NCBI GenBank assembly: GCA_903873185.1
Contig: CAIQNN010000056.1
Coordinates: 1-64,000 of the forward strand
DNA: 64,000 nucleotides
Origin: an uncultured Actinomycetes bacterium
Lineage (GTDB): Bacteria > Actinomycetota > Actinomycetes > Nanopelagicales > Nanopelagicaceae
Direction: 5' to 3'
Shown piece by piece: positions 1-64,000 of the stretch; positions within the stretch are counted from its first letter, which is position 1, and each line of letters begins with the position of its first letter. A program made the position numbers and the translations under genes. The notes beneath the pieces are model-generated. The model saw nothing but the letters and a program-made list of their open reading frames with translations, was not told the DNA's origin and ran no database searches.

Positions 1-638
1 ACTAAAACTAAAGTGATGGAACGTTCTTTGGCGATCCGAATTAGAGCTGCGGCAATTTCGCGAACTTGAGTAACTCCGCCAGGGGAACCTTCGACCGCAC
101 TGCTGGTAATTGTTTGGATGGAATCAATGACGAGTAACTGTGGTTGCACAGCATCGATGTGGGCAATGACGGCACCAAGGTCATTTTCAGAAGCCAACCA
201 GAGTTGTGGATCTATGGCATTTAAACGTTGGGCGCGAAGGCGAACTTGAGATGCTGATTCTTCACCGCTGATGTAAAGGGCGACTAAATTTTTGCGAGCA
301 CTTTCGGCGGCGACGCTCAACAACAACGTTGATTTTCCAACTCCTGGCTCGCCGGCCAAAAGAATTGCCGCGCCGGGAACTAGCCCACCACCGAGAACTC
401 GATCTAGTTCACTGACGCCGCTGGAGCGCGCTTTTGCGCTTTCTAGGTTTACTTCCCCGATTGGCAGTGCAGCGCTAGTTACGGAACCTGCTACTAGCGA
501 TAGTTTCTTAGGAGCGGATACTTCCTCGACCGTTCCCCACGCCTGACATTCACCGCATCGGCCCACCCATTTATTGGCGGTCCAGCCGCATTCGGTACAG
601 CGGAAGGGGTCTTTTGCCGGGGAGGGAGATTTAACCAC
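1..638 (-). CDS. radA: DNA repair protein RadA (N-terminal part; runs off the left edge)
   Basis: RadA/Sms is a RecA-like ATPase that helps process recombination intermediates. The N-terminal 212 codons are present. They begin with a C4 zinc finger (CTECGW, then CGEC) and continue to a Walker A motif (GEPGVGKST), a Walker B-like stretch (LLVIDSIQT) and the start of the KNRFG-containing core, which lies outside the window. The chosen start is GTG at 638. It has no Shine-Dalgarno sequence but has TAACCT six bases upstream, the leaderless pattern seen for several genes here. The gene is divergent from the sugar operon. Confidence 0.96.
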   Translation of the reverse strand, partial: MVKSPSPAKDPFRCTECGWTANKWVGRCGECQAWGTVEEVSAPKKLSLVAGSVTSAALPIGEVNLESAKARSSGVSELDRVLGGGLVPGAAILLAGEPGVGKSTLLLSVAAESARKNLVALYISGEESASQVRLRAQRLNAIDPQLWLASENDLGAVIAHIDAVQPQLLVIDSIQTITSSAVEGSPGGVTQVREIAAALIRIAKERSITLVL

Positions 639-644
639 GACGAA

Positions 645-650
645 AGGTTA
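645..650 (-). promoter_or_regulatory. Putative -10 element of leaderless radA
   Basis: TAACCT on the minus strand ends six bases before the GTG of radA, so transcription would begin at or next to the start codon. No ribosome binding site is visible. The same arrangement precedes proC, nuoA and several other genes in the window, which supports a functional reading. No clear -35 is seen. Confidence 0.45.
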
Positions 651-692
651 GCGGTTGGGAGTGTCAAAGCTCCCAGTTGAAATCTCACCCTG

Positions 693-721
693 TTGACAGT
701 CTATGGACAGCCTGTTAATTT
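693..721 (+). promoter_or_regulatory. Candidate sigma70-type promoter of the sugar operon
   Basis: A perfect TTGACA (693-698) is separated by 17 bases from TAATTT (716-721). The predicted transcription start is near 728, giving a leader of about 65 bases before the binding-protein gene at 792. The predicted start falls inside the palindrome at 725-737. A second AT-rich -10-like stretch near 758-766 is an alternative. Confidence 0.5.
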
Positions 722-724
722 TCG

Positions 725-737
725 GTGGTCCTACCAC
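725..737 (+). promoter_or_regulatory. FadR-class GntR operator candidate
   Basis: GTGGTCCTACCAC is a perfect inverted repeat of 5+3+5 bases. It contains TGGT-N3-ACCA, the core recognised by many FadR-subfamily GntR regulators. It overlaps the predicted start of transcription of the sugar operon, whose fifth gene (5420) encodes such a regulator, so simple autorepression relieved by a sugar or sugar acid is the likely arrangement. Site and position are seen; binding is inferred. Confidence 0.55.
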
Positions 738-791
738 GGAACCAATGACGGCTCCGCCATAATTTATGGACACAAGAAAGTAAGGAGAATA

Positions 792-1961
792 ATGATAAAA
801 GAGAAGCTTCTTCCCCATCGATCGTATGGAACCGCAGCGCTTTCTATCCTCGCTGCTAGTTCAGTACTCGTTACGATGCTCACGCCAATCTCAGCGCACG
901 CTGCCTCGAATGCCTCGGCACTGGCTGCCTCAAGCTACAGCAGCAAGATATGCACCCCCAAGGATCCAGCCGCCGTGGCAAAGATTCCGGGTTCCGTTGC
1001 CGGATTCACGGGATATGTAAGCGCACCAGGGAATTGGTTAGCTCTGCCTAAGACATCTCCCCTTACTGGAAAGCGCATTGCGCTTACTGTGATGGGTCTG
1101 GGCCAACCGTTCTTCTTAGCGGTTGCGAATCATTGGAAAGATTTGGCAAAGAAGTACAAATTCACGTTAAAAATTTATGACGGAAAATTCGACGCGGGAA
1201 CGGTCCAGCAAAATGTGGACAACATCATCGCCGATAAGCCTGATGCAATTGCTTTTGCACCGCTAGATAGTGACGCATCAGTTCCTCAAATCCAGAAATT
1301 TTTAGCAGCCAAAATCCCTGTTGTAACGTACAACGTACAACCAAGAAAAGTTCTGACCCCTAGAGTCTTTGCAAATGACTTTCTAGGTAGTCGTTCGACT
1401 GGTTGCAACGCAGGCGCCTACTTCAACGCTAAATTTCCTGGGGTTGCGGCCAAAATCGGAATAGTTGACCTTCCAAATCTCCCACAAGTAGCAGATCGCA
1501 AGAACGGATTCCTCTACGGATTCCTTTCCCAAGTCCCTGGTGCTGTGGTAGTTCAATCGGTCAACGGTGGTGGAGTAATCGACAAGGCTCTACCTGCAGC
1601 TTCCGATTTGCTTCAAGCTCATCCTGAAGTAAACGTCATTTTTGGAATCAATGATGACTCTTCTCTAGGAACAGTTGCTGCCCTAAAGGCTATTGGTAAG
1701 TACAACGCTGATTGGGGCGTGCTCGCCGCGGTCGATGGTTCAGGTCCAGGCATGGCTGATATGGGAGATGTGAATTCTCCTTATAAGGCCGAATCAGGAT
1801 ATCCACCAGGGGATTTTGCTTTCGCAGCATTTAACCTTCTAGGTGCCACTGTCCAAAAGAAGACTACAAAGTCCACTCAGATTGCATTGGGGTATCCTCC
1901 AATCAATCCTTCGCCTGCGGGTATCAGCGCTTGGCTCAAGGCTCAATACCCAACGAAGTAA
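792..1961 (+). CDS. Sugar ABC transporter substrate-binding protein
   Basis: This is the extracellular binding component of a CUT2-type (ribose/xylose/galactose family) importer, 389 aa. The signal peptide is clear: a basic start (MIKEKLLPHR), a hydrophobic stretch and a likely AHA cleavage site near residue 38. The mature part has the periplasmic-binding-protein type I fold, with the first strand in GKRIALTVMGLGQPFF and a later VIFGINDDSSLGTVAAL segment typical of the family. The start at 792 is chosen over an upstream in-frame TTG at 693 because TAAGGAG lies just before it and the signal peptide follows directly. It is the first gene of the operon, followed by its ATPase after 12 bases. The sugar cannot be read from the sequence. 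Confidence 0.93.
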   Translation: MIKEKLLPHRSYGTAALSILAASSVLVTMLTPISAHAASNASALAASSYSSKICTPKDPAAVAKIPGSVAGFTGYVSAPGNWLALPKTSPLTGKRIALTVMGLGQPFFLAVANHWKDLAKKYKFTLKIYDGKFDAGTVQQNVDNIIADKPDAIAFAPLDSDASVPQIQKFLAAKIPVVTYNVQPRKVLTPRVFANDFLGSRSTGCNAGAYFNAKFPGVAAKIGIVDLPNLPQVADRKNGFLYGFLSQVPGAVVVQSVNGGGVIDKALPAASDLLQAHPEVNVIFGINDDSSLGTVAALKAIGKYNADWGVLAAVDGSGPGMADMGDVNSPYKAESGYPPGDFAFAAFNLLGATVQKKTTKSTQIALGYPPINPSPAGISAWLKAQYPTK

Positions 1962-1973
1962 AGGAATAACGAA

Positions 1974-3485
1974 ATGGTTGCATCGGCAAAGTTGGTCTCT
2001 TCGCCTATGCAACCATTTCTTCAAGTTGTTGAAATTTCGAAGATGTTTCCAGGTGTTCAAGCCCTAGATGCGGTAAACGTCGATATTTTTCCAGGCGAAG
2101 TTCATTGTTGGATCGGTGAAAATGGTGCCGGTAAGTCCACTTTGGTAAAAATTCTGGCCGGCAGCATGACCCCAAGTTCGGGGCAAATCCGTATCTCGGA
2201 TGAAATTCAAGATATCTCCAGTCCGCATCATGCCCAACAATTAGGGCTTAGTTTTATTTTTCAAGAATTGAGTGTTGTTAATGGATTGTCCGTAGCTGAC
2301 AACATTCTGCTAGGTAATGAATTGTCTCGCGGTCCGTTAGTTCTACCTAAAGCAAGTTTTGTTCGTGCGAAAGAATTACTAATGAGAATTGGATTTGGCT
2401 CTTTGGATCCAAATCGAAAAGTTGGTCAACTTTCAACCGCCGAGAAACAAGCAGTTATGGTGGCGCGAGCCTTGAATATTGATGCAAAGGTGATATTTAT
2501 GGATGAAACCACCTCAACCTTGGATCGCGATGAAGTTGAGAATCTATTTTCAGTTATTAGAACCTTAAAATCCGAAGGTAGAAGTATTGTTTTCATCTCA
2601 CATCGACTGAACGAAGTTGAAAAGATTGCCGATCGTATAACGATCTTCAAAGATGGGGGCATTGTCGGAACGTACAATTCCGGTGAATTGTCGATCAATG
2701 GGATGATTCGAAAGATGGTTGGGCGGGATATAGAACACACCTTTCCCACAAAGAATCGTACTTTCGGGAAATCTGTTTTGGAAGTTAAAAATATATCTAC
2801 TGCCAAAATATCAAATGTGAATTTGGCTTTTCAATCCGGCAAAATCACTGGGATTGCCGGGCTGGTGGGTTCTGGCAGAACTGAATTAATGAGTGCCCTC
2901 TTCGGGCTTGATCGCCTGACGGCAGGATCAATATCGATGGGAGGAGAATTACAACGATTCCGCAATTGTCGAGATGCCATTCGCGCCGGAATAGGACTCG
3001 TGCCGGAAGATCGGCGAGGTCAAGGAATCATTGGGCTACGTTCAGTGGAAGAGAACATTTCAATTACATGGGCGATTGGAAAGCCTTTAAGAAGTTGGAA
3101 GCGAGATTCTGTCGTTTTGGCAAAAAAATTCATATCTGGACTTAGCATCAAAACTCCAAGTATGGGAAAACAAGTGGGCCAACTATCTGGAGGCAATCAA
3201 CAGAAATGTGTTGTCGCACGTTGGTTAGCGGTGGCTCCGGGGATCCTATTATTGGATGAACCAACACGGGGAATCGATGTGGGAGCAAAAGCGGAGATGT
3301 ATCAAATTATTGATCAACTTGCGCGCGAGGGTATGGCAGTAGTCATTGTTTCTTCTGATTTACCCGAACTTCTAGGACTTGCAGACGAAATTGCAGTGAT
3401 GAGAGAAGGGCTTTTTATGGGCATGCTCGGAGGAGATTCCTCAGAAGAAGAAGTAATGAGCCTTGCAATGGGAGAAGTAAAGTGA
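1974..3485 (+). CDS. Sugar ABC transporter ATP-binding protein (two fused ATPase domains)
   Basis: A cytoplasmic energising subunit of the RbsA/MglA/XylG family, 503 aa, with two tandem nucleotide-binding domains. The first has Walker A GENGAGKST (about 48-56), an unusual signature LSTAEKQ and Walker B VIFMDET. The second has the degenerate Walker A normal for the family (GLVGSGRTE), a canonical LSGGNQQ signature and LLLDEPTRGIDVG. AAGGA stands eight bases before the ATG. The stop overlaps the permease start (GTGA), indicating translational coupling. Length and domain order match the family; substrate unknown. Confidence 0.95.
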   Translation: MVASAKLVSSPMQPFLQVVEISKMFPGVQALDAVNVDIFPGEVHCWIGENGAGKSTLVKILAGSMTPSSGQIRISDEIQDISSPHHAQQLGLSFIFQELSVVNGLSVADNILLGNELSRGPLVLPKASFVRAKELLMRIGFGSLDPNRKVGQLSTAEKQAVMVARALNIDAKVIFMDETTSTLDRDEVENLFSVIRTLKSEGRSIVFISHRLNEVEKIADRITIFKDGGIVGTYNSGELSINGMIRKMVGRDIEHTFPTKNRTFGKSVLEVKNISTAKISNVNLAFQSGKITGIAGLVGSGRTELMSALFGLDRLTAGSISMGGELQRFRNCRDAIRAGIGLVPEDRRGQGIIGLRSVEENISITWAIGKPLRSWKRDSVVLAKKFISGLSIKTPSMGKQVGQLSGGNQQKCVVARWLAVAPGILLLDEPTRGIDVGAKAEMYQIIDQLAREGMAVVIVSSDLPELLGLADEIAVMREGLFMGMLGGDSSEEEVMSLAMGEVK

Positions 3486-4570
3486 AAAGGACAAACATGC
3501 TAAGTATTGTTTTTCGCAAATTGCGTTCGTGGGGCCGCGTCATGCGAGGCAATCAGCTGATGGCCTCCTTATTCATTCTATTTGTTCTCATGCTGTTTTT
3601 CACAATGACAAGTTCGCGATTCCTAACTTGGGATAATATGCAAAATGTAACTCGATCAACTTCATCGGTTGTGATAGTTGGCAGCGCCGTTACGTTGGTG
3701 ATGATCGCTCGAGGACTCGATTTATCCGTTGGAAGCCTCCTCGCCGCATCGGGCGTATTAGCAGCATCTATCGCCTCGCATGGAACTAATCTTTGGCTCT
3801 CCTATTTAGCAGCGATAGCATTAGGTGCACTTTTTGGTGCTTTAAATGGCACCTTGGTAGTTGGCTTTAAAGTAACTCCAATTATCGCCACCTTGGGTAC
3901 CCTAAATATCGCCCGCGGTATGGCTTATTTGGTGACACCAAGTGCAATTCTGGTTGGCCTTCCCTCCAACTGGAGTGATTTAGGTACAGGAAGCTTTTTT
4001 CAGATTCCCTACCCAGTAATAATTGCAGTTGTTATTGCCTTATTCTTCGGCTGGCTCCTCGGGCGAACCGTTTTTGGCCGCCACGTATATGCAATCGGAG
4101 GCAATGAAGAGACAGCGCGACTTTCAGGCGTCAACATTCGAAAGGTCATCTTCCTTTTATATTTAATGAGCGGGCTTGCCACCGGCATCGCAGCTGTAGT
4201 TCTAACGTCACGCCTTGGCAGTGGCGACCCAAATATTGGAGTCGGATTTGAATTTCAGGTAATTGTGGCTGTAATTCTCGGCGGCACTTCGCTCGCGGGA
4301 GGCGAAGGACGAATTGCAGGAACGATCGTTGGGGCACTCATTGTTGGGTTCTTGGGAAATGGACTAAATTTGATTGGCGTCGAACCTTTTTGGCAGTATG
4401 TCGCCCAGGGTGTGGCTCTAATAGCGGCCGTAATTTTGGATCGTTTTACCAGGCGCGAAAGATCTGAAGCCAGTGTTAGAAGAGAAGTTAATTCGAAAGA
4501 CAACTTCGACAAGACTGAGGATCCAAAATCAATTGGCAATAGTGCATCCCATCAAGGGGAGATCTCATGA
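3482..4570 (+). CDS. Sugar ABC transporter permease
   Basis: An integral membrane permease of the RbsC/BPD_transp_2 family, 362 aa, predicted to form the dimeric sugar channel with the preceding ATPase. Many hydrophobic segments run from residue 25 to about 325, with family motifs RGLDLSVGS and a GRIAGTIVGALIVG loop near the C-terminus. The last roughly 40 residues are charged and cytoplasmic. The GTG start overlaps the ATPase stop by four bases, and its own TGA overlaps the next ATG. CUT2 systems use a single permease gene, so the transporter set is complete. Confidence 0.94.
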   Translation: MKRTNMLSIVFRKLRSWGRVMRGNQLMASLFILFVLMLFFTMTSSRFLTWDNMQNVTRSTSSVVIVGSAVTLVMIARGLDLSVGSLLAASGVLAASIASHGTNLWLSYLAAIALGALFGALNGTLVVGFKVTPIIATLGTLNIARGMAYLVTPSAILVGLPSNWSDLGTGSFFQIPYPVIIAVVIALFFGWLLGRTVFGRHVYAIGGNEETARLSGVNIRKVIFLLYLMSGLATGIAAVVLTSRLGSGDPNIGVGFEFQVIVAVILGGTSLAGGEGRIAGTIVGALIVGFLGNGLNLIGVEPFWQYVAQGVALIAAVILDRFTRRERSEASVRREVNSKDNFDKTEDPKSIGNSASHQGEIS

Positions 4571-5409
4571 GCAGAACTGTTGCCGAGGGTTTAGATCATC
4601 CCGAGTGTGTCGTCTGGGATCCAAAGGGGTTCCTACTTGCCGGAGGTGAAGCGGGTCAGTTGTACCGAATTGATCTTTCAGATGGCAGTCACCGAATTAT
4701 TGCCGATACCAAAGGTTGGATTTTAGGGATTGCGTTAGACGGCGATGGGAATGCCTACCTCTGCGATCCGACAAACCGGTGCCTATTTAAGGCGACCCCC
4801 GAAGGGGAGTTGTCTAAGCTTTCCGAAGGCACAACAGAATTGCCAATGACCACTCCCAATTATTCAGTTTTCGACGCCCAAGGCAATCTGTATGTCTCTG
4901 ATTCTGGCGATTGGTTAGGTGCGACGGGGCGCATTTACCGAATTTCACCGAAGGGTGAGACCATAATTTGGTCTCACGACGTGCCACATTTTGCGAATGG
5001 TTTAGCTTTGAATTCTTCTGAAACCTATCTCTACGTGGTCGAATCCACTTTGCCAGGAATCACCAGGATTCCGATTCTTAGCGATGGAAGTGCTGGGGAA
5101 GCGGAGCTGGTTGTAAAAATGCCTTTGACGGTTCCGGACGGAATTGCGTTTGATGAAATTGGCAATTTATATATCGGCTGCTATCGACCAGATCGAATTT
5201 ATAAGTTCGACATTACAGACGGATTGACTATTATTGCGGATGATTTTCAAGGTACATCAATCGGTGCGCCGACGAATGTTGCATTTGGCGGATCCGATTT
5301 ACGTACTCTTTTTATTGCGAGTCTGGCCAGGTGGCATATCGGTGCAATTGAGGTCGACGTGCCGGGTCAACCACTTAACCGTCCTGCACCAATAGCAGTC
5401 AAGGAATAG
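4567..5409 (+). CDS. SMP-30/gluconolactonase family lactonase
   Basis: A 280-aa six-bladed beta-propeller predicted to hydrolyse a sugar lactone to the aldonic acid in the cytoplasm. The family's metal ligands appear in their usual settings: Glu13 in HPECVVWDP, an Asn in FANGLALNSS and an Asp in VPDGIAFDEIGN. There is no signal peptide. The ATGA overlap with the permease couples it to uptake. Next to two SDR dehydrogenases and a mutarotase-like gene it suggests an oxidative, non-phosphorylating sugar pathway. The exact lactone is unknown. Confidence 0.88.
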   Translation: MSRTVAEGLDHPECVVWDPKGFLLAGGEAGQLYRIDLSDGSHRIIADTKGWILGIALDGDGNAYLCDPTNRCLFKATPEGELSKLSEGTTELPMTTPNYSVFDAQGNLYVSDSGDWLGATGRIYRISPKGETIIWSHDVPHFANGLALNSSETYLYVVESTLPGITRIPILSDGSAGEAELVVKMPLTVPDGIAFDEIGNLYIGCYRPDRIYKFDITDGLTIIADDFQGTSIGAPTNVAFGGSDLRTLFIASLARWHIGAIEVDVPGQPLNRPAPIAVKE

Positions 5410-5419
5410 GTGATACTTC

Positions 5420-6160
5420 ATGGCTGATGAACCAGACCTCTTTGCACAGGTGGTTACCGTTGGAACTGTCGGAGTAATAATGGCTCAAATTCAAGAAATA
5501 ATTATTGAACGCCACCTGCTCCCCGGCGACAAGTTGCCTCCCGAAAGAGACTTGGCGCTCACCATGTCTGTGGGCCGAAATGTGCTTAGAGAAGCGATCG
5601 GTAGATTGTGTCAAAAAGGTTTGTTGGTCACTAGGTCTGGAAGGGGAACCTTTGTGGCCGAGCCTTCTCTGGAAGGCTTGAAAGAATCATTGGAATTATT
5701 GCTACGAATGAATCAAATTAATCTAATCGAACTGTGTGATGTCCGTCTTCTTATCGAGCCGAAACAAGCCTCTCTCGCAGCGAAAAATGCCAATAAATTA
5801 AATACGGCTCCTCTAATGTCTGCGTTCAAGATGCTTCGCACGGCCGCACATGATGCTAACGAACACGTTCTCGCTGACCTAGCTTTCCACAACGCAATAG
5901 CGGATCTAGCCCACCATTCTTTGTTTAAAGCGATCGTCGCTGTAGTTCAAGAGCCAGTCACTCGAGGTATGGTCGTAGGTACTAAAGTGCCAAGAGCAAT
6001 AGATGCCTCCGACGAGCAGCATGAAAAAATTCTGAAAGCCATTTTGGCTGGTCATGTGACAAAAGCCGAAGCCGCAATGCGGGAACATATCGGGTTTGTA
6101 CGCGAATATTTGAGTCTCCATGGCGGAATTCGGACGCAATTAAACGACCGCTCATCATGA
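5420..6160 (+). CDS. GntR-family transcriptional regulator, FadR/FCD subfamily
   Basis: A 246-aa regulator. The N-terminal winged helix-turn-helix (about 35-90) includes PPERDLALTMSVGRNVLREA and the wing GRGTFVAEP. The C-terminal all-helical FCD domain keeps likely metal and ligand residues: D-x-x-x-H in DLAFHNAIADL and His in the HEKILKAI and REHI helices. FCD regulators usually bind carboxylates or sugar acids, matching a pathway that makes aldonates. It lies inside the operon, 10 bases after the lactonase, and probably acts on the palindrome at 725-737. The stop overlaps the next ATG. Confidence 0.93.
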   Translation: MADEPDLFAQVVTVGTVGVIMAQIQEIIIERHLLPGDKLPPERDLALTMSVGRNVLREAIGRLCQKGLLVTRSGRGTFVAEPSLEGLKESLELLLRMNQINLIELCDVRLLIEPKQASLAAKNANKLNTAPLMSAFKMLRTAAHDANEHVLADLAFHNAIADLAHHSLFKAIVAVVQEPVTRGMVVGTKVPRAIDASDEQHEKILKAILAGHVTKAEAAMREHIGFVREYLSLHGGIRTQLNDRSS

Positions 6161-7203
6161 CAACTAAGCAGGTCCTTCCATATTCCTCAGAGTTAGTTTG
6201 CCTCTCTAGTAGCGGATTAGAAGTTTTGATTAATCCGGAACGAGGCGGGGATATTCTTTCGATTCTTCATAAAGAATCCAGCCAAAATATTTTGTGGAAT
6301 TCTAGGAAAGCCAAAAAGCAGCGCCCATCACCCGGTCTTATGAACCTTTCGCCAGATTCTTTTTACGATGAATATCCAGGAGGAATTCAAGAACTCTTTC
6401 CTAATACTGCAGAAAGCACGCTCATTATGGGCGCCGAACTACCCTTTCACGGTGAAGCCTGTCGAGTTTCCTGGAACTTGGACGAGTTAGATAGAGAAGA
6501 AAATAATGAACTTAAATTGAGTACTGTCCTTCAAAGATCTCCAATACAAATGATGAAAACAATTTCTGTCGAAAAGGAGGATTCTTCTTTAACCCTTAGA
6601 TCTAAAGTAAAGAATTTGTCTCTTGCGTCCCTTCCCTATTCTTGGGGGTTTCATCCTGCATTTGGAGAAGCACTGAGCTCGGGAGGATGCACGGTTTATC
6701 TACCTTGCGAAGAAATGTTCGTTCACCCTGAAAGTTTCTCAAGCCATCAGAAATATGAACCGCGATCAAAACACTCTTTGAAAATGGTTGGTTCAGTGGG
6801 TGAGTATTCAGCAAGAACTGACAAAGATTTTGGCGCAGATCTTCTCTATTTTCGTTGTACCGAAGGCTGGATGATCGCGCGTAACCATATTTCCGGATTG
6901 ACAATTACGCTCACCTGGGACATCGAAAGAATGCCATTCGTTTGGTTTTGGCAGGAATTTTATGACCCAACTGGATACCCATGGTGGGGGCTTGAGAGCA
7001 TCATCGGATTAGAAGTTCATTCAAGCGCACCTGCTCAAGAGTTAAAGTCCCTTGCAGATAAGGGGGAAGCTTCAATTCTTGGCCCACATCAAACTCTTGA
7101 GGCTCACCTAACTTTAGGAATCACTTTTACTGACATTTCTAAAAGACCTGTTGGCGTAAATGCTAAGGGCTTTCCAATTCTCGAGGGAGACGATTATGAA
7201 TAA
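6157..7203 (+). CDS. Galactose-mutarotase-like protein (aldose 1-epimerase fold)
   Basis: A 348-aa cytoplasmic protein with the beta-sandwich pattern of aldose 1-epimerases. The segment SWGFHPAFGE holds the conserved His region of the fold, and acidic or aromatic residues near the C-terminal third (YPWWGLESIIGLEVHS) resemble the other face of the sugar pocket. It may interconvert sugar anomers so that a dehydrogenase can use them. Identity to characterised epimerases looks low, so an unrelated carbohydrate-binding role is possible. The ATG overlaps the regulator stop and the 3' end overlaps the next start. Confidence 0.75.
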   Translation: MTTKQVLPYSSELVCLSSSGLEVLINPERGGDILSILHKESSQNILWNSRKAKKQRPSPGLMNLSPDSFYDEYPGGIQELFPNTAESTLIMGAELPFHGEACRVSWNLDELDREENNELKLSTVLQRSPIQMMKTISVEKEDSSLTLRSKVKNLSLASLPYSWGFHPAFGEALSSGGCTVYLPCEEMFVHPESFSSHQKYEPRSKHSLKMVGSVGEYSARTDKDFGADLLYFRCTEGWMIARNHISGLTITLTWDIERMPFVWFWQEFYDPTGYPWWGLESIIGLEVHSSAPAQELKSLADKGEASILGPHQTLEAHLTLGITFTDISKRPVGVNAKGFPILEGDDYE

Positions 7204-7987
7204 CGTACGTCGATTCGAAAATCTAACGGCGATCGTGACCGGTGCGGGTTCGGGTATCGGCCAAGCGACTGCCATACGCCTGGCAGGCGAAGGGGCTAAA
7301 GTCGCGATTTTCGATGTAGATGAAAAAAGTGCTGCTCAAGTCAGAGATGAGATTGTGGAAAAAGGTGGAACTGCGTTCTCTTTCAAAGTTGATGTGAGCG
7401 CGCCCGATCAAGTTCGCACCGCCGTGCAAGAAGTTCAAGAAAGCATTGGAATTCCTCAAGTTTTAGTAAACAACGCCGGCATCCTGCGAGTCGCCGCCAT
7501 GGAGGACACCACTGATGAGCTTTTCGAAAACATACTTCGCACTAATTTGTTCAGTGTTTTTTATATGACTCGTGAAGTTGCAAAAATACTTCTAGAAAAT
7601 GAATTACGTGGGAGTGTAGTAAACGTGTCTTCCATTCACGCAGTTGTATCAGAGCCAAACGGTGGCGCTTACACTGCCGCAAAAGGGGGCATCGAGAGTA
7701 TGTCTCGAACAATGGCTTCCGAATGGGCTCGTCGAAATATTCGAGTGAATTGCGTGCGACCCGGAGCCACGCATACTTCTTTAAGCAAACCCCTTTACAC
7801 ACCTGAAGTCGTTAGAGCGCTCTCAATCAGAGTTCCGATGGGCACAATCGCATACCCTCACCAGATCGCTTCTGGAATCTGTTTTCTCGCCTCTGCAGAA
7901 GCCGACTACATAACGGGAACAACCTTGGATATTGATGGTGGGTACATCATGGACGGCAGCTTGCCAGGTCTCGCGTATGAAGAGTGA
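7196..7987 (+). CDS. SDR-family NAD(P)-dependent dehydrogenase (first of two)
   Basis: A classical short-chain dehydrogenase, 263 aa. Cofactor motif TGAGSGIG is at 15-22, with Asp40 after the second strand favouring NAD. NNAG is at 92-95, the catalytic Ser in VNVSSIHA, and Tyr159-x3-Lys163 in YTAAK. The C-terminal DIDGG motif is typical. The start at 7196 is preferred over an upstream TTG at 7160 because GGGAG stands just before it and it overlaps the preceding stop by eight bases. It probably oxidises a sugar or deoxysugar acid in this pathway. Confidence 0.9.
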   Translation: MNNVRRFENLTAIVTGAGSGIGQATAIRLAGEGAKVAIFDVDEKSAAQVRDEIVEKGGTAFSFKVDVSAPDQVRTAVQEVQESIGIPQVLVNNAGILRVAAMEDTTDELFENILRTNLFSVFYMTREVAKILLENELRGSVVNVSSIHAVVSEPNGGAYTAAKGGIESMSRTMASEWARRNIRVNCVRPGATHTSLSKPLYTPEVVRALSIRVPMGTIAYPHQIASGICFLASAEADYITGTTLDIDGGYIMDGSLPGLAYEE

Positions 7988-8048
7988 TGTCATCGAGTAG
8001 GCGACCATATTTTCATGAGTGTTCAATCAAATGGAAGTGAGTATCAAA

Positions 8049-8840
8049 ATGGATGATAAAGAAAGAGTCGCTGTTATAACTGGCGGTGGACGCGGGATAG
8101 GTGCTGCAGCGGGCCTTCGATTTATTAAAGCTGGCTTCCACGTGTATTTTGCGGATTTGAACTTTATACGTGCTCAGCAATTTGTCGAATCCCTAAAAAG
8201 TTTTCAATCGCACGCTCATCCCCTTTCTTTGGACGTCACCTCCGACGATTCGGTTATGGAGGCGATTGATATCGTCGGGAAAAAGCATGGTCACATCAAC
8301 GTTCTTATCAACAATGCGGGTATTACAAATCAGCAGCCGACGGTCGAAACATCAGTATCGGATTGGCAAATGATGATCGACACGCACCTCACTGGTGCAT
8401 TCCGTTGCTCAAAGGCAGCATTTCCCTTTTTAAAGGGGGCAACAGATGCGTCAATAATCAACGTCTCCTCAATTGCAGGAGCTATGGGGATGCCTATTCG
8501 GGCATCGTATTGCGCAGCCAAAGCTGGTCTTGAAGGACTTACTCGTTCGTTGGCCACCGAGTGGTCTAAAGATGGAATTCGAGTAAATGCGGTTGCTCCT
8601 GGTTGGGTATTGACTGATTTAATTCAGAAGGATTTGGATAGCGGATTGGTCTCGGAGGAGTTACTTAGTTCTCGGATTAGCTTAAAGCGACTTGGAAAGC
8701 CAGATGAAATTGGAGAGGTGATGTTCTTTCTTGCCTCAAATGCTTCTTCTTACATGACTGGGCAAGTACTCAGAGTCGATGGAGGACTCTCGATCGACCT
8801 AAATCCCGGGAACGTAAATGCGGTACGCACTAATTCCTAA
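8049..8840 (+). CDS. SDR-family oxidoreductase (second of two)
   Basis: Another classical SDR of 263 aa, with TGGGRGIG near residues 11-18, NNAG, a Ser in NVSSIAG, the YCAAK active-site motif and a C-terminal RVDGG. Three in-frame starts exist (GTG 8019, ATG 8031, ATG 8049). The last is chosen because GGAAGTGAG lies at proper distance and the Rossmann strand starts right after it. It follows the first SDR by 61 bases. Together they could be the sugar-to-lactone and later keto-acid steps, but which does which is not visible. Confidence 0.88.
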   Translation: MDDKERVAVITGGGRGIGAAAGLRFIKAGFHVYFADLNFIRAQQFVESLKSFQSHAHPLSLDVTSDDSVMEAIDIVGKKHGHINVLINNAGITNQQPTVETSVSDWQMMIDTHLTGAFRCSKAAFPFLKGATDASIINVSSIAGAMGMPIRASYCAAKAGLEGLTRSLATEWSKDGIRVNAVAPGWVLTDLIQKDLDSGLVSEELLSSRISLKRLGKPDEIGEVMFFLASNASSYMTGQVLRVDGGLSIDLNPGNVNAVRTNS

Positions 8841-8885
8841 ATTGTTATCGCAATATTTAAAAGTACTATAGATAGAGAAAATGTT

Positions 8886-9704
8886 TTAACGACCGGCTTG
8901 CACGGTGGCGGGATGGATAACAAAGAGTGGAAGTTCATTCTTGCGCCTTGCCTTAGCTAATTCAGCGATGGCAGCCATGCGGTTATCGCAATGAATCTTA
9001 AGTTCGGCATATGCCGCCTCGCCCATCAATTTAGTAAGTTCGACCTGGTTGGATACATAGACCGGCTCGCGGCCAACATGAGCCTCGGTATTGCTGGTGC
9101 AATACCAATTGAACTCGGCACCGCCATCGCCCCAAGCTAGTCGCTCATACTCTCCGATTACGGTAACGGAAATTTCTCGGTCTCCAACTTCGCGCTTTTC
9201 AAAACTGCGACGAATCGGCAATTGCCAACAAACATCGGGTTTGGTGTCTACGAAGTGAATCTCTTCTTTCTGAGCGAGATGATGCAGCACGCAACCGAAT
9301 GAGCCAGTGAAGCCTTCGGCTTCAAAACCTTTTCGATTCAAGAAAATGCACGAGTCATCAATTTTGCGGGTTTTGCGATCCCCATCTAGCCCGAGCTCAG
9401 AGACCTTTAATTTTCCACCGACTCGTTTTGGTTGGGCCTGCTCGTGGAATTGCCACATCTCGGGTGTCAAACGTTTGGCAACTTCCAATGTCCGAAGCTC
9501 ATCATCTTCGTCCGAGTAATAGGCGCCATCGGAACAGCAGCCATCATTGGGTTTATCTAGATCAATGCCACAACAACCAGCGCCGTAAATACAGCTCCAA
9601 TAAGAGGTTAGCCATGTGATATCGCATTTAAAAATATCAGCGGCAATAGTTGGGTCAGCGAACTCCACCCAATCACGAGCAAAGTTTGGATCTACCTCAG
9701 GCAT
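8886..9704 (-). CDS. Conserved cysteine-rich actinobacterial protein of unknown function
   Basis: A 272-aa soluble protein. An N-terminal cysteine cluster (CDITW, SCIYGAGCCG, DGCCSDG, with SDEDDE after it) and later Cys in SCIFLN, FGCVLHH, DVCWQLP and WYCTSN suggest a bound metal or iron-sulfur centre. From memory it resembles a widespread actinobacterial hypothetical family starting MPEVD...DWVEF, which supports the start at 9704 rather than the upstream in-frame ATG at 9743. TAGGCT eight bases before 9704 agrees. No function can be assigned. Confidence 0.8.
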   Translation of the reverse strand: MPEVDPNFARDWVEFADPTIAADIFKCDITWLTSYWSCIYGAGCCGIDLDKPNDGCCSDGAYYSDEDDELRTLEVAKRLTPEMWQFHEQAQPKRVGGKLKVSELGLDGDRKTRKIDDSCIFLNRKGFEAEGFTGSFGCVLHHLAQKEEIHFVDTKPDVCWQLPIRRSFEKREVGDREISVTVIGEYERLAWGDGGAEFNWYCTSNTEAHVGREPVYVSNQVELTKLMGEAAYAELKIHCDNRMAAIAELAKARRKNELPLFVIHPATVQAGR

Positions 9705-9712
9705 AGTTGGAG

Positions 9713-9718
9713 AGCCTA
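9713..9718 (-). promoter_or_regulatory. Putative -10 element of the cysteine-rich gene
   Basis: TAGGCT on the minus strand lies eight bases upstream of the ATG at 9704, with no Shine-Dalgarno between. It fits the leaderless pattern found elsewhere in this window and supports the shorter start. Confidence 0.35.
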
Positions 9719-9781
9719 AGGCTTTAAGTACTAAACCGCACATTCACAGCGAGATTTAATGAGCCTCGGAAGCCACGAAGG

Positions 9782-9787
9782 TAGACT
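9782..9787 (+). promoter_or_regulatory. Putative -10 element of leaderless proC
   Basis: TAGACT ends six bases before the proC ATG at 9794. The same hexamer stands eight bases before nuoA. Transcription would start at the initiation codon. No -35 is evident. Confidence 0.45.
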
Positions 9788-9793
9788 TTTACT

Positions 9794-10612
9794 ATGACAA
9801 CCACGAAGGCTATAACTGAGTTGAAAGTCGGGATCTTTGGCGTTGGGATTATGGGTAAAGCGCTCTTGGCAGGACTCATATCTGCTGGGGTAACACCAGC
9901 CCAGATTTCCTTCGTCGAAAAGCGTGATGAACGGGCCGCTGAGATTTCGCAAAAGTATGGCGCCCATCGCTCATCACTAGAGGCCGTTGCGAGTCAGAGT
10001 GATTTACTTCTTTTGGTAGTAAAGCCGCAAGATTTAGCGGAGTTAGTTGCAGAACTGGATCTGCACTTAAATGCAGCGGCGTTATTGGTCTCTTTTGCGG
10101 CCGGCAAAAGCACTCACTTCATTGAATCTCGGTTAGCTACTCCTGCGGCCGTAATTCGAGTTATGCCTAATACGCCGGTCTTAATTGGGGCCGGCGCTTC
10201 AGTCCTTTCTGCTGGTGCAAATGTCACTTCAAGCCATGTTGACCTAGTTACGCAATTGCTTTCTTCTAGTGGCTTGGTTCTCACGATCGATGAGTCACTC
10301 CAAGATGCCGTTACGGCCACTAGTGGTTCCGGACCTGCCTACTTCTTTGCATTTGTCGAAGCGATGGTCGAAGGTTCAGTGGCGCTTGGGATGCCACTTG
10401 AAGTTGCAACAGCCCTGACCGTTCAAACGATTGTTGGTGCGGCGGGAATGCTTACCCAAACCGGTAAGAGCGCCACCACGCTTCGGGAAAATGTAACTAG
10501 CCCTAATGGAACCACTGCAGCAGCACTTCACGCTTTCAATGATGGTGAGCTAAAGGCACTAGTTGCAAAGGCAATGAGGGCAGCGCGCGATCGATCGCAG
10601 GAGCTGGCTTGA
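9794..10612 (+). CDS. proC: Pyrroline-5-carboxylate reductase
   Basis: Catalyses the last step of proline synthesis, NAD(P)H-dependent reduction of 1-pyrroline-5-carboxylate. The 272-aa length is normal. The N-terminal Rossmann motif GIFGVGIMGKALLAGL and the C-terminal dimerisation region with TSGSGPAYFFAFVEAM and the ENVTSPNGTT signature are diagnostic. Apparently leaderless, with TAGACT six bases upstream. The stop overlaps the following TTG start. Confidence 0.97.
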   Translation: MTTTKAITELKVGIFGVGIMGKALLAGLISAGVTPAQISFVEKRDERAAEISQKYGAHRSSLEAVASQSDLLLLVVKPQDLAELVAELDLHLNAAALLVSFAAGKSTHFIESRLATPAAVIRVMPNTPVLIGAGASVLSAGANVTSSHVDLVTQLLSSSGLVLTIDESLQDAVTATSGSGPAYFFAFVEAMVEGSVALGMPLEVATALTVQTIVGAAGMLTQTGKSATTLRENVTSPNGTTAAALHAFNDGELKALVAKAMRAARDRSQELA

Positions 10613-11583
10613 AAGTTAGAGCAATCGCGCTTGCACTTGTTAGTTGTGTGCTGATTGGAAACAGTTCGGTTGCTAGCGCTGCAACAAAGCCGGTAAAAGT
10701 TATTGCAATAAAGCCGCTAAAGATTGGCACGCTTTCAGGTGCGACTGGCGATGATATTTCGTCGGCTCTGCTTACGAATGCTGCGGTGGTGTTGGTGGGA
10801 ACTGCCGAAGGAAATGGCGGTGGTTGGATTACTTCGCCCGCCTTGGGCGGCACCGATGGTTTCATTACGGAATTAGATTTTTCCGGGACGCACCTTTGGG
10901 ATCTTCGGTTGGGCAATTCCGGTGATGAGATTGCTACCGATGTTGCAAAAGATTCACTGGGTTCGCTTTGGGTAGTAGGGGCAGTTAATTCTTTATCCGC
11001 TCCCAGTGCCAGCCCAACCCCGTCAACAACACCGCTTAACCCTGATGGCGTGAGCGTTGATCCGGCGCCCGCGGCAAACCTTGGCTTAACGCAATTGACA
11101 GTTTGGAAGGTAAGTCGCGCCGGCCAGTTATTGGCCACTTATTCGTTGCTTGCTCCTGCAGTAATCAACCCGCAACATATTCGCTTCGATGGCTCTGCCA
11201 ATTTCATGATTACTGGCCAAATCGCCGCCGGGGCTTCGGCTAAGAATTTCAGCGTCTCATTAGATGCTTCAGGCAGTTTCGGGGTTATTGTTCAAAACAA
11301 ACTAGTAGTCGCAAAGCCGCTTGCCACGCTTATAGTCCCAGCTGGCATCAATAATTGGCGAATCTTCACCTCAAGCTCTGCGATTGCTGGGATACCGAGC
11401 TGGGCGCCAAAGAAGGCCACCTTGGTGGCGATCTCTTATTCAAAGGCTGGCCGCGTCTTGGCCGCCAACTCCATGACCGGAAAACTTCGTTTTGCGCTCT
11501 GGGCGCGGACTCCGGGCTTAGTTCTGATTACCGAGCAAAGCACTGGCTTCGGATTGACTATTGTTACTCCTCTGGCGGGTTAA
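10609..11583 (+). CDS. Secreted protein with beta-propeller (SBBP-like) repeat
   Basis: A 324-aa protein with a signal peptide (MKVRAIALALVSCVLIGNS, likely cleavage after VASA near residue 24). The segment GTDGFITELDFSGTHLWDLR followed by DEIATDVAKDSLGSLWVVGA matches the SBBP/delta-60 style of propeller repeats. A proline/serine/threonine linker follows (about 125-145) and then a poorly conserved C-terminal half. The TTG start overlaps the proC stop and has AGGAG six bases upstream, so it is translationally coupled to an unrelated metabolic gene. Function unknown. Confidence 0.8.
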   Translation: MKVRAIALALVSCVLIGNSSVASAATKPVKVIAIKPLKIGTLSGATGDDISSALLTNAAVVLVGTAEGNGGGWITSPALGGTDGFITELDFSGTHLWDLRLGNSGDEIATDVAKDSLGSLWVVGAVNSLSAPSASPTPSTTPLNPDGVSVDPAPAANLGLTQLTVWKVSRAGQLLATYSLLAPAVINPQHIRFDGSANFMITGQIAAGASAKNFSVSLDASGSFGVIVQNKLVVAKPLATLIVPAGINNWRIFTSSSAIAGIPSWAPKKATLVAISYSKAGRVLAANSMTGKLRFALWARTPGLVLITEQSTGFGLTIVTPLAG

Positions 11584-11616
11584 CACTTAGCCTTCAGTAC
11601 GACCAAAAGGAGCACT

Positions 11617-11715
11617 ATGGGTTCAGTAATTAAGAAGCGACGCAAGCGCATGGCCAAGAAGAAGCATAAAAAACTTTTGAAGAAGACTCGAATTCAGCGT
11701 CGTAACGCTAAATAA
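11617..11715 (+). CDS. Small ribosomal protein bS22-like (AURKAIP1/COX24 domain)
   Basis: A 32-aa, extremely basic protein ([19 protein letters not shown], then repeated [10 protein letters not shown]) of the actinobacterial family found as an extra small-subunit ribosomal protein, bS22, in mycobacteria. It is very short but has a strong AAAAGGAG at 5-12 bases before the ATG. Its position close downstream of proC is conserved in actinobacteria as far as known. Its stop overlaps the convergent metalloprotease stop by eight bases. Confidence 0.88.
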
Positions 11716-14083
11716 GTTTAAAGAGCGAAAGAGTTCCGCCGATACCGACGAGGGCATATCTTGCGCCGTTAAAAGTTATCCATTGAGAACGGATCGAATC
11801 CTTAAAGTTTCCACCCGAAACTAATTTAATGGTTTGGTCCGTTTTGCTTATGGCGCAAAGTCGATTAGAGCAACCAAAGAGAATTTTTTGCGAATCAATT
11901 GCCAGCGGTCCGGCGGGAATACCGTAGAAATCGCTATTCGTCGAAATAATTGGTGCGCTTGTAGTTAGATCGCGCCAACGAATTTGATCGGCTACTGGCA
12001 CGGTAATTCCGGATGCTGCCAACCAAGTTGCATAAACACTCTTACCGTTTTGGGATAGGGCAACTGCGTAACCTGCCACAGAGGTAGCACCACCCGTTGC
12101 ATCCAAAGTTCCATAAATCCAGTCCTCGGGATAGGCCGAACTTCGGAGTGCCGATCTGATTTCACCCTTTATAGGCAAGTGATCTTGATTCAGTGCTAAC
12201 ACCGAGTCGTAGACGAGATAAACCTTGGTGCCTACTGCGAGAGCACTAATGTGAAAACCGACATCGCCAGTTGTGCGTCCATCAGTCGCGCGATCGCCAT
12301 CGATTAATTCATATCGCCATTTGGTGCCATCCCGGACTGCGCCGAGCAATATTCCTTGACTTTCATCGCGATAGAAAACTTGCAGACCCGCTGGAGTTGA
12401 AACGCAGGCACTACTGACGCTCACATCGCTAGCGGTTCGGACTCGGGCCGTTTCTTGGTACGGCTGCACCTTGGGACCGTTGCCATCGACAACTTCAAAA
12501 TGCCATTTACCAGAAAGGTAGGAGGCATAACGCAAATCTTTATCAGTTTGATCACCATAGAAAATATTTAGTTGTTCAGTTTTTCCCGTGCCGCTGGAGC
12601 ACATCGAGATATAACCTGCCACGCTATTTTTGGTTCGGCCACCGACAGTTGAGTTACCGTCAATAATTGTGCGAATCCAATCTTTTCCATTCCAGGTAGC
12701 CATCTTTAGGTCACCTCGTCCGCTATCGGAGTAAATCACGATCGGCTTCTTGGCAAAGGTCCCGGTTACCAAATATTTTGCATCCGCTGATGGGTCAAGA
12801 ACCGTGCGCGACCAAGAGGCCTGTGGAATAACGGCATTGGTGGTTACTGGATCAGAATTTCCTAAATCATTTTTAGCCATAACTGAGAATGAATATGCAA
12901 TGCCATTTGTTAAATTCGGAATTACCGCTGGACTTGAAGTCACTATGGTTTCGGCACCGTTGATATTTACCCGGATCGAATAAGAATTTACTTGAGCGGT
13001 GCGGGCATTAGTAGGTGGATCGAAGGTCACGATCGCTGATTTATTGCCGATCAGCGCCTTTACATTCCGAGGTACAGATGGAATGCCAGAAGCAATTCCG
13101 GCGGGAGGTTTTAACTTCATATCAGCCAACATTGCAATTAATATTGGTCCTGGATTGTGGAAGACCTCACCAGCTGCAAGGTTTGGCGTCATCACGGCAT
13201 CAGCGCCAGATTTAGAGAAAGTTGCTTCATCTAGGTGGCTGACAGATGAACCCTGTTCATATGTGGTGGGGGTGTAGAGAATCGGCTTAATTCCGTTGTT
13301 GGCTTTGACTCCGTTTGGTCCGGACCAAACCAAAGTATTGGTAAGGGCTTTTCCGAGCTCTAGTGATGGCGAAGGCACATCCATGAGCCGGCGACCGTCG
13401 GGTAGTTGCGTATATGCATCGAATGGAGTCGGTTGGTCAATAGTGCCGTAGCCAAAAAATGGATCAAAACTATTGTTGGATAAAAATCCTAAGCCGTGCC
13501 CCATCTCATGGAGGATTATGGATTCCAAATCGTATTGACCGCTGGGACAATTTCCATCAGTGCCTAAATAAAGCGATGAGGCAACGGTTGAGTTAACTTT
13601 GATAGAAATTTCGGGCGAACTCGGATCTAAATCTTTTCCAGCAAGCGCATTTGCTAGAACAGATGGGTACCAAAGTGAGTTGTCGGGAGCCCCCGCAAAG
13701 CCAGTGAAATATCGTCCGGGTGTTGCAGATGCCAATATCCCGGCAGATGATTGGCGACCCCAAGTCGCATTTACTGTTATTGGAACGGAAGAAGAAAAGT
13801 TAACCGACCACACATCAACCGCAGCTTGGATAGCAATCTTCACACTATCCGGAACGGCTACATAATTAATAACGAAGGTGCTGGTCTTATCTAGATGAGC
13901 GCCAGTTGGCGTATTGGAACTCTTTGTTAAGTTTTGGGTTGACTTTGGCGCTGGCGCCGTTGATTTATAAATATTTACCCAACCTGCGGGAACCGAGCGA
14001 AGCGTCAGCGCTTGCGCGGGGGCAGGGGAGACTAAGGTTGAAGTGGCCAGCACCACGGAGATGAGTAAAGATTTACCTCGCAC
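11708..14083 (-). CDS. Secreted zinc metalloprotease with FN3 domain and beta-propeller-like C-terminus
   Basis: A 791-aa exported protein. The signal peptide is [19 protein letters not shown] with AQA cleavage near residue 25. A zinc protease domain carries HEMGHGLGF (192-200) and a downstream SHLDE about 90 residues later that could give the third ligand. A fibronectin type III domain follows (about 335-419), then some 370 residues of repeated WxxxxIDG-type blades resembling a sialidase or lectin-like propeller. The GTG at 14083 is chosen because TAGCGT lies eight bases upstream and it gives a clean signal peptide; ATG at 14125 (inside the divergent neighbour) or 14155 is possible. Likely role: digesting extracellular polymers or cell-wall glycoprotein. 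Confidence 0.87.
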
Positions 14084-14091
14084 AGCGGAAA

Positions 14092-14097
14092 ACGCTA
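14092..14097 (-). promoter_or_regulatory. Putative -10 element for the metalloprotease gene
   Basis: TAGCGT on the minus strand is eight bases from the GTG at 14083, with no ribosome binding site between. It fits the local leaderless pattern and supports the short start, but the match is weaker than for proC or radA. Confidence 0.3.
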
Positions 14098-14118
14098 GCA
14101 GTCTGAGAGGATAGGTGT

Positions 14119-14469
14119 ATGCCATCTGATGCCCCAAAGCCAAGATTTTCGGCAACCACCCAGGAAAGTTTTAATCGAGCAAAACGCGAACGCCCTTCGA
14201 TTGGGCTGCTCTCCGATAAAGAGCCCGAGCCAACCCTTGATGAGGCCCGAGAAGATCTAGCAAAGTCAATCTCTCGAATGGCTCACACCCTTTTTGCCGA
14301 TCGATTTGGTCCGTTGGTTGGAACTATTACCGAAACTACTATCACGGCTTCACTTAAGAGTTTTGAGACCACTCTGGCACGCAGCAAAGGCGATGCCACC
14401 TTGGTCTTGCAGGAGCTGACCGATCGTATTTTTTCGGCGAAGACAGCGAAAACAAGGAAGCCGAAGTGA
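14119..14469 (+). CDS. Hypothetical protein, 116 aa
   Basis: Not recognised. A soluble, charged, mostly helical protein with a disordered N-terminus (about 1-40), a central helical part around SISRMAHTLFADRFGPLVGT and a Lys-rich tail. GAGAGGAT lies seven bases before the ATG. The stop overlaps the GTG of the glutaredoxin-like gene by four bases, so the two are likely co-translated. The start region faces the metalloprotease start head to head with almost no intergenic space. Confidence 0.7.
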   Translation: MPSDAPKPRFSATTQESFNRAKRERPSIGLLSDKEPEPTLDEAREDLAKSISRMAHTLFADRFGPLVGTITETTITASLKSFETTLARSKGDATLVLQELTDRIFSAKTAKTRKPK

Positions 14470-14705
14470 TTGAAGTCTTGGTTTATTCCAGAACTGGCTG
14501 CCATTTGTGTGAGGTGGCAATGGCTACTCTTAAAGAGCTACAACAAGAGATGGAATTTTCTTTGGAGCTTCGATTAATCGATGGTGACCCCGAGCTAGAA
14601 ACTAAATATGGCGAACAGATTCCGGTCACCCTAATAAATGGCGAAACTCACGACTTTTGGCGAGTCAGCCCAGAGCGATTTAGGGCTGCAATCGCTCAGC
14701 TTTGA
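14466..14705 (+). CDS. Glutaredoxin-like thiol protein
   Basis: A 79-aa thioredoxin-fold protein of the glutaredoxin-like DUF836 type. The redox motif CHLC is at 11-14 after the first strand (IEVLVYSRTG), and the cis-Pro segment IPVTLINGE follows at about 56-64. Such proteins reduce disulfides or glutathione/mycothiol mixed disulfides; the partner is unknown. GTG start overlapping the preceding stop. Its 3' end overlaps the convergent XPB gene by ten bases. Confidence 0.87.
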   Translation: MIEVLVYSRTGCHLCEVAMATLKELQQEMEFSLELRLIDGDPELETKYGEQIPVTLINGETHDFWRVSPERFRAAIAQL

Positions 14706-16339
14706 AGAATTTCATCAGCGTCAATAATTCGATAGGCATATCCCTGTTCAGCCAGGAAGCGTTGGCGATTTTGGGCAAAGTCTTGATCCACGGTATCTCT
14801 GGCAACGAGCGAATAAAAGCGGGCGCTTCGGCCATCAGCTTTGGGACGAAGGATTCGACCTAAGCGTTGTGCCTCTTCCTGCCTGGAACCAAATGTTCCA
14901 GAGACTTGAATTGCAATGGTGGCTTCTGGCAGGTCGATGGAAAAGTTAGCAACTTTTGAAACGACCAAACATTTCACCTCACCGATTCGGTAAAGATTAA
15001 ATAGTCGTTCCCGCTCTTTTACGGGGGTATCACCTTTAATGACCGGCACACCGAGTTCTTCGCCAAGTAAATCTAATTGATCAAGATATTGACCAATAAT
15101 TAAAACTTGCTCGCCCTCATGTTTTTTGGCTAATGCCACTGCAACTTTTCGCTTTGTTGAAGTAGTTGCACAGAAGCGGTAGCGATCTTCAGGTTCAGCA
15201 GTTGCATAGTTAAGACGTTCATCGTCGGTAAGTGTGATTCGAACTTCGACACAATCGGCCGGCGCAATATAGCCTTGCGATTCAATTTCCTTCCAAGGCA
15301 CATCAAATCGCTTGGGACCAATTAATGAGAAGACTTCACCTTCCATGCCATCTTCGCGAACTAGGGTTGCAGTGAGGCCCAATCGGCGGCGCGATTGAAT
15401 ATCTGCGGTAAATCGAAAAATCGGCGCCGGAAGCAAGTGCACTTCATCGTAAATTATTAAACCCCAGTCAATGGCATCGAAAAGATCCAGGTGCGAATAG
15501 ACCCCGTTCTTTCGAGTGGTCATAACTTGGTAGGTGGCAATCGTTACGGGGCGAATTTCTTTTTTTGCGCCCGAGTACTCACCAATGTCATCTTCGTGAA
15601 GCGTAGTTTTGCGTAGTAGTTCATCGCGCCACTGTCGTGCGGCTACGGTATTAGTTACCAAAATTAGAGTTGTTGCTTTCGCGTGCGCCATGGCTGCCGC
15701 GCCAACAATGGTCTTTCCAGCACCACACGGAAGTACGACCACACCAGAACCACCATGCCAAAAACCTTCTGCGGCCAGTTCTTGATACTTGCGGATGCTC
15801 CAACCCTCTTGTTTTAGGGCTATTTCATGATGTTCGCCATCAACGTAACCAGCAAAATCCTCGGCTGGCCAACCCAATTTAAGAAGCGCTTGTTTTAGAA
15901 AACCGCGCTGGCCTGGGTGTACGACAATGGTCTCTTCATCGAGTTGTAGCCCTAGCATCGGGGCCACTTTTTTTCCACGAGTAACTTCGCGCAGTACTGC
16001 CGGATCATTTGAAACTAGCGTCAACCCGTGAACTGGGTGAGCTTCCAATCGCAGACGACCATAACGAGACATGGTGTCTGCAATATCAACCAACAAGGCA
16101 TGAGGAACGGCATAACGAGAATATTTAAGAAGCGTATCAACTACTAATTCTGCATCATGGCCCGCGGCTCTGGCATTCCATAAGCCAAGCGGAGTTAATC
16201 GATAAGTGTGAATATGCTCCGGCGACTTTTCGAGTTCTGCAAAAGAAGCAATAGCTCTGCGACATTCGGCTGAAAGTGGATGATCAATATCTAATAACAG
16301 GGTTTTATCGCTTTGAACAATTAACGGGCCATCAGTCAC
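14696..16339 (-). CDS. DNA repair helicase, XPB/Ssl2 family
   Basis: A 547-aa SF2 helicase resembling eukaryotic XPB, common in actinobacteria, with 3'-5' unwinding activity in characterised members. After an N-terminal domain (1-180) come Walker A GAGKT (206-210), motif II DEVH (IYDEVHLLP), motif III LTATL and motif VI QRLGRILRP. Length and motifs are complete. The GTG start overlaps the end of the upstream M20 peptidase gene by eight bases. A helicase-associated protein is encoded two genes upstream, a known actinobacterial association. Confidence 0.94.
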   Translation of the reverse strand: MTDGPLIVQSDKTLLLDIDHPLSAECRRAIASFAELEKSPEHIHTYRLTPLGLWNARAAGHDAELVVDTLLKYSRYAVPHALLVDIADTMSRYGRLRLEAHPVHGLTLVSNDPAVLREVTRGKKVAPMLGLQLDEETIVVHPGQRGFLKQALLKLGWPAEDFAGYVDGEHHEIALKQEGWSIRKYQELAAEGFWHGGSGVVVLPCGAGKTIVGAAAMAHAKATTLILVTNTVAARQWRDELLRKTTLHEDDIGEYSGAKKEIRPVTIATYQVMTTRKNGVYSHLDLFDAIDWGLIIYDEVHLLPAPIFRFTADIQSRRRLGLTATLVREDGMEGEVFSLIGPKRFDVPWKEIESQGYIAPADCVEVRITLTDDERLNYATAEPEDRYRFCATTSTKRKVAVALAKKHEGEQVLIIGQYLDQLDLLGEELGVPVIKGDTPVKERERLFNLYRIGEVKCLVVSKVANFSIDLPEATIAIQVSGTFGSRQEEAQRLGRILRPKADGRSARFYSLVARDTVDQDFAQNRQRFLAEQGYAYRIIDADEILQS

Positions 16340-17408
16340 GAATGAGTTCCTTAATAAATGCGGCTAGGAGCGAGATTCGATCTTGAATCGACGATAGTAA
16401 AACATGCTCATGCGGGGCGTGAGCACCAGAACCAACGGCGCCTAAGCCATCGAGGGTTTGAGCGCCGGCAGCAGCAGCGAAGTTGCCATCGCTTGCGCCA
16501 CCGACTGCGGCATGGCCAATTGGTGCCATATCCAGTGATTGTGCAACCAGCTCTAATTTTTTATAAAGGGCTTCTGTTGCTTTCAACTCCATGGGCGGCC
16601 GATTTATTCCACCGGTTATCGTTACTACTGCTTCGGGATGTTGCGTCGTTAATTGGCGCACCGCAGCATCGACGCGCATGAGTTCAGCGCTTGAAAAGGA
16701 TCGGATATCAACATCGAGGGTCGCTAGGGCTGGAACCGTGTTAGTCGTAGTTCCAGATTTAATAACCGTGGGCACAACGGTAGTTCCATGTTCGGTATCA
16801 GCAAGATCAGCAAGAGTTAGGACGATATGAGAGATTTCAATCGAGGCGTTGATTCCCTTTTCTGGCTCAAGCCCGGCATGTGATGCTCGACCAGCGACGC
16901 TGATTTGATACATCGAAGTACCTTTGCGCCCAGTCTTAACTTTTCCATCCAATGAGGCTTCAAGAACCAAAACGGCATCAGCTTGCCTTGCGAGCTCCTT
17001 GATTAATTCGCGCGAAGTTTGGCTACCGAGCTCCTCATCTGTAGTTGCAACTAGCGCCACTTTAGAAGCTGCATCTGGAATTTCAATGAGCGCATAAAGT
17101 GCTTGTAGGAAACCGGCCTTCATATCGAATACGCCTGGGCCCTTAATAACATCGCCGGAAATTTCCCATACTGGATTGAATGAGCCGATCGGCCAAACCG
17201 TATCAAGATGGGCCAAAAGCAAAATCTTTGGCGAATCAGCGCCCCACCAAAACACGGGGCGACCACCAATTTCTTTAATCTGTGCCGACGGCTTCAACCT
17301 TTGGTTGGCGATTCCTTGCGCAACTTCGACCGCGCGCCGACAGGCAGCTAAGTCCTCGCTGGGAGATTCGCACTCCACTAGCGATTGGAGGTCGGTTAAA
17401 AAGGTCAT
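16332..17408 (-). CDS. M20-family metallopeptidase (glutamate carboxypeptidase-like)
   Basis: A 358-aa zinc exopeptidase. The metal-binding motif HLDTVWP, the bridging Asp in GPGVFDMKAG, the catalytic Glu pair TTDEELGS and a late His region (GSGAHAPHEHV) are all present, with an inserted dimerisation domain around GRASHAGLEPEKGINA. The order best matches the CPG2/carboxypeptidase G2-like group, which removes C-terminal glutamate from peptides or folates. Substrate uncertain. It sits between two helicase genes of the same strand, overlapping the XPB start, probably only as an operon neighbour. Confidence 0.9.
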   Translation of the reverse strand: MTFLTDLQSLVECESPSEDLAACRRAVEVAQGIANQRLKPSAQIKEIGGRPVFWWGADSPKILLLAHLDTVWPIGSFNPVWEISGDVIKGPGVFDMKAGFLQALYALIEIPDAASKVALVATTDEELGSQTSRELIKELARQADAVLVLEASLDGKVKTGRKGTSMYQISVAGRASHAGLEPEKGINASIEISHIVLTLADLADTEHGTTVVPTVIKSGTTTNTVPALATLDVDIRSFSSAELMRVDAAVRQLTTQHPEAVVTITGGINRPPMELKATEALYKKLELVAQSLDMAPIGHAAVGGASDGNFAAAAGAQTLDGLGAVGSGAHAPHEHVLLSSIQDRISLLAAFIKELIRD

Positions 17409-17427
17409 TAGCGAAGTCTGCCGTACT

Positions 17428-19593
17428 TTAGAGCGCCGAGGGCGCTGGGCTTACGCCCGTTATTCGAGGAATTCTGAAGTGGGCTAGCTCGCCGGTAGCG
17501 TGATCTTTGGCCAAGAGCGTGCCCAAAGAGATTGAAATTGGGTCGATTAGGCGATTTGAGACCCCACCGTTGGTATCGGCATAACCGATAGTGAGGGTGG
17601 CTTGCTCTTCAATATATTGATGAAGTAAATCTAGAGTTTCATTTGCGGTAGTTCGTGGAATCTCGCGTGGCTTGTGGGCGGTAACTTTTTCGCCAGTGCG
17701 TAAAACTCGGACGGCCGACTGAATAATGATCTCGCTTGGTTTCCCAATTTCGCTAAGTACTCGCGGTGGTCGTGGCCGAGATTTCGCCCTTTTGATGGTT
17801 GGTTGAGAAACCAAAATACCGGTGGCATTTTCAATAGCTGGCAGGTAGCCAGCTTCGCGCAACCCAAGAAGTACTTCATTGATATCAAGCTCAGAAATAA
17901 TTACCTGAGGCGCCAATTTTCGAAGGCGTAAATCTTCAGTACGTTTATCGTGCAAGATCTGTTGGATTAAACCTTCATCTTCACAGCGAAGATAACAAGC
18001 CGAATGTCCAACTCGTAATCGTCCGTGACGCTTTGCAACGTCGTTAATTAAATATTCCAACGGTTGTGGCATCGGCGTTTTAGATGTGCGTTTTAAGAAA
18101 TCCTTTATTTGATCGCCGGTTTGGCCATGATCTAATCCGCGCCGAATCGAGGCTTCGCTAAAACGATAGACCGTGGCGCCGCCGCGACTTTCGATATCAG
18201 CAATCGTTCCAATCGAATTTGCAAGTTCAATAGTTAGTGGTCCTGGAGCGATCGCGCTGTTGTCGGCTTGGATCAAGATGTGATCGACCGGTTTTGGCAG
18301 TGCCGCTTCAATTCCTAAACTTTCGGCGCCAGTGAAATATGAGATTCCAAAACTAGAGATCGCACCTTGCCCAGTTAGACCCAACCACTCTGCTTCGCGC
18401 AGGGTCCATTCGATATATTCGCCGTTGAAGCGTTGCGGATTAAGCCATTGGGCATGGCTACTAATACTTGTTAATTCGGGATCAATTTCCCGATTTGCGT
18501 TGAGAATATTAAGTAATGATTTCCGAAGCGGGGCAATACCAGTACGGTCCATCTCTGGTCCAAGCGGTGCAATATTCTTGCTTTCGCTTTTTCCGATCAA
18601 GCCGCTGACTCTGGAAGTTTCCAGCCAAAGCGCGCACAGACCCTCCCAACGCTCCTCAGAAGATTTGGTCATCCAAAGATCGAAGGCATGAGTTGGCAAG
18701 ATTTGATCATCGGTATCGATTACAACCAGCCCGGCGAGGTAAAGAACTTCAGCGACGAAACCAGCGCAAATTTCCGTGACGCCAAGGTGTTCGGCGGATC
18801 GCTTCAAGTCGCGTACGCCTAGGCCACCGGAGCGAAGTGCAACGGGAGCTTCATCTGACCAGTTGTGCGCCAGTTCTTCAATCCATCGAAGAAAGGTGGA
18901 GATGTTTGCAATTGCGGCGCGATCTACATCTTTTTGTTTGCGGGTTGAACCGGCGATGGCAGGTGCAACATTATTGATCTCACGCAGGATCTTGCCGCCT
19001 CGAAGGTGAATCGCTACTTCGCGGGGCAAAAGCACGGTGGTGCTATCAAATGGAATCAGAAGTTTATTTTCAAGTAGCCAACCAATTGCTGGTCCCGGTT
19101 TTTTAACTGAAGCAATCTGACCTCGAGGTGGTCCCCAAACCAATCGGGCCAGCACATCTAATGAGGCTTTAGGCGCTTCCTTCAAAGGGCTTAAATCAAC
19201 TGGGATGGGCGAATTTGGCCCGAGCCCCATGGGCTCATCTCCCAACATCGCGCGAATATTGCTGGGCATTCGATAGTTCTTGCCATCTTTGTAAAGCAAG
19301 GCGCGGCTCCATAATTCGCCAATCGCAAATTCAGCGGATTCGTGAGTCAGCGCAACCAGCTCTTTTGCGGAAAATGGTTCGGCGATCGCACTGGCGGCGA
19401 TCAGCAGATCATGCTGCCACTTGTTTAGCGATTCAAGAGCCCGAATCAGACTGGGAACGGAATTGGCGCGGGCAGCGAGCGCGGAAAGATCAGTTGGTAC
19501 CGGCGTCAGCAAATCTGGCCGGAGCGCGAATAGTTCTGAGATCGCGGCATCGTCGCGGGCGCGAAGCTCGTCGGCAAAGGAAGTAGTGGACAT
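17428..19593 (-). CDS. Helicase-associated domain protein (XPB partner type)
   Basis: A 721-aa protein of the actinobacterial helicase-associated family that resembles the N-terminal non-ATPase domain of XPB/Ssl2. No Walker motifs are found. A winged-helix-like N-terminus (LIRALESLNKWQHDLLIAAS, then ELVALT) and a later block (HILIQADNSAIAPGPL, with a HGRLRVGHSACYLRCED segment) match that family from memory. The C-terminus has a WYL-like stretch (TLTIGYADTNGGVSNRLIDP). It probably works with the XPB helicase downstream. Transcription goes into the peptidase and XPB genes. Confidence 0.82.
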   Translation of the reverse strand: MSTTSFADELRARDDAAISELFALRPDLLTPVPTDLSALAARANSVPSLIRALESLNKWQHDLLIAASAIAEPFSAKELVALTHESAEFAIGELWSRALLYKDGKNYRMPSNIRAMLGDEPMGLGPNSPIPVDLSPLKEAPKASLDVLARLVWGPPRGQIASVKKPGPAIGWLLENKLLIPFDSTTVLLPREVAIHLRGGKILREINNVAPAIAGSTRKQKDVDRAAIANISTFLRWIEELAHNWSDEAPVALRSGGLGVRDLKRSAEHLGVTEICAGFVAEVLYLAGLVVIDTDDQILPTHAFDLWMTKSSEERWEGLCALWLETSRVSGLIGKSESKNIAPLGPEMDRTGIAPLRKSLLNILNANREIDPELTSISSHAQWLNPQRFNGEYIEWTLREAEWLGLTGQGAISSFGISYFTGAESLGIEAALPKPVDHILIQADNSAIAPGPLTIELANSIGTIADIESRGGATVYRFSEASIRRGLDHGQTGDQIKDFLKRTSKTPMPQPLEYLINDVAKRHGRLRVGHSACYLRCEDEGLIQQILHDKRTEDLRLRKLAPQVIISELDINEVLLGLREAGYLPAIENATGILVSQPTIKRAKSRPRPPRVLSEIGKPSEIIIQSAVRVLRTGEKVTAHKPREIPRTTANETLDLLHQYIEEQATLTIGYADTNGGVSNRLIDPISISLGTLLAKDHATGELAHFRIPRITGVSPAPSAL

Positions 19594-19616
19594 AACTGGT
19601 CTACATTACCGATGAA

Positions 19617-20393
19617 TCAGTGGGGGCGCCGACCACCGCTACGAGGAGAGAAGAAAGCTGCGACTGCGCCAAGGCGTCCAACTATTGGACCCATAGATCG
19701 GGAGAGCCAACGAGCGCGCCGAAAATCGTGGATTGGCCAATTGTCGCGAATCGCACGAATTTGAAGCAAGGTGTCGGGATTTATCGCCCGGGGATGGCCA
19801 ACCGCCGTTAAGAGTGGAATGTCGTGATGGCTATCGGAGTAAGCAAAGGATTCACTCAGGTCAATATTTTTCTCGGCCGCTAGCTCCCGAATCGCGATCG
19901 CCTTCTCTTTGCCATGCAGAAGATTGCCGATCATCTTGCCGGTGTACTTGCCATCGCAGACTTCGGCTTTAGTGCCAAGGGCGCCGGTGAATCCCAAGCG
20001 TTTTGCAATTAAGTTGGCCATATCGATAGGTGTGGCTGTGACCAGCCAAACCTCCTCGCCGGCGCTGAGGTGATCATTGGCAATTTCGATTGTTCCTTGC
20101 CAGAGCGCAGGGGAGACGAACTCATCGTAAATTTCTAACCCAATGGTCTCGATCTCTTTCACATTATGGCCACCAATAAACTCACAGGCAGCGCTCTGAA
20201 TCTTGGCAATCTCCTCTTTATTCTCCTTGCCAGTCATTCGATATCGAAGGTTTGCCAAGACGAAAGCGGAGATTTCACGCTTGCTGAAGAAGCCCCTCTG
20301 ATACATCCCTCGACCCAAGAAGAAGAGGCTTGAGCCTCGAAGGATCGTGTTATCGACATCAAAGAAGGCCACCCGTTTTTGGTCTGGCGCCAT
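19617..20393 (-). CDS. HAD-family phosphatase (SerB-like, class IB)
   Basis: A 258-aa hydrolase with motif I FFDVDNTIL (nucleophile Asp in the first D), motif II LVTATP, a Lys in the AKRLGFTGALGTKAEV region and motif III YSDSHHDIPLL. This combination defines the HAD-IB group including phosphoserine phosphatases and lysophosphatidate-type phosphatases. The family is too broad to fix a substrate. The ATG has TAAGGT six bases upstream and no Shine-Dalgarno. Divergent from the histidine phosphatase gene with about 50 bases between starts. Confidence 0.9.
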   Translation of the reverse strand: MAPDQKRVAFFDVDNTILRGSSLFFLGRGMYQRGFFSKREISAFVLANLRYRMTGKENKEEIAKIQSAACEFIGGHNVKEIETIGLEIYDEFVSPALWQGTIEIANDHLSAGEEVWLVTATPIDMANLIAKRLGFTGALGTKAEVCDGKYTGKMIGNLLHGKEKAIAIRELAAEKNIDLSESFAYSDSHHDIPLLTAVGHPRAINPDTLLQIRAIRDNWPIHDFRRARWLSRSMGPIVGRLGAVAAFFSPRSGGRRPH

Positions 20394-20399
20394 ATCTCA

Positions 20400-20405
20400 A
20401 CCTTA
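20400..20405 (-). promoter_or_regulatory. Putative -10 element of the HAD phosphatase gene
   Basis: TAAGGT on the minus strand, six bases from the ATG at 20393; leaderless arrangement. Confidence 0.4.
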
Positions 20406-20431
20406 GCGAAGCCCAATGGTCGCGGCTCCTT

Positions 20432-20437
20432 TATGCT
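20432..20437 (+). promoter_or_regulatory. Putative -10 element of the histidine phosphatase gene
   Basis: TATGCT lies seven bases before ATG 20445. It overlaps the alternative ATG at 20433, so it favours the shorter start. Confidence 0.4.
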
Positions 20438-20444
20438 TGCCACT

Positions 20445-21065
20445 ATGGGGGCCACTATTCATTTCCTTCGCCACGGCGAGGTCGAAAATCCAGAGAAGAT
20501 CCTGTACGGCCGCCAGGCTGGCTGGCGCCTCTCTGAGCGCGGCCAAGAGATGGCCCAAACCGTAGCCGAGTGGTCAAAACCGCTTTCGCTAGGCGCCCTG
20601 CTTGTCTCCCCGCTCCAACGTGCTCAGGAGACCGCCGCCCCGCTGGCAGCCGCCCACAACCTGCCGATCACAACCGAGGATCGTTTAATCGAAGCGGCCA
20701 ATATCTTCGAAGGTCAGAAATTTGAGCTAGGCAGCGGCGTCCTGAAGCACCCGCGCTCCTGGCGCTACCTATACAACCCGTGGAAACCCTCTTGGGGAGA
20801 GCCATACGAAGAGCAGATCGCCAGAATGCTCGCCGCCCTCTTTGCTGCCCGCGATGCGGCTGCCGGTAAAGATGCCTTGTGCGTCTCTCACCAACTACCC
20901 ATCTGGATCTTGCGATCTGCGGTTGAAGGTCGGCACATGCTTCACGACCCCCGCAAGCGCGAATGCACTTTGGCCTCGGTCACCAGTTTTGTTTTGGATG
21001 ATGAGGGCATGATTCAAGATACTTATTACACCGAACCTGCAAAGCATCTGCTGCCGCACAAATGA
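20445..21065 (+). CDS. Histidine phosphatase superfamily protein
   Basis: A 206-aa phosphoglycerate-mutase-like phosphatase. The catalytic His lies in the RHGE motif (FLRHGEVENP); the second His is in CVSHQLPIWILR, and SPLQRAQETA carries the second Arg. Likely a small-molecule phosphatase. Starts at 20379, 20433 and 20445 are in frame; 20445 is chosen because of the -10-like hexamer and because the first beta strand starts immediately. Its stop overlaps the TlpA-like ATG by four bases, tying it to the cytochrome c maturation genes. Confidence 0.9.
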   Translation: MGATIHFLRHGEVENPEKILYGRQAGWRLSERGQEMAQTVAEWSKPLSLGALLVSPLQRAQETAAPLAAAHNLPITTEDRLIEAANIFEGQKFELGSGVLKHPRSWRYLYNPWKPSWGEPYEEQIARMLAALFAARDAAAGKDALCVSHQLPIWILRSAVEGRHMLHDPRKRECTLASVTSFVLDDEGMIQDTYYTEPAKHLLPHK

Positions 21066-21613
21066 AATTACTTCCTGCGGCGCTCGCCTCATTATTGCTT
21101 CTGACCGCCTGCGGTGGTGGCGGTCTCTCTAAGCAAAATGAAAATGCCTTCGTTTCTGGATCTGGCGTTGCTGTCTATGTAAAGGCGGCCGATCGGAAAT
21201 TGGCACCAGCCATTTCCGGGATGACGCTAACCGGAAAAACAGAAGCGCTAACTTTGAAAAAGGTAACGGTACTTAATGTCTGGGCATCATGGTGCTCGCC
21301 ATGTCGAGCTGAAGCTCCACTACTTCAAGATTTTTCCCAGAAATATCCGGATGTGCAATTTGCGGGAATTCTGACGCGCGATAATTTAACAGCAGCAAAA
21401 TCCTTTGTTGATCGCTTCAAATTGACCTATCCAACTTTCACCGATGATGCGGTGCTAACAAGCTTCCGTGGCTCATTACTGCCAAATGCCATTCCTACAA
21501 CCTTGGTTATCGATGCTTCAGGCTACGTTGCTGCCAGAGTTAGCGGCGCAGTAACTGTCGGCCTTTTAACAGATTTAATCACTAAAGTTTTAAAGGATCC
21601 ACATCATGCATAA
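21062..21613 (+). CDS. TlpA/ResA-like thioredoxin-domain lipoprotein
   Basis: A 183-aa extracytoplasmic thiol-disulfide oxidoreductase. The N-terminus is a lipoprotein signal with lipobox LTAC (Cys17), and the thioredoxin fold has active site WCSPC after NVWASW, with a cis-Pro in AIPTTLVI. In System II such proteins keep apocytochrome c haem-binding cysteines reduced, taking electrons from CcdA, which is encoded next with an eight-base overlap. Confidence 0.92.
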
Positions 21614-22337
21614 CTTTCTGGTGAATCAAATTTTCGATGGCAATGTGCTTTCGGCAATTTTTGTCGCGCTAATAGCCGGGTTAATTTCGTTCTTTTCACC
21701 CTGCGTCATCCCATTGGTTCCTGGTTACCTTTCATATGCCGCCGGCATGACTGAAGTTCGTACCAAAGGTCGAGTCGCGCTTGGTTCACTACTTTTCGTT
21801 CTGGGATTCTCTGCGCTCTTTATCTCTTATGGCGCGCTCTTCGGAAGCTTAGGTTCCACGATCAGTTCTCACTCACGTTGGATCTCAACAATCCTTGGTT
21901 TAATGACCATCGCTATGGGCATCGTTTTTCTCTTTAATCAACGCTTCTACCGCTCCTTCAAACCTACTTGGAAAATTCGCGCCGGCTTAGTTGGCGCACC
22001 TGTTCTGGGATTTCTTTTCGGAATTGGCTGGACCCCATGCATTGGCCCAACCCTTGGCGCCGTACAAGCACTCTCGTTCCAAAGTTCCAGCGCGCTCAGA
22101 GGCGCAATTCTTAGCGTTGCATACTGCATTGGCCTTGGCGTCCCCTTCATACTGGTTGGAATTTTCTTTGATCAATCACAGAAATTGCGGCGCTACATTT
22201 CGCGTCACGGAAATATCATGACTCGAGTCGGCGGTATCTTTTTGATTTTCATCGGTCTTTTGCAAGTAACTGGCGCATGGGATCACGTTATGAATACCGT
22301 TCGTGACTTAATCTCCGGCTTCATTCCGGTGGTTTAA
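21606..22337 (+). CDS. ccdA: Cytochrome c biogenesis protein CcdA
   Basis: A 243-aa membrane protein with six predicted helices that carries electrons from thioredoxin across the membrane. The two redox cysteines are in the family motifs [13 protein letters not shown] and [12 protein letters not shown]. Start overlaps the TlpA-like stop. The stop is followed directly by the resB ATG. Confidence 0.95.
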
Positions 22338-23792
22338 ATGAGTATCACCCCAGAACTTGGCGCGGTTGGATTTCTTCGTTGGATTTGGCGTCAACTCACA
22401 AGCATGCGAATTGCACTAATTCTCCTGTTACTTCTTGGCGTCGCCGCAATTCCTGGTTCGATATTTCCACAGCGTTCTCAAAACCCCATGAAAGTACAAG
22501 AGTTCTTTACCAACAATCCGCAATTGGCCCGTTGGTTAGACCGAGTAAAGATCTTTGACGTTTACAGTTCACCATGGTTTAGCGCTATCTATTTATTGCT
22601 ATTTATCTCATTGGTCGGCTGCGTACTACCCAGAACTCTGGAGCATCTCAAAGCAATTGGCGCCAAGCCCCCGTTGACCCCAAAGTTTCTAGATCGAATG
22701 GAGTTCCACAACGACCTCGATCAGAACCCTTCCTCGTTGGATGTGGCGGAGAAGTGGTTAAAGAAAAATCATTTCCGAGTTCGGCGCGAAGCGAATTCAA
22801 TCTCGGCCGAGAAAGGCTATTTGCGCGAAACTGGAAATCTTCTCTTTCATCTCTCTTTACTCTTAATCTTGGTAGCTGTTGGAGTGGGTTCGCTCTACGG
22901 TTCAAAGGGCGAGGCAATCCTTAATGTCGGTGAACGTTTTATCAACACTCCAACTTCATATGACAACATCACCTTTGGAAAATTTCAACGTGAAGGATCG
23001 CTAATTCCGTTTTCACTCAACATTACAAACTTTGTGGCCACTTACGACCCTGCAACAAATGCGCCGACGGATTACAAATTAACGGTTCAATCAGCCAACC
23101 CAATTGGCAGTAAACCAATTACTCGAATTATTAAAGTTAACTCGCCGTTGACTTTCGCCAGCACCAAAATCTATTTGCAAGCCAATGGTTATTCACCAGT
23201 TGTAACTGTCAGACATAAAAGCGGCAAAGTAGTTTTTAGCGGACCCGTCGTTTTCTTGCCACAAGATGGAAATTTAACTTCTGTTGGGGCGATCAAGGTT
23301 CCGGATATGAAACCACAAATTGGTTTCGTCGCCACCTTCCTTCCCACAGCGGATCGGTCTGCAGCGCGTGGTGCTTTCTCTTCTTATCCAGAAGTACTCG
23401 ACCCGCGGTTGTTGCTTTCAGTCTGGGCCGGCAATCTTGGTTTGGATTCGGGTGTCCCGCAGTCGGTATATCGAATCAATACTTCGAAGATGACACGAAT
23501 CGGCCTTAAGGCGCTTGCCTTGAATCAAAGTTATGACTTTGGTGAGGGCTCCATCACATTCGATGGTTGGAAATCTTGGGTGAACCTGCAGATTGTCGAT
23601 GATCCAGGAAAGATGTACGCCCTGGCTGGTGGTCTGCTCGCGGTCCTTGGCTTGCTAATCTCACTCTTTACTCGACAGCGAAGAATCTGGGTCAAAATCT
23701 CAGATCGTGTTGAAGTAGCCGGCTTAGCAAAGAACGGTGTTCCAGGTTTGAAAGAAGAAGTTGAAGCGCTCGTGAAAGTTCTGAAGGGATAA
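22338..23792 (+). CDS. resB: Cytochrome c biogenesis protein ResB
   Basis: A 484-aa component of the System II haem-ligation complex with CcsA/CcsB. Hydrophobic helices lie near residues 20-45, 75-95 and 170-190, then a large extracytoplasmic domain (about 200-425) and a last helix near 430-450, the usual ResB topology. The MRIALILLLLLGVAAIPGS segment is typical of the first helix. The ATG follows the ccdA stop with no gap. Confidence 0.94.
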   Translation: MSITPELGAVGFLRWIWRQLTSMRIALILLLLLGVAAIPGSIFPQRSQNPMKVQEFFTNNPQLARWLDRVKIFDVYSSPWFSAIYLLLFISLVGCVLPRTLEHLKAIGAKPPLTPKFLDRMEFHNDLDQNPSSLDVAEKWLKKNHFRVRREANSISAEKGYLRETGNLLFHLSLLLILVAVGVGSLYGSKGEAILNVGERFINTPTSYDNITFGKFQREGSLIPFSLNITNFVATYDPATNAPTDYKLTVQSANPIGSKPITRIIKVNSPLTFASTKIYLQANGYSPVVTVRHKSGKVVFSGPVVFLPQDGNLTSVGAIKVPDMKPQIGFVATFLPTADRSAARGAFSSYPEVLDPRLLLSVWAGNLGLDSGVPQSVYRINTSKMTRIGLKALALNQSYDFGEGSITFDGWKSWVNLQIVDDPGKMYALAGGLLAVLGLLISLFTRQRRIWVKISDRVEVAGLAKNGVPGLKEEVEALVKVLKG

Positions 23793-23794
23793 TT

Positions 23795-24691
23795 TTGAGC
23801 TCTCGAAGTTATGCGTACTTATCGAATTACGCGATCTATTCCGCAATGGCGGTTTACACGATCGCATTCTTTGCGCACGCAATAGAAGTCGCGTTTTCGG
23901 TTCGCAACAATGCCGAGAATGATCAAACTAAATTTGATTTCTCGCGAACTGAACGCAGTGGTCGAATTGGTTCGGCAATGATGACGCTGGCCTTTATCCT
24001 GCTCTTTGCTGGCGTTATTTTCCGCGGCTTATCGGCACACCGTGTGCCGTGGGGAAATATGTACGAATTTTCTATTACCGGTGCGTTAGCTTTTTCTGGC
24101 GCTTATCTCTTCGCGCTAAAGAAATATAAATTGCGTTGGCTTGGGCTTCCAGTTTCTATTGCAGTTCTACTGACTTTGGGCACTGCTGTAACTCTTCTCT
24201 ATCGACCAAGCGCGCCACTGGTTCCAGCGCTGAAATCTACTTGGCTGGCAATTCATGTTTCAGCAGCCATTGTCTCGGGCGGCGTCTTTCTGTTAGCTAA
24301 TGCTGTTGCTGCAACGTATTTGATTTTAGATCGAATCGAAGAGAAGGGGCCACGTCCTGCTTGGGCGCTTCGGCTTCCGTCATTAGAAGTTCTAGATCAA
24401 CTTTCATATCGTTTGGTGGCATTTGTCTTTCCACTGTGGACCTTTGCTGTTATCGCTGGGGCAATTTGGGCAGAATCTGCATGGGGTCGATATTGGGGTT
24501 GGGATCCAAAGGAAACTTGGGCGTTTATTACTTGGGTGGCCTATGCCGCTTATCTTCATGCCCGCGTGACTATCGGCTGGCGTGGCCGAAGAGCTGCTTG
24601 GCTCTGCCTCTTTGCCGGCTCAACATTCTTATTCAACTATGTCTATGTAAATATTTGGGGAACTGGAAGACATACCTATTCTGGCTTGTAG
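23795..24691 (+). CDS. ccsB: Cytochrome c biogenesis protein CcsB/CcsA (ResC)
   Basis: A 298-aa membrane protein with about eight helices that exports and ligates haem together with ResB. The haem-handling signature WGRYWGWDPKETWAF is intact, with flanking His residues (AIHVSAA; YLHARVTIGW). TTG start two bases after the resB stop, with AAGGGA upstream. It completes the set needed for c-type cytochrome maturation. Confidence 0.95.
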   Translation: MSSRSYAYLSNYAIYSAMAVYTIAFFAHAIEVAFSVRNNAENDQTKFDFSRTERSGRIGSAMMTLAFILLFAGVIFRGLSAHRVPWGNMYEFSITGALAFSGAYLFALKKYKLRWLGLPVSIAVLLTLGTAVTLLYRPSAPLVPALKSTWLAIHVSAAIVSGGVFLLANAVAATYLILDRIEEKGPRPAWALRLPSLEVLDQLSYRLVAFVFPLWTFAVIAGAIWAESAWGRYWGWDPKETWAFITWVAYAAYLHARVTIGWRGRRAAWLCLFAGSTFLFNYVYVNIWGTGRHTYSGL

Positions 24692-24697
24692 TGACGC

Positions 24698-24949
24698 TCA
24701 GAGATTCTTCAAGAAATCCGGATCATCATCTGGCGGCACAATGCGGCCACGACGTGGACCATAACCTGGTGACTTCTTTGGTCGACCCGCAATAAACCAG
24801 CCGATTGAACCCAAGGTGGCAAAGAGAATAATGATTACTAGCCAACCCCATTTGGGAATATTGCGAACCGCTTCTTGGGGCGTGCTGGCGCAGTCAAAGA
24901 GCGCATAGATAGTGATTGCTAAGGGGATGATGTAGATCAATACGCGCAT
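24698..24949 (-). CDS. Small membrane protein with PLDc_N domain
   Basis: An 83-aa protein with two hydrophobic helices (residues about 2-20 and 37-55) separated by a loop (DCASTPQEAVRNIPK) and followed by a basic, Pro-rich cytoplasmic tail. The pattern matches the phospholipase D N-terminal domain proteins of actinobacteria, which lack the nuclease. Function unknown. TAAACT precedes the ATG by six bases. Confidence 0.85.
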   Translation of the reverse strand: MRVLIYIIPLAITIYALFDCASTPQEAVRNIPKWGWLVIIILFATLGSIGWFIAGRPKKSPGYGPRRGRIVPPDDDPDFLKNL

Positions 24950-24955
24950 GGGTTC

Positions 24956-24961
24956 AGTTTA
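24956..24961 (-). promoter_or_regulatory. Putative -10 element of the PLDc_N gene
   Basis: TAAACT on the minus strand, six bases before the ATG at 24949, without Shine-Dalgarno. The same hexamer and spacing precede the gene at 51697. Confidence 0.4.
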
Positions 24962-24983
24962 GCCCGAAGTTGGCAACGGTGAG

Positions 24984-25844
24984 TTAGTAAAGCAGTGCCA
25001 CCGCGAGCGTTGTGGATAATAAGAGTTGTAATCGAGCAACCTTGCCCAGCAGTGGGATCAAATCTCGACCGGAAGCCCCACCAATAATCTTGGCGCTAAT
25101 CTGGATTGTTAGCGGAATGAGCGCGACGCTGATCAATACCCAGCCTGAAATGGTTACCGCCAGGAGAACTGCGACATGCGCCAAGACAAGCAAGCCGATA
25201 AAAAAATAGCGGGCTTTTAAATCACCAAGGCGAACTGCGAGCGTCAACTTTCCAACTTCAGCATCTTTGGGCAGATCTCTCAAATTATTAATGGCCAGCA
25301 ATGCGCAGGAGAGCGCACCAACTGGGATGGCAACAAGAAAACTGGACCAAGTTACTTCTTCTGCTTGGGCAAAGTAGCTACCCATCGTCGCGACAAGGCC
25401 GAAAAATACGAAGACCGAGATTTCACCAAAACCTTGGTAGCCATAGGGATTCTCCCCGCCGGTGTACTTCCAAGCGGCGAGAATCGAAATCGCGCCAACG
25501 CCGATTAACCAGAGTGAAGTTCGGACCGCTAACAGCGAGCCCAATAAAGCTGCGAAGAAAAAGGTTAGGTAGGCCGCTCGCTTAACGCTGGCTGCGGCTG
25601 CCATCCCGCTTGCCACTAAGCGAGTAGGTCCGACTCGAACTTCATCGGTGCCACGAACTCCATCGGAATAATCATTTGCATAGTTCACGCCAATTTGAAG
25701 CAGCAAACTGACTCCCAATGCGAGAGCGGCATTGAACCAATTAATACCGTGATGCGTTGTGCGAATCAGTGAAGTTCCCACCAATACCGGCGTAATTGCG
25801 GCCGGCAAGGTCCGCGGACGAGCGCCAAGGATCCATTTGTTCAT
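24984..25844 (-). CDS. menA: 1,4-dihydroxy-2-naphthoate polyprenyltransferase MenA
   Basis: Attaches the polyprenyl side chain to dihydroxynaphthoate, giving demethylmenaquinone. A 286-aa UbiA-family membrane protein with the first Asp-rich motif NDYSDGVRGTDEVR and a second DLPKDAEVGK, and the N-terminal WILGARPRTLPAAITPV typical of MenA. The ATG overlaps the menE stop, and GGGAG precedes it. The prenyl donor probably comes from the synthase at 48058. Confidence 0.95.
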   Translation of the reverse strand: MNKWILGARPRTLPAAITPVLVGTSLIRTTHHGINWFNAALALGVSLLLQIGVNYANDYSDGVRGTDEVRVGPTRLVASGMAAAASVKRAAYLTFFFAALLGSLLAVRTSLWLIGVGAISILAAWKYTGGENPYGYQGFGEISVFVFFGLVATMGSYFAQAEEVTWSSFLVAIPVGALSCALLAINNLRDLPKDAEVGKLTLAVRLGDLKARYFFIGLLVLAHVAVLLAVTISGWVLISVALIPLTIQISAKIIGGASGRDLIPLLGKVARLQLLLSTTLAVALLY

Positions 25845-26941
25845 TCGTGGCTCCCATCGCTGTCTGGTACGGAAAAAAGTTCTATCAACCGGGCTCGATC
25901 CGGTTTACCGATCCCTTTTACGGGGAGTGGGTCAACCACGTGAAATTCTTTAGGTACTGCGTAGCCGCCGAATTTACTCCGGATCGCCGAATTAATCTCG
26001 GCAATCGAGATCTCGCGATCTGAGGCGAGTGCAAGTCGTTGCCCCCATTCCAGATCGGGCAGCGCGAAGGCGACGAACTCTTGATTTGGGGAACATGACC
26101 TCGCGACCTTTTCTATGGCGCTTATGGAGATCTTTATCCCGCCAGAAATAATCTGATCGTCGTTGCGACCAAGAACGACGAGCTTGCCATCGACTATTTC
26201 GCCAAGGTCGCTCGTAGTAAACCAACCATCTGAAGTGAGTGAATTCCAAAGTTCGGAAGCATTTAAATAGCCCTCGGCCATCGAGCTTCCTTTTAGTTGA
26301 ATCGTGCCGCTCGCTAAAATTCGAAATTCGGTATTTTCCAACGGCTCGCCGTTATAGATACACCCGCCGCACATCTCGGTCATTCCGTAAGTTGTCACAA
26401 CATTGATTCCGTTTAAAGCCGCAGTTGTAATTAGTTCGCTATTGGTAGCGGCGCCACCGACCAATACCGCTTTGGCACCCTGCAAATGTTGAAGAAGTGG
26501 GTGATCGCCATTTAAGGCGCGGTGAAGTTGAGTTGGAACGATCGATACAAATTCAGCCGGCTTAAACGAGTCAGCTTCGCGATTATCGATTGCAGTTCCA
26601 CCAAGTTCTAGGGCTCGGACTAAAACATTCACCGCCGCAATATGTTCGATTGGCAGTAATAGCGACCAACGATCGCCCGGCTTCGCGCCGAGGTATTCAT
26701 TAGCTGACCTTGCTGATGCCAAAAGAGCGCTGCCGGAAATCGCCACCTGCTTGGGGCTGCCCGTGGATCCCGAGGTCGTGATAACCAATGCGATGTGGGC
26801 GGCAACTTTTGAACGGTCGGATAGCCCAAACGCCAGGGCGGGACCTGCCTCATAAAGGCTGGCTTGTAGTGCGCCGGATAGTTGCGAAAGGGGCCACTCA
26901 GGGCTGACTTGAAGCAGCGGACGGTGTGCCGAAATATCCAT
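25841..26941 (-). CDS. menE: o-succinylbenzoate-CoA ligase MenE
   Basis: Activates o-succinylbenzoate with CoA through an adenylate. At 366 aa it is a short actinobacterial form of the ANL superfamily. The P-loop [12 protein letters not shown], the YGMTEMCGG motif, a TSDLGE hinge region and a C-terminal [10 protein letters not shown] with the catalytic Lys are all there. ATG 26941 or GTG 26947 could start it; neither has a ribosome binding site. Divergent from menB with about 40 bases between. Confidence 0.94.
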
Positions 26942-26981
26942 GGTCACCGTAGGCTATCTATATCTTTTTATAGGGGGAAAT

Positions 26982-27860
26982 GTGAGCAAGCCATTTAAGC
27001 GCGAACCAGGTAGCCGAGTGATTCCAGCATGGCAGACCGGGGCCGGTTCCGAAGCCTTTTCTGACATTACTTATCAGGTGGCCGAGGGTATGGCCAAAGT
27101 TACGATCAATCGGCCGGAAGTTCGCAACGCCTTTCGTCCCCAAACCCTCTTTGAATTACAAGAAGCTTTCTCTTTAGCCCGAGACGATGAACGAGTCGGC
27201 GTAATCATCTTTACCGGAGCCGGCAGTGAAGCGTTCTGCTCTGGTGGGGATATCAACGTTCGGGGCGACGATGGTTACTTGGGTGCAGATGCGCTGGCTA
27301 AAAAGGGAATCGGGCGACTTAATGTTTTGGATTTACAGATTCAAATTCGTCGATTACCTAAACCGGTTGTAGCGATGGTCGCTGGTTGGGCTGTTGGGGG
27401 TGGCCATGTTTTGCACGTGGTCTGCGATCTAACAATTGCCGCCGACAATGCGAAGTTTGGTCAGACCGGCCCGATGGTTGGTTCTTTCGATGGCGGTTAT
27501 GGAGCTGGGCTGTTGGCGGCACACATCGGTCAAAAGAAGGCGCGCGAAATTTGGTTTCTCTGCCGTCAATACGATGCCGCGGAAGCGCTCGAAATGGGAT
27601 TGGTAAATACCGTAGTTCCCGTCGCTGAGTTAGAAGCAGAAACCGTTTCGTGGTGTCGTGAGATGCTGCGACATTCCCCAATGGCCCTGCGGCTGTTAAA
27701 AGCTGGCCTCAATGCTGCCGATGATGGCTTGGCGGGAATTCAACAACTCGCTGGCGATGCCACATTGCTCTTTTACATGTCTGAAGAGGGCCAAGAAGGT
27801 CGCAACGCCTATAAAGAACGACGCGAACCAAATTTCGATCAATTCCCGAAACGTCCGTAG
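26982..27860 (+). CDS. menB: 1,4-dihydroxy-2-naphthoyl-CoA synthase MenB
   Basis: Cyclises o-succinylbenzoyl-CoA to dihydroxynaphthoyl-CoA. A 292-aa crotonase-fold enzyme with the oxyanion-hole segments [13 protein letters not shown] and [20 protein letters not shown], and the MenB-specific [14 protein letters not shown]. The GTG start at 26982 has AGGGGG at 5-10 bases before it; an ATG at 26940 upstream lacks one and adds an atypical hydrophobic stretch. Confidence 0.96.
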
Positions 27861-27877
27861 TCTAAAAAACTTCGCTG

Positions 27878-28876
27878 ATGTCTTCTAAATTTGAACTGCC
27901 GAAAATCTTCGCCGATTTCACGGTGGTCTCAATTCCAACGCGAACGAATTTTCGTGGCATAAATTTTCGCGAAGCAGCACTTTTTCAAGGTCCCGAAGGT
28001 TGGAGCGAATTCTCACCATTTTTAGAATACGGTCCAACGGAATCAAAGACTTGGCTAACGGCAGCCATAGAAGGTGCGTATCGACCATGGCCGGCTGCGG
28101 TTCGAGCCGAAATTGAAGTTAATGCCACACTTCCAAGAGTTAGTGCCGATCAAGTGGCGCAGCTACTGAATCGCTTTCCTGGATGCAAAACGGTAAAGAT
28201 AAAGGTTAATGACTTTGTCACTGATTCAGATTTGATTGAAGCAACACTGGATCACATACCGGATGCCAAGATTCGTTTAGATGTAAATGGTGGATGGACG
28301 CTGCAGGAGGCTTTGCTTAATCTCCACGACTACCATTTGCGATTTGGAAAAGTATTCGAATATGTGGAACAACCGTGTTTAGATTTATCAGATCTAAAGA
28401 AACTTAAAGCTGAGATCCCAATCAAAATTGCAGTTGATGAATCGATTCGCAAATATTTGAATTCCGATATGGGGGAACTTCGAGATTGCGCCGATATCGC
28501 AATTATTAAATGGGCACCTTCTGGTGGGATAGCTGCCGCTAAGGAACTAATCACGCAAATTGGGCTGCCAACCGTTGTCTCTAGTGCGTTGGACACTGGA
28601 ATAGGAATTTCACACAACGTTGCCTTGGCCAGCTCGCTAACCGAACTTCCATATGCGTGCGGCTTGGGAACGGTGGCGCTTCTGGTCGATGACATAGTTT
28701 CGCCGGCTCTGATTCCGCACGAGGGAAAGTTGCGGCGAGAGCGAGTGGTTCCTGATAGTGCGCTACTTCATAAGTATCGAGCAACCGAAGATCGCCAAAT
28801 CTGGTGGCAAGATAGAGTCTTAGAAATTTGGAATAGTGGGCTTTCCGACGAAGTTGCAGAGATGGGGTGGATCTAG
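27878..28876 (+). CDS. menC: o-succinylbenzoate synthase MenC
   Basis: An enolase-superfamily dehydratase making o-succinylbenzoate, 332 aa. Catalytic Lys pair in KTVKIKVNDF, metal ligands in RLDVNGGW, EQPC and VDES, and a second catalytic Lys in IIKWAPSGG. The C-terminus carries a FALSALxTG-like segment (SALDTGIGISHNVALA). The gene runs 17 bases after menB and shares one base with the menD start. Confidence 0.93.
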   Translation: MSSKFELPKIFADFTVVSIPTRTNFRGINFREAALFQGPEGWSEFSPFLEYGPTESKTWLTAAIEGAYRPWPAAVRAEIEVNATLPRVSADQVAQLLNRFPGCKTVKIKVNDFVTDSDLIEATLDHIPDAKIRLDVNGGWTLQEALLNLHDYHLRFGKVFEYVEQPCLDLSDLKKLKAEIPIKIAVDESIRKYLNSDMGELRDCADIAIIKWAPSGGIAAAKELITQIGLPTVVSSALDTGIGISHNVALASSLTELPYACGLGTVALLVDDIVSPALIPHEGKLRRERVVPDSALLHKYRATEDRQIWWQDRVLEIWNSGLSDEVAEMGWI

Positions 28877-30471
28877 TGACCTCAGCAACCCATTTAGCTC
28901 GGGCCTTTGTCCGCCAACTGATGGAGCTTGGCGTAACTGATTTCGTACTCTCTCCTGGGTCTCGCAATGCTCCGCTTTCCATTGCCCTCAATCAGGCTGC
29001 TGAAGCTGGGCTGATCGAACTCCACGTTCGAATCGATGAACGCGGTGCCGCTTTTTTTGCGTTGGGAATCTCAAAGGCAAGCAATAACCACGTTGCAGTT
29101 ATCTGCACTAGCGGAACTGCTGCGGCCAACTTTCACCCGGCGGCGCTTGAAGCTCATCACAATCGAAATAAACTGATATTGATCACCGCTGATCGCCCCG
29201 CGTCGTTACGTAAGAGTGGGGCGAATCAAACGACAGAGCAGTTTGGTCTCTTTCCCAATATTGAATCGCACGACCTCGCCAACGTTATCGATTTGGCGCC
29301 GCTACTTAGAGAAGGCCCACTTCATTTAAATATCCAATTTGAAGAACCATTGCTTCCACTTGATCAACTTGATTGGCTTGCGGGATTTTCGCTGCGGGCT
29401 GTTGCTGCCGAGCAGCCTAATCAGCCGACCATCGAACTTCCCGAAGCTGGGGTATTAATTGTTGGGCATGATCGTGCTGGTTATAGCGTCGACGAAATAT
29501 TGCAATTTGCAAACGAGCTGGGTTGGCCCTTGATTGCAGAGGATCCAATCTCATTTCCTACGGCAATCGCCCATGCTGCAGTATTTCTGGCCGATGAAAA
29601 CACCAGAGCACTGGTCACTCCGGGCACAGTTGTAGTAATTGGTCGCACAACTCTTTCTCGAAGTATTAACACCTACATTCAAAGTGCTGCGGAGACTATT
29701 GCTATCGATCCGAGAATGGCAGATGTAGATACTGCCAGGCAAGCAGACCGGGTTCTTTACTCGCTGCCAGCGTTATCAAAGCACGCTCCAGAGCCGACAC
29801 AGTGGTTGGCGCTTTGGCACGATATTGCGAAACGATGTTCACAAACCATTTCAAAGAACTTGGAATGGTCGGAGCAGAGTGCGATCAGAACGATCGTCTC
29901 TGAGCTGCCTGATGGGTGTGCACTCTTCGTGGGCTCTTCTCGCCCGATTCGAGACATCGAAGGCTTCGCGACTCCCAGAAGTGGAATCGACGTTTATGCC
30001 AATCGCGGGCTTGCTGGCATAGATGGCAACATTTCAACTGCTATGGGAGTCGCTACTCGATACCAGCGCACTTACGCGATTATGGGAGATTTAACTTTCC
30101 TTCATGATGTCTCGGCTCTTGTAAATTTGCCAAACGTAAATCTCACGATCTTTGTTATTGATAATAATGGTGGTGGAATTTTTTCTACGCTTCCTCAAGA
30201 TGGTGTTCCTGGATTTGAACGAATCTTCGGTACGCCACACAATAACGATGTTGGGCGCATTGCTCGTGGATTCGGTTTACCTGCAGAGAAAGTTAAAGGC
30301 GCGAGCGATCTAAAGACGATCATCGCTCACCAGAGCAACGGAATTGAAGTTGTAGTAGTTGAAGTTCCGGATCGTGCAAGCAATGCTGCGAAATTAAAGG
30401 AAACGAGTCAGATGGTTTCTAGCGCGTTGCGCATCGGCAACAATTTAGATTGGCTTTCTGCTAACTCTTGA
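28876..30471 (+). CDS. menD: 2-succinyl-5-enolpyruvyl-6-hydroxy-3-cyclohexene-1-carboxylate synthase MenD
   Basis: A thiamine-diphosphate enzyme joining isochorismate and 2-oxoglutarate, 531 aa. The N-terminus (HLARAFVRQLMELGVTDFVL, SPGSRNAPLS), the cofactor Glu region DERGAAFFALG and the GDLTFLHDVSAL motif with NNGGGIFS are diagnostic. GTG 28876 is preferred to GTG 28867 because the family starts at about this point. The 3' end overlaps the convergent menF by 64 bases, coding on both strands. Confidence 0.95.
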   Translation: MTSATHLARAFVRQLMELGVTDFVLSPGSRNAPLSIALNQAAEAGLIELHVRIDERGAAFFALGISKASNNHVAVICTSGTAAANFHPAALEAHHNRNKLILITADRPASLRKSGANQTTEQFGLFPNIESHDLANVIDLAPLLREGPLHLNIQFEEPLLPLDQLDWLAGFSLRAVAAEQPNQPTIELPEAGVLIVGHDRAGYSVDEILQFANELGWPLIAEDPISFPTAIAHAAVFLADENTRALVTPGTVVVIGRTTLSRSINTYIQSAAETIAIDPRMADVDTARQADRVLYSLPALSKHAPEPTQWLALWHDIAKRCSQTISKNLEWSEQSAIRTIVSELPDGCALFVGSSRPIRDIEGFATPRSGIDVYANRGLAGIDGNISTAMGVATRYQRTYAIMGDLTFLHDVSALVNLPNVNLTIFVIDNNGGGIFSTLPQDGVPGFERIFGTPHNNDVGRIARGFGLPAEKVKGASDLKTIIAHQSNGIEVVVVEVPDRASNAAKLKETSQMVSSALRIGNNLDWLSANS

Positions 30472-31637
30472 ATTGGATCTGAACCAGCAACAATTCCACA
30501 TCCGGCGAATAATCTAATCTCCTTCTTATCTGCTGAAATTTCGCCACATCGAAGTGCGATTCCCATTTCACCATCACCGCGCGCATCGATCCACCCCACG
30601 GGGCCGGCGTAGCGAGAACGATCCATGCCTTCAATTTCAACGATGAGAGCTTCTGCAGTTTTAGTTGGGGTGCCGCACACAGCAGCCGATGGGTGCAAGT
30701 TCGCCATAATCGTGAAGATATCTACTGGAACTGCCGATTCATTTACAACGCCTGTCACATCAGTTGCAAGGTGCATGACATTTGATAGGTGAAGCACGAA
30801 AGGTGAATCGGGCACGTTAATAGAAGAGCAGAAAGGGGAGAGTACATCGGCAACTGAGCGAACGGCATACTCATGTTCTTCTAGATCCTTGGATGATTTC
30901 GCCAATGAGGCTGCTAACGCGAAGTCCTTCTGTTCGTCGTGGGTTTTGCGAATCGTTCCAGCGAGAACTCTGGAAGTTACAAGCGATTTACTCAGGCGCA
31001 CTAAGAGCTCTGGCGTTGCACCTAATAGGTTTGCTACGAGGAAGATCCAAGTCGATGGGTATTCCGCTTCTAGTCTTTGAATAAGCGCTCGACGTGAAAG
31101 TTCGGTGGTGCTCGCAGCATTTATATCGCGCGCTAAAACAACTTTATCTAGATCGCCATTCTTGATTCGAGCAACCGCATCTGCTACCCGATGTTGCCAA
31201 TCATCATTTGAGATTGAACCATCGCTCCATGAAATAGTTCCAGTGGATTTTTCAGCGATTAGCTGACTAATACCAGGCTGTGGTCGATCTCCAACCCAAG
31301 TAATCCAGGACTTGCCATTCTTTTGCCCGACGATTATTTCTGGAATTATTAATTCCGATTTTCCATCTTCTAAGAATGAAAAAGAACCAAATAGAATTGG
31401 TCCGGTTCCACTTCCGTGAACATTGTTCTTAATTGAAAATTTTGCTAACTCTTCGCGCCACCAATTACGAGCATCGAGAAATCTATTTTTCCCAGTAACT
31501 GTGGTGCTGGCGTAATTACCAAAACCTACTAAGCCGTCGCCGCCACGAATCCAAGAAGTTGATAGTTCGGCATCGCTAATAATTTGTGAAAGTTTCGGCG
31601 GCGCACCAAGAATTTCCGTTGTTATTGTGATTGGCAT
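30408..31637 (-). CDS. menF: Isochorismate synthase MenF
   Basis: Converts chorismate to isochorismate, the first step of the menaquinone branch. 409 aa with the chorismate-binding C-terminal domain: KVVLARDI, the SHEH-like EEHEYAVRSV, HPSAAVCGTPT and YAGPVGWID. ATG 31637 is chosen because it lies 18 bases after the bioY stop; a GTG at 31679 inside bioY is in frame. Its last 64 bases overlap menD on the other strand. Confidence 0.93.
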   Translation of the reverse strand: MPITITTEILGAPPKLSQIISDAELSTSWIRGGDGLVGFGNYASTTVTGKNRFLDARNWWREELAKFSIKNNVHGSGTGPILFGSFSFLEDGKSELIIPEIIVGQKNGKSWITWVGDRPQPGISQLIAEKSTGTISWSDGSISNDDWQHRVADAVARIKNGDLDKVVLARDINAASTTELSRRALIQRLEAEYPSTWIFLVANLLGATPELLVRLSKSLVTSRVLAGTIRKTHDEQKDFALAASLAKSSKDLEEHEYAVRSVADVLSPFCSSINVPDSPFVLHLSNVMHLATDVTGVVNESAVPVDIFTIMANLHPSAAVCGTPTKTAEALIVEIEGMDRSRYAGPVGWIDARGDGEMGIALRCGEISADKKEIRLFAGCGIVAGSDPIQELAESQSKLLPMRNALETI

Positions 31638-31654
31638 AAGAGAAGGTTTAGTTG

Positions 31655-32230
31655 TTAATTCTTGGGAACAAATCGCCACACTGTTGGTAACGCAGTGCTG
31701 GCAATTGCAATCTTCAAAAGTTCGCCGATCACAAAAGGTGTGAGCCCGTTTTTAAAAGTCCAGCTCCAACTCTGCGCGGTGGCATGGTGCAACCAGGTGA
31801 GCCCTAAGGCAAAAATTACTAAATCACCCAAAATCATCGTCGGGATCACTGTGAGAATCTTCTGATCCCATTTTCTACCAGCGAGCGCTCCGGTCAATGC
31901 AGTGGCCACGAGCATTCCGGCTAAATAACCGCCTGTTGGTCCAACAAAACGAGTCAGTCCATGTGAACCGCCAGCGAAAATTGGGGCTCCGACAACACCC
32001 ATCAAGATATAAAAGGAGAAAGTGGCAAATCCGAGGTTAGCGCCGTAGGCAGTTCCCAAAAGCAGAACGGCAAGGGTTTGACCTGTGACCGGAATTGGCG
32101 AGCCAGGGACTGGGATTGCGATCTGGGCCATTGCTGCCAAAAAGAAGGTGCCACCCAAAATCAAACCAAGCTGCGTAACCACAGAGGTTCGGGGGACAAG
32201 AGCTGAACGCAAAGTGGCAATCTGAGACAT
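31655..32230 (-). CDS. bioY: Biotin transporter BioY
   Basis: A 191-aa S-component of an ECF-type biotin importer with six predicted helices. Family motifs: IPVPGSPIPVTGQTLAVLL near the N-terminus and GPTGGYLAGM in the middle. Energising ATPase and EcfT genes are not in the window, so it either uses a shared ECF module or works alone. It lies upstream of menF on the same strand, breaking the men cluster. The organism may be a biotin scavenger; no biotin synthesis genes are in this window. Confidence 0.95.
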   Translation of the reverse strand: MSQIATLRSALVPRTSVVTQLGLILGGTFFLAAMAQIAIPVPGSPIPVTGQTLAVLLLGTAYGANLGFATFSFYILMGVVGAPIFAGGSHGLTRFVGPTGGYLAGMLVATALTGALAGRKWDQKILTVIPTMILGDLVIFALGLTWLHHATAQSWSWTFKNGLTPFVIGELLKIAIASTALPTVWRFVPKN

Positions 32231-32310
32231 CGCGCGCGAATCCTTACTCTAATTCGGCAATCGCCGGTGCTGAAGTTGTGGACAGAGCCTACTCCAGCGA
32301 GAATATCCGC

Positions 32311-33021
32311 GTGAGTAGAGCAGGCCTAAATAAAGATCCGGACGATGTCTCGGCTATGTTCGATGGCGTGGCAAAACGCTACGACCTTTTGAATGATTTA
32401 TTGAGTCTGGGCCGAACCAAGGCTTGGCGCAAGGTCGTTACCGCCACCATCGCCCCAACTGCCGGGATGAAAATCTTGGATATTGCTGCCGGAACCGGCT
32501 CCTCTAGCCGGCCATTGGCCGACGCTGGTGCTGAGGTAATCCCACTGGACTTTTCCGAAGGAATGTTGGCTGCTGGGCGCAAACGCCACCCTGATTTGCC
32601 CTTCACCCATGGCGATGCCCTCCATTTACCCTTTAATGCCGACCATTTTGACCTGACGACCATCTCATTTGGCCTGCGAAATACCTCTGATACCGCCGCC
32701 GCGCTCAAAGATGCCCTTCGCGTGACAAAGCCGGGTGGGCGAATTGTTATTGCTGAATTCTCACAGCCCACGAATCTGATTTTTCGGACCATCTACTTGA
32801 AATATCTCATGCGAGCCTTGCCGGCAATCGCGGAAAAGTTGGCCTCTAATCCGGCCGCCTACATCTACCTGGCGGAGTCAATCAGAGCTTGGCCAAATCA
32901 AAAGGGGTTAGCCGAGATCATGAGTGAGGCTGGATATGAACGCGTTGGCTGGCAAAACCTCACATTTGGGATTGTCGCAGTTCACACTGGTTATAAGCCT
33001 AAGACCGCACCAACCACATAG
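32311..33021 (+). CDS. menG: Demethylmenaquinone methyltransferase (UbiE/MenG)
   Basis: SAM-dependent C-methylation giving menaquinone, 236 aa. Motif I ILDIAAGTGSSS, the FDGVAKRYDLLNDLLSLG block and the C-terminal TFGIVAVHTGYKP match the family. The GTG at 32311 is preferred to GTG 32278 because family members begin around SRAGLNKDP. It stands directly before nuoA, 25 bases away. Confidence 0.95.
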   Translation: MSRAGLNKDPDDVSAMFDGVAKRYDLLNDLLSLGRTKAWRKVVTATIAPTAGMKILDIAAGTGSSSRPLADAGAEVIPLDFSEGMLAAGRKRHPDLPFTHGDALHLPFNADHFDLTTISFGLRNTSDTAAALKDALRVTKPGGRIVIAEFSQPTNLIFRTIYLKYLMRALPAIAEKLASNPAAYIYLAESIRAWPNQKGLAEIMSEAGYERVGWQNLTFGIVAVHTGYKPKTAPTT

Positions 33022-33032
33022 CGACTAGCCCC

Positions 33033-33038
33033 TAGACT
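33033..33038 (+). promoter_or_regulatory. Putative -10 element in front of nuoA
   Basis: TAGACT, identical to the hexamer before proC, eight bases ahead of the nuoA GTG. It would give the whole nuo operon a leaderless first gene. The hexamer follows the menG stop, so read-through from menG is also possible. Confidence 0.4.
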
Positions 33039-33046
33039 TCAGAACC

Positions 33047-33406
33047 GTGAACCCATACGTACCGATTCTGGTCATTGGCGCCATAGGTTTTGGCTTTGCC
33101 GCCATCTCCGTTGTAGCTGCCGCGATAACTGGACCAAAGCGCTACAACCGCGCTAAATCTGATGCCTACGAATGTGGCATTGAGCCATCACCGCAAGCTG
33201 CAGGTGGCGGCCGCTTCCCGGTCAAATATTTCTTAACGGCGATGCTTTTTATTGTTTTTGATATTGAAATTGTCTTTCTTTATCCATGGGCGGTTACCTT
33301 CGACAAGCTCGGGCTCTTTGGCCTAGTCGAAATGATGATTTTTATTCTGACGGTATTCATTGCTTACGCCTACGTCTGGCGCCGTGGCGGATTGGAATGG
33401 GATTAA
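33047..33406 (+). CDS. nuoA: NADH-quinone oxidoreductase subunit A
   Basis: A 119-aa membrane subunit of complex I with three helices and the conserved loop [22 protein letters not shown] that contacts the quinone site. The [11 protein letters not shown] motif in the second helix is intact. GTG start without Shine-Dalgarno. First of fourteen consecutive nuo genes on this strand. Confidence 0.96.
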
Positions 33407-33410
33407 CCAA

Positions 33411-33965
33411 ATGGGTCTCGAAGAAAAATTACCTAGCGGATTTGCGCTTACCTCTGTTGAAAAACTTGCCGGTTATATGCGTAAGAATTCGCTTTGGCCA
33501 GCCACCTTCGGCTTAGCTTGTTGCGCTATTGAAATGATGGCGGCAGGCGCTGGCCGTTATGACTTGGCACGTTTTGGAATGGAAGTCTTTCGCGCATCGC
33601 CAAGGCAAGCCGACTTAATGATTGTGGCAGGTCGCGTTTCAAACAAGATGGCTCCAGTACTTCGTCAAATTTACGATCAAATGCCTGGCCCTAAATGGGT
33701 TATTGCAATGGGCGCTTGCGCCTCATCTGGCGGAATGTTCAATAACTACGCCATCGTTCAAGGCGTTGATCACGTAGTACCTGTTGATATTTATCTTCCT
33801 GGCTGCCCACCTCGCCCGGAAATGTTGATGGATGCGATCTTGAAACTTCATGACCATATCGGCCACGAAAAATTGGGCGTAAATCGCGCTCAAGTAATTC
33901 GCGAAGTAGAAGCAGCTGCGCTCGCTGCAAAACCAACTCACCAACTGAATGGGTTACTACGTTGA
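33411..33965 (+). CDS. nuoB: NADH-quinone oxidoreductase subunit B
   Basis: 184 aa, holds cluster N2, the last iron-sulfur cluster before quinone. Its Cys ligands are in [19 protein letters not shown] and [11 protein letters not shown] 33411 follows the nuoA stop by four bases; an upstream in-frame start overlaps nuoA and is disfavoured. Confidence 0.97.
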
Positions 33966-34618
33966 GCACTGATAATTCCACTGACAACGAGCAAGGAATG
34001 TTTGGCGCCACCGGTTCAGGCGACACCTCAGGTTTCGGCGGACTAGTCAGAGCCCAGGCCACCGCAGGTTCCAGCGAACGCCCATATGGCAGTTACTTCG
34101 ATGATCTTGCTGATGATCTTGAACGCGCCTACCCAGATTTTGCTGATGCCATCGAGCGGGTACTTGTGGATCGTGGCGAACTCACCCTCTTTATTAAGCG
34201 CGCTCGCCTTGAAGAAGTAGCACGAATTCTTCGCGACACACCTTCACTTCGCTTCGAAATGTGTCTCGGTGTTAACGGTGTGCATTACCCGGATGAGGTT
34301 GGTCGCGAACTTCATGCGGTCTATCCATTGCTTTCAATCACCAATAACCGCCGGGTTCGACTAGAAGTTGCGATGCCCGATTCGGATCCACATCTGCCAT
34401 CACTGGTTGAAGTTTGGGCTGGAAACAATTGGCACGAGCGCGAGACGTATGACATGTTCGGAATTATTTTTGATGGTCACCCAGGTTTAACCAGAATTTT
34501 AATGCCCGATGATTGGCCCGGACATCCGCAACGTAAGGATTACCCACTTGGTGGAATTCCGATTGAGTACAAGGGCGCAACAGTTCCAGCACCATCAGAG
34601 AGAAGGACCTATCGATGA
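33962..34618 (+). CDS. nuoC: NADH-quinone oxidoreductase subunit C
   Basis: 218 aa, peripheral arm subunit. The [20 protein letters not shown] signature of the 30-kDa family and RKDYPLGG near the C-terminus are present. The N-terminal 35 residues are acidic and low complexity. TTG start overlaps the nuoB stop. Confidence 0.96.
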
Positions 34619-35952
34619 GTACCACCGATTCGTACGCTTCATCTCGCGAGACCACTGAAGGCCGCGTCTACTCTGTTACTGGTGGCGATTGGGATTCACT
34701 AGTCACTGAGATTGGCGCCACCAAAGAAGAGCGCGTGGTTGTAAATATGGGACCACAACACCCGTCGACTCACGGTGTACTTCGTTTGGTTCTAGAGCTA
34801 GAAGGCGAAACTGTTACTGAAGCTCGATCTGGCATTGGGTACCTGCACACAGGTATTGAAAAGAATGCGGAGTATCGAACCTGGACCCAAGGCGTCACTT
34901 TTGTCACGCGCATGGATTACCTGGCGCCACTTTTTAATGAAGCTGCTTATTGCTTAGGTGTTGAAAAGCTTTTGGGAATAACTAATGATGTGCCAGAGCG
35001 AGCCAGTGTCATTCGCGTAATGATGATGGAGTTCAACCGGATCTCATCTCACATGGTTGCACTTGGTACTGGCGCACTTGAACTAGGCGCGTTGTCGCCA
35101 ATGATTTTTGCTTTCCGTGAGCGCGAAAAAGTTTTAGATATCTTCGAAATGATTTCTGGTTTGCGCATGAACATGGCCTACATCCGACCAGGTGGCGTCG
35201 CACAAGATCTTCCGGTTGGCGCAGTCACTCGGATTCGCGAAACGGTAAAAGATTTGCGCGAAAGTTTCAAAGATAACGCCAAGATGTTGATTGGTAACAC
35301 CATCTGGATGAAGCGCACCCAGGGCATTGGCTACCTAGATCTCGCTGGTTGCACGACCTTGGGAGTAACCGGTCCGGTGCTTCGTTCTGCTGGTCTGCCA
35401 TGGGACCTTCGCAAAGTTCAACCATATTCGGGTTATGAGAATTACAACTTCGATGTCATCACAACTGATACCTGCGATGTCTATGGTCGATTCTTAATCA
35501 AGATGCTCGAACTTGAAGAATCACTGCGAATCATTGAACAAGCTTGCGACAAGCTCGATTCCCTCGAAGGTGCGCCAGTTATGGTGGCCGACAAGAAGAT
35601 CGCTTGGCCGTCACAACTTTCAGTTGGCTCCGACGGCATGGGTAACTCGCTGGATCACATCCGCGAAATTATGGGAAGCTCGATGGAATCTTTGATCCAC
35701 CACTTCAAATTAGTTACCGAAGGTTTCCGAGTTCCAGTCGGTCAGGTCTACACCGCAGTCGAATCACCTCGCGGTGAAACTGGCGTTCACTTGATCTCCG
35801 ATGGTGGCACCAGGCCTTATCGAGTTCACTTTCGCGAACCATCATTTAATAATCTGCAATCCTTATCTGCAATGTGCGAAGGCAGTTTTATCGCCGACGT
35901 TGTTGCAGCCGTCGCTTCTATTGACCCTGTGATGGGTGGTGTTGATCGATAA
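34615..35952 (+). CDS. nuoD: NADH-quinone oxidoreductase subunit D
   Basis: 445 aa, 49-kDa family subunit that with NuoB forms the quinone site. [12 protein letters not shown] near residue 45 carries the quinone-binding His; [10 protein letters not shown], and the C-terminal DPVMGGVDR, are diagnostic. The start overlaps nuoC by four bases. Confidence 0.97.
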
Positions 35953-36575
35953 TGGCATTCACGACTGAACAACTAACGATTATGGATTCCATAATTGCGC
36001 GTTATCCAAAATCTAGATCAGCGATCATGCCTTTGCTGCACTATGTGCAATCAATCGATGGCTATGTCACCTCAACTGGTATTGAAATTATTGCCGAAAA
36101 ACTGGAACTTGCCACGGCTGAAGTAACCGCAGTCTCAACCTTTTACACGCAATACAAGCCAGAACCAGTTGGCGAGTATCACGTCGGAGTCTGCACCAAT
36201 ACCCTCTGTGCCGTGATGGGTGGCGACGCAATCTTCGCTGCTGTTAAGGAACACCTGGGGATTGAAAATGATGGCGTGACTGCCGATGGCAAAGTTTCAT
36301 TGGAGCATATCGAGTGCAACGCTGCCTGCGACTATGCACCAGTTGTTATGGTCAACTGGGAGTTCTACGACAACCAGACCGTTGAGAGTGTAAAGAGTTT
36401 GGTTGATGGCGCCCGCAATGGAAATCCACCAGCTCCAACTCGTGGTCCAAAGACACTGCGCACCTGGAAAGAGAATTCCGCTGTTCTTGCTGGATTATCT
36501 GATGGTCTTGCAGGTGAGGGTGTTTCTGCTGGTGAGCCATCAAAGCTTGGTCTCAAGATTTCGCGGGGGAATTAA
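35952..36575 (+). CDS. nuoE: NADH-quinone oxidoreductase subunit E
   Basis: 207 aa, thioredoxin-like [2Fe-2S] protein. Ligands appear in CTNTLCAVMG and IECNAACDYAPVV. It is followed by a Pro/Ser-rich C-terminal tail as in other actinobacteria. Shares one base with the nuoD stop and one with nuoF. Confidence 0.96.
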   Translation: MAFTTEQLTIMDSIIARYPKSRSAIMPLLHYVQSIDGYVTSTGIEIIAEKLELATAEVTAVSTFYTQYKPEPVGEYHVGVCTNTLCAVMGGDAIFAAVKEHLGIENDGVTADGKVSLEHIECNAACDYAPVVMVNWEFYDNQTVESVKSLVDGARNGNPPAPTRGPKTLRTWKENSAVLAGLSDGLAGEGVSAGEPSKLGLKISRGN

Positions 36576-37879
36576 TGACAAAACTGACGCCGGTACTTTC
36601 TGCTCATTGGGATGAGGCTGACTCTTTCACTATCGGCGCTTACAAACGCCACGGTGGTTACGGCGCTGTTGTAAAAGCCCTCGAGATGGAACCAGATGCG
36701 GTTATTCAATTGGTAAAAGATTCTGGTCTTCGCGGTCGCGGTGGCGCTGGCTTTCCAACGGGCATGAAGTGGGGATTTATTCCTCAGGGCGATAACAAAG
36801 ATCACTACTTAGTTGTTAATGCTGATGAATCCGAACCCGGCACTTGCAAAGATATGCCGCTTTTAATGGCCAACCCCCATGTCTTGATTGAAGGCATCAT
36901 CATCGCCTCCTATGCAATTCGTGCTGGTTATGCCTTTATCTATATTCGCGGCGAAGTCACCCACGTTGTTCGTCGTTTACAAGCTGCCATCGCCGAGGCT
37001 TACGCCGCTGGTCATCTTGGTAAAAATATTCAAGGCAAAGGTTACGACCTCGAGCTCGTTCTTCATGTTGGTGCGGGTGCTTACATTTGCGGTGAAGAGA
37101 CTGCGCTACTTGATTCACTCGAAGGCTTCCGTGGCCAACCACGACTTCGGCCACCATTCCCCGCTATTGCTGGCCTTTATGCCAAGCCAACTGTGGTTAA
37201 CAACGTCGAATCAATCTCCTCTGTTCCCTCGATTATTAATAATGGTGCCGAATGGTTCTCGGCAATGGGTACTGAAAAGAGCAAGGGCTACACCCTTTAT
37301 TCACTCTCAGGCCATGTGGCTAACCCGGGACAATTTGAAGCGCCATTGGGAATTACGTTGCGCGAACTTCTAGAACTGGCTGGTGGAATTCGCCCTGGTC
37401 ATCAACTGAAGTTCTGGACCCCTGGTGGTTCCTCAACTCCAATCTTCACCGCCGAACATTTAGATGTTGCGCTCGACTATGAAGGCGTATCTGCAGCCGG
37501 TTCGATGCTCGGCACTAAGGCGCTCCAAGTCTTTGATGAAACGACTTGTATCGTCCGCGCCGTACTTCGTTGGACTGAGTTCTACAAACATGAATCTTGT
37601 GGAAAATGCACCCCATGCCGCGAAGGCACATGGTGGTTAGTACAAATCTTGCGCGATCTTGAGGCCGGTATTGGAACTGCCGCTGACCTAGATAAGTTGC
37701 TTGATGTTGTCGACAACATTATGGGACGCTCCTTCTGTGCTTTGGCCGATGGTGCTGCTAGCCCAATCATCTCTTCGCTCAAATACTTCCGTGAGGAATA
37801 TATGCAACATCTAACTACCGGTGGCTGTCCCTTCGATCCCGTTGCCTCAACAGTATTTGCGACAGCAGGTTCCCGATGA
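36575..37879 (+). CDS. nuoF: NADH-quinone oxidoreductase subunit F
   Basis: 434 aa, binds FMN, NADH and a [4Fe-4S] cluster. The flavin/NADH region GRGGAGFPTGMKWGF and NADESEPGTCKD, and the cluster motif ESCGKCTPCREG, are complete. It receives electrons from NADH and passes them through NuoE and NuoG. Confidence 0.98.
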   Translation: MTKLTPVLSAHWDEADSFTIGAYKRHGGYGAVVKALEMEPDAVIQLVKDSGLRGRGGAGFPTGMKWGFIPQGDNKDHYLVVNADESEPGTCKDMPLLMANPHVLIEGIIIASYAIRAGYAFIYIRGEVTHVVRRLQAAIAEAYAAGHLGKNIQGKGYDLELVLHVGAGAYICGEETALLDSLEGFRGQPRLRPPFPAIAGLYAKPTVVNNVESISSVPSIINNGAEWFSAMGTEKSKGYTLYSLSGHVANPGQFEAPLGITLRELLELAGGIRPGHQLKFWTPGGSSTPIFTAEHLDVALDYEGVSAAGSMLGTKALQVFDETTCIVRAVLRWTEFYKHESCGKCTPCREGTWWLVQILRDLEAGIGTAADLDKLLDVVDNIMGRSFCALADGAASPIISSLKYFREEYMQHLTTGGCPFDPVASTVFATAGSR

Positions 37880-40230
37880 CGCCAGAAGCTTTAACTGAGG
37901 TCGAAATGATCACCGTCGTTATTGACGGCTTTGAAGTGACGGTTCCAAAGGGCACGCTTATTATTCGGGCGGCGGAAAAACTTGGAATTCAGATTCCGCG
38001 CTTTTGCGATCATCCACTCCTTGCGCCAGCTGGCGCCTGTCGTCAATGTTTAGTCGATGTCGAAATCAATGGCCGAGCCTTCCCAAAGCCACAAGCATCG
38101 TGCACCATTCCGGTTGAAAACAACATGATCGTAAAGACACAACTGACTTCACCTGTTGCGGAAAAAGCCCAAAAAGGCATCATGGAATTTCTACTTATCA
38201 ATCACCCTCTTGATTGCCCAGTCTGCGACAAAGGCGGGGAGTGCCCGCTGCAGAATCAGGCGATGAGTACTGGTCGCGGCGAATCGCGATACGAAGGTGT
38301 TAAACGAACTTTCGAAAAACCGGTGGCGATTTCTACTCAGGTATTGCTTGATCGCGAACGTTGCGTGCTTTGCGCCCGCTGTACTCGCTTCTCTGATCAA
38401 ATTGCTGGCGATCCATTCATTACTTTGAACGAGCGCGGTGCGCTACAACAAGTAGGCATCTATGAGAAGGATCCATTCGAGTCCTACTACTCCGGAAATA
38501 CCGTTCAGATCTGCCCAGTCGGCGCTCTGACTGGTGCTTCCTATCGATTCCGTTCCCGGCCTTTCGACCTGGTTTCTACGCCATCAGCATGTGAGCATTG
38601 CGCCTCCGGCTGTGCCATCCGAACCGATGTTCGTCGCGGCAAGACCCTTCGCCGCCTTGCTGGTGAAGATGCTTCGGTTAATGAAGAATGGAATTGCGAC
38701 AAGGGTCGCTGGGCATTCAAATACCTTTCGAGCAAAGAGCGAATCGCTACTCCACTTCTACGAGGTGCCGATGGCGAACTTCATGAAGCATCATGGCCAG
38801 AAGCGCTTGCAGCTGCTGCCACTGCACTCAAAGGTAAGCGCGTTGGCGTACTTGTCGGTGGCCGAGCCACAGTGGAAGATGCCTATGCCTACAGCAAATT
38901 TGCCCGCGTAACTTTGGGAACTAATGACATTGATTTCCGCGCCCGAAGCCACAGCGATGAAGAAGCCAGTTTCTTGGCAACGGCCGCCCTTAACGCCAAG
39001 ACAACTTATTTTGATATCGATAAGGCCGACAAAGTTGTTCTTCTTGGTTTTGAACCAGAAGATGAATCGCCAATTGTTTTCCTTCGAATTTTCAAGCAGG
39101 TAAAAAAACGTGCGCTTTCAGTTGTAACGGTCGCCGCCTTCGCAAGTCGGGGCAGTCAAAAATTAAAAGCAACTTTGATTCCCGTTGTTGCAGGTAATGA
39201 AGCAGCAGCTATTTCAGCGCTCGAAGGTTTAACTGAAAAGTCGGTTGTTCTTGTTGGCGAGCGACTAAATGAAAGTGCTGGTGCTCTTTCTGCAGTTGTT
39301 GAATTGTTGGCAAAAAGCAACGCCAAACTTGGTTGGATTCCGCGTCGCTCCGGCGAACGCGGCGCACTGCAATCTGGTGCAATCGCTAATTTACTTCCTG
39401 GTGGCCGACCTGTATCTGACCCTGCTGCCCGAGTAGATGTTGCTGCGGCTTGGGGCGTTGAAAGTTTGCCTACAACTGCCGGAAAATCAACCGCTGAAAT
39501 CTTGGCTGCTGCTTCCGCAAAGGAGCTGGACGCCGTGGTTGTCGCTGGTGTTGACCCGCTAGACATTTCAGCCGAGGCGCTAACACAATTGCTAAATACT
39601 TATGTGCTCTCGTTCGAGATTGCCCACAGCGCAGTAACGGCAATCGCTGATGTAGTACTACCGGTTGCTGCAATTACCGAAAAGTCGGGCAGCTTCCTTG
39701 ATTGGGAAGGTCGACCACGCGCCTTCACTAAAGCAATCGAAGAATCTTTAACTCGTAGCGATCTTCGCATTCTTTCAATGTTGGCTTATGAAATGGGTAC
39801 TCCTATTAATCTCCCATCAGTTGCCGCAACTGCTCGTGAAATCGCGGCCCTTGGTAATTGGGATGGCGCAAAAGCTAGCTTCACGCCGGCCAAGTCCAAT
39901 AAATCCCTAAAACTTGCCGCCGGTGAAGCAGTTCTCTCCTCATGGCGGTTATTGCTTGACCTTGGAACCTTGCAAGCTGGTGAACCCAATTTGGCTGGTA
40001 CTGCCAGGCCAGCAACGGCAAATATTTCCCAAAGTCGCGCCGATTCGCTCGGTGTCGCAGAAGGTGAAGCGATCACGGTGAGTACTGCTCGCGGTTCAAT
40101 TACTTTGCCAGCCCACATCACCGCCATGGCGGATGGTTCGGTCTGGCTAGCGCGTAATTCAGATGGATCCCAAACAATTGCCACTCTGGGAATTGTTGGC
40201 GGCGAAGTTGTATCGGTGGTGAAAGCATGA
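37876..40230 (+). CDS. nuoG: NADH-quinone oxidoreductase subunit G
   Basis: 784 aa. The N-terminal ferredoxin domain has Cys in RFCDHPLLAPAGACRQC, then a His/Cys cluster and two further [4Fe-4S] sites (CPVCDKGGECPLQ; CVLCARCTRF; CPVGALT). The molybdopterin-like domain begins with HCASGCAIRTDV and is degenerate, as is usual for NuoG. The C-terminal 300 residues are Ala-rich. ATG overlaps the nuoF stop. Confidence 0.97.
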   Translation: MTPEALTEVEMITVVIDGFEVTVPKGTLIIRAAEKLGIQIPRFCDHPLLAPAGACRQCLVDVEINGRAFPKPQASCTIPVENNMIVKTQLTSPVAEKAQKGIMEFLLINHPLDCPVCDKGGECPLQNQAMSTGRGESRYEGVKRTFEKPVAISTQVLLDRERCVLCARCTRFSDQIAGDPFITLNERGALQQVGIYEKDPFESYYSGNTVQICPVGALTGASYRFRSRPFDLVSTPSACEHCASGCAIRTDVRRGKTLRRLAGEDASVNEEWNCDKGRWAFKYLSSKERIATPLLRGADGELHEASWPEALAAAATALKGKRVGVLVGGRATVEDAYAYSKFARVTLGTNDIDFRARSHSDEEASFLATAALNAKTTYFDIDKADKVVLLGFEPEDESPIVFLRIFKQVKKRALSVVTVAAFASRGSQKLKATLIPVVAGNEAAAISALEGLTEKSVVLVGERLNESAGALSAVVELLAKSNAKLGWIPRRSGERGALQSGAIANLLPGGRPVSDPAARVDVAAAWGVESLPTTAGKSTAEILAAASAKELDAVVVAGVDPLDISAEALTQLLNTYVLSFEIAHSAVTAIADVVLPVAAITEKSGSFLDWEGRPRAFTKAIEESLTRSDLRILSMLAYEMGTPINLPSVAATAREIAALGNWDGAKASFTPAKSNKSLKLAAGEAVLSSWRLLLDLGTLQAGEPNLAGTARPATANISQSRADSLGVAEGEAITVSTARGSITLPAHITAMADGSVWLARNSDGSQTIATLGIVGGEVVSVVKA

Positions 40231-41453
40231 CAGCAACCCAGCAACTACTCGGAACCGATCCCGGTTGGATCATTCTGGTAAAGGGTCTAATCATTTTTGT
40301 GATCTGCGTGGTCGCAACTCTGCTCTGCGTTTGGGGGGAGCGTCGCATTGTGGCTTTTATGCAGATGCGCGTTGGCCCTAACCGCGTTGGAAAGTTCGGC
40401 TTACTTCAATCATTAGCCGATGGCGTAAAACTTGCTCTTAAAGAAGATCTGATTCCTAAAACCGCAGATCGAATCGTCTTTGTAATTGCACCAATCATTA
40501 GTGCGACTACCTGCTTCATGTCCTTTGCCGTTATTCCGCTAACTGGCACCGTGCAATTCTTCGGGCACAAAACCATCTTGCAATTAACTGATCTTCCAGT
40601 CGGCGTTCTTTACGTTTTGGCTGTCGCTTCAGTGGGCGTCTACGGAATTGTCCTGGCTGGTTGGTCTTCTGGATCGACTTACCCATTGCTTGGTGGTCTT
40701 CGCTCCAGCGCTCAAGTTATTTCATACGAAGTTGCCATGGGACTTTCGCTCGTTGCCGTCTTTATCTATGCCGGGTCAATGTCTACTTCGGATATCGTCG
40801 CCGCCCAGAATCACTGGTGGTTCTCGGTAGTCCTATTCCCATCCTTTGTAATCTATGCAATTTCGATGGTTGGCGAAACCAACCGAGCTCCGTTCGATTT
40901 AGCCGAAGCCGAAGGTGAGCTTGTCGGCGGTTTCCACACGGAATATTCCTCACTTAAATTCGCACTCTTCTTCTTGGCCGAATATGTAAACATCGTTGCC
41001 GTTTCTTCACTTGCAACTACCTTGTTTATGGGCGGTTATCACGCACTTCCCGGTCTTGGCTTCACTGAAACCTGGCTAGGCGGCTGGTTCACGATGGTTT
41101 GGTTCTTGGCCAAAGTCGTCGCCTTCTTCTTCCTCTTTGTTTGGCTTCGTGGCACATTGCCTCGGATGCGCTACGACCAATTTATGCAATTTGGCTGGAA
41201 GGTACTGATTCCAATCAGCCTCGTCTGGATCATGGTCGTTTCGACGCTGCGGGTCATGTCGCAACGAAATGTTGGTCGAATGGCAACCGGCGGGTTCACC
41301 CTTGGCGTGGTAATTCTGATCATTGCTGCGAGCTCTCTTTTAGATTCAAATAAACGACGCAAGGCGCGAGAAGATGAGTTGGGCGAGCAATTGCCTCCTT
41401 CCTTCCCAGTGCCTGAAATCCCAGCGCCACGAGCGGAGCAATTAAATGGCTGA
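40227..41453 (+). CDS. nuoH: NADH-quinone oxidoreductase subunit H
   Basis: 408 aa, eight or nine membrane helices, connects the quinone site to the membrane arm. Signatures: [17 protein letters not shown] and [21 protein letters not shown] charged C-terminal tail of about 50 residues is an actinobacterial trait. Overlaps its neighbours on both sides. Confidence 0.98.
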
Positions 41454-42072
41454 AAATCCACTAGTACCAACCTCGGGTGAATTTGGCCTTGAAAAAGCTG
41501 CTGCCGAAAGCGCCATGATCCCTAATGAGCCACCTGCAAGTTTTGCAAAACAACTTCAGGGCTTTTGGGTCACCTTGCGCGCGATGTTCAAGAAGCCAAA
41601 TACCGTTCAATATCCAGAGGTAAAGGCACCAACCGAAGCTCGCTTCCACGGCCGCCATCAACTCAATCGCCATGAAGATGGGCTTGAGAAATGTATTGGC
41701 TGCGAACTATGTGCTTGGGCCTGCCCAGCTGATGCAATTTTGGTGGAAGGCGCTAACAACACTGAAGGCGCACAATTCTCACCAGGTGAACGTTATGGCG
41801 CGGTTTACCAAATCAATTACCTGCGTTGCATTTTCTGCGGCTTATGTATCGAAGCTTGCCCAACCAGAGCGCTGACAATGACCAACGAATATGAGCTTGC
41901 CGATAATGATCGCGGCAAATTAATTTTTGAGAAGGAAGATCTTCTCGCTCCACTGCGTCAAGGAATGTTGATGCCACCACACCCAATGTATCCGGGGTCT
42001 GATGACGGTAGTTATTACCGCGGTGAAGTTACTGGTTCTCACCCATCACAGGAGCCAACCCATCATGCTTAA
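41446..42072 (+). CDS. nuoI: NADH-quinone oxidoreductase subunit I
   Basis: 208 aa, carries two [4Fe-4S] clusters with perfect ferredoxin motifs [16 protein letters not shown] and [16 protein letters not shown]. The N- and C-terminal extensions are Pro-rich. Overlaps nuoH by eight bases and nuoJ by eight. Confidence 0.97.
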
Positions 42073-42847
42073 TCTCGCACTCCATGTAGGAGCAACCAAA
42101 ACCCCAGAAGCAGTCCTTTTCTGGTTCTTGGCGCCACTCGCCGTGATCGCTGCTTTGGGTATGTTGATGGCGAAGAAGGCGGTTCACTCGGCACTGTTAT
42201 TGGCGTGGGTCATGATCACACTCGCAATTTTTTATATTGCACAAGATGCGCTCTTCTTGGGAATTGTTCAGATCGTTGTCTACACCGGCGCGGTAATGAT
42301 GCTCTTCCTATTTATCTTGATGCTCGTCGGCGTTGATAGTTCTGACTCGCTGGTAGAAAACATCAAAGGTCAACGTCCGGCTTCAATTGCAGCAGCGATC
42401 GGCATGGGCGGCTTAATGGTCACATTGATTGGCCGAGCATCGCTCGGTCGTTCTGCGGTCGGATTAGTCGCAGCAAATACCAATGGCAACGTCCAAGGAC
42501 TTGCCGAACAACTCTTTACTAAATATGTCTGGGCTTTTGAAGTAATTTCTGCCCTGCTAATTACCGCTGCGCTCGGCGCGATGGTTTTGGCACATAGCCA
42601 AAAGGTTCGCTCTCGCACTGGCCAACGTGATCTTTCAATCGCGCGCTTTCGTGGCGATTCACTTGCTAGCGCCGCTGGACTTCCAAGCTCTGGCGTCTTT
42701 GCTCGCCATAACGCCGTTGATGTTCCTGCGCTTCTGCCAGATGGCAGTGCGGCCCCAACCTCTATTTCTAGCGTTTTGAAAGCCCGTGGCGACATGATCG
42801 AGTCCGCCATCTTTGAATTACAACCAAAGGAAGAGGAGGAGAACTAA
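42065..42847 (+). CDS. nuoJ: NADH-quinone oxidoreductase subunit J
   Basis: 260 aa, five helices in the N-terminal 175 residues ([20 protein letters not shown] is the conserved third helix) and a hydrophilic C-terminal tail of about 80 residues. ATG 42065 is chosen; an in-frame start at 42002 lies inside nuoI and would add non-family residues. Confidence 0.94.
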
Positions 42848-43147
42848 ATGGATATCAGTAATTACCTTTATCTATCTGCGCTTCTCTTCACGATCGGTGC
42901 CGTGGGCGTTGTAGTTCGCCGGAACGCCATCGTTGTCTTTATGTGCATCGAACTGATGCTAAATGCAGCGAACTTAGCTTTTGTCACATTCTCTCGAATC
43001 AATGGAAACCTAGATGGCCAAGTCGCCTCCTTCTTTACGATGGTAGTAGCAGCTTGCGAAGTTGTTGTTGGCCTAGCGATCATCGTCACGATCTATCGCT
43101 CCCGTCGATCGGCATCAGTTGATGATGCCAGTTTGTTGAAACGGTAA
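42848..43147 (+). CDS. nuoK: NADH-quinone oxidoreductase subunit K
   Basis: 99 aa, three helices, MrpC-like. The Glu in [12 protein letters not shown] and the second Glu in [10 protein letters not shown] are key proton-channel residues. The ATG directly follows the nuoJ stop, with GAGGAGGAG-like sequence before it. Confidence 0.97.
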
Positions 43148-43149
43148 TC

Positions 43150-45042
43150 ATGACAACTAGCTCGAATTTGGTTTATTTAATCGCACTGCCGCTCGTAAGT
43201 TCCGCGCTGCTGATTCTGCTCGGTCGCAAAGCGGATAAGTGGGGTCACCTTTTGGCCACGTTAGTTTCCGCAACCGCCTTCGGTATTGGCGTCATGGAAT
43301 TTTTGGCCATGCACACTCGAACTGGGGCTGCTCGTGCTGCCACCCAACACCTCTTTAGTTGGATTTCAGTCGGAAGCTTCAATGTTGATGCCTCGCTTTT
43401 GTTAGATCAGCTCTCGATCTGTTTCGTCTTGTTGATTACCGGCGTTGGTACCCTGATTCATATTTATTCGATCGCATATATGTCGCACGATCGCGATCGT
43501 CGTCGTTTCTTTGCTTACCTAAATCTATTTATCGCCGCCATGTTGTTATTGGTGCTAGGCGATTCTTACCTCAATCTTTATGTAGGTTGGGAAGGCGTCG
43601 GCCTAGCTTCCTACTTGTTGATTGGGTTCTGGAATCAGAAGCCAACATATGCAACTGCTGCCAAGAAAGCTTTTGTTGCCAACCGCGTTGGTGACGTTGG
43701 TCTTTCGTTAGCAATCATGATCGCTTTCGCTCAATTCGGAACCGTTACATTTGAAGGCGTAAAAGCGGGAGTGCCACATGCATCTGGCGCGGCAATAACT
43801 GCGATCGGTGCGATGCTATTGCTGGCCGCGGCTGGTAAATCAGCCCAGTTCCCATTGCAATCATGGCTTGGCGATGCCATGGCTGGTCCAACTCCAGTTT
43901 CGGCTTTGATTCACGCCGCAACCATGGTTACTGCCGGCGTCTACTTAATTACTCGCTCTAACTACATCTTTGATGCCTCATCGACCGCCCGCCTGCTGGT
44001 GGTAATCGTTGGCGGCATTACTTTGATCTTTGGTGCCTTGATAGGTACCGCCAAGGATGACATCAAGAAAGCGCTGGCCGCATCCACGATGTCGCAGATC
44101 GGTTACATGATCTTGGCTTCAGGGCTTGGCCCAGTCGGTTACGCCATCGCCATCATGCACCTTCTAACCCACGGCTTCTTCAAAGCTGGCATGTTCTTGG
44201 GCGCCGGTTCCGTTATGCACGGCATGGATGATGAAGTAAATATGCGCCGCTTTGGTGGCATCGGAAAGTTAATGCCAATCACTTTCGCTACCTTCGGTTT
44301 AGGTTACCTGGCCATCATCGGGGTACCACCGTTCGCTGGTTTCTACTCTAAAGATAAAATTATTGAAATTGCTTTCAATGCTGGTGGCACCAAAGGCTGG
44401 ATCCTGGGTGGTGCCACACTTCTTGGTGCGGCAATTACCGCGTTCTATATGACTCGACTGGTTGTAATGACCTTTACTGGTTCAAAGCGTTGGGATGAAA
44501 AAGCCCATCCACACGAGAGCCCAATATTGATGTGGCTACCAATGGCGGTACTTGCTATCGGCTCGGTTGCCTCTGGATTCTTCTTTAACTCCGGAAACTC
44601 TTTGGTTAACTGGCTAGCGCCAGTTCTAAATTCCCGCGGCGTTGAAGGCGGAGCGGAGCTCATGAAGCCGATCGTAGTTTCGGGCTTAGCGTTGGCCGCT
44701 GTTGTTATTGGCGTTGGAATTGCCTTAACCAAGTACCGCAGCAACGTTCCGATTGAAGCGCCCGAAGATGTAACGATCTTCACCAAGCTTGCTCGTAAGG
44801 ATCTGCTCCAAGACTCCTTTAATGAGGCAGTCTTGATGCGCCCTGGTCAGAAACTGACGGCAGGGTTGGTTAAGACGGACACCAACGTTATTGACGGCTT
44901 GGTACGTCTGGTCGGTGCAATCTTTATCGGTTCTGCAACTGCACTTCGCAGGATTCAAAATGGCTATGTTCGAAGCTATGCGTTGATTATGGTTCTAGGC
45001 GCACTCGCTCTGATTGCAATGATTTGGGTGGTGACGCTGTGA
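43150..45042 (+). CDS. nuoL: NADH-quinone oxidoreductase subunit L
   Basis: 630 aa, antiporter-like proton-pumping subunit with the long lateral helix at its C-terminus. [41 protein letters not shown] in two parts and [13 protein letters not shown] carry the channel Glu, Lys and His residues. Stop overlaps the nuoM GTG. Confidence 0.97.
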
Positions 45043-46544
45043 GTATCGTGACGACACTTGAACTGCTTCCATTATTGGGTGCACTTCTTCTGGCTGTAAT
45101 TCCAAAACAGAACGCGCTCCTTGCAAAGCGAGTTGCACTGGCTACTTCAGTGGTGGTTCTCGCCGTCGCTGGATTGATGGCCTATCGCTTCGATAACTCC
45201 AATCCTGCAATGCAGTTCGTCGAAAGCCGCAAATGGATTGCAAGTTTTGGGGTTAATTACGCTGTAGGTATTGATGGCATTGCCCTTGTTCTAATTCTGA
45301 TGTCTGCCTTCCTGGTGCCAGTAGTGATTCTGGCTGGCTGGCATGAATCCGAAAATGGCAAGTGGAGCGCCAAGACTTTTTACATTTTGATCTTGACGCT
45401 CGAAACGATGATGATCGGCGTCTTCGCTGCCACTGATGTCTTCCTCTTTTATGTGATCTTCGAAGCGATGTTGATTCCGGTTTACTTCTTAATTGGTGGC
45501 TATGGCCGCGGTGAGCGCGCTGCAGCAGCTATGAAGTTCTTGCTGTACAGCCTATTTGGCGGACTATTGATGCTGGCTGCGATTATTGGTATCTACGTAA
45601 TTGCCGGCAATCAGATTGGCCACACCTTCGACATCGCACAACTATCGACGCTTCATATTGATTCTTGGACGCAAGACTTCCTATTCCTAGGCTTCTTCAT
45701 CGCCTTTGCGATTAAAGCTCCACTCTGGCCCTTTCACACCTGGCTACCAACTGCCGCTAAATCTGCCACCCCCGGAACCTCAATATTGCTTCTAGGCGTT
45801 CTGGACAAAGTTGGAACTTACGGAATGATCCGATTCTGCATCACCCTCTTTCCGCAGGCTTCAAAGACTTTCACGCCAATCATTATTGTCCTGGCGCTAA
45901 TCTCCATTCTTTACGGTGCCTTCTTGGCCATCGGCCAACGTGAGATCAACGGTTTAATTGCATTTACTTCGATCTCGCACTTTGGTTTCATAACTCTTGG
46001 AATCTTTGCGATGACTTCCCAAGGACTTTCAGGCGCGACGCTTTATATGGTTAACCACGGCTTCTCTACCGGCGCGCTCTTCTTGGCCGCTGGCTGGATG
46101 GTTTCACGTCGCGGCTCCTCAAAGATTGAAGATTTTGGTGGCCTGCAACGCGTCACGCCAGTTCTGGCTTGGACCTTCTTCTTGGCTGGGATGTCAGCTT
46201 TAGCTCTGCCTGGTCTTTCTAGCTTCGTTAGCGAATTCTTAGTTCTGGTTGGAACCTTCACTCGCTATCCAGTCGCCGCGATTGTCGGAACAACTGGAAT
46301 CGTTCTAGCCGCACTTTATGTTCTGATCGTGGTTCAAAAATCCCTTCATGGTCCAACTACTGAAGGAAATGAATCCCTCAAGGATTTGAACTTGCGTGAA
46401 AAGATTGCCATGGCTCCGGTCATTGCAATCCTTGTTATCTTCGGCTTCTTCCCAAAGCCATTGCTCGATACCATTAACCCAGCGTCACAACAAGTGATGA
46501 GTCATGCCGGGGTTACCGATCCAGCTCCAAAGGCAGGTAAGTAA
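45039..46544 (+). CDS. nuoM: NADH-quinone oxidoreductase subunit M
   Basis: 501 aa, second antiporter-like subunit. Markers: [17 protein letters not shown] and [28 protein letters not shown] 45039 overlaps the nuoL stop by four bases and is preferred to an ATG at 45024. Confidence 0.97.
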
Positions 46545-48058
46545 TGCTGACCGCACCAGTACTTAACTATTCACTTTTGGCACCGATCCTGGTGGTACTT
46601 GGTGGCGCCCTGCTTGGCGTACTAGTCGAAGCTTTCTTGAGTAAGGCAGTTCGACCTGCGGCGCAATTGGCTATCGCCCTTGGAACTTTAGTTCTTTCCT
46701 TTGCGCAGATTATTCGAGTTCGAAATCTGACCTCGCTAACTGCTGCCGTCAATTCGGTGACAATTGATGGTGCTGGCGTCTTTATACAAGGAACGATATT
46801 AGTTTTAGCTTTTATCGCACTCTTATTAATCGCTGACCAAGATAACTTCGCAGCTCAAGCTTCCGCCGTTCCTGGCTCCGAAGAAGAGCGTTCTGCAATT
46901 GCCACCGGCAAGATTCAGACTGAAATCTTCCCGCTCACTCTTTTTGCGGTGGCCGGAATGATGCTCTTCCCATTGGCCAGTGATCTAATCACACTCTTTG
47001 TTGCCCTTGAAGTTTTATCATTGCCGCTTTATTTGATGGCCGGCCTATCTCGCCGTCGCCGATTGCTCTCTCAGGAAGCTGCTCTTAAGTACTTCCTATT
47101 AGGTGCTTACTCATCCGCCTTCTTTCTCTTCGGTGCTGCCTTCCTTTATGGCTTCTCTGGCTCGCTTTCACTCAACGGAATTGCCGCGGCAATCACCGGC
47201 GGCCAAGGGAACGATGTTTTTCTTTTGATCGGTATCGCCTTCCTTAGCGTGGGCTTACTCTTCAAAGTTGGTGCCGTTCCGTTCCATTCATGGACTCCGG
47301 ATGTGTATCAAGGTGCACCAACTCCGATTACCGCCTTCATGGCTGCCTGTACCAAGGTTGCGGCATTCGGTGCAACACTTCGAATTTTCTATGTCGGCTT
47401 AAGCGCTGCGCAATGGGAGTGGAAGCCGATCATCACTGTGGTGGCGATTTTGACTATGGCGGTCGGCGCGATTGCTGCTATCGCTCAACGCGATGTTAAG
47501 CGCGCTTTGGCGTTCTCCTCAATTGCTCATGCTGGCTTTTTACTGACTGGCGTTCTGGCATTAAACAAGTCAGGACTTTCGGCATCCCTGTTCTATATAG
47601 TCGCTTATGGCTTCACCACAATTGGCGCCTTCGGAATTGTTACCTTGGTTCGCGACTCAGCCGGTGAAGTTACCGACTTAAATCGTTGGATTGGCCTGGG
47701 CAAGAAATCACCATTTATCTCTGGCATGTTTGTTCTCTTCTTGCTGAGCTTTGCTGGCATTCCGCTGACCAGTGGTTTCATCGGAAAGTTTTCGCTCTTC
47801 AATGCGGCATATGAAACTGGAAATATCACCGTCGTTGTCGTTGGTGTTTTAGCCAGCGCCGTCGCCGCATTCTTCTATCTCCGAATTGTCGTGATGCTTT
47901 TCTTTACCGAACCAACTAATGATTCTGTGACGGTTGTAATCCCATCGATCATGACTCGATTTGCCATCACCTTCTGCGCCCTGGTTACCGTCGTTCTTGG
48001 CGTTTATCCATCGCTCTTGCTTAACACCACACAGACCTTCGCGAATTTCCTTAAGTAA
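46544..48058 (+). CDS. nuoN: NADH-quinone oxidoreductase subunit N
   Basis: 504 aa, third antiporter-like subunit and the last of the operon. Markers: ALEVLSLPLYLMAGL, VGAVPFHSWTPDVYQGAPTP and FSSIAHAGFLLTG. One base is shared with nuoM and one with the following prenyltransferase gene. Confidence 0.97.
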   Translation: MLTAPVLNYSLLAPILVVLGGALLGVLVEAFLSKAVRPAAQLAIALGTLVLSFAQIIRVRNLTSLTAAVNSVTIDGAGVFIQGTILVLAFIALLLIADQDNFAAQASAVPGSEEERSAIATGKIQTEIFPLTLFAVAGMMLFPLASDLITLFVALEVLSLPLYLMAGLSRRRRLLSQEAALKYFLLGAYSSAFFLFGAAFLYGFSGSLSLNGIAAAITGGQGNDVFLLIGIAFLSVGLLFKVGAVPFHSWTPDVYQGAPTPITAFMAACTKVAAFGATLRIFYVGLSAAQWEWKPIITVVAILTMAVGAIAAIAQRDVKRALAFSSIAHAGFLLTGVLALNKSGLSASLFYIVAYGFTTIGAFGIVTLVRDSAGEVTDLNRWIGLGKKSPFISGMFVLFLLSFAGIPLTSGFIGKFSLFNAAYETGNITVVVVGVLASAVAAFFYLRIVVMLFFTEPTNDSVTVVIPSIMTRFAITFCALVTVVLGVYPSLLLNTTQTFANFLK

Positions 48059-49047
48059 TGTCGGCACTTGGAATCACCGGGCTGGATCCGGCGCTAGAAG
48101 CATCGCTCCTTTCCGACATGGTTCGGGTGGAGGAGCTACTTCGTTCCCACATAAAAGGTGATTACCCACTCTTGGTTGAGACCTCCAGGCATTTAGTTGA
48201 GGCTGGCGGCAAGCGCCTTCGTCCACTTTTGGTATTGCTGGCGGCGCAGTTTGGTGACCCATCAAAATTTGCGGCGATTCAAGCAGCAGTTGTTGTTGAG
48301 CTCACCCACTTGGCAACGCTTTATCACGATGATGTAATGGATGAGGCGCCGCTGCGCCGGGGAGTAGTCAGTGCTAATAATCGATGGGGCAATACGGTCG
48401 CGATTTTGACCGGCGATTACCTCTTTGCAAAATCATCTGCCCTACTGGCGGACTTGGGACCTGAAGCTGTTCGCCTACAAGCAAGCACTTTTGAACGCTT
48501 AGTGATTGGCCAGATCAGCGAAACCCAAGGCTTCACAACTGGTTTAACGCCGCTTGAGCACTACCTAAAAGTTGTTGCTGATAAGACCGGCTCTCTGATC
48601 GCTGCCAGCGCTCGTTATGGAGCAATGGTTACCGGCGCTGATCCTCAAGTAATGGAGACACTGACGAAGTTCGGTGAAGCTATCGGAGTAACCTTCCAAT
48701 TGGCCGATGATGTTATTGATATTGCAAGCACCACCAACGAATCGGGCAAGACCCCTGGAACTGACCTGCGTGAAGGGGTGCCAACTTTGGTAACGCTCTT
48801 CGTCTTGGAATCGCAAGATCCAAGAGATGCCGAACTTCGCGAAATACTTTCCGCACCAATCACTGATGAGGCAGTTGTGGCTTCAACTTTGATAGCGCTG
48901 CGCGAGCATGATGCAATGTTAAAATCTCGAGCACTTCTTGAAAGTTATGCAGAAGATTCCCGAAAACTTTTGGCGACCTTGCCGGCTGGAGCCGCAAAAG
49001 AAGCTCTAATCTCCTTGTGCGAAACGGTCATCAACCGAACTGCTTGA
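48058..49047 (+). CDS. Polyprenyl diphosphate synthase (menaquinone side chain)
   Basis: A trans-isoprenyl diphosphate synthase of 329 aa with first Asp-rich motif DDVMDE (91-96) and second DDVID near residue 219. The residues before the first motif are small or His/Tyr (ATLYHDD), fitting a long-chain (hepta- to nonaprenyl) product. Its start overlaps nuoN by one base, so it is co-transcribed with complex I, and it would supply MenA. The 3' end overlaps the convergent rarD-like gene by 42 bases. Confidence 0.93.
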   Translation: MSALGITGLDPALEASLLSDMVRVEELLRSHIKGDYPLLVETSRHLVEAGGKRLRPLLVLLAAQFGDPSKFAAIQAAVVVELTHLATLYHDDVMDEAPLRRGVVSANNRWGNTVAILTGDYLFAKSSALLADLGPEAVRLQASTFERLVIGQISETQGFTTGLTPLEHYLKVVADKTGSLIAASARYGAMVTGADPQVMETLTKFGEAIGVTFQLADDVIDIASTTNESGKTPGTDLREGVPTLVTLFVLESQDPRDAELREILSAPITDEAVVASTLIALREHDAMLKSRALLESYAEDSRKLLATLPAGAAKEALISLCETVINRTA

Positions 49048-49905
49048 TTTAACTAAGTCAACTCCCAGGGCAATCAGTGCAACCCAAATAACTAGGAAAC
49101 CTACCCAGCGGCCAACTGACATCGCCTCATGCTTCACCCAAACTCCCAAAACAAAGTTAATCGTTGGAGTGATAAATTGAAGTAAGCCAATAATGCTAAA
49201 TGGCAACCTAACTGTGGCGCCGTTAAATAACAAAAGTGGTACCGCAGTTACAGCGCCAGCGCAAATAAGCAGCAAGGTAATACTCCACCCGTGGCCAAAC
49301 TGACCTTTGCCGTGGGAGCCCAACCAAATAACGTAAAAACTATATGGGATTAACGAGATTAAAGTTTCAATCGTCAAACTTTCAAGCGAACCCAATCCCA
49401 ATTTTTTCTTTACAAATCCATAACTGCCCCAGGAGATTGCAATTGTCAGCGAGATCCAAGGGAGGCGGCCATAATCGATCGTCAGCACACCAACTCCAAC
49501 AACTGCCACCAGAACCGAAACCCATTGCAATTTACGAAGTTTTTCGTGGAGGAAGATGGTTCCGTAGCCAATCATTACCAGCGGATTAATGTAGTAACCC
49601 AAAGCCGAGTCGACGATATGTCCGTGGTTCACAGCCCAGATGTAAGTCAGCCAGTTCACTGAAACCAGCGCTGAGGCGAAAGCTAACTTCCAGACGATAT
49701 GCGGAACTTTTAAAACGGCGAAAGTAGTACGCAGTTGTTTGGTGATGGCCAAAGCGATCAAACAAAAGAGCAAGGACCAGATGGCGCGGTGGGAAACGAT
49801 CTCTAGCGACCCAGCCTTATCAAGCAACGGCCAATAGAGCGGAAAGAGCCCCCACAGCACGTAAGCGCTGATACCAAAGGTCAAGCCCAAACGATATTTA
49901 TTCAA
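49006..49905 (-). CDS. rarD: EamA-family transporter, RarD type
   Basis: A 299-aa drug/metabolite transporter with ten predicted helices in two EamA repeats. The N-terminal GISAYVLWGLFPLYWPLL and SHRAIWSLLFC are characteristic of RarD. Substrate unknown; the original chloramphenicol link is weak. TTG start, ten bases after the yajQ stop, so transcribed with it. The C-terminal codons overlap the prenyl synthase gene in antisense. Confidence 0.9.
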   Translation of the reverse strand: MNKYRLGLTFGISAYVLWGLFPLYWPLLDKAGSLEIVSHRAIWSLLFCLIALAITKQLRTTFAVLKVPHIVWKLAFASALVSVNWLTYIWAVNHGHIVDSALGYYINPLVMIGYGTIFLHEKLRKLQWVSVLVAVVGVGVLTIDYGRLPWISLTIAISWGSYGFVKKKLGLGSLESLTIETLISLIPYSFYVIWLGSHGKGQFGHGWSITLLLICAGAVTAVPLLLFNGATVRLPFSIIGLLQFITPTINFVLGVWVKHEAMSVGRWVGFLVIWVALIALGVDLVKSSSSVDDRFAQGD

Positions 49906-49914
49906 GAGCGCCGG

Positions 49915-50406
49915 TTAGCGATAATTCGTGAATTGGACTGCAAACTCCCACGGGTGGTTTTTAACCAGGGCAATAGCATCCTGAAGATCATCACGGCTCT
50001 TGCTGGTGACTCGGAGGGTCTCGCCTTGGATCTGGGATTTAATGGTCTTAGGGCCTTCATCACGAAGCAGTTTGGCGATCTTCTTGGCATTCTCGGTGGA
50101 GATCCCCTCTTTGAATTCGCAGGAGACTTTGTAGATCTTGCCCGAAAGAACCGGGTCCGAGGCCTCTAGGTGCTTGAGCGAGACCGTGCGCTTGACCAAC
50201 TTATCCCGAAAGACCTCGAGCGCCGCCTTGGCTCGCTCCTCGGTATCGGCCTCTATCAGGAATTTATCGCCAGATTTCTCGATCTTGGTGCCGGTGTTCT
50301 TGAAATCAAAGCGCGTACCGATCTCTCGATCGGTCTGGTTAAAGGCGTTATCAACCTCCATGTGGTCCACTTCAGAGACGATATCGAAGCTGGAATCAGC
50401 GGCCAT
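49915..50406 (-). CDS. yajQ: YajQ-family nucleotide-binding protein
   Basis: A 163-aa UPF0234 protein with two RRM-like alpha/beta domains. The N-terminus SSFDIVSEVDHMEVDNAFNQ, the RFDFKNTGT segment and the C-terminal VKNHPWEFAVQFTNYR are near-invariant in the family. Some members bind cyclic di-GMP or nucleic acid; which applies here is unknown. GGGGGAAAC lies immediately upstream of the ATG. Confidence 0.96.
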   Translation of the reverse strand: MAADSSFDIVSEVDHMEVDNAFNQTDREIGTRFDFKNTGTKIEKSGDKFLIEADTEERAKAALEVFRDKLVKRTVSLKHLEASDPVLSGKIYKVSCEFKEGISTENAKKIAKLLRDEGPKTIKSQIQGETLRVTSKSRDDLQDAIALVKNHPWEFAVQFTNYR

Positions 50407-50571
50407 GTTTCCCCCAAATTTTTCTGCTCAAACTAGGTTTTCTCGCTATTCATGCAGGATACACCGCCGCTAAAAGTATGGTGAAATAAGATATCGATGC
50501 CAAATCGGGCGATTATTGCCTGCGGGCTAAATCCGTTATTCTTGCGAAGTTGACCACTGATCGAACAACCT

Positions 50572-50657
50572 GGCGGGTTGCCCGAGCGGCCAATGGGAGC
50601 GGACTGTAAATCCGCCGGCGTATGCCTTCGAAAGTTCAAATCTTTCACCCGCCACCA
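50572..50657 (+). tRNA. tRNA-Tyr (anticodon GTA), CCA encoded
   Basis: The acceptor stem GGCGGGT pairs with ACCCGCC, followed by discriminator A and an encoded CCA. The anticodon arm GCGGA-CTGTAAA-TCCGC gives GTA at 50606-50608. The long variable arm expected of bacterial tRNA-Tyr lies at about 50616-50630, and the T arm has GTTCAAATC. All 86 bases fit class II folding. A TATTCT (50537-50542) with TTGCCT 15 bases before it may be its promoter, about 30 bases upstream. Confidence 0.96.
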
Positions 50658-50712
50658 CGCAATTGCTCAAGTATTGATAGCCCCTAGAGGATCTAGCCCA
50701 ACTCAACTAGCG

Positions 50713-50727
50713 TGTCCATTATGGACA
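50713..50727 (+). promoter_or_regulatory. Palindrome TGTCCAT-T-ATGGACA, possible operator
   Basis: A perfect 7+1+7 inverted repeat ends 16 bases before the GTG of the propeller protein gene at 50744, and overlaps where its ribosome binding region begins. The half-site ATGGACA also occurs at 703-709 and 766-772 in the sugar operon leader. A regulator site is plausible; a short mRNA hairpin is also possible. Confidence 0.35.
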
Positions 50728-50743
50728 TGGAGCGGAGTTAATC

Positions 50744-51673
50744 GTGAGCACCATTCCAAATGAGATCAATTGGAAAACGCTTTACAGTGGCGATCCAAAA
50801 GATGGATGGCTGCACTCTGGTGTTGGGGTATTCAGCGATGGGCAGATAGTTTTTGAGTCCCCAGGCGGTGGCGCCTTTATTGTCTTGAATCCGGAGGATG
50901 AAAGTTTTACTAGGGTTGAAGTGAGTGCGGCTGTTCTACATGGCATTACCGTTCTTCAGAACTCTAACGATGACGCTTTTTGGATTTGCGATCCAGGTGC
51001 CGATACTTCTGGTCAATTGCTTTTGGTTAATCGCAAAGGTGAATTGCTGCGAAGAATCTTTAGGCCAGGCACCATCGAAGGCGATCTCGTTACCTGGAAA
51101 CCAACCACTGTTGCAGTCGTTGAAGCCGAGGGAGCGCATAAAGGGGATATCTGGATCGGTGATGGATATGGGGAAAGTTTGGTTCATCGCATCCGGCCCG
51201 ATGGAAGCTTCCAAACCTTTGATGGCTCTTCGACGTCTTTGGTTTTTAATTGCCCTCATGGAATTGCCATAGATACTCGTGGACCTGAATCTCTTGTAGC
51301 AATTGCCGACCGACGAAATAAAAGAATTGTGTTTTTCACTCTTGATGGCGAATATGTCGAATCAGTAAGTTCTGAATTGATGATTGGCCCATCATCAATT
51401 GCGGTTCGACAGGACCGGCTTATTGTTACCGATCTTTATGGCGCCATGCTTTCTGTGGATCTAGCTGGCAAAGTTGAAGTTCTAATTCCCAGCATTAAGC
51501 CAGAACGTGGTGAGGGTTGGCCTAATCAGATAAAAGATGGCGAATCCTTAGCTCCAGATGTGCGCGATGGCGCAGTTAATAGCCCCCATGGGGTTGCAGT
51601 TTCTTCCAACGGAACAGTGTTCTTTACCGAGTGGTATTTCGGTGGCCGAGTAGTTCAAATCTTTCACCCATAA
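50744..51673 (+). CDS. NHL/SMP-30-like beta-propeller protein
   Basis: A 309-aa cytoplasmic-looking protein (no signal peptide) with repeated blade signatures: NCPHGIAIDTRGPESL, VAIADRRNKRIVFF, PSSIAVRQDRLIVTDLYG and SPHGVAVSSNGTVFFTEW. It resembles NHL-repeat or gluconolactonase-like proteins rather than the classical SMP-30 at 4567. A lactonase or lyase role is possible but no catalytic residues can be fixed. GTG start with CGGAG seven bases upstream; a palindrome lies just before it. Confidence 0.78.
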   Translation: MSTIPNEINWKTLYSGDPKDGWLHSGVGVFSDGQIVFESPGGGAFIVLNPEDESFTRVEVSAAVLHGITVLQNSNDDAFWICDPGADTSGQLLLVNRKGELLRRIFRPGTIEGDLVTWKPTTVAVVEAEGAHKGDIWIGDGYGESLVHRIRPDGSFQTFDGSSTSLVFNCPHGIAIDTRGPESLVAIADRRNKRIVFFTLDGEYVESVSSELMIGPSSIAVRQDRLIVTDLYGAMLSVDLAGKVEVLIPSIKPERGEGWPNQIKDGESLAPDVRDGAVNSPHGVAVSSNGTVFFTEWYFGGRVVQIFHP

Positions 51674-51684
51674 CCATTTCCAAC

Positions 51685-51690
51685 TAAACT
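51685..51690 (+). promoter_or_regulatory. Putative -10 element of the EEP hydrolase gene
   Basis: TAAACT, six bases before GTG 51697. Same hexamer and spacing as for the gene at 24949. Confidence 0.4.
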
Positions 51691-51696
51691 GCATTG

Positions 51697-52467
51697 GTGC
51701 GGTTAGCTACCTGGAATATTCTCCACGGCAAAATACTCGAGCCTAACGTTGGGCCAGAAGCATTTAAAGCAGCGATCGCAACTTTAAATTCGGATCTAGT
51801 TGGTCTACAAGAAGTAGATCATCTACACCCTCGTTCTGATTTTCAAAATCAAGCCGCAATTGCTGCCTCCGCAATGAGTACTTCTAACTGGGCTTTTGCC
51901 AGCGCCTTCTACTTTGAAGACGGAGTTGAAATTGCACTACATGTCGATGACCTTGGGCTAATTACCTCGGAATCCCCATCAGATAAAGCTGCCTATGGGA
52001 TTGCCATTATTTCTCGGATTCCAGTCTTGGAATGGAAGGTGAAGAAATTGCGGCGCGCCAAGTGGGGCAAGATGATGAATATCTCCGAAGGGGCAAAAAG
52101 CCGCCGGTTCTATGCCACTGACCACAATCGAATTGCGTTGGCGGCGGTGCTGCCCGGTCAGATCGTAATTAACACTCATTTGTCATTCGTTTGGCCCTTT
52201 AACTTCTTTCAATTCCAAGAAGTTAAAAAATGGGCTAACGAACTGGCGAGCGATTGCGGCCAACCAGTATTGATTATGGGAGATTTCAATTTGCCGCATG
52301 CGCCGCGCTTTTCTCGCTGGCACTCATTGCTTGCAGCGAAAACTTTTCCAATTTGGAACCCCGATCGCCAAATCGATTATGTTCTTTCTTCCAGCAACAA
52401 AAAGGTCACTGGAAGAACGCACCAATTCAGCGTTAGCGATCATCTCGCGCTAGTGGTTGATGTGTAA
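51697..52467 (+). CDS. Endonuclease/exonuclease/phosphatase family protein
   Basis: A 256-aa metal-dependent hydrolase of the DNase I/sphingomyelinase fold. All catalytic motifs are present: LATWNILHGK, LVGLQEVDH, the HNRIAL region, VINTHLS, IMGDFNLP, QIDYVLSS and VSDHLALV. Substrate could be DNA, a phosphoinositide-like lipid or another phosphodiester. GTG 51697 is chosen over TTG 51694 because of the upstream TAAACT. It follows the propeller gene by 23 bases. Confidence 0.9.
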   Translation: MRLATWNILHGKILEPNVGPEAFKAAIATLNSDLVGLQEVDHLHPRSDFQNQAAIAASAMSTSNWAFASAFYFEDGVEIALHVDDLGLITSESPSDKAAYGIAIISRIPVLEWKVKKLRRAKWGKMMNISEGAKSRRFYATDHNRIALAAVLPGQIVINTHLSFVWPFNFFQFQEVKKWANELASDCGQPVLIMGDFNLPHAPRFSRWHSLLAAKTFPIWNPDRQIDYVLSSSNKKVTGRTHQFSVSDHLALVVDV

Positions 52468-52483
52468 CTGAACCCAAGTTTTA

Positions 52484-53485
52484 CTAAGCAACCACCCAAG
52501 TGTCGTTTCCGCTCAGAAGTTTGCTGAGATCGCCTTTTCCTTGGCTCTTGATGATTTCATCAAGTTGACCGTGAACTAACGAGGAATACCCAGGGCGAGC
52601 CACATCGCGGAAGACGCCGACCGGCACGTGAGTTAATTCAGAGCCAGACAGGCGCGAGAGCGCAAAGGCATAAGAGGGATCCGGGTTATGCGAATCATGA
52701 ATCACCAATTGGCTCTCATCAACCGAACTAAGTTCAACTACTTCGAAGGTGGCACCTTTTTGAATCACGCCAAATTTTGATGACTTAATTGGTTGGCCAT
52801 CGATCATCTGAAGCAAGGTGGCTTCTTTGGTGTCGGAATCTTTGACGGCATCAAAGGCACCATCATTGAAGATTGGGCAGTTTTGATAGATCTCAATCAG
52901 CGCCGATCCTTTGTGAGCCGTAGCGGCCCTTAGCGTCTCCGTGAGGTGTTTGCGATCGCTATCTACCGTTCGGGCAACGAAGGAAGCTTCGGCGCCTAGG
53001 GCTAGCGAAATTGGATTAAATGGAGTGTCTAGAGAGCCGAGGGGAGTGGACTTGGTGATCTTTCCCGCCTCGCTGGTTGGTGAATACTGTCCCTTTGTTA
53101 AACCGTAGATTCGGTTGTTAAACAGCAAGATTTTTAGCTCAACATTGCGACGAAGGGCATGAATGAGGTGATTGCCACCGATTGATAGGGCATCACCATC
53201 ACCGGTAATTACAAAGACCGTTAGATCTGGTCGAGCAATTGCCAACCCAGATGCAATCGCTGGGGCGCGTCCGTGCACCGAGTGCATGCCAAATGTATTT
53301 AAATAATAAGGAAAGCGGGATGAGCACCCAATTCCCGAGATGAAGACAATGTTTTCGCGCGCTATACCAAGTTCTGGCAGGTAGGCCTGCATCGTGGAGA
53401 GGATTGAGTAGTCACCACATCCAGGGCACCACCGAACCTCTTGATCCGAAGTGAAATCCTTTTTAGTTAAAGTCAGATCAGACAT
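52484..53485 (-). CDS. korB: 2-oxoacid:ferredoxin oxidoreductase subunit beta (KorB)
   Basis: A 333-aa thiamine-diphosphate subunit that decarboxylates a 2-oxoacid, probably 2-oxoglutarate, to the acyl-CoA with reduced ferredoxin. WCPGCGDYS and GIGCSSRFPYY hold cluster Cys residues, and GDGDALSIGGNHLIHALRRN binds the cofactor. The start overlaps korA by eight bases. No ferredoxin gene lies next to it. Confidence 0.93.
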   Translation of the reverse strand: MSDLTLTKKDFTSDQEVRWCPGCGDYSILSTMQAYLPELGIARENIVFISGIGCSSRFPYYLNTFGMHSVHGRAPAIASGLAIARPDLTVFVITGDGDALSIGGNHLIHALRRNVELKILLFNNRIYGLTKGQYSPTSEAGKITKSTPLGSLDTPFNPISLALGAEASFVARTVDSDRKHLTETLRAATAHKGSALIEIYQNCPIFNDGAFDAVKDSDTKEATLLQMIDGQPIKSSKFGVIQKGATFEVVELSSVDESQLVIHDSHNPDPSYAFALSRLSGSELTHVPVGVFRDVARPGYSSLVHGQLDEIIKSQGKGDLSKLLSGNDTWVVA

Positions 53486-55307
53486 GAAGTACTCCCATCG
53501 CAGCTTCTACTAATTCATTGGTCGAGAACGGTAATCCGCGAACAACGTTAAATCCAACGATGTCCTTTAAGTACTTGGCTCGAAGCATCATTCCTAGTTG
53601 ACCTAGGTTCATTTCTGGCAAGAGCACTCGTTGATACTTATTCAATATCTCACCTAAATTCTTAGGGAAGGGATTGATATAGCGAAGTTGTGCATGAGCG
53701 ATATTTTCACCGTTGGCACGCAGCACTTCAACCGCGGTTGCTATAGGACCATATGAGGAGCCCCAACCCAGGATGAGCACTTCAGCATCACCAGTTGGGT
53801 CATCGACGATCAAATCTGGAATTTCGATCCCGTCGATCTTGGCTTGGCGAGTTCGAACCATAAAATCGTGGTTTGCAGGATCATAAGAAATAGCGCCAGT
53901 TTTATCGGCTTTTTCAATACCACCGATGCGATGCTCAATTCCAGGAGTACCAGGAATAGCCCAGGGGCGAGCTAAGGTCTTTGGATCTCGAAGGTATGGC
54001 AAGAAATCCTCTTGGGTCTTGGCAAATTCAACGTTGATCTTTGGCAAGGAAGCCTCATCAGGTATGCGCCACGGTTCCGAGCCATTTGCAATGTAACCAT
54101 CAGAGAGTAAGAAGACCGGCACTCGATAGGTAGTAGCAATTCGAACTGCTTCGAAGGCCATTTCGAAGGAATCGCTAGGGGTAGAGCAGGCAAGGACCAC
54201 TGCAGGGGATTCACCGTTGCGGCCATACATCACCTGAAGCAGATCAGCTTGTTCGGTCTTAGTTGGCAATCCTGTTGAGGGCCCACCTCGTTGAACATCG
54301 ATGATAATCAGCGGCAGCTCAAGCATGACGCCCAAACCGATCATCTCGCTTTTAAGTGCGACTCCCGGGCCGGAAGTAGAGGTAATTCCAAGCGCCCCAC
54401 CATATGAAGCACCAAGGGCGGCACCCACAGCAGCAATCTCATCTTCAGCTTGAAAGGTGATGATGTTGAATTTTTTTTGCTTTGAAAGTTCATGCAAAAT
54501 ATCGGAGGCTGGAGTAATTGGGTATGAGCCCAAGAAAATTTGTAGACCCGACTTTTCTCCAGCTGCGATTAACCCTAAAGCCAAAGCCGCATTGCCACTG
54601 ATATTTCGGTATTTACCCGCCGGCATTTTTGTTGGCGCAACTTCGAAGGAGTTAGCGAAATCTTCGGTGGTCTCGCCGTAATTCCAGCCGGTGCGATAGG
54701 CCAAAAGGTTTGCTTGCAAGATTTCTGGCTTGTTCGCAAACTTTGCCGTTAAGAACTTTTCGGTTGCTTCGGTTGGTCGGTGATACATCCAGGTAAGAAT
54801 TCCAAGAGCAAACATATTCTTGGAGCGCTCCGCCTCTTTTCGAGTCAGACTTAATTCTGATAGCGCGCCAACGGTCATTGAAGTTAACGGCACGGCATGA
54901 ACATGAAAACTGTCTAGTGACCCATCCTCGAGCGGATTAGTTTCGTAACCAACTTTCGTTAAATTCCGCGGAATAAATTCATCCTTATCAACAATGATGG
55001 TTGCCCCGCGCGGCATATCTTTGATGTTTGCCTTTAATGCTGCGGGATTCATCGCCACTAGTACATCTGGTGCATCACCAGGGCTTCGCACATGGTGATC
55101 TGCAAAGTGAAGTTGGAAGGAGGAAACTCCAAGCAAAGTGCCTTGGGGGGCGCGGATCTCCGCAGGGTAATTTGGCAAGGTAATCAAGTCATTGCCAAGG
55201 CTGGCGGTATCCATTGTGAAGCGATCGCCAGTAAGTTGCATGCCATCGCCGCTGTCGCCAGCAAAGCGGATGACAACGGAATTTAGAGTTACGACAGGTT
55301 TAGACAC
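53478..55307 (-). CDS. korA: 2-oxoacid:acceptor oxidoreductase subunit alpha (KorA)
   Basis: A 609-aa fusion of the gamma domain (1-200, RFAGDSGDGMQLTG) and the pyruvate:ferredoxin alpha domain (about 215-590, YPITPASDILHEL and GITSTSGPGVALK). Together with KorB it replaces the 2-oxoglutarate dehydrogenase complex in many actinobacteria. GTG start; CAAGAT seven bases upstream suggests another leaderless transcript. Confidence 0.94.
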   Translation of the reverse strand: MSKPVVTLNSVVIRFAGDSGDGMQLTGDRFTMDTASLGNDLITLPNYPAEIRAPQGTLLGVSSFQLHFADHHVRSPGDAPDVLVAMNPAALKANIKDMPRGATIIVDKDEFIPRNLTKVGYETNPLEDGSLDSFHVHAVPLTSMTVGALSELSLTRKEAERSKNMFALGILTWMYHRPTEATEKFLTAKFANKPEILQANLLAYRTGWNYGETTEDFANSFEVAPTKMPAGKYRNISGNAALALGLIAAGEKSGLQIFLGSYPITPASDILHELSKQKKFNIITFQAEDEIAAVGAALGASYGGALGITSTSGPGVALKSEMIGLGVMLELPLIIIDVQRGGPSTGLPTKTEQADLLQVMYGRNGESPAVVLACSTPSDSFEMAFEAVRIATTYRVPVFLLSDGYIANGSEPWRIPDEASLPKINVEFAKTQEDFLPYLRDPKTLARPWAIPGTPGIEHRIGGIEKADKTGAISYDPANHDFMVRTRQAKIDGIEIPDLIVDDPTGDAEVLILGWGSSYGPIATAVEVLRANGENIAHAQLRYINPFPKNLGEILNKYQRVLLPEMNLGQLGMMLRAKYLKDIVGFNVVRGLPFSTNELVEAAMGVLHV

Positions 55308-55420
55308 AGATGGAATCTTGTCACTTTGTCACCCCATGAATAGGGCCGTGGGCAATCTTTTTCATCACAATTGCGGTGGAAATTGCGGAATATCCCCTTG
55401 TTTAAGCGCCAGCCCTCACC

Positions 55421-56080
55421 TTAGAACTTCTGTGGGACCGAAACGCTCAAATCGGCCGAGAGAATGAGTTTTCCGGCAGCATCTTGGATTTGGATGCCTT
55501 TAACGATCCCGGCCGGTGGGAAGGTTTCGGTGCAGATCCCAATAAACTTTTTGGATTCTTTTGGCGCAAAAGTAAGGTCGAATTTCTGGGTGCAATAGGT
55601 ACCTGCAAAGTAGAGGTGACTTGCCGCTTTCGACATATTAATTGGACCGTATAGTTTTCCGTCACTCAATTTAAAGTAGGGCGTTCCAGTCAACAATTGC
55701 TGGGAAGTGGACTTATTGGTGATTTCAACGGTCGCTTGGCAGATCGGACCAGTGCACTGAAATGGATTGGAGGGTTGATCTACTTTCATCACCAGAGAAG
55801 TACTTGAGTGATTATCGATGCGGGCAATTCTGATGGTGTTGGCGAAATAGCTACCGCTGGCTAATGAAATCAAAATAATTAGCGCCCAAGTTATCTTTGC
55901 AACAGTGCGCATCCGCCATAAGCGAACCAATTTTATTTTAAGTGAGGTGTCGAGCTCACGGGCATCGGGAGCTAATTCGGCCGATACCAGTGCACCGCAG
56001 TTCTTACAGTAATAAGCATCAATTGCGATCGCTTTCTTGCAAGACTTACATCGCCAAGGTGGCTCTTTCTTAGTGAACAT
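55421..56080 (-). CDS. Zinc-ribbon membrane protein with extracytoplasmic beta domain
   Basis: A 219-aa protein. The N-terminal zinc ribbon has CKSC and CKNC (about residues 12-33), then a basic stretch, one transmembrane helix (ITWALIILISLASGSYF) and an outside domain resembling DUF4352-like immunoglobulin sandwiches, with Cys pairs at CTGPIC and later Cys that may form disulfides. Function unknown. AAGGAAAG lies just before the ATG. The upstream neighbour (S53 peptidase) is divergent. Confidence 0.8.
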   Translation of the reverse strand: MFTKKEPPWRCKSCKKAIAIDAYYCKNCGALVSAELAPDARELDTSLKIKLVRLWRMRTVAKITWALIILISLASGSYFANTIRIARIDNHSSTSLVMKVDQPSNPFQCTGPICQATVEITNKSTSQQLLTGTPYFKLSDGKLYGPINMSKAASHLYFAGTYCTQKFDLTFAPKESKKFIGICTETFPPAGIVKGIQIQDAAGKLILSADLSVSVPQKF

Positions 56081-56195
56081 TTAGCTTTCCTTATTTAATA
56101 GGTCTCAGTTTCATCACGATCATATGGCGAGTCGCTGACTTGCCAGTTTTCGGGCGCGTCGCAACTTACCATTAGATTCTACAAACGGGGGACAC

Positions 56196-57350
56196 GTGCG
56201 AGGAAATCGACTCATCATCGGAGCGGTATCGATAGTTATAGGTTTAGGTTTCTTTTCCAACACCGCATCAGTTGGAGCAGAGAAATCAAGTGGTGAGAGC
56301 GAACAGCGCGCTTGTTCAGTTGTAGCTTCCGAGAGCGCTTTCTGTAACGCCGATATTCTGGTTGATAGTTCTATGAATCCAATGGTCTCCACGGGACCCA
56401 CTGGCTTGGTTCCTGATCGCATCAAAGCTATCTACAACTTTCCCACCTCTTTGACTGCCGGCGCTGGTAAAACTATCGCGATCGTTGATGCTTATGATGA
56501 TCCAACTGCTCTTAAAGATCTCAATGTATTTTCAACTCAATTCGGTCTGCCAACTTGTTCCGAAGAAAACCACTGTTTTTCTAAGGTTAATCAGAATGGC
56601 GATAACGAACATTTGCCTCAAGTGGACCCGTATTGGGCGATTGAAATCAGCTTGGATATTCAGTGGGCGCATGCGATTGCACCAGGAGCAAAAATTTTAC
56701 TCATAGAGGCCAGGTCGACTTCGCTAACTGATTTAGTGGTTGCAGAACGATATGCCACATCACACGCCGACTATGTCTCCAACAGTTGGGGCGCTGCCGA
56801 GTTTGCAGGCGAGCGCCGCTTCGACGAAGTTTTCAACTCAGAAAAAGCTAGCATCTTTGTATCAGCAGGTGATGGATCTGGTCTCCCAAGCTACCCAGCA
56901 ACTTCACCAAATGTGATTTCTGTAGGTGGTACGACACTTCACTTCACCAACCACGTTTTTACCTCCGAAACAGGTTGGATATACAGCGGCGGCGGCTGCT
57001 CGGTTTACGAAAATGCGTTATCAGTTCAACGCAAATTCCCCGGATACAGTTGCGATGGCAAGAAATCCACTCCCGATGTGGCGCTAGTTGGAGATCCGTT
57101 TACCGGAGTTTCGGTTTATGACTCAACACCGATCGGTCCCAATCAATTGGCGGGTTGGTTCCAAATTGGTGGGACCAGCGCATCAACTCCAATTTTTGCT
57201 GGGCGTGCTGCTGCCTATGGTGGCCGCGTTAATGCCAAGACCATTTATGGGGATAACTTAACCTTCAGAGATATCGTCAGCGGCGGACCAGGTAACACCT
57301 GCTCAATCGGCTTTGATCTGTGTTCGGGCCGAGGTGCTTGGATCGGCTAG
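56196..57350 (+). CDS. Secreted S53 (sedolisin-like) serine peptidase without propeptide domain
   Basis: A 384-aa exported peptidase. A hydrophobic signal ends near residue 28 (ASVGA). The sedolisin catalytic set is complete: Glu150 and Asp154 in EISLD, oxyanion Asp226 in SAGDGSG and nucleophile Ser328 in GGTSASTP. A possible calcium site is DIVSG (359-363) near the end. Sedolisins usually carry a propeptide of about 180 residues before this domain; here only about 45 residues lie between the signal and the first strand. GTG start with GGGGGA four bases upstream. Confidence 0.88.
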   Translation: MRGNRLIIGAVSIVIGLGFFSNTASVGAEKSSGESEQRACSVVASESAFCNADILVDSSMNPMVSTGPTGLVPDRIKAIYNFPTSLTAGAGKTIAIVDAYDDPTALKDLNVFSTQFGLPTCSEENHCFSKVNQNGDNEHLPQVDPYWAIEISLDIQWAHAIAPGAKILLIEARSTSLTDLVVAERYATSHADYVSNSWGAAEFAGERRFDEVFNSEKASIFVSAGDGSGLPSYPATSPNVISVGGTTLHFTNHVFTSETGWIYSGGGCSVYENALSVQRKFPGYSCDGKKSTPDVALVGDPFTGVSVYDSTPIGPNQLAGWFQIGGTSASTPIFAGRAAAYGGRVNAKTIYGDNLTFRDIVSGGPGNTCSIGFDLCSGRGAWIG

Positions 57351-57369
57351 TTAAAATTGGCTGGTAAAT

Positions 57370-57930
57370 CTAGCGGGAGTGAAATTTTCGCCAATCAATT
57401 TTGGTAATCAAATAGATGCCAAAAATTGCCGCAATTTGCAGGGCAATTCCTGCTGGCGATTTCAAACTTGATGTGAATATTTCTCCTAAATTGTTGTCGG
57501 CTAATTTCGCGGCGCCCGCGATATATATCGAGTAACTGACAATCCGACCCATAAAGAAGGCGATGGTCAACGCAAACAACGGGGTATTTATCAGTCCGGC
57601 TGCTTCAAATAATTGGGCTGAAGGTAGCGGTGAAAGAGCAAAGAGTCCAATACCCAAAAAGGCAGATTTTTTATTCTTTGAAAGTAGTTCGCCAGCGGCT
57701 TCCAGATTTGCTCTTGCCTTCGATGGAATTTTATTTCGAAATTTTCTAGTTACCAGTGCCAGACAATAGCGACCGGCGCCAGCAGATATTGCGCCCAGTA
57801 AAACAAGTGGAACGGAAGCTAAATTGGAGTTAATCCTAAATAGCACGAGCACCGCCCAAGTAGGCGGCGCGAAGGCCGGCATCAGATTGATGCCAAAAAC
57901 TACTGCTACCACGAGCAGGTAATGGCTCAT
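57370..57930 (-). CDS. Small VTT/DedA-like membrane protein
   Basis: A 186-aa integral membrane protein with about five hydrophobic helices. The order of a Gly-rich segment (LLGAISAGAGRYCLALVTR) and a later FALSPLPSAQLFEAAGL followed by FFMGRI resembles the VTT domain of DedA-type lipid-handling proteins, but the match is distant. Function not assigned. TAACCT six bases before the ATG indicates leaderless expression. Confidence 0.72.
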   Translation of the reverse strand: MSHYLLVVAVVFGINLMPAFAPPTWAVLVLFRINSNLASVPLVLLGAISAGAGRYCLALVTRKFRNKIPSKARANLEAAGELLSKNKKSAFLGIGLFALSPLPSAQLFEAAGLINTPLFALTIAFFMGRIVSYSIYIAGAAKLADNNLGEIFTSSLKSPAGIALQIAAIFGIYLITKIDWRKFHSR

Positions 57931-57936
57931 GGGAAC

Positions 57937-57942
57937 AGGTTA
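57937..57942 (-). promoter_or_regulatory. Putative -10 element of the VTT-like gene
   Basis: TAACCT on the minus strand, six bases before the ATG at 57930; same hexamer and spacing as for radA. Confidence 0.45.
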
Positions 57943-57946
57943 GTAC

Positions 57947-58639
57947 CTATGCAGCGCTGGCAGAGAGGCGGTAGCCCACACTTCGAACGGCTGAGATCAC
58001 ATTAGGGCCACCGGCTGTGCGAATTTTGATGCGCAATCTTGAGGCATGAGTATCAAGCAAGTGATCGCTGCCGAAATATTGTGATCCACCAATGGCTTCA
58101 ATGATTTGCTCGCGAGTAAAGACGCGCTTTGGTTGCTCCATCAATAGACGCAAGAAATCGAATTCAGTGCGAGTCAGCGAAACGCTACCTTCGCCAATCG
58201 CGAGTTCGCGGGATTCTAAATTCAATTCGAGCGGTCCGAAAGTTAGTCGTTCTCGGCTCTCTTTCATGGCTGGATTGATGTGTCGAAGTTGGGCGGTGAC
58301 GCGCAACGCCAAAATTCGAGCCGATACTGGTTTTGTGATGTAATCATCGGCACCTGCTGCCAAGCACATTGCTTCATCGACCTCTTCGCTACGCACCGTC
58401 AGCATGATGATTGGCACATTAGAGACCTTACGAATCTCGCGACAGACCTCAAAGCCATCGGGCTGACCCATAGTTAAGTCAAGAATTACAACCGCAGGTT
58501 TGATATCTTCGAAGACTTCGAGAGCAGATTTGCCATCGAAAGCTTCGGCTACTTGGAAGCCTTCCTGTTCCAGACTTGCTCGAACAAATTGGCGGATATC
58601 TTCGTTGTCATCGACAATTAGGATCATGGCACTTTGCAT
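57947..58639 (-). CDS. OmpR-family response regulator
   Basis: A 230-aa regulator with a receiver domain (acidic DDNED at 10-14, phosphoacceptor Asp54 in ILDLTMG, conserved Thr and Lys in LTVRS and ITKPVS) and a winged-helix DNA-binding domain (about 130-225, LTRTEFDFLRLLME and SVGYRLS). The ATG follows the kinase stop directly, with GGAGAGAGG upstream. Likely the output of the kinase encoded just upstream; targets unknown. Confidence 0.95.
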   Translation of the reverse strand: MQSAMILIVDDNEDIRQFVRASLEQEGFQVAEAFDGKSALEVFEDIKPAVVILDLTMGQPDGFEVCREIRKVSNVPIIMLTVRSEEVDEAMCLAAGADDYITKPVSARILALRVTAQLRHINPAMKESRERLTFGPLELNLESRELAIGEGSVSLTRTEFDFLRLLMEQPKRVFTREQIIEAIGGSQYFGSDHLLDTHASRLRIKIRTAGGPNVISAVRSVGYRLSASAA

Positions 58640-60973
58640 TTAATTGGTCCTCTCTCCGTGAATATGGACTAAACACACTTTCAACTGCGTCATTACTTCA
58701 TCTTTCTTGCTTTTTATCTCTTCCACCTCGGCTTCGGGGTACTTCCTTAGCCAATGTGAAAAATCTCGGAGCGATTCGCCCTCTTTTTCGAAGGAATACA
58801 TTCCTATTGCGCCAGCCATTTCGTGGGCTATGTTGTAAAGGGTTTCATTGGTAGCGCCATCAATAGCTGCAATAGCTCGAGTCAAAACGCCTTCACGGCG
58901 CTGAGCGACGAGGGCATCAACCCGCCCCATCATTGTTGGAATTTCAACCATAATCGTCGTTCCCTTTCCTAACGTGGATTCAATGTTGAGCTTGCCGCCG
59001 TGAAGTCCGACTATTCGATCGACAATGGCCAGGCCAAGTCCGGTTCCAGGTATTTGAGCAGCCACAGCATTTCGCCCGCGGAAAAAGCGTGTGAATAGGC
59101 TCGCCAGATCTTCTGCCGGAATACCGATTCCGTGGTCGGAAACTTTGACACGCACCATTTCGACCTGATGAGAATTGATCGTTCGATCTAGTTCAACGCT
59201 GATTTCAGAATCGGAGTGACTGAATTTAATGGCATTAGAAATTAAATTTATAAAGACTTGGGAAAGTTGTCCGGCATCTCCGACCACCAGGTATTTGCCC
59301 TCGTCCGGCACTGATCGGTAACTAATACTTATTTTCTTTGTCTGGGCAGTTGGCTCAAGAACAAAGATGCTGTTCTCTAGGATTTTATTGAGATCGATCT
59401 CTTGTGAAATCTTAACTTCCTCGCGAGCGTCCAACCTGGAGAGTGAGAGCATGCTTTCAACCAAATCCAAAAGCGCAAGCGCATTGCGATCCAATGTTTC
59501 AAGGAATTTGGCTGCCTGATCATTTACCGCGTCGCGAGGTAGATCTCGAAGTAAATCGATATAGCCAATAATTGATGTGAGCGGCGTTCGCAGTTCGTGA
59601 TTAACAGTGGAGATGAAGTCATTCTTCGCGGTATTTAGCGCTTCTAGTTCGGCAACAACTCTCTGGGTTGCAAGTAACTCGCTCTCAATGATGCTGTAAG
59701 CCAGGTGAGCGCTAAGGAATTGGAGCGTCTGCCTGGAATACTCATCAAATTCGATTGAGGGATCAGAGGATGCGGCCATCACGTAGCCGAAGGCATTCGA
59801 CCCCTCGCCGATTGGAAGCAGCAGAAGTTCATTGAAGTTGTTTTCCGCCATAATTGCAGGAAATTGGTTAGCAATGCGTTGCTGATTTGTATCCATTCCC
59901 GCGATTAAATCGCTGGAGTGTAGGTAAAGCAGCGAGGATTGTTGCCAAAGCGTTCCAATAGTTTCCCGTAATAAATCTGCTGAAATGGAGAGGCCTTCTA
60001 GTTCTTGGCGACGATTCGGGTTTAGCCAAGTAGCTTCGAGCATTGAAGTTCGATCATTAGGAAAGGTAGCGACCGTCACGAAATCCAACTTGAACACTTC
60101 GCCAATTCGCAAGCAAAAGTTCTCCGCCATCTCTTGGTGTGAAGCGAGCTCTCGAATCGAGATGGAAATCGAACGCGCCGCGTAACGCATATTTTCTCGA
60201 CTATCTAGCTCGGCTTTATCGGCAATCCGTTTTTGCTCCAGCGTGAGAGTCAACTCCTCGAGGAGTACCTGCGCATGCTCCAACGTAACGGTGTCGTGAA
60301 TAATTTGAATTCTAGATTTTCGATATTGCCGTAGGAGATCGATTCCAACCCAACCGATCAAGATCCCCGCTAACAAAATTAGGCCATAAAGTAGAAAGAG
60401 ATTTCGTTGTGAAGATGAAGCTCGATTTTTGGCATCTTGATTTAGTTGCAGATCGATGGCTTGTTGATATTGCACAACAACATCTCTAGAACTGGCAATA
60501 AAGTTATCTAAATATGGATGGACTTTGGTGAAAAGATCATGTTGATAGTTCTCGGTAAGAACTCCTACGGGAGCGCTGTCAATTAAAAAGTCGAGAGATT
60601 TTAGCGAGCTTAAATAAGCTGGTGTCGCCCGCTGACCGGTGGTGTAACCATCAGAGTCAATTACATTTAGGCGTTGGGCTAAAAGCGCTCTGGCGATTTG
60701 AACTTCGCGCCGAGGAATTGTGCCGCCCAGCCATTCGCCAACTCGAGCCGCATAAACTAACGACTCCCGCTGCGTAAAAATTAGGGAAGCGGCCGGAGCT
60801 TCGGCTTTACCCAAGACAGTAGCTTCGCGAAAGGCAGTTTTAGAGGAATCAAAAGTTGAGATCGAAAGTGCGATAAGAACAAGCGCGCACCATGCGGCCA
60901 AGGCAAACTGCCCAATGTTTGGACGAAATCGAATTTCCGTGCGATCGGAGTCGACCTTGGGCGGTTTTGGCAT
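58640..60973 (-). CDS. Membrane sensor histidine kinase with GAF and C-terminal HPt-like domain
   Basis: A 777-aa kinase. Helix 1 (about 22-40), an extracytoplasmic sensor region (41-190), helix 2 (191-213), a coiled coil (225-262), a GAF-like domain (about 270-430), HisKA with phosphoacceptor His459 in NHELRTPL, and HATPase_c with N576/N580, DHGIGIP (613-619) and GTGLGLAIV (643-651). Residues 695-777 form an extra helical unit with His717 in IAHEMAGAIGM, which resembles the HPt pattern. No receiver domain is fused. ATG one codon after the lipoprotein stop. Confidence 0.93.
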   Translation of the reverse strand: MPKPPKVDSDRTEIRFRPNIGQFALAAWCALVLIALSISTFDSSKTAFREATVLGKAEAPAASLIFTQRESLVYAARVGEWLGGTIPRREVQIARALLAQRLNVIDSDGYTTGQRATPAYLSSLKSLDFLIDSAPVGVLTENYQHDLFTKVHPYLDNFIASSRDVVVQYQQAIDLQLNQDAKNRASSSQRNLFLLYGLILLAGILIGWVGIDLLRQYRKSRIQIIHDTVTLEHAQVLLEELTLTLEQKRIADKAELDSRENMRYAARSISISIRELASHQEMAENFCLRIGEVFKLDFVTVATFPNDRTSMLEATWLNPNRRQELEGLSISADLLRETIGTLWQQSSLLYLHSSDLIAGMDTNQQRIANQFPAIMAENNFNELLLLPIGEGSNAFGYVMAASSDPSIEFDEYSRQTLQFLSAHLAYSIIESELLATQRVVAELEALNTAKNDFISTVNHELRTPLTSIIGYIDLLRDLPRDAVNDQAAKFLETLDRNALALLDLVESMLSLSRLDAREEVKISQEIDLNKILENSIFVLEPTAQTKKISISYRSVPDEGKYLVVGDAGQLSQVFINLISNAIKFSHSDSEISVELDRTINSHQVEMVRVKVSDHGIGIPAEDLASLFTRFFRGRNAVAAQIPGTGLGLAIVDRIVGLHGGKLNIESTLGKGTTIMVEIPTMMGRVDALVAQRREGVLTRAIAAIDGATNETLYNIAHEMAGAIGMYSFEKEGESLRDFSHWLRKYPEAEVEEIKSKKDEVMTQLKVCLVHIHGERTN

Positions 60974-60975
60974 TG

Positions 60976-61545
60976 TTACTTAACTGAGATCGAACTGAGC
61001 GACCAATTCCATGGGTCTAAGAATTTTGCCCAGGTGCTATCCGATGGAAAGATTATTCTGAGCGGGCCGCCTTGATCGTAAGGAATATCGGTTCCATTGC
61101 GCTTTAGGGCTAAGTAACCTTTGGCGGCTAAAAATGACTGAGCAGTATTTGTGTAGACATAATCATTTAGCGCCTTAGTCCTGACCTTATCGGTGCTGGA
61201 AATTCCGGCAACTGCAAATAATTTTGAAAGTGGAATCACGGTAAAACTCTGTTGCAGTTTTACGAATGGTTCATAGATTGAAATTTCGGTGGTTCCGAAA
61301 GCAATTAACTGCGCCATGGTGTACTTCTTATCAAAACTTCCTTTTGAAATCTCAAGAATGGGATCAGTTGCCGCCGGTGGATCGATTGGCGCTGCGCCGT
61401 ATGGATTAGATGGCGATGCCGAAGGCGATGCGCTCACTGGTGTTGGGCTCGGTGAACTTTGGGCGGTTTTAGCGGTTGAGCCACAACCGGTTAAAACCAA
61501 ACCGGCGACCAGAAAAAGTATTGCGCCACTAATTATTTTCTTCAC
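60976..61545 (-). CDS. Lipoprotein with molybdopterin-binding-like (SUOX/YedY) fold
   Basis: A 189-aa lipoprotein: signal peptide with lipobox LTGC (Cys21), a Ser/Pro/Ala linker (28-60) and a domain whose strand and loop order (LEISKGSFDKKYTMAQLIA, then VIPLSKLFAVAGI, and DQGGPLRIIFPSD) matches oxidoreductase molybdopterin-binding domains. The conserved cofactor-ligating Cys is missing, so it may bind a ligand rather than act as an enzyme. Encoded inside a signalling operon, it may be an accessory sensor. Confidence 0.82.
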   Translation of the reverse strand: MKKIISGAILFLVAGLVLTGCGSTAKTAQSSPSPTPVSASPSASPSNPYGAAPIDPPAATDPILEISKGSFDKKYTMAQLIAFGTTEISIYEPFVKLQQSFTVIPLSKLFAVAGISSTDKVRTKALNDYVYTNTAQSFLAAKGYLALKRNGTDIPYDQGGPLRIIFPSDSTWAKFLDPWNWSLSSISVK

Positions 61546-61548
61546 GAG

Positions 61549-61932
61549 TTACACCGGATCTTTCGTTCGGAGTTCGAGCACCTGATTAACTTTGGCCAAT
61601 AACTCTGCTGGCCGAAAAGGTTTAATTAAATAATCATTCGCACCAGAGTTGAGCGCTGACTCGATATCGCTATTTTGAGAGCGTGCGGTAATCATCAGAA
61701 TTGGAATGCTAGAAATTTCAACTTCTGGGCTGCTTCGGACTTGGGCGACGACTTCATAACCAGATAGTCCAGGCATCATGACGTCTAGGAGGACCAGATC
61801 TGGGCGCGACTGGGCGATAATCTCGAGCGCCATTTGTCCTTCAGAAGCCTCACGAACCTCAAAGCCATTCAAGGTTAAAATGTGAGAAATCAGGTCGCGA
61901 ATGTCTTTGTTGTCATCAACTACCAAAAGCAT
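61549..61932 (-). CDS. Stand-alone receiver-domain response regulator
   Basis: A 127-aa single-domain regulator with VVDDNKD at 4-10, phosphoacceptor Asp50 in LLDVMMPG, Thr in MITARS and Lys in LIKPFRP. No output domain. ATG 61932 is chosen because AAGGCGAG precedes it; an in-frame ATG at 61983 has no ribosome binding site. It is first in a four-gene run with a lipoprotein, kinase and DNA-binding regulator, so it may pass phosphate between His459 and His717 of the kinase. Confidence 0.93.
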   Translation of the reverse strand: MLLVVDDNKDIRDLISHILTLNGFEVREASEGQMALEIIAQSRPDLVLLDVMMPGLSGYEVVAQVRSSPEVEISSIPILMITARSQNSDIESALNSGANDYLIKPFRPAELLAKVNQVLELRTKDPV

Positions 61933-62085
61933 CAAATTCTCGCCTTTCAACGCTGACCTCGCTCTCAATTCGTGAGGTTTCAAGCCTACTTGTTGAAAAG
62001 TGTGATTTAGCAGACTTTATGGCGATTTTAAAACTGTGTACAAATTGCCCACAAAACTTGAGGTAAACGTGAGCCTTTAAGGGGC

Positions 62086-62091
62086 TACCCT
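62086..62091 (+). promoter_or_regulatory. Putative -10 element of the small membrane protein gene
   Basis: TACCCT lies six bases before ATG 62098, with no Shine-Dalgarno between. Leaderless arrangement. Confidence 0.35.
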
Positions 62092-62097
62092 TCTTTC

Positions 62098-62499
62098 ATG
62101 CTCGCATCAGCCTTGGATAGCTTCCGATTGTTCCTACACGTATTTGGCGCCACTATCTGGGTCGGGGGTCAATTCACCCTCGCCGCTTTGGTGCCAATTC
62201 TTCGCCGTCGCGATCCTGAACTCCCACGAATCGCCGCGCGGGCTTTTAACAAGATCGGCTGGTCGGCGTTTGCGCTCTTGATCCTTACCGGAGCTTGGAA
62301 TATGGCCAAGGTGCCAAAAGATGCCAACAACAATTACCACATGGTCCTTGGCATCAAAATGACCGTCGTTCTTCTTTCTGGGGTAGCCGCCTTTGTCCAC
62401 ACTCGTTCAAAGAATGTTAAGTCGATCGCAATTTGGGGCTCGATCAGCGGCGTAATGGCGTTGGCAGCTACCTATATAGGTGTTTTGCTCGCCGGCTGA
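62098..62499 (+). CDS. Small integral membrane protein (CopD-like)
   Basis: A 133-aa protein with four hydrophobic helices. A His in the first helix (RLFLHVFGATIWVGGQF), a basic loop with RRRDPELPRIAARAFNKIGW and a later His in AAFVHTRS resemble the CopD/DUF2269-type family, in which His residues may bind haem or copper. Function not established. Confidence 0.8.
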   Translation: MLASALDSFRLFLHVFGATIWVGGQFTLAALVPILRRRDPELPRIAARAFNKIGWSAFALLILTGAWNMAKVPKDANNNYHMVLGIKMTVVLLSGVAAFVHTRSKNVKSIAIWGSISGVMALAATYIGVLLAG

Positions 62500-62517
62500 T
62501 TAAGTGGCGTTAAAACT

Positions 62518-63726
62518 TTGAACTGTTTGAAGCATGGGTTTAGTCGACTGCTAAAACTATTTACCGATCGGAAAATTTGGGTGCGCCAAATTTCGGTCGC
62601 AGCTCTGGCAGCGGCAACGGCTTGGCAAGTCGGGGATCTCCTGCTTAAGCACGGTGGCCTGGTCGCTGCAATTGTCGCAAGTCTGAGTATCCGAATCTCG
62701 CTGCATAAATCGGTACGCGAAGGTTTTGGTCAGATCGTGGGAACTGCAATTGGCGCTGGCGTTGCGCTCACGAGCGTCTGGCTTTTTCACTTTGGCTTTC
62801 TTGCAGTCGGCGCCACCGTGCTTTTCTGTTCCGTGGTGGCGCGCGCCCTTCACCTGGGCGAGGTCGCCTCGGTAAACGTTCCAGTCACCGCGTTGATTGT
62901 TATAGGTCCGGGGTTGAGCGAGAGCACCGCCTTTAATCGCCTAATCTCAACCTTAATTGGCGCCAGTGTTGCCATCGTCTTTTCCTATTTCTCTCATTCA
63001 AAAACACCAGCGGGGCGAGCGGTGGATCAAATTTCATCGCTGGGCTTGCGTTCGGCAACCTTGCTCGGAGATATGTCAGAAGGGGTGGCAGCGGGCTACG
63101 ACCAAGACACTGCGGGATCGTGGTTAGCAAGAGCTCGGTTACTCATGGAAGAGATCCCTGCCATTCGGGCCCAAGCGCTAGAGGCCAGAAGTTTCGCCAA
63201 ATGGTTTCCAACCGCAGAAGCAGATGAGGCGGAAGAGTTATATATGCGCGGCGTTGCTGTTGAGCACACTGTTGTCCAAGTCCGAACTATTGCTCGCACC
63301 CTTTTTGATTCTGCAGTTGATGGCGGGATATCGCGCGAAACTAAACGTCAGATCGCGCTCGCGCTCTCGATGGCCAGCTATGCAATTACCGCAAAAGCTG
63401 AGCAACTGAAAGAGGATGATCAAAGTTTTGATGACCAGGGGCTAAGCAATGAAATACGAAGTAGTGCAGCAGCGCTTGCGGAAACTTTAATCCAAGAAGC
63501 TGATTCAACCGATCAAGAACAACTTATAAGAAGTATTTCGTTGATCACTAATATCGAACGAATTGCCGATTCCCTCGATGAAAGTTCACCAGCGCTGATG
63601 GATGTAGATACTCCCGCCGAGCCAGCCGGCCAAAAGGTACTGAAAGTTTCACCGCTGGATCAAACTCGTCGGCTCGGTTCAAGAATAAAGCGTCGCCTTC
63701 CTAAATCACTTCGAAAGTATTTTTAA
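62518..63726 (+). CDS. FUSC-like aromatic acid exporter family protein
   Basis: A 402-aa protein with an N-terminal membrane domain of about five to six helices (25-155, including GGLVAAIVASLSIRISLHKS and the REGFGQIVGTAIGAGVAL segment typical of FUSC/ArAE proteins) and a soluble helical C-terminal half with acidic stretches. Such proteins are suggested to export aromatic acids or handle cell-envelope stress. TTG start without a convincing ribosome binding site; no better start is available upstream. Ends with a basic tail. Confidence 0.82.
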   Translation: MNCLKHGFSRLLKLFTDRKIWVRQISVAALAAATAWQVGDLLLKHGGLVAAIVASLSIRISLHKSVREGFGQIVGTAIGAGVALTSVWLFHFGFLAVGATVLFCSVVARALHLGEVASVNVPVTALIVIGPGLSESTAFNRLISTLIGASVAIVFSYFSHSKTPAGRAVDQISSLGLRSATLLGDMSEGVAAGYDQDTAGSWLARARLLMEEIPAIRAQALEARSFAKWFPTAEADEAEELYMRGVAVEHTVVQVRTIARTLFDSAVDGGISRETKRQIALALSMASYAITAKAEQLKEDDQSFDDQGLSNEIRSSAAALAETLIQEADSTDQEQLIRSISLITNIERIADSLDESSPALMDVDTPAEPAGQKVLKVSPLDQTRRLGSRIKRRLPKSLRKYF

Positions 63727-64000
63727 CTTCACTTCAACTTTAATCCGATCTGCTTCTGGCTCCATAACGCCAACACTTGGCTTGTGACCGATTGAAGGGT
63801 CGCGCGTGAAGTTGAATCCATTTGTGTTACCGAGCAAGATGGCAAGAGATCGCAAGGCCATAGCGTGATTGCTGCGTTGAATACTGCAGACCCTGATGGC
63901 GTGGTAAACCAAATCGATTGTCCCAACGGAATGCGGGGAGTTGGTTTACCGCCAAGATTTAGAGAAAGTGTTGGAGTAGCTCTTAACTTCATCATTCCTT
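63727..64000. other. Unresolved right-end stretch, possible gene remnant or partial gene
   Basis: No reading frame here is convincing. On the plus strand one frame is open from about 63797 to the edge (VTEQDGKRSQGHSV, then NQIDCPNGMRGVG) but has no good start; a stop interrupts it upstream. On the minus strand two frames compete: 63995-63729 and 63912-63706, the latter ending MEPEADRIKVEVKLK, which looks protein-like but overlaps the previous gene by 21 bases. A frameshifted remnant or the 3' end of a gene beyond the window are both possible. Confidence 0.3.

Follow-up and report, generated by a model that had tools for sequence, protein, structure and literature searches.

The window analysed here, the whole 64,000-nucleotide stretch of contig CAIQNN010000056.1, carries a run of four ORFs, all on the minus strand, that encode a stand-alone receiver (REC), a lipoprotein, a membrane sensor histidine kinase and an OmpR/PhoB-type response regulator, with intergenic gaps of 3, 2 and 0 bp from the receiver to the regulator (Table 1). 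ORF and Pfam analyses bear out this gene run, with the receiver first, as it had been given in a preliminary description of the DNA, and His459, His717, Asp50 and Asp54 each stand at the residue claimed there. The number of Asp50 may turn out higher, since alternative TTG starts upstream of the receiver (61950 or 61983) are possible. The kinase was also rightly said to lack a receiver of its own, as Pfam finds HisKA and HATPase_c in it and no domain of receiver type.

Table 1 Genes, proposed phosphorelay residues and candidate operator at the locus (positions in the window).
Feature	Position	Strand	Remarks
Stand-alone receiver (REC)	61549..61932	-	ATG start; Response_reg 5.7e-32 (Pfam)
PruR-like lipoprotein	60976..61545	-	GTG start; lipobox LTGC21; Oxidored_molyb 1.2e-6 (Pfam)
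Membrane sensor histidine kinase	58640..60973	-	HisKA 1.1e-16, HATPase_c 6.3e-28 (Pfam)
Predicted HPt tail, kinase residues 684-777	58643..58924	-	AF2 bundle; invariant His/Gly/Tyr
OmpR/PhoB-type response regulator	57947..58639	-	Response_reg 2e-28, Trans_reg_C 7.7e-21 (Pfam)
Receiver acceptor Asp50	codon 61783-61785	-	Proposed relay intermediate
Kinase HisKA His459	codon 59597-59599	-	Proposed autophosphorylation site
Tail His717	codon 58823-58825	-	Proposed HPt phospho-acceptor
Regulator Asp54	codon 58478-58480	-	Proposed terminal acceptor
Candidate operator, weak copy of the 11-bp tandem repeat (GGCTCACGTTTACCTCAA)	62058..62075	-	11/14 match

The window genome is a 1.63-Mb draft (completeness ~98%), and the host is a small-genome, probably freshwater, member of the Actinomycetota. 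A gene-order survey, which had been suggested for this locus, found the same order in both other genomes of the genus, and the succession of REC, lipoprotein, kinase and regulator recurs in ~30 genomes of the family. Regulators from different species of the genus are 88-93% identical. The operon has a CopD-like gene and a FUSC-type gene as neighbours in the window.

The lipoprotein is a secreted protein of about 170 aa with a predicted SUOX fold nearest to that of PruR. Its AF2 model (pLDDT 83.7) found its best fold matches in the PruR structures 7kou, 7kos, 7rkb and 7kp2, crystal structures of the Agrobacterium, Klebsiella and Vibrio proteins (E between about 1e-8 and 1e-6), with sulfite oxidases ranking behind them (E ~1e-4), and a 28-sequence lipoprotein profile matched the same four PruR sequences at 1.6e-11 (7kos) to 1.9e-10. 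PruR proteins are secreted, ~170 aa long, free of the Moco-ligating Cys and pterin-binding, and the Trp found at the position of that Cys is mostly, not always, conserved (PMC13259868). The only Cys of the window lipoprotein is that of the lipobox, hence its mature domain offers no Cys to ligate Moco, in line with the molybdopterin-domain fold without cofactor Cys recognized from the sequence alone; mature-domain Cys is likewise absent from its relatives, except for one in the divergent L105. The Cys/Trp position is occupied by Phe94 (EPF), invariant in 28 members and thus aromatic, though not the Trp of PruR, and the Asn and Tyr of the pterin-site ALNDY motif are kept (N127 and Y129). A secretion signal is plain in most orthologues; the lipobox occurs mainly in the window genus and in the group linked to GGDEF-EAL. 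A role as a molybdoenzyme was also considered and was rejected, as the mature protein has no Cys and the genome no other SUOX-family gene. By modelled fold and by sequence profile, the lipoprotein is PruR-like, which strengthens the earlier guess that it carries a signal from outside, and its ligand would be a pterin.

The kinase is laid out as a TM segment, an extracytoplasmic sensor (about residues 43-190), a second TM segment, an insertion, HisKA, HATPase and the HPt tail, and was studied in two alignments, one of 3 and one of 30 kinases. The insertion (about residues 240-430) is exclusive to the window genus and has a GAF-like look and no Pfam match. The pruR-like gene lies directly upstream of the sensor kinase gene, at a 2-bp gap, and this arrangement is kept in the family. 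In six family genomes, the lipoprotein gene is followed by a fusion of this sensor with a protein of the GGDEF-EAL type, and members of other actinobacterial families have it ahead of related sensor proteins of 523-822 aa. Twelve sensor positions, picked after inspection, are kept at 0.97-0.98 in lipoprotein-linked sensors versus 0.76 in kinases without the lipoprotein. A profile-profile comparison with the PruR-linked DcpA/DTB sensors of Proteobacteria aligned 217 columns (E 2.8e-4, probability 41%), and Glu70 of the window sensor falls on the Glu of the WX7E motif, the Trp of which is absent; a HMMER search with the sensor profile against three single DcpA-type proteins gave no match. From these sequence comparisons, the kinase sensor is the predicted partner of the PruR-like lipoprotein.

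It is improbable, in our judgement, that a phosphorelay exists here whose lipoprotein senses no pterin and has put its SUOX fold to some different use, be it structural or the binding of another ligand. Such a function would suit the Phe that replaces the pterin-associated Trp, as well as the loci L144-L148 and L154, which have receiver, kinase and tail and no adjacent lipoprotein. However, the top fold and profile matches are PruR proteins, ahead of the sulfite oxidases, the ALNDY Asn and Tyr persist, the Moco Cys is absent, and PruR-like genes also stand directly upstream of the same sensor when it is fused to GGDEF-EAL.

The kinase tail had been proposed to be an HPt-like unit around a conserved His717, to be checked by structure prediction and by conservation, and both checks came out in its favour. 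AlphaFold, run on four sequences, predicted a four-helix bundle for residues 684-777 (mean pLDDT 91.7, pTM 0.80), with His717, residue 34 of the 94-residue tail, within helix 2 (29-41); on this prediction, an unstructured linker was rejected. The 29 tails compared share 23-48% identity with that of the window, and just three of their columns never vary, those of His717, Gly721 and Tyr726; Gly721 (29/29) provides the small residue four after the conserved His. Foldseek returned the Shewanella HPt 3myf as one of the top matches among natural folds (prob 0.98, TMq 0.71, E >0.1), amid generic helical bundles, with more HPts lower down the list at non-significant E-values. Pfam Hpt (PF01627) was detected below the gathering cut-off in 5/29 tails (best 8.8e-4, spanning 12-79 of 84) and gave no match for the window tail itself. 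Comparison of the tail profile with 9 actinobacterial HPts yielded a probability of only 7%, with His aligned to His. The Lys three residues past the His, present in many HPts, is absent from the tails, which have Ala/Gly instead, and the Pfam-passing L052 does likewise without it (AHKLAG). Run against the sequences of solved structures, the tail profile brought up chance matches only (RecA, haemagglutinin and others), the PF01627 search found no other HPt in the window genome, and no such tail was found outside the family among 375 sampled genomes of the phylum. On several weak but agreeing lines, drawn from the model, fold matches, conservation and Pfam, the kinase tail is a putative HPt domain.

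The receiver, whose acidic pair, Asp and Lys are invariant among 24 orthologues, is inherited together with this tail. A receiver ortholog occurs in 36/296 genomes of the order and the tail in 38/296; all 36 receiver genomes have the tail, and 36 of the 38 tail genomes have the receiver, the two tail-only genomes (G079 and G220) being accounted for by a fragment at the edge of a contig (L153) and an operon in decay (L152). Three loci (L076, L077 and L090) retain the lipoprotein and the kinase, and also the regulator where the contig allows; no receiver ortholog was found in their operons or in the rest of their genomes, and the two of their kinases that can be read over their full length, L077 and L090, finish with the ATPase domain and lack the tail. 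These loci form one clade (support 100/99) nested within receiver-plus-tail systems, and they share the FprA...GuaB locus with L082, L084 and L087, which have both receiver and tail. The genes between receiver and tail remain in this tail-less clade, so that two separate deletions are implied; its receiver left together with the neighbouring SipW cluster, so that only the tail loss is a separate event there. Independently of this clade, two orphan kinases that are nested next to L071 (L149 and L150; support 97/94) have Asp in place of the tail His and no receiver or regulator nearby. The remnants L152 and L155 retain the tail His although no kinase core or receiver adjoins it. The coupled loss amounts to two events, in one of which the receiver went with its neighbours, and, as far as sequences can tell, this loss and the co-occurrence of receiver and tail fit what a relay would predict.

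We therefore read the operon, with a probability of about 0.6, as a PruR-type pterin-responsive split phosphorelay, on the basis of its gene set, the predicted fold and conservation of the HPt tail, the fold and profile likeness of the lipoprotein to PruR, and the joint inheritance and coupled loss of receiver and HPt. The secreted lipoprotein would bind a pterin and, as in PruR-DcpA, dock on the extracytoplasmic sensor of the kinase and alter its activity. The kinase would autophosphorylate at His459, and we infer that the phosphate could then pass to Asp50 of the separate receiver, from there back to the kinase, onto His717 of its HPt tail, and from His717 to Asp54 of the regulator. The whole would be a tripartite kinase (HisKA-REC-HPt) with its receiver as a separate protein. 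Two proteobacterial PruR-linked kinases, L163 (Thioclava) and L167 (Agrobacterium), have HisKA-HATPase-REC-HPt in a single chain, so the window system is readable as that machine with the receiver encoded separately. The order His459-Asp50-His717-Asp54 is proposed by analogy with tripartite kinases and Spo0, and the flow could run in reverse.

Such a reverse flow would belong to a classical two-component system with a phosphate sink, where the kinase would phosphorylate the regulator directly and the tail and receiver would drain it (regulator to His717 to receiver). We consider this unlikely. Sensor, kinase and regulator all persist in the relatives that have neither tail nor receiver, so that direct transfer must be possible in them, and a sink would also be expected to lose its receiver and HPt jointly. 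However, nearly all systems of the family retain both receiver and tail. Moreover, both regulators of the tail-less clade have Val after the acidic pair versus Asn in nearly all relay regulators, a change that is consistent with a change of partner but represents one event. Less probable still is a receiver that acts as a side output (CheY- or DivK-like) on another protein, beside a tail with a local regulatory role in the kinase: Rec-only proteins are known as relay intermediates or terminal effectors (PMC9981736), but in two lineages the loss of the receiver goes together with deletion of the tail or replacement of its His by Asp, and the invariance of the tail is limited to His, Gly and Tyr, as is typical of phosphotransfer sites.

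At the end of the proposed split phosphorelay, the regulator would probably bind 11-bp tandem repeats, some of them upstream of its own operon. The direct repeat ACCTCAC-N4-ACCTCAC, with an 11-bp period and in the orientation of the operon, is present at a threshold of at least 11/14 matches in 25/35 upstream regions, versus 0-7 at other periods; the motif had been picked out visually from the very sequences counted here, and the loci are related. Upstream of the operon, TCACnnnnACCTCAA is conserved across the three genomes of the genus, and the window copy of the repeat, taken alone, is not above chance within the window. When three genomes were searched throughout for the tandem repeat, it was not enriched relative to the reversed control, and it therefore defines no regulon. 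At 18 related loci, the operon is divergent from a SipW-type signal peptidase gene (about 0.1-0.3 kb apart), and the SipW cluster usually adds a camelysin/TasA-like protein and a third secreted protein. In G002, of the window genus, an unlinked run of SipW/camelysin genes is preceded, at a distance of ~20 bp, by a 12/14 copy of the repeat; no PF12389 protein was found in the window genome. The repeats and the divergent SipW/camelysin-type clusters suggest that surface fibres may be the target of control. To a fuller picture we give less than even odds, and propose it tentatively: a pterin-sensing transcriptional phosphorelay of small-genome Actinomycetota that would govern SipW/TasA-type surface fibres, and from which some lineages would have reverted to a two-component system by joint loss of receiver and HPt.

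PruR-type extracellular pterin sensing would extend from Proteobacteria to small-genome Actinomycetota, where it would be tied to a transcriptional phosphorelay. As sister systems that differ in having or lacking the receiver/HPt pair occupy the same locus, natural variants are at hand with which to test what the extra relay steps do and how partner specificity rewires once they are lost.

PruR paired with a DcpA-type sensor that is fused to GGDEF-EAL or to a kinase (DTB) has been described for Proteobacteria, in a review that makes no mention of actinobacteria (PMC13259868). A survey of phosphorelay operons, which deals with operon structure only, includes an architecture, M2', with kinase and HPt in one protein and both receivers separate (PMC8199921), and a census records kinase-HPt proteins as common (PMC4558063). 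The preliminary description knew of no report of this gene set; because the M2' layout and PruR-kinase pairs are already published, its novelty is only partly upheld, and what stands is the combination seen in Actinomycetota, where the receiver is separate, the regulator is of OmpR type and natural reversions occur, a combination that our literature search did not find elsewhere.

Like PruR-DTB of Proteobacteria, with its TorS/BaeS-like kinase, the window system has a gene for a PruR-like protein without the Moco Cys immediately ahead of that for a membrane kinase whose extracytoplasmic sensor is apparently related, and REC and HPt are likewise carried by the PruR-linked kinases L163 and L167. 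It differs in belonging to the Actinomycetota, in having the receiver as a separate first gene and the HPt fused without REC, in its OmpR-type regulator, and in the replacement of Trp by Phe at the Cys position and the absence of the WX7E Trp. ArcB-type tripartite kinases have HisKA and a C-terminal HPt and run a four-step relay; the window kinase shares the order of HisKA and C-terminal HPt, but its chain has no receiver between them. The Spo0 system (KinA-Spo0F-Spo0B-Spo0A) similarly uses a stand-alone receiver as intermediate and a separate terminal regulator, whereas its HPt function resides on a separate protein (architecture M1, PMC8199921). M2' has exactly the domain-to-protein layout seen here, a kinase-HPt fusion and two separate receivers in one operon (PMC8199921), but the window system is linked to a PruR-type receptor and is found only in one actinobacterial family. 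Finally, PruR-DcpA of Agrobacterium tumefaciens (PMC13259868) shares the receptor fold and the receptor-sensor pairing, and a form with PruR and sensor-GGDEF-EAL exists in actinobacteria as well (L094-L096, L100, L101, L137, L138 and L140-L143); its output is c-di-GMP turnover, whereas that of the window system would be a phosphorelay to a DNA-binding regulator.

The relay operon is flanked by genes that recur within the genus. A small membrane protein gene lies just 3′ of the regulator gene in all three of its genomes, and the genes for a CopD-like membrane protein and a FUSC/ArAE-type transporter, divergent from the operon, are kept in the genus; a FUSC gene is also present a few kb off in L073, L102 and L104. 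Confined to this genus is the kinase insertion, which has no Pfam match and is GAF-like in appearance.

In 18 related loci (L072, L073, L074, L075, L078, L081, L082, L084, L085, L087, L089, L092, L093, L146, L147, L148, L199 and L200), a divergently oriented SipW-type signal peptidase gene adjoins the relay operon, usually accompanied by one gene for a camelysin/TasA-like protein and another for a third secreted protein. This cluster is absent from the window and from the clade of related operons without a REC gene. Around 25 loci carry an ACCTCAC direct repeat with an 11-bp period 5′ of REC, which is a candidate PhoB/OmpR-like operator.

Two orphan kinases retain an intact H-box and have Asp in place of the tail His, with no receiver or regulator nearby. 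At L155 in genome G160, a stand-alone HPt-like ORF with no kinase gene beside it is directly followed by the regulator gene; together with the solitary receiver, this represents either a decayed operon or a fully separated relay.

Features of the window and of compared loci
Feature	Location	Remarks
Subtilase-family peptidase, secreted	window 56196-57347	3′ of operon, opposite strand
Small membrane protein	window 57370-57930	weak Sm_multidrug_ex match
Kinase insertion, ~185 residues	window ~59682-60256	residues ~240-430
ACCTCAC repeat, weak copy	window 62058-62075	5′ of REC
CopD-like and FUSC/ArAE-type genes	window 62098-63726	
ACCTCAC repeat, 12/14	L201, G002:C11:19392-19409	immediately 5′ of SipW-like gene
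Orphan kinases	L149 5380-7140; L150 5422-7182	
HPt-like ORF (137 aa) and OmpR-type regulator	L155 2478-3567	G160
Solitary receiver	L198 298-687	G160, different contig from L155
Pterin-biosynthesis genes	L162 2551-3642; L159 3270-3641	proteobacterial plasmids

PruR-like proteins paired with a sensor-GGDEF-EAL protein are encoded in Actinomycetota at L094-L101 and, in other actinobacterial families, at L137, L138, L139 and L140-L143; the L139 partner is just 523 aa long and ends in a GGDEF-type domain. The plasmid-borne proteobacterial PruR systems at L162 and L159 are adjoined by the pterin-biosynthesis genes folE2 and 6-carboxytetrahydropterin synthase.
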